This document shows, in pieces, positions 1-64,000 of a DNA stretch of 64,000 bases (positions are counted from its first letter, which is position 1; each line of letters starts with the position of its first letter). A program made the translations under genes and the position numbers. Where the stretch lies: contig NC_135260.1 in assembly GCF_964204865.1 (NCBI RefSeq), forward strand, positions 19,948,001 to 20,012,000, in the 5' to 3' direction. The notes under the pieces are model-generated. The model was not told the DNA's origin. It saw only the letters and a program-made list of their open reading frames with translations, and did not search any database. The stretch is from Styela clava (taxonomy: Eukaryota > Chordata > Ascidiacea > Stolidobranchia > Styelidae).

Positions 1-236
1 CACAAACTACGCAAGTACCAAATTTTTATTAGGAAATAAAATCAATAACTTTTAGGTATTTATTGAGATATTTGTATTAGTGTTTTTCGTCAAACATGTG
101 CATTATAATGACTCACAACCTGTACCATAACTTGTTACAATACTATGTTCAGGTTGTGCGCAATCTTGGTGCACAAACTACGCAAGCACCAAATTTACTA
201 GGAAATAAAATCAATAACTTTTAGGTATTTGTTGAG
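1..236. repeat. 67-bp direct repeat, two copies
   Basis: Bases 1-67 recur at 172-236 with a few differences. Both copies begin CACAAACTACGCAAG and run into AATCAATAACTTTTAGGTAT. The stretch between them contains ACAACCTG and CAGGTTGT in inverted orientation and ends GCAATCTTGG, resembling the arm of the MITE at 2492-2580. The duplication may come from an insertion or a tandem duplication cut by the window edge. No gene is seen here. Confidence 0.7.
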
Positions 237-239
237 CCC

Positions 240-2480
240 AGCTTTGAGCGACCCATATACAGTATATGGAAATACTGTCAAAACATACGCGTAAAATAAA
301 GAATACTATTTTTTGTTGCAATTAACAATACAAGCCTGCTAATGCAGTCGCCGGTGGTTCAAGTAGATATACACCCAGTGGAGAACAGTCAATTATTTGT
401 TAGCGAGAATTGTTATGCAGCGGGATGATCACGTCGACGCAGTGAAAGATAATGATATCACGAGAACAAGAATGAGAAAATTGCTACGAATGTAGTTCAT
501 TCTTATGTTCCATGCCAATGCTTTTCAAACTACCAAAGACTCTCGACACTTTTGCTTCTTCTCTTCTATAAAAATACATTGTTATTATATATTCGCATTT
601 CCATCTGTTTGTTCGTGCTCCCAGATAACCGATCAGTGACCTCCAAGGAGGACGGGGTCCCCTTTTAAGAAACCCTGTCATAAACTAAAAGAGGCGACCG
701 TGCTTCTCTTGTCTTGCCTGTTGTCATGCTGTCCCTGGAATTCAGCTACAACTAAAATTTCACGAAAACGGATATTCCCAACAGTGAAAGATATACGGGT
801 GGTAAAATGCCAAGTTATTCCAACAACATGATCATGTTTTGCAATTTACAACCAATATTTTGTATGTAACTTTGTTTGACAGAGCCCCAAGAGCTCTAAC
901 TACAAATATCAAAAATGTGAGGCCAAAAATGTCACACTACAACATTGTCAAATGTGCTGTATTTACGATAGACAACAGGTTTACCAAGAAGAATTACATA
1001 AAAAATGGTAAGATAAAGATCAATTCAGCAATATCTACTTGATGATATGCATCCGTTGATAATTTTATGTGTTTGTTTCGGAAGTTTAATAACAGAATTA
1101 ACTGTGGTTGTTGGGGATGTTTTAAAAAAAGGTTACATGGAAAAAAGTTTTCACAAAATGTCAAGGTTTGATAGTAGTAGAGGAGTAGAAAAAATACTCC
1201 CCTGTTTTTTTTTCTCATTTGATAACCACGCCACACAACTTCCCCGATAAGTATACGCAGCAATTGCGAGAGGCAGAAATGCCAAGATGGGATTTCATCG
1301 CATTGCAAACCAATATTAGCAATTCTTATATATAATATATTCGCGCATTCCCATCTGAACAGCGTGGAAAAGATTATACCCATCTACACACTTTAGGAAC
1401 TATGTCAGATGAGCGTCATATCATCGAATATCAGTAAAGGAATAGTGCAATGGGAAAAGACATATAAGGCGGAACATTCAGTAGTATGCAATTTAATAAT
1501 CTTTATGGTTGATATATATATTCAAAAATATTTCGTCACGCCAACTGCAGTCCGAAACTTTTTGTCTCTGGCTGAGCCTAGATACCAATTGGCACTCATG
1601 TAAACTGGTAAGGCTGTAAGAGGCACGCGATGGAGCAGATACTAAGAGTATCCATTCCCCAGCTGTCATTTGAGTGGGTACTGCTGTTTTTATTGCAGAT
1701 GTTACTGATCTTTTTGTATTAAAGATTTTCTGGCATCACCGATTTAAGGATGTTGGAAACCAATTGTGTTTACTTACTTTCTTATTTACTTACTTTCAAT
1801 ACCCGGTTTGAATGAATGAAAAAGCTGAAACTAGTATTCTTTAGAACAGCATACAAATTCTATGGAATGAAATCATACACAAAAGATCGTCAAAAACCTA
1901 TAGCTCAATAATCAAGTGGAATTTGATGCATGTGCGCAAAAATGTGCGCGTTACTACGTACGACCGAAGCACGCAGGAAAATGTGTGTGATGTACTAGTA
2001 TTCAAAACGTTTGACTCAACTATGTTGGCATAACAGGTGCACATCTCGGATTCGCATACGCATACCTTCTATCTCCACAAGGATATTTTAATTTTGCCAA
2101 AGTCAATGCAGCACTGAAAAGTTGCGGTTCTTCCAAAAGAAAACACGTTACACATCTTTAGATACCAGTGGATGGTTTTACATGGCCTTGTTCGGAGTGA
2201 AAGACGAGATCAAATATTCCAATCCAATTCAACTAATAAAATATTTCCCAAGTCCCTAAGCTTAAACTAGGAAAACGAAATGCGCGCGGCAACGCAAATG
2301 TAGTTTGAAGAGCGCAATAGAAAGTGGCTGGATGCTGTCGATGGATCTTGGCTTGTATTAGTGAAATAAACTACCATTTATTCTACTAAAATTGAATTTC
2401 TGACATTGTAAGGAGATTCAATGTTACTATGTATGCAAAACTAAACCATGTAGTTATGAAATAATTGTTTTTACCAAAAA
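240..2480. other. Gene-free AT-rich stretch
   Basis: Only short open frames occur (longest 129 codons, minus strand, 994-1383) and none resembles a known protein or has splice-site support. No tRNA, rRNA or clear mobile-element boundary was found. Confidence 0.5.
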
Positions 2481-2491
2481 GGCGCTTCTGG

Positions 2492-2580
2492 AGTATTCGT
2501 ACCAAGATGGCGCACAACCTGAACATTGTATGTTTACCAGGTTAGGATTCAGGATGTGCGTCATCTTGGACCGAATACTT
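2492..2580. mobile_element. Small MITE-like inverted repeat
   Basis: The arm 2492-2523 is an imperfect inverted repeat of 2548-2580. Each arm contains CCAAGATG(G/A)CGCACA. The loop holds CCAGGTTAGGAT. The arm resembles the terminal repeat of the element at 9860-10096 (CCAAGATGGCGGACAT), so the two are probably related non-autonomous DNA transposons. No target duplication was identified with confidence. Confidence 0.55.
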
Positions 2581-3665
2581 TAAATCCACTTAAAAAAAAT
2601 TGCTCAACATTATATACTCCACACCCACCTGGGTATCATTATATATGTCATATACATTATATCTAAAAAATAAAAAAAACTTTATGTCCCAAAACAATGT
2701 TAAGGCCCGATTCTGCCGGACTATAAACTTTATTTGGAGATTTACGCGCACAAATGATGATAGTTTGTTATTATTGTAGAACTATGTACAGTATATATGT
2801 AACTTTCACTTAAGTCGTGATAACACTAAGTTCATCGCTGTGTTTTACGGAATATATAGTAAATCCCAAAGAAAGCTCTCATGATACCCACTGTGCTGTT
2901 TACTGAATTATGTTTACTAAAAAACAAGTTATTAGAATATAATGAAAAACTTTTATTTATGATCAGTAGATTGTTCGTGGTGTGCATCCTGTATTTGCGA
3001 GAAACATAATTAAGTTAAGATGAATTTTGCTGGTTTCTAGTTCAAAATCAGCAATGCAACTAGTTACTAGATTGAAAAACATTATGCTATTTTCGGAATT
3101 GAATATAAAAAATTGAGTAAACTTCTATTTTTTTGAGTGATGTAGTACACAAAGATGTGATACGAACGATTTGTTTATTTTCCTGAAATGAGCTCTGCCA
3201 GCCCTTTCAAACGAGCCATGAGTGCCATTTTCAATCGGAACCAACTATAACATAACTACCATGTTGAGTGGCCCGCGCAGTTATTCGTAAACCGAATGTG
3301 GACCTTCGGCCAAAAAGGTTGGACGATCCTGCCTAGATGATAGGATTTGATATAAATTCCTCACTGAAACATTCGTTTTACTCATAGGTCAGATGTGATG
3401 TGCGCTGGATTCGACTTGGTTGTGGTCATGACTGCGCTGCTTTTCTGGGCGCCGTCTGGACACAATTTGAGGCGCATTTTCAAAATCCGTAGAATCCTTT
3501 TTTATGAGACTACATTCTTTCTCGTATGCATAAAAATCGTGGTTCACGTTTTTTTATGATTCAGATGGCCATACTCACATGATTGATTCCTCCTGGTTGT
3601 TTCTCGAAGTCGTTTCAACATTATTCTCACAGAAAAAGGATCGCATTATAACGAGATATCCACAC
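2581..3665. other. Gene-free stretch before the MULE
   Basis: AT-rich sequence with no supported gene; it leads directly into the left target-site duplication of the Mutator-like element. Confidence 0.5.
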
Positions 3666-3674
3666 TTTACGCAC

Positions 3675-4195
3675 GGTTCCATTATCTTTGAACCCGCGTA
3701 CATTTGAACCCGTACATCTGAACCCGTAATTTGAACCCAGGACAATTGCACCTGTATACTATTGCACCTATGGACATTTGCACCTACGGACATTTGAACC
3801 CATACATTTCCACCCATGGATTTTAGCACCCGCATATAGATTGAACCCGCGGACATTTGAACCCGTGTACGTTTGCACCCGCGTACATTTGAACCCATGT
3901 ACATTTGCACCCGCGGACATTTGAACCCGTGTACGTTTGCACCCGCGTACATTTGAACTCATGTACATTTGCACCCGCGGACATTTGAACCCACGAACAT
4001 TTGCACCCGCGGACATTTGAACCCATGTATATTTCCACCCACAGACATTTGAACCCACGTATATTTGAACCCGCGTACATTTGAACCCACGGACATTTGA
4101 ACCCGCGTATATTTGAACCAACGTATATTATATTTGAACTCGCTTAATTTGAACCCGCGTACATTTGAACCCACGTACATTTTCACAAAAAATGT
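3675..4195. repeat. Left TIR: 16-bp minisatellite array
   Basis: About thirty 16-bp units alternate TTTGAACCC and TTTGCACCC cores with variable four- to seven-base linkers (CGCGTACA, CGCGGACA, ATGTACA). The outer part carries irregular units that have exact counterparts in the right array, for example the stretch with TATACTATTGCACCTATGG. Sixteen is not a multiple of three, so all minus-strand frames stay open with a 16-residue period. Those frames are not genes. Confidence 0.9.
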
Positions 4196-5427
4196 TTGCC
4201 CCAACGGCAATTTCCAGTCGCAAATAATTTTCATGTTACAGGCGCAAGCTCAATATTCTAAATTTCAACACTGTTTCACTTGTAGTTAGTTTTGGTGTAT
4301 ATGCATTTATCCGCTTCTACGAAGCGAGCATTTTTGAGTGTCATTGTAGTCCGAGGGATAAACGTCTCTTAACGATATAAACAACATTGTTCTGCCAAAG
4401 TCTTTTTTCTTTTGCTGTTTTTTTACATTGACATTTGTAAAACCTTATTTCATTCGTTAGCCGCGATCTCCAAAACAGACGATGACCTAGAAAGCGGTAT
4501 TTCGTTGAAATACCTGAAACCAGGGCTAATACGGAACAAATATCTCACAGACCAATGAAGTCTTAAATGAGGGTCTTACTAAAACTAGCTTTACAGTTTT
4601 GTTCTGAAATTATTGCACCGAAAACGCCTACTATGATATCCCGCCCAGTATGAGATTTGGGAGCTCTGTGGCCACTTCATGTTTTCTTGCTAGCATGTTT
4701 ACAAAATTGTTATATGTATGCATACACGACCACGCTTTACTGTTGAAAATGAGTGTTGTCTCAAATCAGGTTTTGACATTTTTCCTAAAATCAATCTATA
4801 AATTGAATACTATTGTCTTAATATAAAAAAATAAACTCACAGATTCTTCGTTTCTAAGAAAATATGAAATTAAGATAATGAAACTATGCCATTTTTGTAA
4901 CAACATGTTCATAGCCAAATGCCAGTTTTATTGAAGTATTGTTTCATTAGAATGTCAGAACAAAACTATACATAGAAATCGTAAGTCATGTAAATATGTT
5001 GAATATTCGAAAGTGAAGAAGTTTTAAAATCATTATCGTGGCCAAAAATGTTTTTTGCTGTTTACACTATTTAGAGTGAATCGAACATATTCAGCATATA
5101 GGGTCTGTTAAATATGATATTGCAATTTACAAACGACGTCATAGGTTACGGATTACATTTATTTTAATATCTCAATAAAGTTATCACTCACAAATTTGTG
5201 TCGAATGGGCGATCAATTTTGAGATAGAGTAGCTATGGACGTTTTACAAAATAGGAATTTTTCAATTATGATACAATAGTTACAAAGTAACAACAAATCA
5301 AAGTAATGACGATAAACGAAATTTTACGATATCACGATCAAAATCAAATAGACTGCATTTGAGCTATTGAGTGGAGATACCTCAGCTTGTCGGTTTCAGT
5401 TCCATATGAAAAAACTTAACTGTCAAC

Positions 5428-6733
5428 CTAACGGCAAGTTGTACATACTTTGATCTTTGGTGGACCGTAACTCCTACATGAGCATTTGCGGCAGTCAGTT
5501 TGTGGACCGCAATGTCTTTTCGTAGGCCATTCAGCAAACCCCATATATATACTCGGGTGTTTGCATCGGAACATTCCTTGTAAGGCGTTGTGAAATCCTT
5601 CTACAGCGTTTGTTGTTCTTGGGGCCGAAGGCACCATTTCAATCTCTTTGGCATAGTTCCACAATCGAGGGGGAAATCTTGTTTCTCTTGGACGTGAACC
5701 CACTTGAGCTCCACGAATGTAGGTAGATTCAAAATATTGCAAAAGTTGATTGCATTCGGGCAAATCTTCAAAGGTGTCGCAAAGCAAGGGGAAGACTTCG
5801 GCAACCTCGTTAATGGGAACAAAAGCCAGAGCTGCCAAACTTCTAATTTTCAGATTGAAAGAAGGTAAACATTCAAACTTCTCTTTTAATCCGATAGAAC
5901 CAACTTTTCGAAATAGCTTGTGACAGGTGAAAATAACATTCTTTAAAATCGGCCAGAGGAAAATGTGCATGGAATGCATTGATAGCTGCTATTTCAAAAT
6001 CAACAATGATTTTGGTGGGGTTAGCATTTGGGAAAATGATTTTCAACGCTTCCAACATCTGAACGTATGTTTCTTGTCGCTTGTCTCGTAATAGGAAATA
6101 TACGCATGGTGGATAGGATGCGCCCACTTTACAGTGAATTGTATACAACTGGAAGAAAATATCGGGCACCACATCAAATGTATCGTCGCCAAGATATGGG
6201 TCACTATCTAGATGTGCAAGTAGTGATCGATCTCCAATGGCCATTATCCGATGACGATCCTCCGAGCCAGTGTCATGCAAAATGATATCTAAATATTCGC
6301 TCGGAATATCAAAGCTTGCACTTGTAGGATTCGTACGTGAACAATTTTTCTGTCGCCTTACTCTGCGTATATTGGCCTCCAGAGTCGACTTGCCTGGCAA
6401 GCGCATTACTACATCTGTTGATCTATTATTCAATACTTCACCTAAAATATATCTTGTCGATGTATTTGATGGTGTTGATGCTGCTTCTTTTAATGTTGCA
6501 CGGATGATCCCAACTTCAGTCTTAATGCTGTCGCCAGAATGACTGTGATATCCTAGTTCTTTTATTACATTTTCACCGATTGTAACAACAGTCGATTTAC
6601 ATCGAAATTTCCTAAACTGACGGCAGCGCCAATGAGTAGCATCTGAAACCCGATCATTTCGCTTACAATATTCGTGGCCTTTGTAAATCAGTAAGTCGTT
6701 TCCTCTTGTGGTCTTGGAAAATGTAGGCGCCAT
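5428..6733 (-). pseudogene. FLYWCH/MULE-type transposase, frameshifted
   Basis: Two overlapping minus-strand frames together encode a Mutator-type transposase. The first (6733-5873, 286 aa) starts with a FLYWCH-like zinc finger at about residues 12-67: a conserved Trp, Cys pair and terminal HSH. A MULE catalytic domain follows, with DDTFDVVP holding the first Asp, IIVDFEIAAINAF the second, then the ECYFHLSQAI motif. The frame is lost just after this motif. The second frame (5979-5428) resumes the family sequence FRKVGSIGLKEK and LAALAFVP and contains TTNAVEGFHNAL with the expected catalytic Glu. The shift is explained by one extra T near 5917. All three catalytic acidic residues are present, so the lesion looks recent. 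The C-terminus, rich in Cys and Arg, may be truncated. The 286-aa part alone would lack the third catalytic residue. Confidence 0.85.
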
Positions 6734-7214
6734 GTTTCCAACTTATTTTCGCAAAGGGACTTGTCATCTTCGCAGCTGCAACGTCCTAAAGAAACAGTTT
6801 GGAATTGTCTGCGAGGGGAAAAGGGCATTGATGCGAGGAAAAACTTTGCGCGGGATCGAACTAACACATCAATTAAAATCCTTGCTCGCGCTCTTCAAGA
6901 GTCGTCGACCGTTCAAAGCACAAATCATACTCCCCAATTTTGGCTCGCATTCTACAGCGGAACATTTTGTCCATTGAGTCTTATGATATCGACAATTGCG
7001 ATGACAATGACAGACGGAGTATAATATAAATATATAATATAATTTAAATATATAGAAAATAGTTGTAATAAAGCCTTCGAGTATATAATCGAGAATTCCA
7101 TGGTGTTTTCGCAACGTATGCATTTGGACAAAAAATCCTAAGTGTACCTTCCAATCCTATATACTATAGTATATAGCATGGAAGGATAAGGGTGTATATG
7201 TAAAGACGCATATA

Positions 7215-7729
7215 TCCGTAAATGCAAATGCCCATGGGTGTAGATGTTCATGGGTGCAAATGTCTGTGGGTACAATTGTACGCGGGTGTAAATGTATGTA
7301 GGTTCAAATGTACGCGGGTTCAAATGTACGTGGGTTCAAATGTCCGTGGGTGCAATTGTACATGGGTTCAAATGTCCGCGGGTGCAAATGTTCGTGGGTT
7401 CAAATGTACATGGGTTCAAATGTCCGCGGGTGCAAATGTACATAGGTTCAAATGTACGCGGGTGCAAACGTCCACGGGTTCAAATGTCCGCGGGTGCAAA
7501 TGTACATGGGTTCAAATGTACGCGGGTGCAAACGTACACGGGTTCAAATGTCCGCGGGTTCAATCTATATGCGGGTGCTAAAATCCATGGGTGGAAATGT
7601 ATGGGTTCAAATGTCCGTAGGTGCAAATGTCCATAGGTGCAATAGTATACAGGTGCAATTGTCCTGGGTTCAAATTACGGGTTCAGATGTACGGGTTCAA
7701 ATGTACGTAGGTTCAAATGTGCTGTCACC
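7215..7729. repeat. Right TIR: 16-bp minisatellite array
   Basis: Inverted counterpart of the left array, read as TGGGTTCAAATGT and variants. The outer portion, about 7490-7715, matches about 3690-3910 of the left array unit for unit, including the irregular units. The inner portion shares the unit but not the same order, suggesting independent slippage of the inner arrays after the ends formed. Confidence 0.9.
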
Positions 7730-7738
7730 TTTACGCAC

Positions 7739-9851
7739 AGTCCCGGAACTGTTTATCGACGTACTGTCCCGTGGCACATGCCCAGGGAAATACTTGTGAG
7801 ATTGGGAGAATTTGCGGAAATGTAGTTTACCGATATAATATCGACGTTCGCGGCCTAAATACCCACGTCATGCTGAAAAACATTCGGCAATTTTTTACCA
7901 TATTTTACTTTTCGACAATGCACAATCGCCCCCCTGTTTCACCTCTTTCGCCCTCCGGGGAGCGATATCGCCCACTTTGAGAATCACTGTATTAGATAAT
8001 GAGAAAATCGATTTTATCACAACAATAGGAAAAGGGGAATAATCACTAACAAAACGATTCTTATGTCTACTTCGTATGACATAATACGAATTAGAAATCA
8101 AAGAGCACTTATGTGGATTCAAAATTGGTCGGTTGTGTGATAATGAGAATCAACACTACGAAACCCCTGATTATGTTTTGAGGTTTTACGACAACGTAAC
8201 AGAATATTCAGATATCACGACTTTATATCAATTACTCTTAATGTGATGGGAGAGAGAAACATTGAACTGAAAAGATGTGCGTGTTTGCCTTTCGTCAACA
8301 TTTGCCAGAAAAGATGATTTGTTCGCATCGAATATTACACAAAATGCCACTCTTTTATTCTCTTAGATACTTCTCAATCGTATTTTGCGTTTTTTTCTAA
8401 ATCTTTTTTCTATCTGGACTTCAACTCTCTGTCGCATGAATTTGGATTCGGTGAGTCGTTTTTCAATTCGAGTTGATGAGCTATTGGTCTTTTCGCTATT
8501 TTCATCCTATGCCAAAACTGATCGAAACGAGAATTCTAGTGAGTTTGTTTTATTATTTTTGAAAAATCTAAAGTTTCATTTGGAGTTCCGCATTAAAATT
8601 ATGATATGAAAGGTGTTCCAAGGTTTGGAAAGGTTGAAAATCACTGCCTTCACTGGTTTATCGTACTTAAGAGCAAGTCAAGAAAAAAGAGTTGTGTCGT
8701 CGGTATAAATACGTGAATTGCAAATGAGATCATCGGGAAGATGTGGGTTCAAAAATTGAGTACTTGAAACAGAAGGAATGACGATTTAATGATATTAGAT
8801 TGATTCAGCTTCATCACTTCGGCCCGATGCACAATGCACTCTTTCAATTATATCTTTTATCGATGATAGAACGTTTTCGAGACGAAAACTACATTGTTTG
8901 TCAGATGATAGAATAGACAGCGTCTCATTTCAATTTTCTTCCGAAAAATAACACTAGGGCTTATTATTATTTTTTTTTGGGGGGGGGGGGGGGGGTGTCT
9001 TTTATTTTCATTTATCAAAAACAAAATTACATTTTCCTCTCTTACACGTTTTAGACTAAATCATTTAAAACGTGTTTCTATACTGTATGTCGGCATCGGG
9101 CTACTGGCAACAATGTTTTTACAACATTTATGACAACAATAGAATTATGAATCCGTTTACTTCTCGCAACTTGTCCCCTTACTGCGGATCCATTTAGGAA
9201 GATCCAAAAGAGGGCAATAGAATGTATTGGGATCTAGCAATTGAAATTTCTGAACCACTAAGACACTTCTCTCGCTCAGACAGGTTTTCAAGCAAAAGTT
9301 TAAAAAAATTGCCTAATGCCTAGTGTACTTGCTCTTCGCTATGTTGAGTTGCTACGATGTCGCAAACTTCACTATATATATTTCGCTAGAAGGCTTTCAC
9401 GTTTAAAAACTTCCGGAGGAGTGTCCTGATTTGAATCAAGACTGGAGTCATTTGAACAATTCGGTAAACAATTCGGCTTTGAATAGGTGTGAAATTCCGG
9501 GAGAGCGAGTGGCGAAAATATAAATGCAATGGCATATCACGAGGTATTTTTTCACATTAGTTCTGGTCCGCGAAGCTTTTTTGCTGGTCCGCGAGAAATT
9601 TTGTTGTTCGCTTTACCGAAGTCGAGGTTGCGTTTGTTTATTGCGCAATTTCTCTTCCGCCGTCATATTGCGACATCTTGTCAACGCCTTTCACGACATC
9701 TTGACGCCGAGTAATCACGTTTTTCGCTTTTTCGGCTCCGATTCGCTCCATCAAATCTCGCAAGATTCAGAAACCTAAAAGTCGGCACGCGTGCTTTTTC
9801 TGTTCTGCATGCTTTTCCTGATTGATATGACAATCCATATAAAACGGTATG
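7739..9851. other. Gene-free stretch with hAT-end fragment and poly-G run
   Basis: No supported gene. The stretch 7957-7989 ends in CCCACTTTGAGAATCACTG, which looks like the terminus of a hAT transposon without a visible partner. A run of nine T followed by seventeen G lies at 8970-8995. Open frames here are short and unrecognised. Confidence 0.5.
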
Positions 9852-9859
9852 CGTATTTC

Positions 9860-10096
9860 GGTGCTCCCGAAGTATGCGAACCAAGATGGCGGACATCGGA
9901 ACGTAACATGGGTAACAGGTTAGGGTGAGGCGATAATTTTTTTTCCAATTTTCCTTATTTTAGTCCTATTATCAGGTCGAAGACTAGCCAAGAGCCTCCC
10001 GTAGCATTCATACCTAAAATTATGGCCTAACCCTAACCTAGTACACATGTTACATTCCGATGTCCGCCATCTTGGTTCGCATACTTCGGGAGCCCC
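9860..10096. mobile_element. 237-bp hAT-type MITE with long TIRs
   Basis: Exact 8-bp target duplications CGTATTTC occur at 9852-9859 and 10097-10104. The terminal inverted repeats are about 70 bp: the left end reads GGTGCTCCCGAAGTATGCG and the right end, reverse complemented, GGGGCTCCCGAAGTATGCG. Both arms continue with CCAAGATGGCGGACATCGGA and then a TTAGGGT-containing segment. The interior (TTAGTCCTATTAT through AGCCAAG) is shared with the MITEs at 36490 and 37289. There is no coding capacity. An 8-bp duplication points to hAT mobilisation. Confidence 0.85.
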
Positions 10097-10104
10097 CGTA
10101 TTTC

Positions 10105-11400
10105 TTTGTTTAAACCAGAAAACAGATACGAACAGTATATTATTCCAGTAAGATATGAACTTGTTGCGACCCTGCATGTGGTCACGAGACGCACAAAAAA
10201 GCATGGGCCGCTGAGATCTTTTCCAGTACCTCAAGCAGCAGGCACAGTAGGATTGAAACTGGTGCCAAGTTACCGACGACTTTATCATTGTAATGTAATT
10301 CATTTCGTGAAAAAGAAAAAGCTTGATTAAAATTGTGATTCTACTTTACAGTCCAGATTTAAAAAAAACACTGTCACAATTTTTAATATCTCTTGATAAC
10401 GAATATCCATCGCCCAGGTAATCGAGCAATCAAACTGTTGTCCCTATTTTCAACCAGTTACTTAGGCTTTACGCGAAAAGAAAACATTTTCATCACTAGC
10501 TTGAATTAAAACGAAGCAAGGAAGTCGACTGCACGCCGCTGCAGAGCTACGTATTGCAGAAATTTCTTTGCGGCCTCGTTTGCAATCCTATATTGGAAAC
10601 GAAACAGCAGCAAAATTCTGACTAGAGGTAATTGTGTTTGTACATGTTTTTTAAATGAGTGTGTTATGTGTGCCTTTCTTAGGCATAATGGTTGCATAGC
10701 ACCTCATTTCATTACGCAAATATATGATATTATTTTATGTTTCACCCATTTCAATTGTTGGCCGACACATTATTTGATATATACTTTTTCTTTGTGTGAA
10801 ATGTTTTTAGGTGTGCCTTTTGTCTAGAAGCATATTGAGTGCCCGATATTACATTACTCGAATATATGATATTCTTTTCTGTTCCGCTCATTTCAATTTT
10901 TTGCCGGTACGCGAGTACATTTAATTTTACCGGTCCGCTAGGGTAGAAAGGTTGGGAACCACTGGTCTATGGGAGATACGCTTTTCAATACTTGTTCGAA
11001 GCTAATCTGCGATTTCCGAGACGCAGAATCCAACGAGTAGCAAAAATCTTTATGTGTGACATATCGCGAATAACTTACCTCATAATCATAACATTTCGGC
11101 GAAACTGAGATTCATAACATCGTAGGATTTTGTGTTTAAATGAAGCAATCAGTAATCAGTAGTTTATTTTTCACTATACCATCAAATAGGCACAAGCATA
11201 CAAATTGCAATGAATTATAAATAGGTCACGTTTCAGGTTGAAGGCGGAAACCCAGTACTGGTTATCGAGCAGCGGCTGTATCAAAACATGGTCAAAATTG
11301 AGCCGTGATTAAGGAGACAAGGGCAGAATAGAACACGAGAAACGTATACAGCAGGTGCGTGCAACTGTTTTGCGCAATGGGCCACAAACTACAAGTATAG
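10105..11400. other. Gene-free stretch with solitary hAT terminus
   Basis: The sequence at 10948-10964 (AAGGTTGGGAACCACTG) matches the usual right end of Charlie-like hAT transposons. No left end with the same flanking 8-mer was found. A diverged copy of the repeat seen at 16998-17115 and 49215-49360 occurs near 11160-11280, recognisable by CTGGTTATCGAGCAGCG. Short open frames here look random. Confidence 0.45.
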
Positions 11401-11412
11401 TGATACCGGGGG

Positions 11413-11760
11413 TCAGACCATCGAACAACTCATTAAACAATCCAAAACGATACTAAAATCTGAGCATTTGCTTATCCTGTCTTTTAGAGAAACTTCGATG
11501 TTTTCCGATAGATCGTCTATTCGTCGAGCCACTGTAAAACGAGGCAGACTTATTTGCTCCACTAAATTTTTCTTCTCCGTGGATACATTTTTGATGAATA
11601 TCTTAAAACAATTCTTAATGAATTCACCATCGCTGTACGGCTTTCCTTTTTCCGCAATTGCTTCAGCTATCTTGAAGCTCAGTTTTGTAACTATCTCAGT
11701 GTCCTTGTAATCATGGAATACCTCTTGTTGTTTGCTCAAAGACTGTTTTAATTGCTGCAT
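11413..11760 (-). pseudogene. hAT transposase remnant (ZBED5/GTF2IRD2-like)
   Basis: A 115-codon minus-strand frame contains KIAEAIAEKGKPYSDGEFIK, then STEKKNLVEQISL, TVARRIDDLSENI and SDFSIVLD. This order is the N-terminal half of the catalytic domain in hAT transposases related to ZBED5, FAM200 and GTF2IRD2. The frame stops shortly after the position where the first catalytic Asp sits (VLD). Upstream minus-strand sequence (11761-11950) has scattered zinc-finger-like fragments in broken frames. The rest of the transposase is missing. It is a dead fragment, not a host gene, although domesticated relatives exist in other animals. Confidence 0.75.
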
Positions 11761-12276
11761 TTTGTCAACCCGTGATTGACCTACAATGCTATCGTAGCTA
11801 GCAGAGTTCGCTTTGCCAAATCAGGCAAACTAGATCTTGATTGTGTTGCACAATGAGGTATTTTACATAACACTCATTGTTGAATGTGCGCCTTTCATAA
11901 CTTTCCCTTTCTTACTGGTGGACACTTGAACTTTGTTAGGCTTTTCGTATAATAACCTGCAATCATGAATTAAGATGCACATAAGCACATTATGCTGCAA
12001 CAATGGGGGGTCGTCACAGTACTGTATAGTCTGAGTGTAGACGGAATTAAACTGTAGTGTGTTGTAGTCTTATACTGTAGTCAAAAATGCCAATAATGCC
12101 GTTGCAATTCAGAAAAAGTTTTTTAAATTAATAGTCTACGAAGTATGAAGTCGGTAGCGGTTATCTTGATTTTCCACCATTCATCCTGGTCCAGGATGCA
12201 TTTACTAAATGGGTAAACAAATACTCAGAATAAATAGCGAAGTTGAAAACAAATAATTTATCTAAATACGAATATT

Positions 12277-12430
12277 CGGCGGTGTGATGCATATAAGCAC
12301 TGGGAATGCGCTTGCCACAGGACCTCTGATTACCCTGATAGGGTTCTCAGGTTCAAATCGCGCCTTATCGCCTTCCCCTCCCCTAGATGAATAGAATCCT
12401 ATCCTATTTTATCAAACCCTGGGGCGTCGC
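12277..12430 (+). mobile_element. tRNA-derived SINE, internally deleted copy
   Basis: A tRNA-like head is visible: an A-box-like TAAGCACTGGGAATGCG and, about 40 bases later, a B-box GGTTCAAATC. The head is joined almost directly to the tail module CCTTCCCCTCCCCTAGATGAATAG seen at the 3' end of other copies. Not a functional tRNA gene: no acceptor-stem pairing or 73-base cloverleaf could be drawn. Confidence 0.55.
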
Positions 12431-12856
12431 TAAATCCACACTGAGTAGTGTGCCAATAATATATGAACAAAATGCTTGATATAAATATTAAGACCATTTC
12501 ACAGAATGTGAATGTGCGATTGCGGTTAATTTAAAGTTAAAAGAAAGCATAAACCTCGCATGGCTGCTTTGCGTACTCGAGCGTTTCAAACGAAACTTTT
12601 GATTTGACTTAAACAAGACGTCACTGGCTTGAGGCGTCCTGATTGGACGGAAGTCTCGATGCGCTATTTACGAATGTGCTGTACTAACTGCGGGTCTTAG
12701 GACTTTAAATTCAGAAATTGTTCTATTTTGCCTGTACTCCCGAGATTTATTCGTATTCGAAGTTAGTCTTGTATTAAGTTTAGGTGTGATGACCTTGTGG
12801 ATCTGGAATCATGAACATATTTTATTAAACCTAGTAATTATGGGATGGTTACCGTA

Positions 12857-13090
12857 TGTGCGAGAGGATTGCTGGACTCGTCGTCGTCGTTGGGTGGTCA
12901 CGTAACCGCTGCCCGCTGGTCGGTTACGGCTTCCTCCACCACCAAGTCTATGCTTCCGAAAACAAACAATATAACTAATCCCATACCCGACTTGGAATGG
13001 TAACCAGACGAGAGGCTATGGTTCGCCATATGGATAAGCCGTCTTATCGGCTTTCCTTTCCCCGGGATAAATATGTAAATCCTATGTCTG
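12857..13090 (+). mobile_element. SINE body and tail
   Basis: Contains the modules GATTGCTGGACTCGTCG, CACGTAACCGCTG, GGTCGGTTACGGCTTC, a middle ending GTAACCAGACGAGAGGC, and the tail TTTCCCCGGGATAAATATG. The same modules in the same order occur at 22636-22872 on the other strand and, shorter, at 51660-51842, which defines a repeat family of about 230-250 bp. Confidence 0.65.
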
Positions 13091-14960
13091 TATGGGGTCT
13101 AGTATTAGTTACGGTATCAAGCAGTCAGGTGACGTCTAATTTCTGAATTTAAATGAAATATTGACTGGATTTCGGTGTTCCACTTTATTAGTGATTTTAT
13201 AAAGGTAGACTATAGTGGCATAATATATATATAGGCTACCGGTACTACCAGTATTTAAAGAAATACAGAAATATGTTAAGAGCAAAGACAAAAATATTTC
13301 TCTTGTGTATCATGTCCGCATGTCAAAGGAAAGTATTGATGTGTTTTTCTTCCTGAAAATATGGTGATTACTCTTCTATGAACTGTATATGTGGCAATCA
13401 AAATGCCACTAAAGCAGATAACTCTTGTTATCTCTCGCAAGGTATATCCGCCTTCCATTCAGATTCAGTCATTACTGCATTATATCATCCGTTTATTTTT
13501 AGTGTTTGTGGAACCACGTCTCCCGGTCTCTGTTATATTATTTAAACTACATATCATATCAATATTTGCTATTAACAATAACAGTCGAAAAAAAATTCTA
13601 ATTTGATTTTGCCAAGCGGTTAATATTTACAGTATTCATAACACAAAAAACCAAAAAGCAACAATTGAATGGTGCTTATTCAAAATACTGCACAGTCCTC
13701 CAATTCCAAGACTAGCCGCTATATTTAAAGACATCAATAATAACGTTGAATACAAACCCCTCCTATACGAGACATCCTGACAGCGTTGGCACTCCATACT
13801 GCCATACCGGTATCACCTCAAGATTAGCAAATCGATACTCTGTAATAAACTGAAAAAAAAAAATCTAAAAATGTCTTCTATCAGAGTCCTTTTTAAAAAA
13901 TATTGGCTGAAAAAAATTTTATCATAGCAATGGCATCGCCCGAAATGACATCTGCGCCGTTCATAACGAACTTGCTACAGCCGGCGATCTCCAATCATGA
14001 TCGTTGCGACGAGAAAGCTAGAGAAATAGCTTGCTCGATTCAGGTGATTGTTTGCGCGTTTTGGACGACCATTCGCATACTTCGGTGGGCCTTATTACGT
14101 CACTGTGACGTCGGAATGACTTAATTTTTCGGTGATGTAGTCAGGTCGGGGTTAGGATTGACATATGCAAAAATTATTGCATATGTCATACTATGCTAGG
14201 ACAACTAGAAGTGCATGTGGTACTAAACTATATCAGACCCCTCGTTTCTGCGACAAATAAGTGTTTATCTAGCTATTGAGACATTCTTGGAATCTGATAA
14301 CTGTGCCCTGATACCAAATTAGTAATTTTCTATTGAAGAGTTTTATAATCTTATATTTTACAACACAAATTATATAATCGCTCAAAATCATATTCTTCAA
14401 TATAGTTTGTCGTTGTATTCATAGAGACCATAAACAGCATTGAAAAAAGTTAAATATATCTAAATAAATCCATACAAATACTCCTCAAAAACTGTCATAT
14501 ATTTGTGACCTTTGGTTAAGTTTGTATGGTTGTCAATATGAAGTAGTTGAACATCGCATAAAGCAAAGGCAATAAAATGACAAACGCCAAAATTAGTTTA
14601 TGCTGGGATACTAATACAATTCTATTGCTATTTATGTAATTGTCCTTATATTAATATAGCATATAAGGTGGCTAACCAGTCTTTGAATGCAAATACTCTC
14701 TTTGTTTTAATTTCTGTATTTGTTACAAAATGTTTATGTAAAAATTACATTTTCATAACTAAGTAGCTAATGGAAAATCTTTTGATAAATTTTTATTTAA
14801 TTTTATATTTTCAAGTGCTAATTTTGTTGCTGTGTGGATTAGCTTGGGGAAGCCTAGGCAGACACTGGGTGCGTACGGCAGTTCTTAATAATAATATATC
14901 TGCTAAATAAGCGAGTTACCATCAGATTCGTAACTAGTACTTTCAGAACTGCTTGCCGGA
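13091..14960. other. Upstream region of CDK1, no gene seen
   Basis: AT-rich with short unsupported frames only. It contains a perfect hairpin of 12-base arms (TGACATATGCAA, six-base loop, TTGCATATGTCA) at about 14158-14187. A short MITE-like motif (CGCATACTTCGG) occurs near 14072. The CDK1 promoter must lie here, but no TATA box or other core element could be assigned with confidence. Confidence 0.4.
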
Positions 14961-14969
14961 TCCAACAAG

Positions 14970-18451
<3,482 letters not shown>

Positions 18452-18918
18452 AAAACTTGTCAATAGTTATGCCAAGCAAGAAGCACTGCTGCAGTTTGAT
18501 ACCTCATTCAGGGATTGTCATTTTCGTTTCATGAGATTCTCTATTATTACTTGTGTATGAGCTGGTCTGAGTGGTATTCAAATTGTATAAGTTTGTGTCT
18601 TCTACGTCTGTTAGGGTTTTATTAAATCCAGCAACACCTTTGGATATGCAAATTGTTTAAAGAAATATCAAAGCTTGAAAACTTTGTGATGAGTGATGCT
18701 GTGGGTTTATAATATATTTCTTTCTTGTGTTTATTCTTCTTGATATCCAATTTCCTTCATCTTTCTGATATGGACTTTTCACCCCTTGTGGGACTTTCTT
18801 GTTGCAGACAAATGTTTATATCCGATTAAAACACCTTTGCTGCTACTCTGTATGTTTATTTGTATTTTGGGGGGGCAAGAATTGCACGCCTGCATGGGGA
18901 GAGGTGTAATATCTTGGA

Positions 18919-18924
18919 AATAAA
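18919..18924 (+). terminator. Polyadenylation signal of CDK1
   Basis: AATAAA lies 468 bases after the CDK1 stop codon, preceded by a T/G-rich 3' untranslated region. It is the first canonical signal in a suitable position; actual cleavage was not observable. Confidence 0.45.
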
Positions 18925-19507
18925 ATTATGTAGAGCCTGGGAATATTTTACAGCGGGATACCATGTAGCGCTATTTAAGCTCATCTGAAAACAAGAAAGC
19001 TATTGTTGGATTGTGCCTCGATTTTGGAATGCAAGGTTACTCTGTGGTTCTAACTCCCGGACGCATGTGTTGGTGCTTTTTTACGAAACACAAAAGCAGC
19101 GAATCGTTTATTTTGTGTTACTTGCTTTTGTGATATCTGCGTGCTCCGTGATCGCCTACTTCAAAAATGATCGTGTAGGCAGGAAGCCTTGTTCAAGTTA
19201 CGCTTGTCCCCGTTTGTTTAACAAATAATTTTAATTATTAACTATAAATAGCATAATAATAAAGTATTATGATTTTTATGGCATAAAGTTGGAATTAATG
19301 AGAATTTTTTCCGAATGGGTTCGACCTCATACGCACTGATGCATGACATTCAGTTGACATAGCGATCGATGACGCGTGACATTCTACAAAATACCGTACC
19401 GTATTATTAAATCGAGTTCCTTGCTTTTTTGCGAATCGTTCATTGGTAGTTGCCGATCCGATACCGTATTTTATTCCTATAATAGGAGTGTTAATGCAGC
19501 TAATGTC

Positions 19508-21280
19508 ATGTTCAAGGCGAAAATTATAGTTGTTGGACCCTGCGAAAGTGGGAAAACTGCGGTTTCAAACTTTTTAGGAGATCAAGTAAGAAATGTATTT
19601 TGTTTAGTCTAACATTAGTTGTATCGGTGATTGTTACACTGTGTTTATTGATAACCTTAATTTTTGTTAAATTTATGTCATAAAATGCGCCAGCTTGGAA
19701 ATAACAAAAAAAGAATGCCTTTTATAAGCATGGAATATACTAGTACGATAAAGGCAATTAAATAGGATACGGTACCTTTAAGACTGAAGTTAATATGCTA
19801 ATGTGGGAAATTATAATTTTACAGACTGATCATTCGGAATCAAATTATCACCCAACAGCAGGTGTTAGAATTCTTGAATTTGAGCAACAAGTTAAAAGTC
19901 GAAACAGAAATGTTGATGTTGAAATTGAGCTATGGGATTGTAGTGGAAGCGAAGAATATGAAAGCTGTTGGCCAGCCATGGCTTCGAATGCTGATAGTTC
20001 GTATCGCATTAATATTATAGAGTTTGAAATGTTTCTTGAAAAAAAAATATATCAATCACCAGTCATAATCTGAAAGAACTTATCCATTTGAGATTTTAAC
20101 ACAATGCACAAAAACATAAGATTGTAAGATAATATCAAAACATGACTTTTTCTGAAATAATGTTGATGAATTATATACCTGGTTACTATATTTTAATTAA
20201 ATATGTTTAACCCTGATCATACAAGTCTGAATATTTTTTTTACTGATCAGTTCTTCAAACAGAGTTAAAATTGCCATTCTATGATAAACATAGATTGACT
20301 TCTTGTATTTATTTACTGTCAGTTGAAGGAGTTTGTTCCACAATAATATTTTACAGTTTGCGCTTTTTTACTTTTTCACCTATAGCCTAATTTTAGTACA
20401 AGCTGTAAAATTGCTGTACAAAAGTTATTTATATGAAAGAAAGAATTAGCCTAACTCAATATTTTAAATTGCTTTTCAGGAAATTATATGCACATTACCA
20501 TTGAGCAATCTTCGGTTTAAATTTAACTTTAAATAAATCATTCTCAACCTTTTGAACAAATAAATTTAATAGCAATGAAAGGTTTTAATGATTTTACATG
20601 AACTATTTCTTGTGCTTTGGTTTTTTATTGTAATTTTATATAAAATTCAGAGCTATAGTTATTTTTTCTCAACTTCTCTCAATTAAATTATGTTATTTGT
20701 ATACAGGTGTGATCATAATGTACAATCCATTCGAATCAAGCAACAAATTGCAACTCAATAATTGGTTTGATTACTTTGTGTCAGGACAAGGCTTGAAAGA
20801 AGAGTACTGTGCAATATTCGCTCATTGCAAGAATAAAGAGGCTACTAAGAATATATCTTCACCACTATCCGATAATATACCATTTGTAAGACCCTAAATT
20901 TTATTTTGATGGATGCTTACTTTTTAAGAGGTGAAATCTGTGTACCAACAAGACCTGATTTGTTAACAATTTATTCAAGTTATTTTTCGAATGGTGCCGT
21001 TTTTACACAATGTTTTTTGACACATACACTGATACAAATGATCAGGCTTCTTTAATAAAAAATTAATTAGTTATTGTTCATAGGAATTATTTTTCAAAAT
21101 AAAAATTATTTAATAAGTTTTTTTGTTGTTTATGAAAATCCTTGTTTTTGTATTTAGTATGTCACAAATTTGGATGGAGACCCAGATCAATTAAAAGATG
21201 CATTCACAAAAATTTTGGGTAGAGTTCTCAGCAAATTATCGGATTCCAGGGAGAAAGAAGAACTGAGTATCATAAACTGA
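19508..21280 (+). CDS. IFT22: Intraflagellar transport protein 22 (RABL5), 4 exons
   Basis: Rab-like small GTPase subunit of the IFT-B complex, which carries cargo along cilia. Exons 19508-19585, 19825-19996, 20707-20885 and 21158-21280 join to 183 aa (human protein 185 aa). The P-loop GPCESGKT is at residues 10-17. Exon 2 carries the family signatures YHPTAGVRILEFE and ELWDCSGSEEYESCWPA. Exon 3 gives VIIMYNPF and the WFDYFV segment. Exon 4 ends the protein with LSDSREKEELSIIN, matching the conserved IFT22 C-terminus. The start MFKAKIIVVGPCESGKT was chosen because family members begin at this point; an in-frame ATG 44 codons upstream is not supported. A 3' splice acceptor-like TTAATGCAG sits 7 bases before the ATG, so a 5' leader exon or trans-spliced leader is possible. 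Confidence 0.93.
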
Positions 21281-22635
21281 TTGCTGGCTATAAATTTTTT
21301 GTTTTTCATTTCCAATAATTGCAATGCTAAAGGTCGAGTTGGCTGTGATATATAATACGTAGATGTATTTTTTTCCATGGAAAATTACGAATGTGTCCAG
21401 ATTGCAATTTCAATTGCACTCGACTCAGTTTATGTTTTCAAATTTCACATCTTATATTTTTATACCATTCATATAATATTGTTCAAATTATACAACTGAA
21501 TGTGACAAATGATTCTTTTCAAATGTGTGCATTGTGGTCAATTTGGCACTTTCATAGGTACAGCAAAATTTGCAACTATTTTGCTTCGTTGTTTAGCTGC
21601 TTTGACTTTTAATCCGCTATACAGAATTGATATGAAATTTTTTCTAAAGCGTTATTTGTGGGGCACGCGCTCCTTATATTGACCCTTAGGTGAACCTAAG
21701 AAAGGATATGCAACTGAATCTATTATAACAGATTTTGTAATTTCATCCTGGTGCACTCGAGACGGTGTGAGATTCTTTGTGTGTAGACTGATATATATTT
21801 ACTAGGATTTACACATATTTATCCCGGGGGATGCGATATGTTGACTCAAATCATTGATGTACAGTACCCTTTCCAAATACAAAAACAACACTTAACATAT
21901 AGCGATTCTAACATCTATGCGTTAAGTGAGAATCCAACAATAAAACACACATTTAATTATGGAGAGTGTAGCTGTAAGGCATGGTGAAAAAAGCCTGATT
22001 GAACCAACTGGTATGTGTCTCTTATGATTGATACATCGAAACTAATAAACGGGTTTGAAGTCAAAGGAATTTCCACAGTTAATATCTGTATGTAGGTTTT
22101 GAATAGCTCATTTAAAATAGGTCATGAATTTTGGAGGAAAGATTTATATGCATTAATGGCAATTTTCCAATGACAAACTGTTGGATCTGCATAAGCGGAC
22201 TACAAAAGTTAGTTTCCAATTCTTTATTGGACATGAAATTGACCTATTATTCGAATCATGTATTGTTTTCACGGTGCCGAAATAAATTGTATTATATCAT
22301 TATTCAAAACCCTATTTCTTCGATGTTTTTTGGATTAATGAAATTCTGGATTTTTTTCTAGTATTTTGACTGTCCGTTTCTTGTTCTGTTCTATTGCCCC
22401 CGTTTTCTTAGTATATATAAGTTTATTTCGACTCCATATTCAGCATAACAGACGATAAAATATTTGATAAAAAACTTGTATTTAAAATGTACATATTTTA
22501 TATTGAAAGACGCCGTGAATAAGTGGTAGCCTACGTGTTCGCACAACTGAATGTGCCCCCAGGAAATTTACTATTGATGCGAAACCTGAGTTCGCATGTT
22601 GGATATTATTAAACGAAGTCGAGGCATGATAGGAG
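21281..22635. other. Intergenic stretch after IFT22
   Basis: No gene seen. A fragment of the SINE tail (ATATTTATCCCGGG, minus orientation) lies at 21797-21832. The remaining sequence is AT-rich; frames are short and unrecognised. Confidence 0.45.
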
Positions 22636-22872
22636 ACAAGGATATGATTTACATATTCATCCCGTGGGAGAGAAAAGCCGATAAGACGGCTTAATCATAT
22701 GGCGAACCACGTCCTCTCGTCCGGTTACCAGTCCAGGTCGGGTATGGGGTTAGTTAGCCAGTTTTTTTTTTTCCGAAGCATGGACTTGATAGTGGAAGAA
22801 GCCGTAACCGACCAGCGGTTGCGTGAACCACCCTACGGCGGCGATGGGTCCAGCAATCCTCTCGCACATGAT
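22636..22872 (-). mobile_element. SINE copy, minus orientation
   Basis: Reverse complement of the module order at 12857-13090: tail TATGTAAATC/CCCGGGATAA-like, GCCGATAAGACGG, CTCGTCCGGTTACCAG, GAAGCCGTAACCGACC and CCAGCAATCCTCTCGCACAT. It ends about 57 bases before hAT copy 1. Confidence 0.65.
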
Positions 22873-22929
22873 GCGAGCTTTGCTTTTGGCTTGACAGTCA
22901 TTTTCTGTCTCAATGAAATCACATTTGAT

Positions 22930-25656
22930 CAGTGGCGGCGCGTGGTCATTTTGACAACCGGGGCAAGCTACTGCGGGACCAAGTCACCCTATCTACGGGG
23001 ACAGGATGAGCGCTGTAAGTTCTCCCATCATTTTATGAGTATAAAAACCATTCCATCGGTAACAACCAATCGGCAAAAGCGACAATTTTTAATGATAAGA
23101 AAGTGTCTTTAAAACCGGTCCAAGTCAAGGGATTAATAAATATAGACATAGTTTATTTTGAAACCTCTTACAAACGGAAAGGCAATATTTACCCAGATAA
23201 ATACAATGACATATTAACAGAAACTTCGGGAAAGCAGACAAAACCTAAAACAAGGTTTAAAACGATACTATGAAGAAAGGAAAGTTAATGCAGAGATAAG
23301 GACATGCGTCGCTCACCCATAGATATATATGCTGCTAGACTTCTACTGCTTGAACATATATGCAACACGCCGCGGTTTCTTGGAAGCAAAATGCTCAATA
23401 ACGCGCTGATTAAAGTCATGCATCCCAGAAATAACGTCTCTGTGAATGGATAAAACAGCCAAGGAATTTAATCTATCTTGCTTCATTGTGTTTCTGAGAT
23501 ACGTTTTAATACGCTTCAGCGTGCTGAATGTTCGCTCTGCGTCGGCGGAAGAAATAGGCGTCGTCAAAATGATGTCCAGAAATTTTGCAGACGCCGCAAA
23601 GGTAGTTACTAGAGTGTTATCTATGAGGAATCCATAGAGCGCGCAAGTTGTGATGTTCAAAAAAGTTTGATTGGTGTATATACATCGCAATTCATTTTCC
23701 AATTTACCCACGTTTATCATGGGGTAAAATTTGGAGACAGTAACCAACAAATGGATGGGAAATTGACGTGCAAATTTTGAAAAATTTTTGGGGTTCATCA
23801 AAGAGAACGCGGCAAGGTGTTCAGTGCGCAGACGATCGCCTATTTGATTCACCAGAATGTCACAGCATTCCTTTGCAGACAAAATCAAACGCTGCGTTGT
23901 TTGCCCGCGGCGTAAAGAAGCACTCCATGTGTCGTCGTGTTTTATTGTTTCCCGGATACGAGATACAGCATCGCAGAAGTCTGAAATACACGACTGCACA
24001 GACGCTCCATCCATTAGCCTTGACTGCAATGCGCCGTATAATACATCCACGTGATAGAATATTGTGGAGAAAAAAGCAAGAAAAAATGAAAACTCACCAT
24101 CTTCGTCCCAAACCGGAGAGCTCTGAATGCCATTGAAACACTCAATGAGCTCAGACCTAATTTCGGACACGCCCTGCACCACGCGTGATTGGAAGTTCCA
24201 ACGTGTTGGTGCACAAGCTGGGAGACGGCGGCTACATATCTGGCGAAGGAGGTCAGAGCGCTTCGGCGAAACGGAAAAAAAATGAAGAAAACCCCGAAAC
24301 ATTTGCAAAAAATATACGGACGAGAGGGGTATCAAGACACATATTTTTAATAACGAGGTTAAATTGGTGTGCATAACAATGTAAAAAATGCGCATGAGGA
24401 AAATCTTCTTTTATATAAACTTGAACACCATGTTTCGACCCACTCATGACTGCCGCGCCGTCATAAGTTTGAGCTATCAATTTTGACTTCGCGTTGTAAG
24501 GCTGTAACACTTCTTTCAGTACAGCCGATATCCCGCAAGCCGTGCGATCAACGATTGGTACAAAGCTGTGAAATCTCTCGGTAGGTTTACCATCTTTCAC
24601 AAACCGAAATATCACAGCCAGTTGGGAAACGCACGTGATGTCAGTTGTCTCGTCAGACTGAATCGAAAGGAACTGGCAATTCTCAATTTCCAGAGCCAAA
24701 TGTTGTAAATAAATTTTATACATTGAGTCGAGCAAATCATTTTGGATATCCTTAGATGGCGATCCTTTTCTCGACGTTTTGGTTGTGCCGACGAATAGAA
24801 ACCGCGCGTCCTTCATCCAACCGTGCTGCAATATTAACATTTCCGAATGTTCGGTATTTTACTGCTTTGTCCAGATGCTTCATAGAAGATTGATGATCCC
24901 TGGCACGCTCGGAAAGATGTTTAAGATCTCTAAAACCAAATTTACACCAACGTGAGTTACGGGCGGTAGCAAAAAGTAGGCAATAAAAACAAAAAAGTGC
25001 ATTTTTGTCTTCGCTGTAACACAACCATTCGTGTTTTTTATACCAAGTTTCTGCGCAGAATGTACGCCAACGCTTTCCTCCGTCATGGGATTGTTCCAGT
25101 GAACAATTTTTTGGTTGATAAGGCCCAAGACGTTGTACCTCTAATTTTTGTTCCAGCGGCAGCTGCGAAAACGGAGTGCGAAGTAGTGCATCAACCTTAT
25201 TCATTATGAGGTCTAAGGCTAAGAAATGCGAAGCCGGAAAGAAGTGGGGAGCTCGGAAGGAATGTGGAAAATCGAAAGCAAATGGACTAATGGTCTCTAA
25301 CTGATTCAAATAGCGAAACAAGCGACAAAAACGAAGGCGAGGAAACTATCAACTCTTCAAGCAACCAACGAACGAGAAGGAATGCGTGAATATGTCAACA
25401 CGTTGTTGTAAGAAACGTCGGCATTGTGTCGTCATAATTTTGGGACTAGCCCCGATGATTTAGTAAAAGAAACAGAAAACAAACGAGGCGAGTGGAAGAT
25501 AAAAGAGAGAATACGATATACAATGAGCAACCGGGGCAAAATCGGGTGTAGACAGTCTGTGCAACCGATATTGAGGTATTTTACGAATATTTTTTATTAT
25601 ACCGAAAAAACAACCGGGGCATTGCCCCGGCTGGCCCTATTGACGCGCCGCCACTG
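22930..25656 (-). mobile_element. hAT transposon copy 1, 2727 bp
   Basis: Terminal inverted repeats CAGTGGCGGCGCGT at both ends and a perfect 8-bp target duplication CATTTGAT (22922-22929 and 25657-25664), the hAT signature. It is a close relative of the 3042-bp copy at 60882-63923. Compared with that copy it lacks about 43 bp after 24104, about 185 bp near 24755 and about 70 bp near 25540. The first two gaps are bounded by short shared sequences (TTC; ATGGCG), typical of end-joining repair. The transposase is on the minus strand and broken. Confidence 0.92.
23343..25204 (-). pseudogene. hAT transposase with TTF-type zinc finger (copy 1)
   Basis: The minus-strand reading begins at MNKVDALLRTPFSQLPL. 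A TTF-type zinc-finger region follows: RTFCAETWYKKHEWLCYSED and ALFCFYCLLF. Then comes an RNase-H-like hAT core with QSDETTDITCVSQLAV, QTYDGAAVMSGSKHGVQ and HCYAHQFNLVI. The C-terminal dimerisation region has TTPISSADAERTFSTLKRIK. This resembles ZMYM1/DUF4371-type hAT transposases. The frame is broken: a deletion near 24755 removes part of the N-terminal half, and a shift near 24290 follows the HCYAH region. After that, 24395-23343 reads 350 aa continuously. The 5' deletion in this copy is intact in copy 2. Confidence 0.88.
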
Positions 25657-25809
25657 CATTTGATTTAATCATTTGAGTTATATTTTCTCACTATAACTAT
25701 TCAAACCTTCCTTTTTTGTTATACTTTTTCTTTTCAAAACATTCTCTATTTCATAGCTTATAAGAATCAAAATTGGACATAAGATTACCAACCACATAAA
25801 CCGGCGTCT

Positions 25810-26109
25810 TTGCTACTGGCTACAGTCCGCACGAATTCAACAAATTCTAATCTGCCGAGTAGCCTACCTACAGTTTTCAACACGTGGTATCGTACTGGAA
25901 TTATTAGCGAGACACAACGCATAATTCTAACTGTTACACTGCTTCATAATTTTTACGTAATGATAATGCCACATTTTCCCGACCTAATCGAAAACTGTGT
26001 GTTACATTTGAAAAAACTTCTGCGAATCCAGAGAACGTCGGGTATTCAGTCAATCGTCCAAGAATATAGCAAAGTGGTGTTGGAAAATATGTTGAAAAGT
26101 CGGCGGTAG
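25810..26109 (+). other. Unrecognised 99-codon open frame
   Basis: The frame has a helix-like composition with repeated Leu/Ile and ends LENMLKSRR followed by a stop. An acceptor-like CTGGCTACAG lies at the start, so it could be a terminal exon, but no upstream exon was found. No family was recognised. It may be chance. Confidence 0.2.
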
Positions 26110-26271
26110 ATTATGGCCATAAGGATCGTGCATATATATACTGTAAATTGCATACTTTGGTCGAAGCGTACGAAAGAAAATCACGTGTTCGCGTAATTGA
26201 CATACGTAAATTATATCCTATAGCATTAGCATCGTCTTTTATAGTAATTGTGGAGTCAAAATAAATTTATA

Positions 26272-27218
26272 GGGGAAAGTGGGGAAGGTTGGGACACTTT
26301 TGTTCTTTTGCATATTTTGAGCCGTTAATTCTGCATATTCACTTCAGTTTGCGGGACTAATGCATAGAGGGATAAATGTAGTTTTTATTCAGCGACTAAG
26401 AAATTCCCTTGCGACACACATCTTACTACCAAAATGCTTTGAAAAACGTCTGTCAAGTGTCCCACTGTACCCCACTTGTGGGGCACATTCGGACAGACCC
26501 TGGGTCAGTCTGTCGAAATTCAACGAAGTATGCTATTAAAAATAAGCAATTAATCAGCATAATCGTCTAAAGAACAGGGAGACTTCAAATTTGAAGATTT
26601 AATATTTTTAAAATCAATGTTCAACTGAAATAGTTCAGATATTTTGACAAAAAATTTCGCAAACAAATTTGTATTATTTCCTTCCTCGAATCTAAATCTG
26701 GAAATATTATTGATTCTCGAAAATATTCCATATTGGTCCATGGGTCGAAAGAAACCATAATATTACACAAAATATAACGCATCTCTAGGTCTCTAAGCAC
26801 TTATGGAATCAAACATTGTCGAAATTGTACCCTGTAGGCATAGGGCATGTCCCACTGAACCCCGGTCCTTCAGACCATCATACGGCAAAATTCGGAAAGC
26901 ACATCCACTCGCTAACATTATGAATATTTTACAATGCACAATAGCTGAAAAATATCTCACGGTGGTTTGTCATGTTAGAAAGACTAAAGTAGAAAAAAGA
27001 AAAAACTGGGATGATGAAATTTTAGTTTCAACCTCCCAAAACCACTTTCACCCCATAGCTTGCGCCGCTCTACCCGCCCGTTGTCCGTTCGCGGGGACGT
27101 TGTAACTCACCGAAGGGCGGATTGAAACATCGATCCGTGGACAGGATTGCGGATATAGTATCAGTGTGAGAGCTGATTTTCCACTGTGCCCCATGTCCCA
27201 ACGTGCCCCACCTTCCCC
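26272..27218. mobile_element. Non-autonomous element with TA duplication and G-rich TIRs
   Basis: Begins GGGGAAAGTGGGGAAGGTTG and ends with the inverted form (right end reverse complemented: GGGGAAGGTGGGGCACGTTG), both followed by GGGACA. Each end is flanked by TA (26270-26271 and 27219-27220). The motif GTCCCACTG followed by CCCC recurs inside at about 26458 and 26849, and a related TCCACTGTGCCCC lies at about 27179. No transposase frame is present; the 100-codon frame at 26803-27105 crosses these subterminal repeats and is not credible. A TA duplication suggests the Tc1/mariner-like group, but the superfamily is not proven. Confidence 0.75.
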
Positions 27219-27228
27219 TACTTATAAT

Positions 27229-27912
27229 TAGGGATACCATATTTTTGTAACTTCAAAGCGGGACGCCTTCAAGACCCCCTAGCTGTGTTTTTTTTTAACT
27301 TTACATTTTCCGATTTTACTACATAAGCCTACATTTAAAACCACCCCGGCCGACTTCATTGACCATATTTTCATCGAGAGTTATGCGTATATTCTCTGTA
27401 TAAATAAATATCGGTTTCACACTAATTTGAATTTAGATTTTTTGTGTACAGCAGAAGGAAGAAAGAATAATAAAATAGCCTGCCGTTTTCAAGCATTGAG
27501 AATTTGCTTAATCGCCCAATCATACTTTTCTGTGGACAACACCTTCAGTATTGACCGTATTGACCAATCAGTATTGATTTTACATGTGATAATGGCTCTT
27601 ACGCTCTGCTGATCAGCACCCTCTTGATGTACAGGCCTTACACGTAACAAATTGTACCAATTATCCGCTGACAATATTGGCGAAAAACAATGAAACAAAC
27701 AAAATCACGCGTTCTCCTTTAATAAGTACAACCGGTATGTTAGTCGTTGGTACAACAGCAACGAGAACATGTTGATAAATGATGTTCGTATATTATGCTG
27801 GCTGGCTGAACGTCAATGCGGGACTTTCGGGCTTTGGCTGACCAGTCGGGACGCCCTGACAAGACCTTAAAAAGTGGGACTGTCCCGCCTAAAACGGGAC
27901 GTATGGTAATTG
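27229..27912 (-). mobile_element. Deleted hAT element remnant
   Basis: Left end GGGATACCATATTTTTGTAA then AAGCGGGACGCC; right end, reverse complemented, ATTACCATACGTCCCG then GGCGGGACAG. These form an imperfect inverted repeat. Inside is a short piece of hAT transposase C-terminus on the minus strand. Exact ends and target duplication could not be fixed. Confidence 0.6.
27489..27698 (-). pseudogene. hAT transposase C-terminal fragment
   Basis: Reads FSPILSADNW, RVRPVHQEGADQQSVRAIIT, CKINTDWS and LSTEKYDWAIKQILNA. The order FSxxxxxW, then a basic segment, SVRAII, K-N, and a final EKY fits the dimerisation region of hAT transposases in which FSxMxxxWTDERNR precedes SVxxILxVKxN. Only about 65 codons remain. 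Confidence 0.5.
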
Positions 27913-28007
27913 GTAAGCCTACATATAACAAGAGAGCAATGCTCAAATATATGGACACGCAGAACAATTCTCCAAAAAATCATATTCGGTGACTTACCAG
28001 TACCTGT

Positions 28008-28431
28008 ATAAACAACGCACCACATCACAGGAATCAAACAGACAAAAACACGGTGGTCGCAAATTGGTTGACAAAGATATTATCGACGTATTGGAAATGC
28101 GCACCCCCCTATTCTCCCTCCTTTAAATGTAAAAACGCGAAACCTTTAAGATGGTTAAAAGAAACACAACTCTATCCACCTGCAAAAGTTCATCTTTTTA
28201 TCTCTTATATTTGTATGGATTTTCAAGCTTTTGACAGCTACAAGTTAGTTCAGTGTCACCGCGCTACCAGAAATTCTCTATCTTTAACATTGGGCTTCTA
28301 ATTGCATTTCTGACCGTCATATATTTTGAGAACACGGTTATTTCGAACAAAACTCGTCAAATTATAAACGAAGCACCACATCACAGCAATCAAACGGACG
28401 AAAACACGGCGGTCGCAAATTGGTTGACAAA
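28008..28431. repeat. 68-bp direct repeat, 356 bp apart
   Basis: 28008-28075 and 28364-28431 share TATAAAC, GCACCACATCACAG and GGTCGCAAATTGGTTGACAA with only a few differences. Sequence between the copies is unrelated to known elements here. No gene is apparent. Confidence 0.75.
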
Positions 28432-28535
28432 TACTGACATAACACAGTATCAGCATTTGCAAAGTTATAACTGTATGATTTACCGTAAATATTTATTAAG
28501 TTCAAAATTTTGTCAGGCAAAGATACCGGTACCGG

Positions 28536-28715
28536 TATGCCAATTTTAGTTTTTGACCGAAGTAGGCAAATCTGGTGAATGAAATTCTTTTCACTACCGC
28601 TACTAGGCATTCTGACATTTGATATATTCCAGTGTTCGGATACCGGTACAAATTTTGGTTTTCGTCCGAAGTAGCCTAATCTGGTAAAGGAAATTCATTT
28701 CACTACCGGTACCAG
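28536..28715 (+). repeat. 108-bp tandem repeat split by the LINE
   Basis: One and a half units of about 108 bp start CCAATTTTAGTTTTTGACCG and ACAAATTTTGGTTTTCGTCC. The second unit breaks at ACCAG (28711-28715) and resumes at 35265 with GCATTCTGACATTTGATATA, which is also the first unit's continuation at 28605. This pins the LINE insertion site exactly. Confidence 0.85.
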
Positions 28716-31116
28716 AGAGAGAGAGAATTTTTTATTGTTTCGTCAAACCAGAAAACACATACAATATATATATAATAGCAAAATGAGAAAAATTAAATTT
28801 CGGTAGATGACAGGGTGGTAACGATACGACCATTAACAGTCATCTGAGTCGGTTACCACCCAAAGCAAGCACATGAATAAATAAATTAAAAACACAGGTT
28901 CTGTAATATTACATTCTCAGGATATACGAATGAAAAAAAAAACTATATACACTATGTAAAAAAAAATGATATCTAATTAGAGATGAGAAAAATTTCTAAT
29001 CGGGATTAGGAAGTTATTAAATAAATTTTAAATAGAGAGGAGCAAAAAATAAGAATTCCATACCAAATTTATTATATTAATTTACACTTTCAATCTGTTC
29101 TGAATCTTCTTTTGTGCTTACACATGATAAAATATGAGGGATATGATCACAGGGAAATTGAAGGTTCTATGAGTGACAATAATGTGTTGTGTGAAGAAAA
29201 CCATAGATTGAGATATGAAATATAGGCATAACAGTAGTACAATTTTATATTTTCAATTCATTAGGGTGAAGAAAAAAAGCAGGATGCATATGGAACTTCT
29301 GCGAGATTTACACATTACTACGCAGAACAGGTATTAAGATGGGAAACAATCAGATTGGTATTGCAACCCTTCACAAATAATTTAGAAATAGACAAATATG
29401 ACTATGAGTTGAAATAGATATGTGATATTAAATAAATTTTGACAAGGCTGGGTCAAATTAAATCACGATAGCCCAAAATATATTTCGTCTTGTAGTAATT
29501 TATTGCATACACGAGGTTTAAACTATTAGAGATTCTGAACAATTAGCAAATTTGTCTATATCACTATTGCACATTAATTAAAAGAATATTGATCACATTA
29601 AATTCAATACACAGTATAATACTACATAAATATATATATTAGATCAAGGCCCTCCTATCCTTTGTATCTAAATTGCAATTAAGATGAGCAATTTTGGGTT
29701 ATTAGTTATGCATATATGGCAAACTAAGGGAAGGAATAGTCAAACTATTGTATGTCACAATCAGAAGAACATAATGTACACAACTACATTATAATATAAA
29801 CTAAAATTATGACCCAGGGCAGTCTAGTTTCAAGCCATTGTAGTATGAACCACAATTGGATGATATGAAATGAGTGATATGATATATCACATTGTAGCTA
29901 AATATGTACTATATTTAAGACTACAATAAGGTTAGCACCTTTCACATATTTTGTATATCATTTTCATAAGAATCAACCAAAGAATATATATAACAAATGT
30001 ACATGTTATTATTATACTCCAACAGTATGATTCATATTAAATAAAGAGCGACGATAGCATATGATTACTTAGAATTATTAGAATGAAGTAATTACAAAGA
30101 TCAATTGTAAAATGAAAAGATTTTGCGGTATACATTAAAATAACCCGGTTAGAATAGTTTATAAGCATAATAAAACAAATATTTGAATGTACACAATGGG
30201 AGTGCTTGATCTACTAATTTTAAGGCACAATTCAAAGCAGTTTAATTACAAGGTTGCAAACATACACATGTATATAATACAAGTGAAAGTCATATGTGAG
30301 GTAGTCACTATGTTAACACCATAATTGGTAAACATGTAATAATAAGAAAATAAATGTTGAAAAGAAAACTGTGAATATACTATACATGAAATGGCTTATT
30401 ACATTCTACTGACAGATATACAACTCGATTCTATTTATACAACTAGCATTTTCTGCCGTTTTCTCCTGGTGTAAACTTTAAAAAGCACACTTTAAATGTT
30501 GTTACCGATAATATTGTTCAGTCATGACCATACATGAAATGGCTTATTACATTCTATGGGATAGAGATACAACTTATAACAACATATTTTCAAATTTTGC
30601 GCCGTAATGGAAAATAAATATTAAATAAGAAGCCTTGCAAGAGAATGGCGGCAAAGTCCACCATGAACCATGCAAATGTGTCGCAGCAGTATGAGGCACA
30701 GGGTCGCACAGAAGATAAACAATCAAAGTGCCAATTTATTTATCGACGTCATTTCAACACGTGGCAAAGCGCTAAAATTCGTTTGAATATTTCTCTTGAG
30801 AAAACAACAACACCGCGATGAGGGCGAACTTAACTGTGAATCGTAGGGTCGGCTTATATGTGATTTTTATAAAATCGCAGTTTCAAAACAGTTTTTCATG
30901 GAGTCGGCTTATATACACGACCGTCGTATAAACGAGAATATGTGGTAAGTTATTGTTCACAGTTTAGGTAAGTGGGCTTCAGAATTTTGATAAAAAATGA
31001 AAATGTAGGCAGATTAGCACAAGTATTTGCAAAGTGTGTGTACCAGGTATAAATAACAATTCATACACATATCCACATCAGTATCCAATTTAAAATGGTA
31101 CTTATTGGCTTTACAA

Positions 31117-34100
31117 TTAATATTTGGATATGATGTGTTTCATGAACTCAGTTTTAAATTTTCTATATGAAAATGTTTTGAAAATGTCAGGAATGTCATT
31201 CCAAATTTTGGGTCCCATGATTCTGATTGAATTTTGAGCAAATTTAGAATTTGTTCGAGTAATAAAAAATGCACCCTTGGAAGCAGAGCGAGTGTTATAA
31301 GAATGCACAGAACTGCAGTCGGTAAAATACGAAATAAATGCCTCTGGTAACATATTATGTCTGAATTGGTACATCAATTTAGCAACTTCATAAATAAATA
31401 CATCGTTTATTTTTAGAATATACAAACTCTTGTAAATGGGGCTCATACTATGACGCAAGGGAGTATTAGTCATAACTCGAAGAGCTCTATTTTGTAGAAC
31501 AGAAAGAGCATTAAGTCTAATCTTATTTGCGGAACCCCATGCCACTATTCCATACTGTAAGTGAGAAAAAAAGAGAGAGAAATAAACAGTGCGCATGATT
31601 TTTTTAGGAATCAACCTTTTTAGTCTTGTCATTACTCCAACAGCTCTAGACAGTTTCAGTTTAAGGGAGTTGATGTGGTCATCCCATTTAAGCCTATTAT
31701 CAATGAATATACCAAGGTATTTAATAGAGTCGCGTATTTTCAAACTGACACCATTTAGAGTGAAATTAGGACCAGGTGCATGTTTATTTATATTACAAGG
31801 ATGATTAATTAATAGAACTTGTGTTTTCTCAGGATTTATAGTTAATTTATTAGATTTCATCCACTGGGAGACATTTAGTAGGTTTTGTTCAACTTGACTG
31901 GTCAAATCAATAACACTGGAGGATATTGACGTTGTGCTCGTGTCGTCAGCAAAAAGTTTGACAATTGCTGAAGTAGTGTTCACCACATCATTAATATAAA
32001 CAAGGAACAGAGTCGGGCCAAGAACTGAGCCCTGGGGCACGCCGACAGAAACAAGTTCATGAGGTGATTCATTGGCAGAGAATGAGACAAATTGATAGCG
32101 ATTGCGCAGGTAACTAGAAAACAATTTACTGACAGTGCCGCGAATTCCATAATGTTGCAATTTGCTAATAAGTATTTTGTGATCAACTGTGTCGAATGCT
32201 TTTTTTAAGTCCAAAAATATACTACAGCCAACCAAGCCCTTATCTATGATTTCATAATATTTACTAATAATATCTAGAATTGCATGTGATGTTGAATGTT
32301 GATTTCGAAAGCCAAATTGACCGCTATTAATAATACAATGTTTATTTAGAAAATTTTGAAGGCGACTCAGCATCAACTTTTCAAAAACAATAGAGAGACA
32401 TGACAGTATGGAAATGGGTCGATAATTGGATACCTTGTCCTTTTTTCCAGATTTATATACAGGAACAACTCTGGCAACTTTAAGATGGTCTGGAAATACA
32501 CCATAAAGCACAGAGTAATTGAAGAGTTTACAGAGTATGGGACTTATTGTACTGCAGAGAAGTTTTATGAGATAAGCTGGTAATTGATCGTATCCAGTTG
32601 CTTTGTTTGTTTTTAAAGAATTAATAATGTTTACTACTTCATTTAATGAGGCATCTTCCATGAACATGGACGACTTATTTGGAGCACTCATGAATTTCAG
32701 GTGATCATGATCACTTACATTGTGAAAAGCTGAAGATAAGGTTTGTCCAATCTGAGAAAAATAGCTATTGAACATATATGAAATTTTAGCACTATCATGA
32801 ACAACCTCCCCTGAGTGCTAGTCAATTAATATTTGCGTAACATTATTATTAGTTTTTGAATTTATTAATGAATTAATTGTATACCAAGTCTTTTTTGGGT
32901 CATTTATATTTTTTTCGAAGCGTTTCGCAAAATATATCTCTTTGGCTTTCTTTTTCAAGTGGCATAATTTGTTTGCGTATCTCTTATAGTGCTGTTTTTG
33001 TTCAATGGATCCGTTAATAAAGTGCGTTTTATGCAATTTATCTCTTATTTTGGTTGAGCGCAAGATGCCAGCTGATATCCAGGGCTTTCTCTCTAATTGA
33101 CGTTCCTTTCTGGTTAGGTTCCTTAGTGGTGCATGGTTGTCACATACACTTAAAACTTTAGAAATGAAATCACTGAAATGAAGATTAAAATTTTCAGGAT
33201 TAACATTAAAAAGATCATAAGAGGTAAAAACATTCAGGGCGTCTTGAACAAAGTTAACACTATTAAAATTTCTCATGTCACGTTTTAATTTATGTTGAAA
33301 GTGGGAAGATGCATGACTAAGTTGAATTTGACAAAAAATAGGATAATGATCTGTCATACAATTTTGCCAAACTAAAGACGAAACACATTTTTCAGATATG
33401 TTGGAATAAATATGGTCTATTAAAGTAGCACTTGAACTAGTTACTCTTGTCGGGAGGGTTATTACTGGAATAGTGGCATGAGACATCAACATTTCAAGAA
33501 AACCTCTTGTGAATGTTGAGAAGCTTAATAAATTAATATTAATGTCACCTAGTATAATGAATTTCTTTTTATCGAATGCCAAATTCTGAAGCGTGTTGCT
33601 AAGTTCGCTCATGAAATCAGATTCATTGGATCCTGGGTGGCGATAAACAATACCAATAACAATGGAAGAAAACTTTTCAAAATGAATAGGTATTTCAACC
33701 CAAAGCTCTTCACATGAGTTGACATTTAGCTTATATTTAGGCACCATTAAAGGATTGAGATGAGACTTAATATACAATCCGACTCCACCAGCATGAGTTT
33801 TGGTTGGTGCATGGAAAAAATCATAACCTTCAATATCTATATTAACAATTGGGTCTGCTTTAAGTTTAGTTTCAGAAAGTGCTATTACTGTAGGAATTGA
33901 ATTTAGATCAGATATAATGTTTGACAGTTCATCGATATGCTTTTGTAAAGACCGAATGTTGAAATGTGCCAAAGTAAATCGCTTATCAGGTGTACCCGAA
34001 GAGCCTAAGGTGTTATATACATTTTCAATAGTCTCAAGTGATAAGCAGGGTTTAACATTCTCAAAATTGAAATCAGTAGTATCAAGAGGTTCTAATTCAT

Positions 34101-34209
34101 TGTCTGTTATATATGGGCAGCTATAAAATGGAAAAATTGATTTCAAACAAGCACTGCAAAGACTACTATTACTTGTAAAACAGTTAAAGCAATACTGCTG
34201 GGCAGCCAT
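31117..34209 (-). pseudogene. LINE ORF2: endonuclease-reverse transcriptase with one stop
   Basis: The frame starts at 34209 and is open for 463 codons. It meets one TAG at 32818-32820, continues in the same frame for 14 codons and is open again to 31117, about 1030 residues in all. The N-terminus has a Cys cluster (CFNC, CSAC, SC). The endonuclease shows AHFNIRSLQKH, ALSETKL, GVGLYIK, YRHPGSN, ILGDINI, LIDHIYSN and TDHYP. The reverse transcriptase shows FRNQHSTSHA, LKKAFDTVDH, GVPQGSVLGP and the catalytic FADDTS. No RNase H domain was seen. Apart from the single stop codon all catalytic motifs are present, so the element is young. Such polymerases nick target DNA and prime cDNA from the exposed end. 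Confidence 0.92.
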
Positions 34210-34251
34210 TTTACAGGTCCAGTAGGCTACACAAATATATCAATACATAAT

Positions 34252-35176
34252 TTAGGATAATTTATCCAAATCTGAGAGCTTGGTAATTGGGATTCTAGGA
34301 CTATCTTTAGATTTCTTCAAATAAATGTTGCCATTGGTTGTCCATAGTCTCTCAAACATTTTAGACTTTTTTATTAGTCTCGAATTATAAAGAAGATTGT
34401 TCCTGAAATTAGTGAGGTTTTCGTTTATGTAAAGTGAGGTCATACCTGTAATCCCAAAGTCTTTGATTCGTGACGCGTCATACTTTTTGGCTATAAACTC
34501 ATTCTTTTTATTTCTGTTGGTGAAACGCACAATGATGGGCCCAGTTTTGGACGAGTCTCTCCTTGGAAGACGATGCGAAACTGAAATGTCCAGCCTTTCA
34601 ACAGTTATGCCCAGTTTTTTCCCTATTCCCACAACTATTTTATCTGTGTTTTCACCATCTTTGTAAGGAATTCCATGAAATTCAAGATTTTCTCTTCTCA
34701 TATATTGCGCGAGGTCTTCGAAGTCATGATCAAAACGCTGCTGAAGGGAGTTACAATTCATTTTTTGCAGTCAGATCTCTCACCACCTGGTCCAGTTTTG
34801 CAATATAATCTTTTTGAATCTCGAATTCTGCACTAATAAATTCTTGACTAGCTTTGACAGTGCATAAGTCGGTGTCCAATTTGGTATTGTTGAAACGCAG
34901 ATATTCCAGTTCTTGAGTTACTTTGGAGAGCTTCTCAACTAATTGGTCAGTCTGGAGAAACATTGTTTCCAGTTTCTCAGTCATTTGTTGGGTATTATTC
35001 ATGACTGAGTCGTTGATTTGACTTGATATTTTCTTATCGTGTTCAGTTATTGAATCTTCAAGTAGGTCCCTTATGCTGTCTTCTACGATTGCTTTGATTT
35101 CGATTTTTAAATTCTTTGTTATGCGTGATTCCATCAGTTCCAATGTTGACTTCAGTTGGTCAATTTTGCTTTCCAT
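34252..35176 (-). pseudogene. LINE ORF1: coiled-coil RNA-binding protein, frameshifted
   Basis: The first part (35176-34751, 141 aa) is a heptad-rich coiled coil ending DLTAKNEL. The second (34761-34252, 169 aa) contains RRENLEFHGIPY, SVSHRLPRR, PIIVRF and TSLYINENLT, the RNA-recognition and C-terminal region of LINE ORF1 proteins that act as trimeric nucleic-acid chaperones. The two frames differ by one base and overlap by 11 bases at a run of six A. An A-run length change is the simplest explanation. The alternative is genuine termination and re-initiation, since the ATG of the second frame precedes the stop of the first. Confidence 0.85.
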
Positions 35177-35264
35177 TATAATCAGATTAGAACGACTATA
35201 TAAATTAGTTTTAAGTAAGTATATGCAAGAACCTGTGAATCCTTGGACAGCATCCTTGGACCAG

Positions 35265-35600
35265 GCATTCTGACATTTGATATATTCCAGTGTTCGGCAC
35301 TTACGGTACCGGTACGGTACCGGGTAACAGCGTATGGCGCCGGTGTTAGAACTGAGACAACGCAGTTACCGGTACGGTATTAGGACTAAAATCTTTTACA
35401 TGTTTCCTGTTTATAATACAATAACTGAATAACCGTATTGGTCTAGTTACGGTGGTCTACATACCGGTACCGGTACATACTTGGTCTACATACCGGTACT
35501 GGTCTACAAGACATACCACAGTCTACAAATATACTGACACCAAGCAAGAAGTCCATGATTTCGAAAAACAAATACCGGTAGCGAAGAGCGAAGCAGTATT
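35265..35600. repeat. Continuation of split tandem unit and TACCGGTA-rich region
   Basis: 35265-35297 continues the 108-bp unit. From 35298 the palindromic motif TACCGGTA and GGTACCGG recurs many times, also seen at 28520-28710, giving simple self-complementary sequence without a gene. Confidence 0.6.
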
Positions 35601-35756
35601 TACCTTTGACGCAACCGGTACCCACAAAAAAATCCGAGTTTCGCGTAGAAATAATTTACAGAATCAAACCGGACAGGCAGTGTTCCCATGGATAAAATAA
35701 TACAGCGAGATTTTAGACGAAATATCAGATTTCATGCAAAATTTAGAAATGAATAA

Positions 35757-35935
35757 AAGTAATAGCCTTCTGGAGAAAATTTTTATCTTTAACCACTGAA
35801 AATTTCAAAGCAATTGGTCCAGTATTCGAAGAGAAAAGCGATTTTTTAAAAATGATGGAGACAAATAACAATAACAACAAAATTTTGAAACGATCGTTAT
35901 GTCCACTAAACGTGTCCAATAAACGTGTCCAATAA
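35757..35935 (-). repeat. Dispersed repeat shared with 59490-59735
   Basis: The stretch TTCTGGAGAAAATTTTTATC through GCGATTTTTTAAAAATG to AACGATCGTTATG is the reverse complement of 59565-59730 at roughly 85 percent identity by eye. No coding function is evident. Confidence 0.75.
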
Positions 35936-36299
35936 GATATTGGCGCAAACCACCGCTCACAAATGCAATGAACTCTCTCTTGCTCGCATCTAAAATGCAC
36001 AAGTGGTCGAAGCCAAAGTGAATACTTCATAACCCTGTATGATGGTCGTTGGCCACAGAATGTGCGGACAAACCACGTGTTCGCGCTATAGGCGCATGCT
36101 GCAGTACTTCGCGTTGCCCTTGTCTTGTTCAGATTCGCTGTGGCATCGTTAATTCGTTTGTGTTGCTTCGCATGCTTTTGTCACTTTCTCGGTGTATGTG
36201 AGGATCCTTTACTGCAGTCTGGAAATGTCGGTCATTAGCGAAAAAAGCGAAGCATGGCGGTAAGAGATTGCCCTAATGACAGAATGTTACCGTACTTGA

Positions 36300-36461
36300 T
36301 TACGTTCACCGTCTGACCGTTCACGTAACCGCTGGTCGACTTTGCTTTGGTTCATCATCAAGTCCGTGCATCTGAAACAAATAAATAGCTTACTAATCTG
36401 GTACCTAGGCTAGATACCTGACATACCGTAGATTAGTAAACGGACGAGAATCTGTGGTTCC
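36300..36461 (+). mobile_element. Diverged SINE fragment
   Basis: Contains CACGTAACCGCTGGTCG, a middle AGTCCGTGCATCTGAAACAA and GTAAACGGACGAGAATCTGTGG, in the same order as the body of the SINE at 12857. The tail module is missing. Confidence 0.5.
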
Positions 36462-36489
36462 AGGGTTCACTATGATCAAGCCGTATCAG

Positions 36490-36919
36490 GAGTGGAAGTG
36501 GTGACTCCTCTACGGCCCATGGGCCGGGGCCTCGGCCCATCAAGTTGTGTAAAGGGATAAAATAATAAAGACTAATAAATTTGTAAATCCTACCCACTCC
36601 CCGAACTCATAATAGAACTCTAATGTGAAAAATATGAACAAAATTTTGTCCTAACCCTAACCTGGTACACATACTTCAGGTGTTTCCTTTTCTGTAGCTT
36701 GGTAATTTGCTTTATTTTTATGTAAATGCTTATCGTAAGAAAAAAGTTTGGTGGCATCCCGCGATTTTTTTTTTGGTTCGAATATTGACAATTTTGTAAA
36801 AATTGAAAATTTTGGTGAGATAATTGAATTTTTTCTGATGGGCCGCGACCAATAGCTTGATGGGCCACGGCCCATGTGGCCCAATTATATGGGCCGTAGA
36901 GGAGTCACCACCCCTGTAG
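36490..36919 (+). mobile_element. hAT-type MITE A, 430 bp
   Basis: Exact 8-bp target duplication CGTATCAG at 36482-36489 and 36920-36927. One end reads GAGTGGAAGTGGTGACTCC; the other, reverse complemented, CTACAGGGGTGGTGACTCC. Both continue CTCTACGGCCCAT. The arms are rich in GGGCC/GGCCC palindromes (GGCCCATGGGCCG). The interior holds CCTAACCCTAACCTGGTACA. No coding capacity. A second copy in the opposite orientation lies at 37289-37768. Confidence 0.9.
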
Positions 36920-37288
36920 CGTATCAGAGCACTGGAGCATCGACTCACTTCTGCACTTGTTCAGCATAGACTAATCAGCGAGATGTGAATAGTAGCAAAG
37001 TAGCGTGAAAACTGAAGTTTTAGCGGCTACTTGGGTACATTTTTCAGAGACTTTTAGATAAGGTGGTAAACATGGATTGTTTTTGTGTCTTTGCCTGCTA
37101 TTTGTCAGTTTTTTAGTTGTATTTTTGAAATTCAAAAATGGGACAAATAACCTTATTTTGCAAAATAGTATACTTCTGTACTTGCACTTCCTTGAACCAA
37201 GATTAAAATGATTGGCTGGCAAAAACAAAGAAATGTAATTTCTCAGACTAACAATTCACAAATAACTTTGCTGCTGGACACAAAGTGG

Positions 37289-37768
37289 CTACAGGAGTGG
37301 TAACTCTCCTACGGCCCATATGCCGGGGCCACGGCCCATCTAATTTGGCCACATGGCCGTGGCCCATCAAGCTATGGGCCGCGGCCTCATCAGAAAAAAT
37401 TCAATTATCTTAACAAAATTTTCAATTTTCACAAAATTGTCAATATTCGAACCGAAAAAAATCGCCAGATGCCACCAGATTTTTTTCTTACAATAAGCCT
37501 TTATATAAAAATAAAGAAAAATACCAAGCAACAGAAAAGAATACTCCTGTAGTATGTGTACCAGGTTAGGGTTAGGACAAAATTTTGTTCAGATTTTTCA
37601 CATTATAGTCTAGTCCTATTATGAGTTCGAGGACTGACTGTGTTAGCCAAGTGAATAGTCCTTTTACACAACTTGATGGGCCGCGGCCCATAGCCTGATG
37701 GGCCGAGGCCCAATTCGATGGGCCGTGGCCCCGGCCCATGGGCCGTAGAGGAGTCATCACTTTCACTC
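37289..37768 (-). mobile_element. hAT-type MITE B, 480 bp
   Basis: Exact 8-bp target duplication CAAAGTGG at 37281-37288 and 37769-37776. The ends match MITE A but swapped: left CTACAGGAGTGGTAACTC, right reverse complemented GAGTGAAAGTGATGACTCC. The interior carries GGTTAGGGTTAGGAC, then TAGTCCTATTATGAGTTCG and TTAGCCAAG, the module also found in the MITE at 9860-10096. Different target duplications show that A and B inserted independently. Confidence 0.9.
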
Positions 37769-38270
37769 CAAAGTGGACTGGAGAAGCTTTTGCTAAAATT
37801 ATTGTGGATGTTGTGGTTTTTCTTAATTTTATTTTGAAAAATCATTCTTCACCACATTTTTATTCCCAATTTTCAGAGTTGAAAATAATTCAATTCCCTG
37901 GAAGACATATATATATATATATATATAAATGTACGACATTTTAGTGAAAATAATTGAGTGTCTCTGCTTTAGCCTAAGGCTGGGTTAACCAGTCGAAGAT
38001 TTGACAAAGTGTGTGTAGACACTAGACCCCATGGTTCTCTTTTAGTCTTTATTTCCGACACAAGCCGCTCAAGTTATATCTCACTTTGCTTGTTTCAATC
38101 TTCATTAAGTCACTAAGCTAATTTAATCTGTTACTGCAGTACTGTCCTAAATTGTAAACATATACTTTTTCTAACTCCTCAAATGTTTCATTCCAGTATT
38201 CGCTTTAAGGAAACATTATTAAGTTTGATAGTGAATAAAACATCCTCCAAGAATCTACCAATCGAATAAA

Positions 38271-41200
38271 ATGAATGAATCACAAACATTCATATATAAT
38301 GAAACACAAGAAGAAGAAATTCTGCAAAATTGTGAGCAGCATCAACAACATGATGAAAAACTATGTAAACATCAAGTGACTGAACCAAACTGCATCTCTT
38401 GCGTTGGGAATGATATAAAACAAACTAATACTCAGTTCGATAAAGTTGTTGGTGTTGATGATACATTATGTAAAACTTCAGAACATGCCAAAGTCACAAT
38501 CAATGACAATGTAAATAATAATTCAGTCATTTCGCATATAAACCCTTTAATTGCAATTAAAACTTCAAGCGAAGACTGTAGTAACAAAGCATTCATAGAC
38601 ATTAATAATGAGAAATCGTGCAACCAATCTACACTGAATAGTTCAGCACCTGAGCACAATTATTGCGTAAAGAATTCATCACATAATCAAATAGAAACGC
38701 AAGAAAATGATGGTTTAACAGATGCTTCTACTCAAATTTTAAATGAAAAAAGTGAGGGAGTTGATACTTTTCAAGGCGGCTTCGTTTCATCTATGATAGA
38801 GGTAGGTATATCTTATTTCAATGTTTTTACTGGTTGATTTATGAACAAAAATTATATACCGCTGGCATCAGAAAATGATAGTTTTCATGTGTATTAAAAA
38901 AAGTGTTTGTATTAGACAACATAACAATGTGCTTGAAACAAGATGTCAAAAACTGATCACCATCAATGTATATTTAACACTGATCTATTCATACTTGCTG
39001 CTGATATGGGCAGTTCAGTCTGACGATGTTCCATTTAACACTGCACTGGAAAAAGGCTAAGAGCCCTGACAAAAGTAAGGGGTGCCTCCCAAAACTCGAA
39101 GATACAAATATAGATCCAACTGTAATGTGTCAATAAAATACTCTGATTCTTTCTGACTCTATGCTTAATTATAAACAGTCGTTTATGAAAAGCATGGTAG
39201 CGTAGCTGGATTTAAAACTAATAATTTGGTTGCAATAACATTTCTTTGCAATACCTTCAACTCTCCAGGTAGTTGATAGTGTCAAAGAAAATGTTGAAAA
39301 CAATACAGAATCCAGTTTGGACTCGGATTCTGAAGATGAATCTAGTGATTCGGATTCTTCCGATAGTTCTACATCGACTGATACATCATCAGATGATTCA
39401 TGGTAATTTAGATTTTTCTTTAATCAAAGTTTTGAAGATGAATATCCTCTGAGTGGGGTTTGATCTATTATTTTTTTTGCCTGAGGAATTTATGGATTTT
39501 TTGCTTCTTCAGCATAGCTCGAATCAGGCATGAAGATATTGAAATTTCTGAGGAAATAGCGGAATTGAAGAATACAGAGCCTCCAAAAGTAAAGGGAGAA
39601 ATTTTAAATTCGGTAAGTTGGCGCTTCTTCTAATTTCATATTAGCCTGTCATGTTTAAATTGCAACCATATAACTTCCAGGAGTTGCCTCCAGTAGAAGA
39701 TCTGCATATATCTTTGCCTGAAGATGCGCAACTTGATAATATTGGAAAGGTTTCTCAGATTATGGATGACTATTCAGGTATAGTAATTGTTTCATTTTTC
39801 ACAGTTACCCTGGCTACATAATAAACATTTGGATTTGATAATCACCTATTTGTTATTTGTATTATTTCACTTCTTTTTCATTTATAATTGTATCAGAGTT
39901 TTTAGGGTAATTTAATTTCAATGTTCATATTACTCATCACACTATGTTTAAGATGCTTTCACTACAGATTTTTTTAAATTGGCTTGTGATGTAACAATGC
40001 GTTGGTCATTAAGATGGAAAATTACAATAGTAGTAATTAGTAAGACTGCTTGCTGTTGCCTAGCTTCCCATGATGGCTATGTTCATTGAAATTGTTGTGA
40101 TTTATTTGATATTGTACCTGGTCTATATTATTGCAACTGAAGAAGATGATGCCGCAGATGTTGTTTCTGCGTCAGAAAGTGTTACATCCTTAAAAACAAA
40201 TTCTGTTGTTACTGGTAATGGGTAGCAAACTAATATATATTTGTGCAGAAAAAGTCTAAAGTATAGTTATGAGGTATTTTCCTTTTTGTTTATCTTTATC
40301 AAACTCAAATGTTTTTACAAATTTATTGGCTGTGATTTTGCCTGTCATTGAAGTAAATTACATTCGTCAAGAATTCTGACTATGGTTTTGCATCAACTCT
40401 ATGATGACCTTAGGCATTTGGACTGATTTAGTTTCTACAGTGAATCTTGATATGCCGGTCTGTTTGTTTAGTCATTTTAGATATTGTGAAGTTTTTTCAC
40501 GATTCTAAACTCTGACTTTCTAATAATGACCTCCATTGACGGAAATCTCACCGTTAAGACTATGATTATCAATTATTACTGAGAGTTGGAACCAAAAATT
40601 CAGAAGAATTGCCTGAATTGGTATTTGATTCAGAAAATTATCCTTCGTTATTATCCTTTGTTCCAGCAATTAGAAAATGTAAACTCTTTTGTGCTGTATA
40701 GATATGTCCTTGAAGCATCATTGCTATTGGGACGGTTCGTTTATTGATCTCAAATTCTATTTTATTTTTTCAGTTGTGATTAAATCTTATGAAAACAAGC
40801 CTGCTCTCGATTTCAAAACAGTGCTGTTCTTTGCAAGAGATATAGCGATTGGAGCAGTAAGTTTCCGCTTCAATCTCACTATTTTCATATTAGTAGTTCC
40901 AAGTTTGATTTTTTTTTTTAACTTTAGAACAAACTAAAATTTAGTCATTGACTATAATTTTTTCTATCAAAAATGTTCATCAAACTTTTTTCTCTTTTTC
41001 AAGGTTGAGGAAACTTTTGGTCCTGTTCCTTCCCCATATTATGTCGTGAGATTTAATAGCGCAGAGCACATTATTTCTAAGGAAGTTCAATTAGAAAAAG
41101 AAGTATTCTATGCTCCGAATATCAAAGATTTCACAAGTTTTGTATTTGTTTCGGAGTTAAAAAGGTAATTTACAGCCTTATTTGTTGTGTTTACGTCACA

Positions 41201-42891
41201 GCTTGTATTGCTTAACTTAAGTTATTTACCGTGTTTGGTACCACAATCTCAATTTTTCTAATTTCAAGGTTACGTGGGTCTGATGCATCATGGTCCAATG
41301 ACAGAGAACCTCCACCGTCTTGCATTGAATATTCTGATGATGAGCAAGAACGTGAAGCTAGAAAGCAGAGGAAAAATCAATCTCGGGGTCAACCTGATGA
41401 AAATGCCAGCACAAGCACAGCTTCCCAAAATGGTGAAAAAATGATACTTTTACTACTTTCTTAGTCATTAAAAGTTATGTTTCATTACTAACTGTATGCC
41501 TAAGGGGTTTTGGATAGCTTCTGTGCATCTACTATTCTTTCTCTCCTATCTTAATTGTAAATAATATAATTTTAAGTCCCAGAAAAACTGCAGAAAATTC
41601 AATTGCTCTACATTTTTCAATTTCTCTATAATTGCAGGAGAATCTAGTCAAAATGCTTGCCGGGGGAGAGGACGAGGTAGGGGCAGAGGCAGAAAACGGG
41701 ATCATTGGCATAATCAATCGACAATAAGGTAAATGCAACATGGTATAAAATTGAAACTTTTTTTAGCTTTCACTCTCTGCAGTCTAAGAATAGAACTCTG
41801 TGATGAAGTTTGAAGGCATTTGGACTGATGTGGATTTACGCTTGTTCAGCTTTATCTGTTTACGAGACTGTGCATCGCCTTGCAAATATGGAAGTTTTTT
41901 CTGTACTGCATCGTTGTGTCTTTTCGTTTCGGAAGTAAAAGGTTGATCGAGACGTCAAAGCCTATGATTTTTGACACATTCTGAGAGTTCTTTGTTAATT
42001 TAGTAAAAAAAGAAAAGTGAGGTCATTTTAGGGAATTGAGTAGGCTATGATTTGAATCATAAAGATCACGGTCATTTCAAACAGGTTTTTCTATTTTCTA
42101 AATAATGAAACAACTTAATATAAATACCCCATAAAGGAAGCGAGAGTGTGTCACAGTCCCAATCTGTTACCTGCTTTAGGTGACATGGTCTGATGTCATC
42201 AATGTTAAATGAATTTGCACCAACTCTCATCGTAACCATGTCTATATACAGTTATATTATACTTCTTAGAATGAATACTCCTGATGAGTCGCAAATGGCT
42301 TGGCAGAATGCAGTCAATAGACCAGTGGGAAGAAATCACAACAACATGCCATCGCTTCCTTTGTTCCCAGAACCTCCACCCTATCCATTATTACCTCCTC
42401 CGCCAATGGGAGGCTATATGGTTCCGTATCAAAGAGCACAAGTGCCACCTCCTCCACTTGGGAATTATAATTGTAAGTGAATAGGTTTTAGCATCTATCT
42501 ATCTATATATAAACTTGCCTATGATATCACAAACAGAAATAATGGCATCACAAGTCGTTGTTGCATGCTAATGGCATATAAGATGTGAATAAGTCTGCTG
42601 AAATTTCTCCATGTCAAAGAAGCCTCGGGGTTAATAAATTGCAACCGAAGCATGTGTTGGCCGCAACATTTTTCCATCTGGTTTGGATCTAGTTAATCAC
42701 TTAGTATTATGTACTCGTAAATTGTGAACCTGTTAGCATTGATTTCAGTTCACTCTGATGTCTCCAGTCATTTTTACAAATGTTTTGCAGATCCACCACC
42801 TCCATTTATAGGCTGGGAACAACCTCGTTTTCAACAATCACAACAGATGCTTTCATTTCAACCGCCACCACCCCCTCCCCCACCTGAATAA
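38271..42891 (+). CDS. NAF1: H/ACA RNP assembly factor NAF1, 11 exons
   Basis: NAF1 escorts dyskerin and NOP10/NHP2 onto nascent H/ACA snoRNA and telomerase RNA, and is later replaced by GAR1. Exons: 38271-38801, 39269-39402, 39513-39612, 39681-39777, 40143-40214, 40774-40856, 41004-41164, 41269-41432, 41638-41728, 42270-42472, 42791-42891. All are GT/AG with matching phases, giving about 578 aa. The N-terminus is acidic and Ser-rich (exon 2 is nearly all Asp/Ser/Glu). LPPVEDLHISLPEDAQL leads into the GAR1-like beta-barrel: VVIKSYENKPALDF, GPVPSPYYVVRFNS, FYAPNIKDFTSFVF and LRGSDASWSNDREPPP, the NAF1 signature. A CRGRGRGRGRGRK segment and a Pro-rich tail end the protein. The 72-base exon at 40143 keeps the frame and may be optional. 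An acceptor-like TTTCATTCCAG precedes the leader at 38186-38196. Confidence 0.92.
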
Positions 42892-43394
42892 AATGTTACC
42901 GCTGTTCTCGAAGTGTGTTTTAACTGTTTTATAGATTGAGACTTCGCCAAGATAGTTTGTTAGTTTCCATATATGGGGGATGGACGAGATAACTGGTTGA
43001 TATATATTATTTGTTTTATGGTGTTATGCGAGCAGTGAGAAGATTAGGTTATTTCATAGGTCAAGACCGCTCGTCTGGCGAATCGCCGAGACAGTCCATG
43101 ATACTAGAATCGGAAGTTGGCGGTTGTTAAATGTCACTTCGTCGTGGCATGTTCTCATTTCAGCCGCCACCGCTCCATCCTTCACCTTAATAAAATGTTA
43201 CCGCTGTTTTCGAACGCTGTCTGTTTTGACGGTTTCGTAGATGAGACTTTACCGAGAGAAGTTTGTTAGTTCTTTATATAGGGGATGGATGAGATAGCTG
43301 GTTTGTTATGCGTGCAGTGAAAAAATGAGGATATTTCACGAGTCAAGACCGTGTCTGGCGCCTCGTCGAGACCCCCAAAAAAGTCCGACTATCG
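42848..43394 (+). repeat. Tandem duplication of the NAF1 3' end, period about 301 bp
   Basis: Bases 42848-43090 (end of the last exon, stop and flank) recur at 43149-43378: TTTCAGCCGCCACCGCT, then TTAATAAAATGTTACCGCTG, TTTGTTAGTT and GGGGATGGATGAGAT. The second copy has a shorter Pro run. The start of a third unit (GTTTAATGTCACTTCGTCAA) resumes at 44621 after the hAT insertion. Confidence 0.85.
42887..42892 (+). terminator. AATAAA overlapping the NAF1 stop codon
   Basis: The last codons GAA TAA plus the following A spell AATAAA, so a canonical polyadenylation signal lies across the stop codon. A second AATAAA sits at the equivalent place in the duplicated unit near 43190. Using the second would give a roughly 300-base 3' untranslated region. 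Confidence 0.5.
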
Positions 43395-44614
43395 CAGTGG
43401 TTCTCAACCTTTTACTGACCGCGTACCACCGACAAAGCTCCTTTTTTGGCGTGGGGAAAAAGACGCAAGAAACGTGCTATGGGAGTATTTTATAATGTGG
43501 CACTACATCCTTTGTGGCGTAACACGCAAAACAAACATGGGCAATAGCGGGCGAGGGCAATCTCTAGAGACAATGACTGAAAGCGCACCAGCGCTATGCA
43601 CGTTTCCCCGACCATTGACTCCGAAAAATTTCCCCTATACTTTACAATTGTGTGCTTCATGCTTATTCTGAGAGTGTTTTGATGTGTTGGCGCATATAAA
43701 ATGGTTTACGTGTTTAAAACCATCACTTTTATTAAAATAAATCAACCATATGTGCCGTTTGCAGGTACTGATATAGTCAGGCTTATTTTATGGGTAGAGG
43801 TTCTAATATCAGGCACTTAGATTTGTCAAATCGAATGATTGATTTGCTAGAAATGATTTTTTACAATCTCATTGATTGCTACGTGCATTCATACGTAATA
43901 ACAGCAAATTAATTGACACAGTGACAAAACAATAGCCTACCGACCAAAATCACTGCGTGTAACCTGAATCAAAATACAGCTTAAAAGTGAGATGGAACAG
44001 ATTGTTTCTAAGAATAAAGGACTGCTGGAGCAAATCCTTTGCAAATATGATTAAGGGAACTTGGATATTGTGTATTGAACTGCATCATGATATTTTTACA
44101 AATATGATTAGTCACGGATTGCACTAGCATGAATACATTTTGTTTATTGCATTTCGTTCTTTGTTATTCTAATATTATGTTTCCCTGATGTCCTTATTTT
44201 GGGTTCATGTCGATGGCAGCATTGGATATAGCTAAGTTTAGCTTTGTCCATCACAGCATTTTCTAGATTCAATTTCGATTACTGCAACTAAAGTAAAAAC
44301 ATCACTCAAAACTACAAAACGAGGCAATGTTTGCAACCGTGCTAGAATATCTGTTTGAGCGACAAAAGTGTCTAATCAGCTGGGTGCAGAAATTGCAATT
44401 GTTACGAGTTGCGTCATTATTGTGTTGATTGGTTATAGTTACTGAAATAAACAAGGAAACTGATGCTTGGGGAAACCTTCATAAACGCTGTTCAGCGAAT
44501 ACATACAGTAAGAAAGATAAAGCGTCGTCGGCATATTTTAGCCAACTGAAAGGTTAATTGTTGCAATAATTAAAACTTGAAAAGCTCCCGCGTACCACAG
44601 GTTGAGAACCACTG
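43395..44614. mobile_element. Non-autonomous hAT insertion, 1220 bp
   Basis: Left end CAGTGGTTCTCAACCTTTT, right end CAGGTTGAGAACCACTG, the Charlie-like hAT terminus. The flanking 8-mers are GACTATCG (43387-43394) and GCCTATCG (44615-44622), 7 of 8 identical. It interrupts the NAF1-tail tandem duplication. No transposase-like frame was found. Confidence 0.85.
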
Positions 44615-45279
44615 GCCTATCGTTTAATGTCACTTCGTCAAAGCATGTTACGTAAGTACGAACTGGAAATGGTTATGTGGGTTGCCTGGGGTTCCTCATT
44701 TTTTGCTCGTGCGCACACAAATCTAAAAATATCTTGAGTGATAGACAGACAGCGCTCGTAGGCTTTCTCAGTTCACATTGTTATACTATCTAAATATCTT
44801 TCTCGATGCGATAATTTTCATGTGTATTTGGTTTTATTTGGGCGCCTGGCAAGTATCATAGGAAATCTTCGAGAAGAGGCGGGCGCATAATATAAATGCC
44901 TTCTTTCACTCATAATCGCTCTCTGATCCATGTACAAAGGACAGATTTCATTCATTTGCTTTTGTAAATAGTTGAACCACCATAGCACAATGGAAGCATA
45001 CGTTATGTCAATAAAGCAAACCTATTAAGATAGTCAAAATGCATAAGTAAACATAGAAAAATACTGCCAATGGGTAAAAAAAATGGTGAATAAAATATGA
45101 TATGTGAGTATGGTCCTCAGAAGCAATACGATGTGATTATGCATAATTTATATATGCCGCTTGAAACAGAGTATTCATATAAAAATGAAATCCTATACGG
45201 CACAAACTTACATAGTCGATCAATTGCACGTAACACATAAACAATCCAAACCAAGTGTAAAATATGTATGGTATAAAAG

Positions 45280-45915
45280 TCATAACAGCATGCATTGGCC
45301 AGTCTGTGCTTGATCGGCTTCTAACGGCGTACGCATATCTTTCAATGGTTCAATTTTTTCCGTCAAAAAAGTTTCAAGTTCTTCGTAAGCGTGTTGTAAA
45401 TTGTCGTTCACGACGATCAGATCGTACACTCCTGGCGTTTGACTAAACTCGATAGCAGATTTTGCGGTAGCCATTCGTTTTTCAATAGCCTCTTCGGTTT
45501 CTGTACCACGCTTCACCAGTCGGTTCCGTAGTTCATCTATAGAGGGTGGTTTTACGAAAACGAAAAGCGCGTCCAGATGAGATGCTTTAATACTTCGCAC
45601 ACCTTGCTCTTCAATGTCAAGAATACAAATTTTGTTTTCTAAAACATCTTCGACAGCTTTCTTGCTTGTTCCATATAAATTTTCTGAAAATTCCGCATGT
45701 TCGATGAATTTCCCTTCTTGTATTTCTTTCCTCATTTGTTCTCGCGTTGAAAAGTTATAATGTTGGCCGTCAATTTCTCCTTCTCTGGGAGATCTTGAAG
45801 TATGAGATACACTGAAGCCGAAAGCATCTTTGTAATTTTTAAACAATATGTTCAACAACGTACTTTTCCCACACCCTGAAGGACCACTTATAACGACGGG
45901 TCTCAAGTTGGCCAT
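45280..45915 (-). CDS. GUK1: Guanylate kinase, intronless, CaaX-like end
   Basis: Cytosolic enzyme that phosphorylates GMP/dGMP to GDP/dGDP with ATP. The single 211-codon frame has the P-loop GPSGCGKST at residues 11-19. The GMP-binding segment SHTSRSPREGEIDGQHYNF follows, then FIEHAEFSENLYGTSK, CILDIEEQGV, and the lid-region RGTETEEAIEKRM. YDLIVVND closes the core. The length fits the family, with a slightly longer C-terminus. The protein ends QTGQCMLL, which has CaaX form (last residue Leu favours geranylgeranylation). Guanylate kinase genes in other animals usually have introns, so this copy could be a retrogene. However it has no poly-A tract or flanking repeat and no lesions. It converges with NAF1. 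MAGUK-type proteins were excluded because no SH3 or PDZ sequence is attached. Confidence 0.92.
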   Translation of the reverse strand: MANLRPVVISGPSGCGKSTLLNILFKNYKDAFGFSVSHTSRSPREGEIDGQHYNFSTREQMRKEIQEGKFIEHAEFSENLYGTSKKAVEDVLENKICILDIEEQGVRSIKASHLDALFVFVKPPSIDELRNRLVKRGTETEEAIEKRMATAKSAIEFSQTPGVYDLIVVNDNLQHAYEELETFLTEKIEPLKDMRTPLEADQAQTGQCMLL

Positions 45916-48900
45916 GAGTCACAGACAATTTACTGTTATTATATATATATATATATTAATTTCTGCAAATATTGTATAAAATACTTTTGTTAACAAATTT
46001 GCACTGTATGCTACATAAAATGCCTGAACTAGGAAATCGACTAAAAATGTTAACTTTTATATTACTTCGTAAAAAATCAATACCAGTATAAAAGCCGTTG
46101 CCGTTCAGATGTGACTCGCTTTTAAACAATAGTAGAATGTAATCTGTATCATTTCCTTGAAGTAGGTTATACTACATACAAGTATTATCTGTTTGTACTG
46201 GCACTATTTATATCCGGTTAATCGTGCGATGCCATGTTGAACACATGTAGGCCTACATACAGCTCGTGTCAATACAAAATTACGACCACAAAAACCTATT
46301 TAGCAGACCAAACCAAAAAAAACATATTCTTAACCGTGAACCGAATCGATTAATTAGTCGGCCTATATTAGGGTTATCAGTTTTTAGTAAAAGTCGGCCT
46401 AGCTTTGGGCGACGTCTGTGATTTTTAGCACGTTTGGATGCCATATGCCTATTACTGATGTCTCAAGTAAAAAAAGTTTGTAATTTTTAAATGCTTGGTG
46501 TCAAATAATTACCTGAACATTTTATTAATCTCAATATTTAAACCTATTCAGCAAAGTCCAAGCCTCGATACGCCATAAGGCAATCTATCTCGATAAAGTA
46601 ATAGCTTCTAGTCTCTACGAGCTAGTTTCGCACTATTTGGTTAATTTTCCCGCCATATCCAAGTTTCCAAAGCAAATATAACTTTTCGAGTTCCACTTGG
46701 CAAATATGTCTCGTGTTCTCGTCAGTGCCCCGCTGCTGCTCCTAACGTAGGCTATAGCGCGTTGAAAACCATTAATATCTGAGTGCACACTGCTGGCATT
46801 GCCACGTGTTTCGCTGTACCTTTACGTTCTGAACGCATGAACCGAGTTATAGATAAGTTAAAATCAGGACCCAGTATGTTGAAGCTGTCGTGTCATGTAC
46901 TTCTATAAAACTACCCAAAACTGTGAATTGCACTTTCTGACTCAACTAGTTGCGTTATGTAGAACGAAATGGGTCTAACAACTTCGCCACCAATTTAACG
47001 AATGCCTTCCTGAATAGCCTACGACCCACGTATAGCCATCGAGCTGCGGATCTATTGTGCGACCGCATTTTAAGCCAGTTATATCGACCGTGTTATATAT
47101 ATATATATTCTCCTAAGTCGATTAAGCGCTTCATTGAATACGTTTTTCAAGGAAATACCGAGTGCTGTTCACGGTTGGATTTTCCTGAAAATGACAATTA
47201 CGTGTCGTTATCAGGTCCCTGAGGGGATGAATAGGTCGCTACTTAGAAAACCGTCTTCGATCCCATATGTTTAAAATCGAAATCAATAATCTATGTTATT
47301 AGTATGTAATCGGATTAGCTTTCCCTGTATACGCATTAATTAATGTGGTGATTGAACACGAACACAATAATTTAAATTATTTATAACGTACCACAGAAGT
47401 AGTTCGACAACCCATTGTCCAAAATCATTTACATCAGATTCAGTTTAACTTCTCACGTTTTTCTTCATCAATATTTGCCCGATAATTTGAACAAGTAAGT
47501 TTTCAGTTCAATCTCAAAAGAAACGAAACCTGAAGTGGTTAAGGTGATTTTTCTGGTAATGACAATGGTGAGGTAAAGTTGGGGAAATACCACGTGAAGA
47601 CTTTGGGACTCGTTGTAAAGAACTGTCGTTGTGGTTGCAAATAGATTAGACCGGAAATAATAAAAATTGAGTGTCAACAAGTAGTCTGTACTGTTGGCCC
47701 TTAAGCCATAAATCACAACGCAATAGCAAACGACAATACATTACATATATATTGCAGGTTCACTTTATGTAATATGAGCGACTTTAGCGTACACTAGATG
47801 TTTAAGTCGGATTAAAGAATTAATTTCACATTGCGGGCTTATTTTTTCCTGAAAGCAAATACTTCATTATTTTATGAAAGAGTAATCATATAATAAGTTT
47901 CACACAAATGACATTTTACTGAAATTATTCGTCGTTCATTGCGTCTATTTCAGTCGATTTGCTATAAAAAGTTTTTTAGTTCTGCTTATATTCCAAAAAA
48001 CTATTTAACACATGGTTCCCAATATGTTTAGTACACATTCAGCTTTAGTTATATCAAAAATGTTCGTTTCTCAAGGCACAAATCCAAATAAAAATTAATT
48101 TTCACTTTCAATTAAAAAGTATAGTAGTGTGGAGAGCGTTTTTGAATAAAACTGGCACATATATTTTGTTGAAAATGATACGGTACAATGAACACAAAAT
48201 AACCTGACAATAATGAAGTTGTCGAAACACCACTGTGTGGAGAAACGGTGTTTGAAGTGATTATTCATTTACCCACGAGGGGGATATCTGGAAAGACGAA
48301 GGAACGCTTTAAGTTTCCTTAAAGCGTCCTGTTTAGGAAATTCTGATCTCGATGTTGTTGCAATTTGTGACAACGTAATGGGATTCGAAAAAAACGGTCA
48401 TCTTTTCTCATCTCATAAGTGGGGCTTCAAATAGTTAACCATTTTTGGTTAGGGGTTACAATCAATTCTGACCTCTAACTATCATAGTACTACCTTTTCT
48501 AATATATATTCACCTAATGAGGATTAATCCGCGCGATGATTAATCAGCCATTTTCTAATTGAATAGCTCCTGATTCAACCTTAGTTGCATATACGAGAAA
48601 TATTAAGAACGACTATTAAATGGCATTCAACAATTTCGAATTCAATCAAAATAATATATATAAGAAAATCTATATTTTAGGAAGTAGTGACAATCGCTTC
48701 GAATTCACAATATTTTCCAGCGCACGGAATAAGTTTCTCTTTTATAAAAAAAAGTGAGTAAGCAGAGTAATTTTCGACAATATCATAGCAATTTCATTCT
48801 AAAATGCTCTTGAATTTCGAGGTAACAAGCCCTATTTTGCATTATTAAAAGCAAATGAGATACGTGAGACTGTCGAAAAAAGATAATCCAAACTTATAAA

Positions 48901-49055
48901 TAATTCAAATAGAATATTTTGGAAATGTTTATATATTTTTGGCTGAGAGTATCGCTAAAACCCAAGTATCCTTTTTGTTGACTAAGTTTTTATATTGTTA
49001 GTAAATTTCTTTTGCTGAGTATGGATTTGTACATGTATTTTCTAAAATATCGATC
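45916..49055. other. Intergenic stretch upstream of guanylate kinase
   Basis: No gene recognised. It includes an AT dinucleotide run at 45938-45956, an acceptor-like AATAACAG about 20 bases upstream of the guanylate kinase ATG (minus strand), and short unsupported frames. Whatever promoter serves guanylate kinase lies at the low-coordinate end of this stretch. Confidence 0.4.
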
Positions 49056-49063
49056 GTTCAGAA

Positions 49064-51179
49064 CAGTGGTGCTCAATCTTTTTAAAAAAAATATGCATAA
49101 TAGTCCTCTTAAAATTTTTCTGATGACTCGCAGTCCACTAAAGAATTCAAAATAGCAAACACATATCAAGCATTCGTTTATTGCATGTCATTAGAACAGT
49201 TCAATGGGCGCAAGTCAAGTCAAGTTTATTTTTTCCAACCAGTAAATAAAAGTATCACAAGCACAAATTACGAGAAAATGATAATTTACACAGTTCTACC
49301 TGGGAAGGAAAGTCGCGGAGAACCAAAACTGGTTAACGAGCAGCGATACCCGAGGTTCTAATATCTAATTAAAAAAGTTAGAATTCTAGAGTTTTGAAAC
49401 TACTGATAGTGACGATGAGTACCATATGAAATATCTAACTAACACCGTTCACCAGATATTATATATATAGTAGCGGTTATATTAATTAAAGAGCCATAAG
49501 TAGGGATCTGTTCAAAAAGAATTGTTTTAAAACAATTGCTTTAAATTCAGTTTTTTTTTTGCCGGTTTTGTTCAAAATGGCTGTACTATTCGATTTTTTT
49601 TGTATAAAATAAGTTGAGGAAAAATGGATGTGAAAACTTGCCAAGCGCTTCTTATTTGCAATAAATCCTTCAAAACGCCATAAATATCGATAGAGGCTCA
49701 TACACACCTTCTCAAGCTGTAGTTCAGCGGTTTGCGCAGTAAGACGCAAACGATAAGCCATTACGTTAAAAACCCCGCTACGACGAAACTATTTTGCGAA
49801 AATTGAAATGCAATCGAATAAATGAGTTTGTATAACCTTGAAAAACTCTATCACTTCAACTTCAAAAACAAAGTATGCTAAGCATAAATTAACCGAACAG
49901 TATTAATCGTAATAATGCATTCATTTTATGAGAAAAATGCCAATACATGAACTCGAAATCCGTATTATGCGTCATAACAGATTAGTTGTGGCGTCTTCGC
50001 AACAGAGGACTTTTACAATTAGCATAGGCTAGCTAGGGTATCTCATCGTTTATATCAGTAGATTGTCGCCGATGTAACCATATTCTTCATTATCGCAAAC
50101 CACTCGTTTTGCCCAAGGCTGCCCTTGGTCTAAATGCTTTTGTAGTAGGCTCGTGAACTAAGTTACATGATTTTTCTTACTCAAAACGTCTCTCTGATAT
50201 CTCGGATAAACTTTTCGGTTAAAAACTCATGACTTTGGTGGAGATACACGTGGCGATAAATGTACGCAATAGAAGTAAAAGTTAAAGGAAGGAATTTTTA
50301 CTTACATTTTTGAAATTATAATCCCGGCGGCGTGTGCAGCTGCCAGAATGCGACGTTTTGGCGTATTTCGCGGCGAAGCAAGGGGTATCTCAATAAAAAA
50401 TACAGAAAAAAATTGATTTAAACCAAGCCTTTGTTTTAAAACACGATGTTTTTTTAGAATTAATAAAAAACAAAACCCTAGCCATAAGACCAACAGATGG
50501 ATGGAGAATTCCCCATTGGATGGATGCAATTGCTTGGCTTCCACCAGTTCATCCATTTTGGGTTCTGCTAGGGATAGCGCCACTCTCATATCAAACTCAT
50601 TTTTATTATGTTTCGGAAATTTGTTTCAATAGCGAGTGGCGTACCAGAAAACAAGCATTGGAGAATTTCCAGCGCACTTCATGTTTTACTTCTTGCAGTA
50701 AATCGTGTATTTTTCCAAGTAGACTATTTACTAAAACTTTTTTCAGCGCTTCCCCTTTTAAAGCCATCTCGCATGTGAGTGAAACAACATAATTTCGAAT
50801 TCAGAATCGCTTTATTTGCATAATTAGACAAACAGACGGAAGTTCATTTCGTCCACATGTTATTCGAACTGATTTCCAACCTTGAAACTTAACCTAAATG
50901 TCTACAATCCACACCGCACTATGGATTATTGACGATTGACGATGAGGTACCTACACATGCCTTCAAAAATAAAGATCGCCATTCATTTATGGTACCTGTA
51001 CTTGCTACGTTCACCAACATTTCTTACTTATTAAAATCAATAAGGCGTCATATTTTCGAGAAACACAGTAATAGCATGACATCAAAAGTTTACTCAGCAG
51101 TGTTTCTGTATCAAAGCTGCTTCGCGGTCCCTCTAAAATCCCTTCACGGACCATTAAGCGACCGCGGGGGGCCCCAATG
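49064..51179 (-). mobile_element. Decayed hAT element, 2116 bp
   Basis: Flanked by an exact 8-bp repeat GTTCAGAA (49056-49063 and 51180-51187). Ends: CAGTGGTGCTCAATC on the left; CATTGGGGCCCCCCGCGG as the reverse complement of the right. A trace of transposase remains on the minus strand near 50610-50515 (KNEFDMRVALSLAEPKMDEL then VEAKQLHPSN), resembling the C-terminus of ZBED5-like hAT transposases. The repeat family also seen in CDK1 intron 5 is nested at 49215-49360. Confidence 0.75.
49215..49360 (+). repeat. Dispersed repeat copy
   Basis: Shares GTTTATTTTTTCCA, CACAAATTACGAGAAAATGA and GAGCAGCGATACC with the CDK1 intron copy at 16998-17115, at about 85-90 percent identity. It lies inside a hAT element, so it either inserted there or was carried with it. 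Confidence 0.65.
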
Positions 51180-51187
51180 GTTCAGAA

Positions 51188-52440
51188 TTACATTTTAAAA
51201 TCGTATATTTTTCATAGCTTAGCAGTCTTTATGCTGTTAGTGATGATAAGATGTTAGAAATACATTCTTTACTTGTGGATATGAGTATGTGTATGGCCCC
51301 CAATACGATACACACTCGGAATATTTCTTGTCGTTTTTTACGAGGTCCATTCTTCCTCCTATTTCTTCACCTTGAGATTGTGTTGATGACTTGCCGTTGA
51401 TCGCAATAATGCCACCGAACTCCTACTCTTCTGTGAATATCATATGAACACTCTGAGATAAACGCCCGTTATGAAACAATGAAACAATGCAATGAAACTT
51501 ATGAAACTAACAACCCAGTGCAATATTTTAATAATTTGTAGAGTGAACAAACAGTGTTTGCATTTACTTTAGCGGCTTTTTAATAATTATTTCCGAAACG
51601 AGATGAGATGTTGTGTACACAATTGGCACACAATTGTTTGAAATAAACTTACCATCGCACCTCTGCAAGTTGGCAGGTTTGAATCCCTTGTGGGATAATT
51701 GTACACGATAGTATTGCTGGACTCCTCACCCCGCCTTAGGGTGGGAACGTAATCGCTGGTTGGTTACGGCCGTACCCGACATGAATTAGTAACCGGACGA
51801 GAAGCCGTGGTATTCCCCTCCCCGGGATAAAACTGATATCTTATCTAATTGATCGAATATTTGAATTCCGCACGTGGGCGTTCGAACATTACGACGAAGA
51901 AGATCAGGGGAAATATTGTGAAAATTTAAAACCCGAAATCAATTTACTAGCTATCGGAAATACTCGGAGATGCAATATCACAATAACTGTAGATATTTCC
52001 CTCCCAACCGCAATTTGAATCACAAAAATCACTTATATAAATATATGACACAGATTGAAGTCAAGCAATTTGAAGACATATATATATGTAGATAATTACA
52101 TTTCCTTAAATGAACGAAAGTTGGAGTTTATATATAGACATTACGGAATCTCAATTTTTATTTGCAGAGACCATCTTATACATTGTATAGGACTGTACCA
52201 TTTGCAAGTTTTATATTTTGCCCTGCAATGCCAATATTTTGTGGGCGCCCTCCAGAAATGAAAAATGTTTCATAGAATTTTTTTTATTACTTAATAACAT
52301 AACAAAAATACCTATGATATTTCTTTGCTCTTCTATATGAAATAAAATATCTGTAGAATCTGTAGATTAGTAGTGCTGCAGCAAGGAGAACGGCCCAGTC
52401 TGTTTCAATAAAAATAAATATATGAGTGTGTGACTAATGT
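51188..52440. other. Gene-free stretch containing a SINE copy
   Basis: Apart from the SINE at 51660-51842 nothing recognisable is seen; frames are short and random in appearance. Confidence 0.4.
51660..51842 (+). mobile_element. tRNA-derived SINE, short copy
   Basis: B-box-like GGTTTGAATCC in the head, then TTGCTGGACTCCTCACC, GGTTGGTTACGGC, GTAACCGGACGAGAAGCC and the tail CCCCTCCCCGGGATAAA. It lacks part of the middle module present at 12857-13090. It is the best copy for linking head, body and tail. Confidence 0.65.
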
Positions 52441-52448
52441 ATTAGAAC

Positions 52449-52650
52449 GGTTCCATTACATTTGAACCCACGTACATTTGAACCCACGACAACTGCACCT
52501 GCATACTATTGCACCTATGGAATTATTTTGTCGTACGGATATTTGAACCCATACTAACCCTAACCCATGGGGTTCAGCACCCACATATAGATTGAACCCA
52601 CGGATATACACATGGGTTCAAATGTACATGGGTTCAAATGTACGGTCACC
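52449..52650. mobile_element. Short derivative of the minisatellite-TIR MULE
   Basis: About 202 bp. The left end GGTTCCATTACATTTGAACC and the units with TATTGCACCTATGG match the left TIR of the 3675-7729 element; the right end TTCAAATGTACGGTCACC matches its right terminus. The interior is reduced to a few 16-bp units plus ACTAACCCTAACCC. The flanking 9-mers TATTAGAAC and TATAACGAA share only 5 positions, so the duplication has decayed or the ends recombined. Confidence 0.8.
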
Positions 52651-52659
52651 TATAACGAA

Positions 52660-55443
52660 TTAGCGCTGCTGGAGTGAAGCTGTGACGAGTTGATAATCTG
52701 AAGATAAACGGGTCCGGTTTGAAGGCGCAGAGCCAGATAGAGATGTTCCTCATTTCGATATCTGGACTTAAAAACTACTGTATGTCAAGAAAGTAATATT
52801 TAGTGTATATTTCAGACACGTATGAGGGATAGCTGAAATCCGCCCCAAATGAATTTACAACGAACGCATTTACATTCTTAATTAATTAATATCCGTTACA
52901 AATAAATAACGGATAGATCATATAATATACATAAAACCAGGAAAACTATATTCATAGATAATGGACATCGATATATCTATGAACATTGAAAATACAAAAA
53001 CATTCTTCAAAATTTTACGAAAAAAAAACTCTTCAAATGCGCCTAAAATTATATCGATTCTCCAGAGAAAGTTTGAATCCCACGATGCAAATGATTCGTA
53101 AGCATTTATAAGGAGGTGTCGACAAGCTTTTTATCATCGCGGACCCAGTAAAACTAGTGAAATTTTCCTGATATGCATGTATGAACTAATTTAGTCAGAA
53201 AGTATTGTTATAACAAAATCAATTTTAAATATCTTTTTGAAATAGAATCACGACATTTCAAGATTATTTAAGGTTTTTACGTATTTTTATTTCATAAGAC
53301 CAAAAGGCTGAATTAAAAATATTAAATTGTACAAAAATTTTTCTACGACTCACAAGAATGCGAAGTTACGTCTTCACAAAGAACAACTCCTGAATTTTCT
53401 TTTGGTGGTGATATTGGTGCCATGTTTAATACCGTTATACCATTTTAATTTACGTTTCGAATAAACAAGTTTCTAAAAAAAGATTAAACGTAGCATCAAT
53501 TCTGAAATATTCATCGATCTGCTAAATGATAATAATGTGTAAATTTTTGAGACATAGAATAAACATAAAATCACACAGTGCCGATAGTTTGGCTGATAAC
53601 AAAATAAGTATTTAAATTAATTTGTCAACGAATTAATATGAATGAAAAAAAATTAATTTTGATAAAATTTCATATCGGCGGAGAACGAAGGCACGGCCTC
53701 TCGTGGAGATTAAATTTTTTCAAACAATTTGACTGATTAGTCAATTATCCATGTATTCGAGCATTTCTCTCTTGATTGTTTTCATCTTATGCAAATTGTC
53801 ACCAAAAGAAGCAGGTATACATAACCAAATATAGAATCATTTTCAGACTGAAGAAAATAGCAACAAACTCCGACTTCACAGCCCTTGCCAGTTGAAACGT
53901 CACAAAAATGATGTAAGAGTGACGCAAGATTATTAGCCATCTGCATAAGTAACTCGATTTCAACATGCGAAACACTTCATCATTTTCGATTCGAATATCA
54001 TGGCAACGTGTTTTTTTTTCAAAGAACAAAAATGAAGCGTAATATTACATGACAATTTCATATGAGAAAATTCAGTTTAAACAACCTGGGGAAAGATCTA
54101 TCTGTATAATAACACCTAATTTTGTCGCATCTGATGAATTAATTTATGACTAATTCGCCGGTTTCTGTTATTGGTTTATTTATATAGGCTTACTTGTAAA
54201 TTTCAGCATTTCAATTTTATTTTAGCTATCTCACATGAGGATAAAAATAGAACATTTCCAAGAATGCGATGATGGCAAAACATCAAGAAGATCGATCAAT
54301 GTCAATTCACATGAGTTATGAATGTTAGATTTTCGCAGATTCAATGTGCTTCAAAATAAAAATGCGCTAATTTTTGTCTGCACGTCTGATCAAAATTTTT
54401 TTCTGAGTGTGGTGGACAAATCGTAAGCCAGTTCAATAATTCTAAGCTTCCAATAATAAGACAATATATTAAATAGTTCACATCTCAAAAGTGCGATGTA
54501 ATCATGTAATCAATATACAGTTTGATGGAACAAAGTTTGTCACATGATTACGCTAAATGTATTGATCCGGTCATATCGTGGAACATTTCTCATTAATGTA
54601 TTCTGCCAAAACAGTACAAGTCAGTAAAATTTAGAGTCCTGCATTAAATAAGTATACATTTTTGAAAAGGTTTGGGAGGAAAGGATAAGAATAAAAATGC
54701 TAGGAAAGAAAATAAGTTTTAGAATGGCAGATATATTTTTGGACAGTGTATATCGTTTTCTACGCGTAAACTGAATTGGTGGGGTTTAATGAGCAATAAT
54801 GAAGCAACTGCGCAGCACTGAGATAAATTTGTACGATTAGGCTATATTTGTACTATCATTTGTAAATAGGGTTATATCGACGATCAACAACAGCTAAAAC
54901 CGTATATATAACAATACAAAGTTTAAACGAGGCAGATATAAAGTAATTATATAAAAATATTTTACTGTGCTGTGAGCGGGGTCACCAAGGGTAAAAAGAT
55001 ACACTATCGGTACAGCAGTAATGGAAACTGCGTACAGACACAAGAAAGTGTTTTTTCCGAGATTTGTGCAGTGTTCCAAAGCCATGTATCACTTTCTTGA
55101 TATATATATATATATATATCAATTATTTTTAAAGCAATCATATTTTCGTTTGGCTCAGCTTCCAACCAAATCTCGTTATGCAGCATTATCGCAGTGCAAT
55201 TAGCCAAAACGTCTGGTGTCCTATGTCTGTTTTAAAATATTGAGGTATCGATGTCGAATAGGACATAGGGGGTATTAAAATTAAACATTTAAAATTCGAG
55301 CTTTTATCTGATATATTCATCTGCCATTCCCAACAATATCTGAGTTTCTAATCAACTATCTAGTTGGTTAAGGATGAAAAACTGCCCACAAATGCTTAAT
55401 CAGCTAGAAATATAGGATAAACTCTACGTTCATGTCAACAGTT

Positions 55444-55483
<40 letters not shown>

Positions 55484-55530
55484 AATATCAAAATTCCGCG
55501 TATATTATTCAAAATATATATGTTTTTCTC
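52660..55530. other. Gene-free AT-rich stretch with microsatellites
   Basis: No gene recognised. Several AT dinucleotide tracts are present, for example 55101-55120 and an 18-unit TA tract at 55446-55481. The longest frames (up to 76 codons) show no family resemblance. Confidence 0.4.
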
Positions 55531-55542
55531 TCTACAGGAAGC

Positions 55543-58500
55543 ATGTCTTATAAGTATTTCAGATCAGTAAATGTCGCTATTCTATCTTCAGTCGTTTCAA
55601 GGACTGTAACTGCGGTAAGCTATTACAATATGATTCGCCTTCAACTTGTCAATTTACTTAATAACCTTTATCGACTACCTTTCAGTGTCGACGTTCATGT
55701 CCTGGAATCTCGGAGAATTCGGATACGAATGAAGTCTGTCCCTACACGCCACAGGAAATAAGAAATGTAATTGGATTTATAAGTGAGATATTAATTCTAT
55801 TTTTGCGGATTGTATTAGCGGATGAAAAAAAAAGGATTATAGCCACAAAAAATAATGAACTTTCACAACATCACAACTCCAGACAAAGCGTCAGGCAAAA
55901 CTACAATTCTAGGTAGAACCGAAAGCACCCCGGCCCCTCATTCAATTGATTACAGCCTAAATGAGACAGTGGACATGATGGTCGAAATAAAAAAATTTAT
56001 GAAGTGACACCAACATAATTAAGCTTGGATAAATAATTTGCCTGAACGAAAACAAACCCATTAATTTCCGAACCAAATTGAAGTATTTTCTACCCACATT
56101 ATTTTCTCACAGTTTTTTCCGCTGAAATTAGATAATAATTATGGCACATTGTAACGTTTAAATTACCAAACAAAGTTTTCGACGATCCTTGTACAAAGTT
56201 TTGAAACCGTCTTAGTCATAATACTAAATTCATATTAAACAATCTATGATTTAAACTGGCCAATTAAGTGACAGCGTGAGAGCACAATTACAAACAGTAT
56301 CTAATATATTGAAAACCTAATTTGCGTTGACTTCCCGCGTCAGTCATCCCAACATATAGACAAGCTTTTCAAATTGGAATGTTTAGTGCACTTTGATTAC
56401 AAATCAGATTTGAATTATGTGTGGACAGAAGATAACAAAACAAATAAAAAATTTGCATAAGGCAAATTTCGCTAATGACTTCGAGTTTATTTTACACCCA
56501 TGAGTGGCCGTGTACCATAAAATGATATTTATCTTTTTTTGTCATTCGGGATGGATAATTACTTTACGTTTATTGAATTTTTGCTGTCAGTCTGAAAATG
56601 AAACACTATTTTGCGGCTTGTGAAATTGAATTAAATGCACAGACTCTCTCTTCCACTTTGGACACAAAATGTCAATTTTAAAACAATAAATTTATATAGA
56701 GCGTAGAAATATATTTTCAATCAAAAACTGACGACGCGACTTTCACGACAGCTCCTTGGCGATTTGAACATTTATGTTGGATGGTTGAATGAAACTCAAT
56801 GGTTGTGAATGCATATTGTGAATCTTGTTTGTTCCAATAAGAATTGGAACTGCCTTCGTCTTTGTACATTTCGTGATCTGTTTATTACAAGACTGTTCAT
56901 TTATTTCAACCAACCTAATGCGAATATCCACCCCAAAGTAGTTAAGCCGGTAGTTAAACTTGACAGGATAAAAGGTTTATAATACACAGAATCCTTTGCT
57001 GGCAGAAAGTAACATCAAACGTGCTGTAAATGGAAGCTCAAATGACCCCGAAGGAATCTATTTAAATGGCAACTGGAGACCATATTTTATTCGTTCCATA
57101 ACTGCATAATTATTCTAAACTAACTCGGTAAAAAAATAACGAATAGTAATGAAAAGGAATATATCATTTAATTTTTCTACATTCCTTGTGTTACCACATA
57201 TTGGTCTTTATAAAATCTTGTTTTGCAGTACTCGGAATTGGTGGGCTTGCAGTACTTGGATTCCTAATTATGAAAATTACTATAAGATGTAGGAAATACT
57301 GCCTTGAACAAATTCATAGAAGAAAGGTATGCTACTGCTTGAAAATCTGTTTCTAAATCAGACATTTGACAAACGTCACGCACAATAATCCTACATTTAT
57401 GCATGCGAAATACTTAAATGATATAAACATATATAACGAAGTAGCACTCAATAAATAGTATACAAGTCACTACTCTAAATAACAAACAAATATTACTAAG
57501 TATATTACTTCCATTCTTTACAGGCACGCCGCCCACCAAAGCGAACTTCATCCAATGCACAAAGAGTGAGTACTCCAGCTTGCTCATACGAATATTAAAA
57601 TCGTCGATTCCTCTGACCCAAACTCATATGATTGCGATTGAACATTTTATATATTCGTTTGGTTATATGGCCAAATTCACTCAATCAGCAAAGAAGCTCC
57701 GCATGCACTCAATATAGTCTTAATACCAACTAATTTTGAACTAACTTACAGCATTTTAAGATTTATCATCTCTTGCCTTTCGGTAATCTTACTAATCTAT
57801 ATGAAAGGACTGGAAAATAGGAACACTCGCAAGTCCGTCCCAGCAACGAATCGACACGGGAATTTGTCTCATTATCGGCTGTACCTTTATTCGGGCGACA
57901 TTCGAATTACAAAGGCGTAATTAAACTCCGCGAACAAATGAATACCGTGAAAATTAAATAAAGGAATATCGATTGTTGAGTCGTTTTTAAAAATTAAGCA
58001 AAGAATTATATATCAAAGATTCGAAGTTCAAGCTCGCGACCATTGTTCTAGAAATTTAATCCAATTGATGTCAAAATGTCCCCAATGGATTCCATTGATC
58101 GTTTGTCGTACTAAACGTACAAAAATAGTGCTCAAACAGTGCATTAAATTATGTAACTTTGACATTCAGTCGTCGTTGTGGAGTCAGAGAAATCTGACAA
58201 TCAACTACAACTGCCGACTTGGGTTAAAAAAATATTTGACTTCAACCCGGGGTTGTGAAAAATTTTGAGTTTGATTTTAGTTCCGAACTCGGATCAGACT
58301 AAATTTTGGAGCCTCCTCCTACCGACTGTTAAAAACGTTGTAACTGTAGAAAATTTCGACTTCACCAGCGCCCATTCACGAAAGATGCAACGACCGAACT
58401 GTCTCAAATCAACACCATGTCAAAATATAGATTATATAGATTGACCAAACCTTTCCTGAAATAATATAGTTTATATATATGAATTATTGTGAAAATTTAG

Positions 58501-60202
58501 AATCAAGTTAGTTGTAGTATGTATACCGGCGGTAGTACGCCTTGAATTTAAACGCTGTAGTGCGCATGTTCTCTTTCAACTTTGGATCAATCAACCGCTC
58601 ATGGGAATCGCAATAGGTGGACCGAAATCAAGTGTGTACCACTGTTCTTATAGTGACCTAGTCGATGGGAAAATTATTTATTACTAATTATTATTTTTCT
58701 AGATTTACTACTGCGTTATATGTGTATCGCAAAGTCTATTTGTTCCCATTCATATAATTTTAGATCGAAAACGTTTCCATGTATGCTTCGTCACCCCACA
58801 CGGTATATGCTTCATCGAGACAAGTCGGCACTCCGCTGGTAAGTACATACTATTAAAATAATGCCGAGTAAAGACATACTCGTAAGTTTAAAGGTTGTTT
58901 CATAGGGAATTTCCAATGGATTAAGGTAAGCAACAAATGATGTAGTGCTTAGCAAATACCAATGTCATATATATGCCTTTTCACCGCGGCGGATGTTTAG
59001 ACATCAAGACAACTGTAGTCACGTTGTGCGATAAAGTGGTCTCTACGTTCATAGTTATGACAATTTCTTGGCTGGTGTATTTTAGATACGAACTCCACTA
59101 ATCCAACGACCACACAACATTCCTTCATCTCGACCACAAAGACTAACAACACCTGCAACAAAACAAGGTGGTCGATGTTCACCGTACAGAGAGGTCGTGA
59201 GTATTTGTACTTCAAAGTATACATTTATTAGAAAACACAGTTTGCAAGTACATGCGACATACCAATCGTTATTATTATTCAATTGGACTTAGTCGGGGTA
59301 AGTTTCAAGCCTTTCGTGTCTTGAAAATTTGCACCAAAATACTGACGCATTAGAAAATACGACTCTACAAGCAAACCTCCAATCCGAATTCATAGATATA
59401 CTTTCCTCGGAATGATATTCATTATTGAACACATGGATCGTTTTGTTATTATCGTTCTTGTTGGTATTTTTCTTCCTGTTGTCATTAACTACTGGACCAA
59501 TTGCTCTAAAATTTTCAGTAGGTATAAATTGTATGTTTTGCTAGAAGGCTATCACTTTTTGGACACGTTTAGTGGCCATAACGATCGTTTCAAAATTTTG
59601 TTGTTATTGTTATGTGTCTCCGTCTCCATTTTTAAAAAATCGCTTTTCTCTTTGAATACTATACCAATTGCTTTGATATTTTCAGTGGTTAAAGATAAAA
59701 TTTTTCTCCAGAAGGCTATTACTTTTTTTTCGCTATGACGTCATCAAACTTATTGCCACTGGGTGGCGCTACGTGTCCATATATTTGAGCATAGCTCTCT
59801 TGTATTTATTTCAAAACGTCCTGTGGGCTTTATGTTATTCGTTTTTACTTTGAAATCGAGCATCGCTCTCTTGTTTTAGTCCAGAACACAGCGACAGGGG
59901 GTTATTAAGATTAGTTGTCGGCACCCGAGGCTTTTAACTCCAAATTGAGTCGCCAAAATAAATGATTGCAAGCTGCATTGGGGGTTGAAATGAAAACTAG
60001 CTGAAATTTATTTATTCATATATATATATTATTTCTCTCTCAGACGGATTCGGCATCTCCGAGAAATGTAAAATTTGAAGATGAAGTAATCAAAGCAAAA
60101 GTGAATGATTATTTGAGGAAATTACAAACTGATAAGGGATTAAACAAACGTCATCATCGCCGCAGCAGAGGAGGTGGAACTGGAGCGGACGAAAATGTAG
60201 AG
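55543..60202 (+). CDS. Unrecognised single-pass membrane protein, at least 7 exons
   Basis: Exons: 55543-55614, 55686-55782, 57229-57326, 57524-57565, 58764-58838, 59086-59193 and 60044-60202. All have GT/AG ends, with consistent phases (0, 1, then 0 throughout), giving 217 codons so far and an open 3' side. The short N-terminal part has four Cys (residues 25, 29, 42 and one in the cytosolic side). Residues 52-71 (VIGFIILGIGGLAVLGFLIM) form a clear membrane segment created across an exon junction. A basic stop-transfer KITIRCRKYCLEQIHRRK follows. The cytosolic part is Pro/Ser/Arg-rich, then a short amphipathic stretch VKFEDEVIKAKVNDYLRKL and a His/Arg/Gly-rich segment. No family was recognised. 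If unspliced after 60202, translation would stop at 60304. An acceptor CTCTCTACAG lies 5 bases upstream of the ATG. Confidence 0.6.
59490..59880 (+). repeat. Dispersed repeat with internal duplication
   Basis: CCAATTGCT, ATTTTCAGT and AGAAGGCTAT recur about 160 bases apart (59498-59570 and 59660-59725). The unit matches 35757-35935 in inverse orientation. Downstream, GTGTCCATATATTTGAGCAT and GCTCTCTTGT match the reverse complement of about 27930-27962. The segment lies in an intron of the membrane protein gene. Confidence 0.65.
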
Positions 60203-60304
60203 GTAAGTGTTTGGCCTGAGGTAATCGAAGTTTCCCTTATCAGTCTCTTTACTAAGAAAGGTGCTGATATAATGAGAAAATTAAGTAAAGGTACCAAAAT
60301 TTGA

Positions 60305-60873
60305 ATCGGCAGTTTGCGCATAGATTGCTTTTGCTACCACAGTGATAGTTTTCTTAGGCAGAATTCTCGCCATCGTAGAGGGCTCCCACAACCGCTAGTT
60401 AATTGGGGCATCTACATCATGCAAGTATGTGGATTTGTTACGATCAACTAATTAGGTATAAAGTCATACATGGTTAGAAGTGCTGACATCACGATATGCA
60501 TAGCACATCATGTATTCAGGATTCTATTCTCCAAAAGTCTTTACCTTTTAATGTGTTAGTGAACCACTAAAATTCACATAAAACCAGAAAACTGGCATTC
60601 ACCAAATATTGAAAATTTCCGTTTTGTTACGCTGGAGCGCTCGTAAACTAACGGGGCCAAAATTTTCCTCGTTAGCAGTTTGGCCTGTTCTTACCAGGGT
60701 TTCAAGTTGGAATAGTCTTGATTTGGTGCCTACTCCATGATTCCAAGATTCAGTTTTAATATAAAGACTAACTACGCAATCCACCAAACTGCAACGGTAA
60801 AAAAAAAATAAGCATAAAAGTTGATAGCGATTTATGCCTATTTTGATTGGATCAGTGGAAGATAGTGATTGGT
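60305..60873. other. Stretch between membrane-protein exon 7 and hAT copy 2
   Basis: No further convincing exon of the membrane protein gene was found here. A minus-strand frame of 100 codons (60599-60901) runs into the hAT terminus and is unlikely to be a gene. Confidence 0.4.
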
Positions 60874-60881
60874 GTACACAC

Positions 60882-63800
60882 CAGTGGCGGCGCGTGGTCA
60901 TTTTGACAACCGGGGCAAGCTACTGCGGGACCAAGTCACCCCCATCAACGGGGACAGGATGAGCGCTGTAAGTTCTCCCATCATTTTATGAGTATAAAAA
61001 CCATTCCATCGGTAACAACCAATCGGCAAAAGCGACAATTTTTAACGATAAGAAAGTGTCTTTAAAACCGGTCCAAGTCAAGGGATTAATAAATATAGAC
61101 ATAGTTTATTTTGAAACCTCTTTCAAAAGGGAAGGCAATATTTACCCAGATAAATACAATGACATATTAACAGAAACTTCGGGAAAGCAGTCAAAACCTA
61201 GAATAAGGTTTAAAACGTTACTATGAAGAAAGGAAAGGTAATGCAAAGATAAGGACATGCGTCGCTCACTCATAGATATATATGCTGCTAGACTTCTACT
61301 GCTTGAACATATATGCAACACGCCGCGGTTTCTTGGAAGCAAAATGCTCAATAACGCGCTGATTAAAGTCATGCATCCCAGAAATAACGTCTCTGTGAAT
61401 GGATAAAACAGCCAAGAAATTTAATCTATCTTGCTTCATTGTGTTTCTGAGATACGTTTTAATACGCTTCAGCGTGCTGAATGTTCGCTCTGCGTCGGCG
61501 GAAGAAATAGGCGTCGTCAAAATGATGCCCAGAAATTTTGCAGACGCCGCAAAGGTAGTTACTAGAGTGATATCTATGAGGAACCCATAGAGCGCGCAAG
61601 TAGACGTGATGTTCAAAAAAGTTTGATTGATGTATATACATCGCAATTCATTTTCCAATTTACCCACGTTTATCATGGGGTAAAATTTGGTGACAGTAGC
61701 CAACAAATGGATGGGAAATTGACGTGCAAATTTTGAAAAATTTTTGGGGTTCATCAAAGAGAACGCGGCAAGGTGTTCAGTGCGCAGACGATCGCCTATT
61801 TGATTCACCAGAATGTCACAGCATTCCTTTGCAGACAAAATCAAACGCTGCGTTGTTTGCCCGCGGCGTAAAGAAGCACTCCATGTGTCGTCGTATTTTA
61901 TTGTTTCCCGGATACGAGATACAGCATCGCAGAAGTCTGAAATACACGACTGCACAGACGCTCCATCCATTAGCCTTGACTGCAATGCGCCGTATCATAC
62001 ATCCACGTGATAGAATATTGTGGAGAAAAAAGCGAGAAAAAATGAAAACTCACCATCTTCTAGCAGACGCTTTAGACCTGCCGCCTCCCTCACAGAGCGT
62101 TCGTCCCAAACCGGAGAGCTCTGAATGCCATTGAAACACTCAATGAACTCAGACCTAATTTCGGACACGCCCTGCACCACGCGTGATTGGAAGTTCCAAC
62201 GTGTTGGTGCACAAGCTGGGAGACGGCGGCTACATATCTGGCGAAGGAGGTCTGAGCGCTTCGGCGAAACGAAAAAAATGAAGAAAACCCCGAAACATTT
62301 GCAAAAAATATACGGACGAGGGGGGTATCAAGACACATCTTTTTAAAAACGAGGTTAAATTGGTGTGCATAACAATGTAAAAAATGCGCATGAGGAAAAT
62401 CTTCTTTTATATAAACTTGAACACCATGTTTCGACCTACTCATGACTGCCGCGCCGTCATAAGTTTGAGCTATCAATTTTGACTTCGCGTTGTAAGGCTG
62501 TAACACTTCTTTCAGTACAGCCGATATCCCGCAAGCCGTGCGATCAACGATTGGTACAAAGCTGTGAAATCTCTCGGTAGGTTTACCATCTTTCACAAAC
62601 CGAAAAATCACAGCCAGTTGGGAAACGCACGTGATGTCAGTTGTCGTCTCGTCAGACTGAATCGAAAGGAACTGGCAATTCTCAATTTCCAGAGCCAAAT
62701 GTTGTAAATAAATTTTATACATTGAGTCGAGCAAATCATTTTGGATATCCTTAGATGTCCCTTTCGAAACAGTTGCGGCATCAAGATAATCTCTCAATAC
62801 TGTATCCAGGGATGCGGTGTATTCCACCATATCTAAAAATACCCCTCTATTAGAAGAGCCAGCCCGTTCATCGTGCTCACGGAGGGACAGCTCGTGACAA
62901 CCAATGAACTTCAAAACATCTATCAATCGACCGAGAACATGGCGGTTTTTCTCGACGTTTTGGTTGTGCCGACGAATAGAAACCGCGCGTCCTTCATCCA
63001 ACTGTGCTGCAATATTAACATTTCCGAACGTTCGGTATTTTACTGCATTGTTCAGATGCTCCATAGAAGATTGATGATCCCTGGCACGCTCGGAAAGTTG
63101 TTTAAGATCTCTAAAACCAAATTTACACCAACGTGAGTCACGGGCGGTGGCAAAAAGTAGGCAATAAAAACAAAAAAGTGCATTTTTGTCCTCGCTGTAA
63201 CACAACCATTCGTGTTTTTTATACCAAGTTTCTGCGCAGAATGTACGCCGACGCTTTCCTCCGCCATGGGATTGTTCCAGTGAACAATTTTTTGGTTGAT
63301 AAGGCCCAAGACGTTGTACCTCTAATTTTTGTTCCAGTGGCAGCTGCGAAAACGGAGTGCGAAGTAGTGCATCAACCTTATTCATTATGAGGTCTAAGGC
63401 TAAGAAATGCGAAGCCGGAAAGAAGTGAGGAGCTCAAAAGGAATGTGGAAAATCGAAAGCAAATGGACTAAAGGTCTCTAACTGATTCAAATAGCGAAAC
63501 AAGCGACAAAAACGAAGGCGAGGAAACTATCAACTCTTCAAGCAACCAACGAACGAGAAGGAATGCGTGAATATGTCAACACGTTGTTGTAAGAAACGTC
63601 GGCATTGTGTCGTCATAATTTCGGGGCTAGCCCCGATGATTTAGTAAAAGAAACAGAAAACAAACGAGACAAACGCGGCGAGTGGAAGATAAAAGAGAGA
63701 ATACGATATACAATGAGCAACCGGGGCAAAATCGGCGTCGCCCCGTCGACGTTCGGCGAAGGCTTTGCGAGCGAAAAATGAACCATGTCAGGAGAATATG

Positions 63801-63923
63801 GCTAGTGTAGACAGTCTGTGCAACCGATACTGAGGTATTTTTCGAAAATTCGAATATTTTTTATTATACCGAAAAAACAACCGGGGCTTTGCCCCGGTTG
63901 GCCCTATTGACGCGCCGCCACTG
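60882..63923 (-). mobile_element. hAT transposon copy 2, 3042 bp
   Basis: Both ends carry CAGTGGCGGCGCGT, as in copy 1. It retains the three segments missing from copy 1 (62060-62103, about 62757-62942, about 63735-63805). The flanking 8-mers GTACACAC and GACTACAC differ at three positions, so the target duplication is decayed or one flank has changed. The transposase on the minus strand is nearly complete. Confidence 0.88.
61296..63385 (-). pseudogene. hAT transposase with TTF-type zinc finger (copy 2)
   Basis: The first frame (63385-62090) is open for 431 codons: zinc finger, then QSDETTTDITCVSQLAV, QTYDGAAVMSRSKHGVQ and HCYAHQFNLVF. It shifts near 62270 in a run of A that is shorter than in copy 1. 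The following frame passes FNGIQSSPVWDE and stops at a TGA near 61990 where copy 1 has a Leu codon. After that stop 229 codons (61985-61296) continue to the dimerisation motif ISSADAERTFSTLKRIK and the end FASKKPRRVAYMFKQ. So two small lesions inactivate an otherwise full transposase. Confidence 0.88.
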
Positions 63924-64000
63924 GACTACACACTGATTGTGAAACGAATGTCCTCCTGGCGTCCCAGAGGTTTACGTCTTCCTACTATAAATATAAAAAC

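Follow-up and report, generated by a model that had tools for sequence, protein, structure and literature searches.

Ten of the 12 long-TIR MULE families described from Aedes aegypti carry subterminal tandem repeats of 9–15 bp (PMC5225508), and Tm1 of Meloidogyne root-knot nematodes is described with tandem arrays of ~14 bp at its ends (PMC3169594). For Rehavkus and for aphid members of Phantom, a minisatellite is recorded in PMC6446971, where the Muta elements are placed with Phantom, and TIRs of arthropod MULEs are given as reaching 1,193 bp (PMC13359780). Whether transposase binds the tandem repeats in Foldback and Phantom elements was called untested in a 2013 paper (PMC3688188). An earlier note on the DNA analysed here had taken tandem-array ends to be unusual for MULEs; this is wrong for animals, given the Aedes aegypti families and the Tm1 arrays.

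The window (the whole 64-kb stretch of Styela clava DNA that was analysed) is part of contig C14, and 376.6 Mb of genome were searched. Judged from sequence, and with a probability of roughly 0.85, the element in this window belongs to a Phantom-group, Foldback-like Mutator (MULE) DNA transposon family with recent cut-and-paste movement, in which arrays serve as a platform, the two tips are distinct and MITEs dominate. The features of the window copy are listed below.

3666..3674, unstranded: left copy of the target-site duplication (TSD), TTTACGCAC, abutting the element; perfect 9 bp
3675..7729, unstranded: whole transposon, 4,055 bp; its termini are kept in the fetched copies, and two other copies have related empty sites
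3675..3686, + strand: left tip GGTTCCATTATC, 12 bp, without a counterpart at the opposite end
3687..4182, + strand: left array of 16-bp units, consensus TTTGAACCCGCGTACA, 31.2 copies by Tandem Repeats Finder
4183..5381, unstranded: A+T-rich, non-coding interior between the left array and the transposase gene
5382..6742, - strand: transposase gene, frame-broken; main ORF pieces 6742-5873 and 5988-5428
5918..6130, - strand: MULE transposase domain (Pfam PF10551, E 3.3e-9)
6539..6721, - strand: FLYWCH zinc finger (Pfam PF04500, E 2.3e-11)
7223..7717, - strand: right array, mirroring the left (Tandem Repeats Finder span 7223-7720, 31.6 copies)
7718..7729, - strand: right tip GGTGACAGCACA, read inward, 12 bp
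7730..7738, unstranded: right TSD copy TTTACGCAC, abutting the element; perfect 9 bp

The sequence TTTACGCAC occurred only twice in the window, at both element junctions; two random 9-mers from the window match by chance with p = 1.3e-5. Matches to ACATTTGAACCCRYG (up to two mismatches) numbered 53 in the window against 0.54 expected, 48 of them in the element and 5 in a short copy at 52449-52650. The earlier note had placed a MULE transposase between mirrored 16-bp arrays, and this was recovered: both arrays were reported by Tandem Repeats Finder, the element arms were 92% complementary across 439 bp without gaps, and FLYWCH and MULE domains lay between them. Two details of that anatomy were corrected. 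The arms mirror each other, but this inverted symmetry does not extend to the terminal 12 bp on either side; the transposase domains are present, but the gene is frame-broken in the window copy. Two ORFs of the interior (4183..5381) were tested and gave no Pfam match above the curated cut-off.

The transposase region was matched at at least 40 places in the genome, window included, with 94-100% identity (40 of 92 candidates scored), and the 39 further copies (L009-L047) were taken for comparison. Interior 4230-5380 also matched at least 40 places (40 of 84 candidates scored). Because some interior matches fell outside the 40 transposase places, for example at C1:1280700, there are more than 40 long copies. 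Of the 40 transposase copies, the window copy counted, 29 had both ends, and the other 11 showed one end within the fetched stretch. Perfect TSDs flanked 27 of the 29 two-ended copies (20 of 9 bp, 6 of 8 bp and 1 of 10 bp). The view of the element as a MULE transposon with a 9-bp duplication that other copies would share is upheld by these perfect 8-10 bp duplications and by related empty sites without arrays (below). L042 carried a near-copy of its TSD with one additional base. L027 had both ends and no target duplication; because its left flank was 85-99% identical to the interior of other copies, it may be nested or rearranged. As a side observation, the base directly before the element was C in 16/27 long copies (background 0.177, p 1.7e-6), and no such bias was found in MITEs (4/13, p 0.27).

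The first ORF piece of the window gene was compared with the PDB (E up to 1) and gave FLYWCH1 (2rpr) as its sole match, which was weak (E 0.005). The C, C, H and H of the finger, which we take to be its ligands, are visible by eye. In 12/40 copies the frame was open over 435-465 residues, counted from stop to stop. FLYWCH and MULE domains were seen within one protein in the open frames of L020 (FLYWCH E 3.9e-11; MULE E 3.3e-6, its score of 27.9 barely over the cut-off of 27.6) and L025 (FLYWCH E 5.4e-11 and MULE E 3.5e-8, both above cut-offs). These two frames contained solely FLYWCH and MULE at E ≤ 0.01; at that threshold they gave no PHD finger, the mark of Rehavkus, and no THAP domain or P-type transposase, as in Galileo of the P superfamily. 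D183, D245 and E378 of the L020/L025 alignment are candidates for the DDE triad, with motif positions placed by our own assumption. No relative was confirmed in scans of viral contigs, and none was found in a search of prokaryote genomes.

In 12/40 copies, one of them the window copy, the first ORF stops at the same place. The window copy is a member of this young, near-identical group with a common frame break, and no whole transposase can be produced from it; its movement probably depended on protein supplied from elsewhere. L020 is closely related to the window copy and has an open frame, in which a short stretch by the CxxH motif reads unlike L025. Because of this difference, the young group may rely wholly on other copies for transposase.

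Across 36 regular units from both arms, the positions TTTG.ACC were nearly invariant, and unit positions 5, 10, 11 and 13 were the most variable. A 32/64-bp higher-order pattern was present mid-arm on both sides, with TTTGAACCC units alternating with TTTGCACCC units, and a 64-bp block was duplicated within the arm (63/64 identities left, 62/64 right). Array length differed among copies, from 2 to 39 units on the left and from 23 to 34 on the right (own unit counter). Such subterminal tandem repeats at long ends are present in Phantom-group, Foldback-like MULEs. In the window copy, the left and right arms were identical over 235 consecutive bp (arm positions 23-257), and deeper into the arms identity fell to ~60%. 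When the mismatches were shuffled 5000 times, the longest identical run was 122 bp for the whole arm and 147 bp for the first 450 columns. Continuous gene conversion within each copy could keep the arms alike; the 235-bp run, reached in 0/5000 shuffles, speaks for it, as does alignment column 66, where the left/right difference of older copies has been lost in the young group. Across 23 copies, however, 93 variant cells occurred in one arm only and none was the same in both arms of a copy. Because of this, arm identity in the young group looks inherited, not continually renewed, and gene conversion is an improbable explanation.

Joined-flank queries were built from long copies and MITEs, and 8 of 49 (L013, L020, L031, L041, L048, L052, L054 and L057) matched across the junction in other loci or in the window. 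Related empty sites were aligned for two copies, L031 and L013; they are related (paralogous) repeats, not alleles. Two sites of this kind were found for L031.

22926..23080, + strand: related empty site of L031; single CATTTTCAC-like target with one base changed, without array
60881..61030, + strand: second related empty site of L031; single target with one base different, without array

The flanks of L013 aligned to L041, which has a single, unchanged target copy and no array. For both copies, then, one target and no array were found at the related empty site, as the earlier note's reading of the arrays as part of the element had implied.

The two-unit pattern (up to two mismatches) had 3,148 genome matches and none in the control. 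Exact two-unit matches on C1 fell at 65 places, which were grouped by us into 15 clusters. Cluster ends were read from the end listings and from loci L016, L035, L068, L069 and L071-L074 (in L069, the left end and the 9-bp duplication were read by eye). Both family ends were present at 10 clusters and one end at 5, and none of the 15 was solitary. Because every exact cluster on C1 adjoins a family end, the results suggest that arrays of this type are carried along by the transposon and are seldom found by themselves. The arrays resemble minisatellites in Tandem Repeats Finder, and they could be independent ones into or between which a MULE was inserted. This is very hard to reconcile with duplications lying outside the arrays in 27/29 copies, with aligned related empty sites that have no array, and with the family ends at 15/15 clusters; it was rejected on the junctions and related empty sites.

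A four-unit homogeneous pattern, which represents one unit version (up to three mismatches in 64), gave 37 matches, 31 in the array of L068 (C1:30467847-30468390) and 6 at five other spots. Among matches of the one unit version searched, a long homogeneous array was found at this locus only. L068 is a 697-bp MITE with a left array of 34.7 units at 97% match and a perfect 9-bp duplication. At L070, on C2, an array of ~700 bp runs in one direction. That the element seeds minisatellites across the genome, as had been suggested, is mostly unsupported, given the 15/15 exact-match clusters on C1 with at least one family end and the single long homogeneous locus for the one unit version.

The left-tip pattern (up to two mismatches) had 3,149 genome matches (control 6), and the right-tip pattern, at the same threshold, had 3,503 (control 1). 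The long-element form TATC was seen 7 times among exact left ends in the matches listed. MITEs were sampled as 20 of the first 21 listed exact left ends, skipping C1:1283086, which has the long-element form. In every one of the 20, a left and a right tip lay 170-405 bp from each other, the right tip carrying 0-2 mismatches, and one or two whole units stood beside each tip. Perfect duplications were found in 13 (12 of 9 bp, 1 of 8 bp), and 7 were without one. Judged from this sample of ends, most of the family today probably consists of short MITEs in which both tips and a few units are preserved. The short copy in the window is of this kind.

52449..52650, + strand: short MITE, 202 bp; both tips, outer units ordered as in the left arm

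Aligned to the outer left arm, it matched at 130/154 ungapped positions, with 32 gap columns. Its unit order scored 90 against the long arm, and the best of 5000 shuffled orders scored 81. Its hairpin fold had a z of -6.3. No exact duplication of 7-10 bp was present at its junction, where the flanking 9-mers agree at 5/9 positions by hand. A genome search with this MITE gave 2131 first-look candidates, 40 of which were scored.

Variation in the core and spacer of the unit was compared in the outer 245 bp of both arms of 23 of the 29 two-ended copies. L019, L027, L028, L034, L044 and L047 were left out, five of them for outer-arm indels and L044 for a right arm shifted by a deletion; L028 was gap-free in one alignment and could have been kept. 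Variants common to at least two copies were rarer in the core TTTGNACCC (5/242 sites) than in the spacer (16/200, Fisher p 0.006), on a base of 21 shared columns in related copies. Singleton variants did not differ significantly (14/242 against 18/200, p 0.20). Variants present in at least two copies have probably passed through transposition. CpG positions accounted for 12/34 variant columns in the spacer, shared and singleton together, and for none in the core, so mutation bias may contribute to the spacer variation, although the CpG o/e of the window is 0.99, without depletion. Because shared variants are rarer in the core and singletons show no significant difference, there is modest support, from small numbers and related copies, for selection on the core as a putative transposase-binding site. 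The multimeric binding site proposed in the earlier note is in this respect plausible, with the avoidance of TTTGNACCC by shared variants as its modest evidence.

Arrays might also have no role in transposition and have arisen by slippage from a short inverted repeat of the ordinary kind, with only the 12-bp tips and the first unit mattering. We regard this as possible, though doubtful. Array length differs widely, one MITE has gained ~35 units, and the sampled MITEs, whose ends occur in thousands, carry one or two whole units per tip; such widely spread short MITEs argue against a need for long arrays. Against it, shared variants avoid the core, the window MITE shares its outer unit order with the long arm (90, shuffled best 81), and published relatives keep their arrays.

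MULE and IS256-like DDE transposases cut at element tips and insert by staggered cuts. On the platform reading, the FLYWCH-MULE transposase would most likely load on the 16-bp units; with their core TTTGNACCC and variable spacer, these would form a multi-site platform at each element end. The cut would then fall at the outermost bases, next to the 12-bp tips, whose unlike sequences would tell left from right; on insertion, mostly 8-9 bp of target would be duplicated. Each tip form kept to its own side, left or right, in 29/29 two-ended copies; in L034 the left tip is present, though an alignment gap covers the tip, and in L033 one base of the tip is changed. A pair of unlike terminal motifs beyond the inverted repeat, a Tm1-like trait, is thus fixed in all 29. 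Tentatively, and at rather long odds, the tips may act as distinct codes for the left and the right end, with the 16-bp array as their common loading platform. If true, this would be a Foldback-like MULE with a direction-aware, two-part end, whose tips are selected to stay different beside 235 bp that are able to be identical, and short MITEs that keep both tip codes and shed most of the platform would outcompete their parent.

Tm1 is described with a FLYWCH-MULE transposase, 9-bp duplications, a variable number of tandem units at its ends, a short terminal motif beyond the inverted repeat that differs between the two ends, and mostly MITE-like members (PMC3169594), all as in the Styela clava family. 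It differs in its 14-bp unit of other sequence, present 1-9 times (16 bp and ~30 units here), and in being described as low-copy and senescent (PMC3169594), whereas ends in the thousands and near-identical copies are found in the Styela clava family. The last FLYWCH histidine is reported to be missing from Tm1-A (PMC3169594); it is present by eye in the Styela clava element. Muta1 and Muta5 of Aedes aegypti are described as having a terminal motif followed by ~9 subterminal tandem units, 8-9 bp duplications and hundreds of non-autonomous derivatives, and unit number varies in those of Muta1 (PMC5225508). The Muta1 unit of 12 bp with a spacer of 3-4 bp gives a period of 15-16 bp, and the Muta5 unit is 15 bp (PMC5225508). 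Both have fewer units than the Styela clava element, and Muta1 further differs in its imperfectly palindromic 10-bp tip, its demonstrated activity in yeast and its two-exon coding region (PMC5225508).

Phantom MULEs (Marquez and Pritham 2010; group 20 of PMC6446971), compared by description, have a FLYWCH, a SWIM or no finger, duplications of 8-10 bp where given, and TIRs of 18-613 bp or none (PMC6446971). Galileo of Drosophila (P superfamily) shares Foldback-like tandem-repeat ends, at which its DNA-binding domain is reported to bind several sites, but its THAP domain and P-type transposase are unrelated to the FLYWCH-MULE protein (PMC3688188). Tetris of Drosophila virilis also has Foldback-like ends, whose tandem units can grow into satellite arrays; it is described with ~220-bp units, kb-size satellite-like arrays and no transposase of its own (PMC4079207), whereas one expanded MITE was found in Styela clava. 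Because it combines near-identical long copies that vary in array length, open frames and thousands of short MITE ends, the Styela clava family is a good place to test tandem repeats as transposase-binding sites. The plan of the element matches that of published Phantom-group, Foldback-like MULEs such as Tm1 and Muta1, and it is a good example of a known animal type. What sets the Styela clava family apart is how many units and ends it has, how recently it was active and how cleanly its two tips differ.

The two hAT-like transposase gene copies in the window resemble each other, and close to each lies an empty site for the family copy L031, a locus of the same genome outside the window. These sites (window 22926-23080 and 60881-61030) are paralogous repeats with a single target copy and without the insertion, not alleles. 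The copies are listed below with other features of the window.

Features of the window
23343-25345, minus strand: hAT-like transposase gene copy 1, Dimer_Tnp_hAT in one of its pieces
31117-35365, minus strand: LINE-like retrotransposon, with ORFs for reverse transcriptase and endonuclease
45280-45918, minus strand: guanylate kinase ORF, 212 residues in one unbroken frame (Pfam E 7.7e-61)
55446-55481: (TA)18 microsatellite
61296-63433, minus strand: hAT-like transposase gene copy 2, DUF4371 in one of its pieces

The guanylate kinase ORF could be an intronless gene or a retrocopy.

Variants of the 16-bp array were seen at further loci outside the window. In a short non-autonomous family copy (MITE; L068, 348-901), the left array has grown to ~35 homogeneous units and the right end still holds ~3. 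A foldback derivative (L072, 32-489) consists of arms only: the long element's left arm runs straight into its right arm, and the interior is missing. At L070 (1-701, contig C2), an array of ~700 bp has all its units in one direction; its length is close to the maximum measured for an arm of a full copy (L024, 698 bp by landmark).
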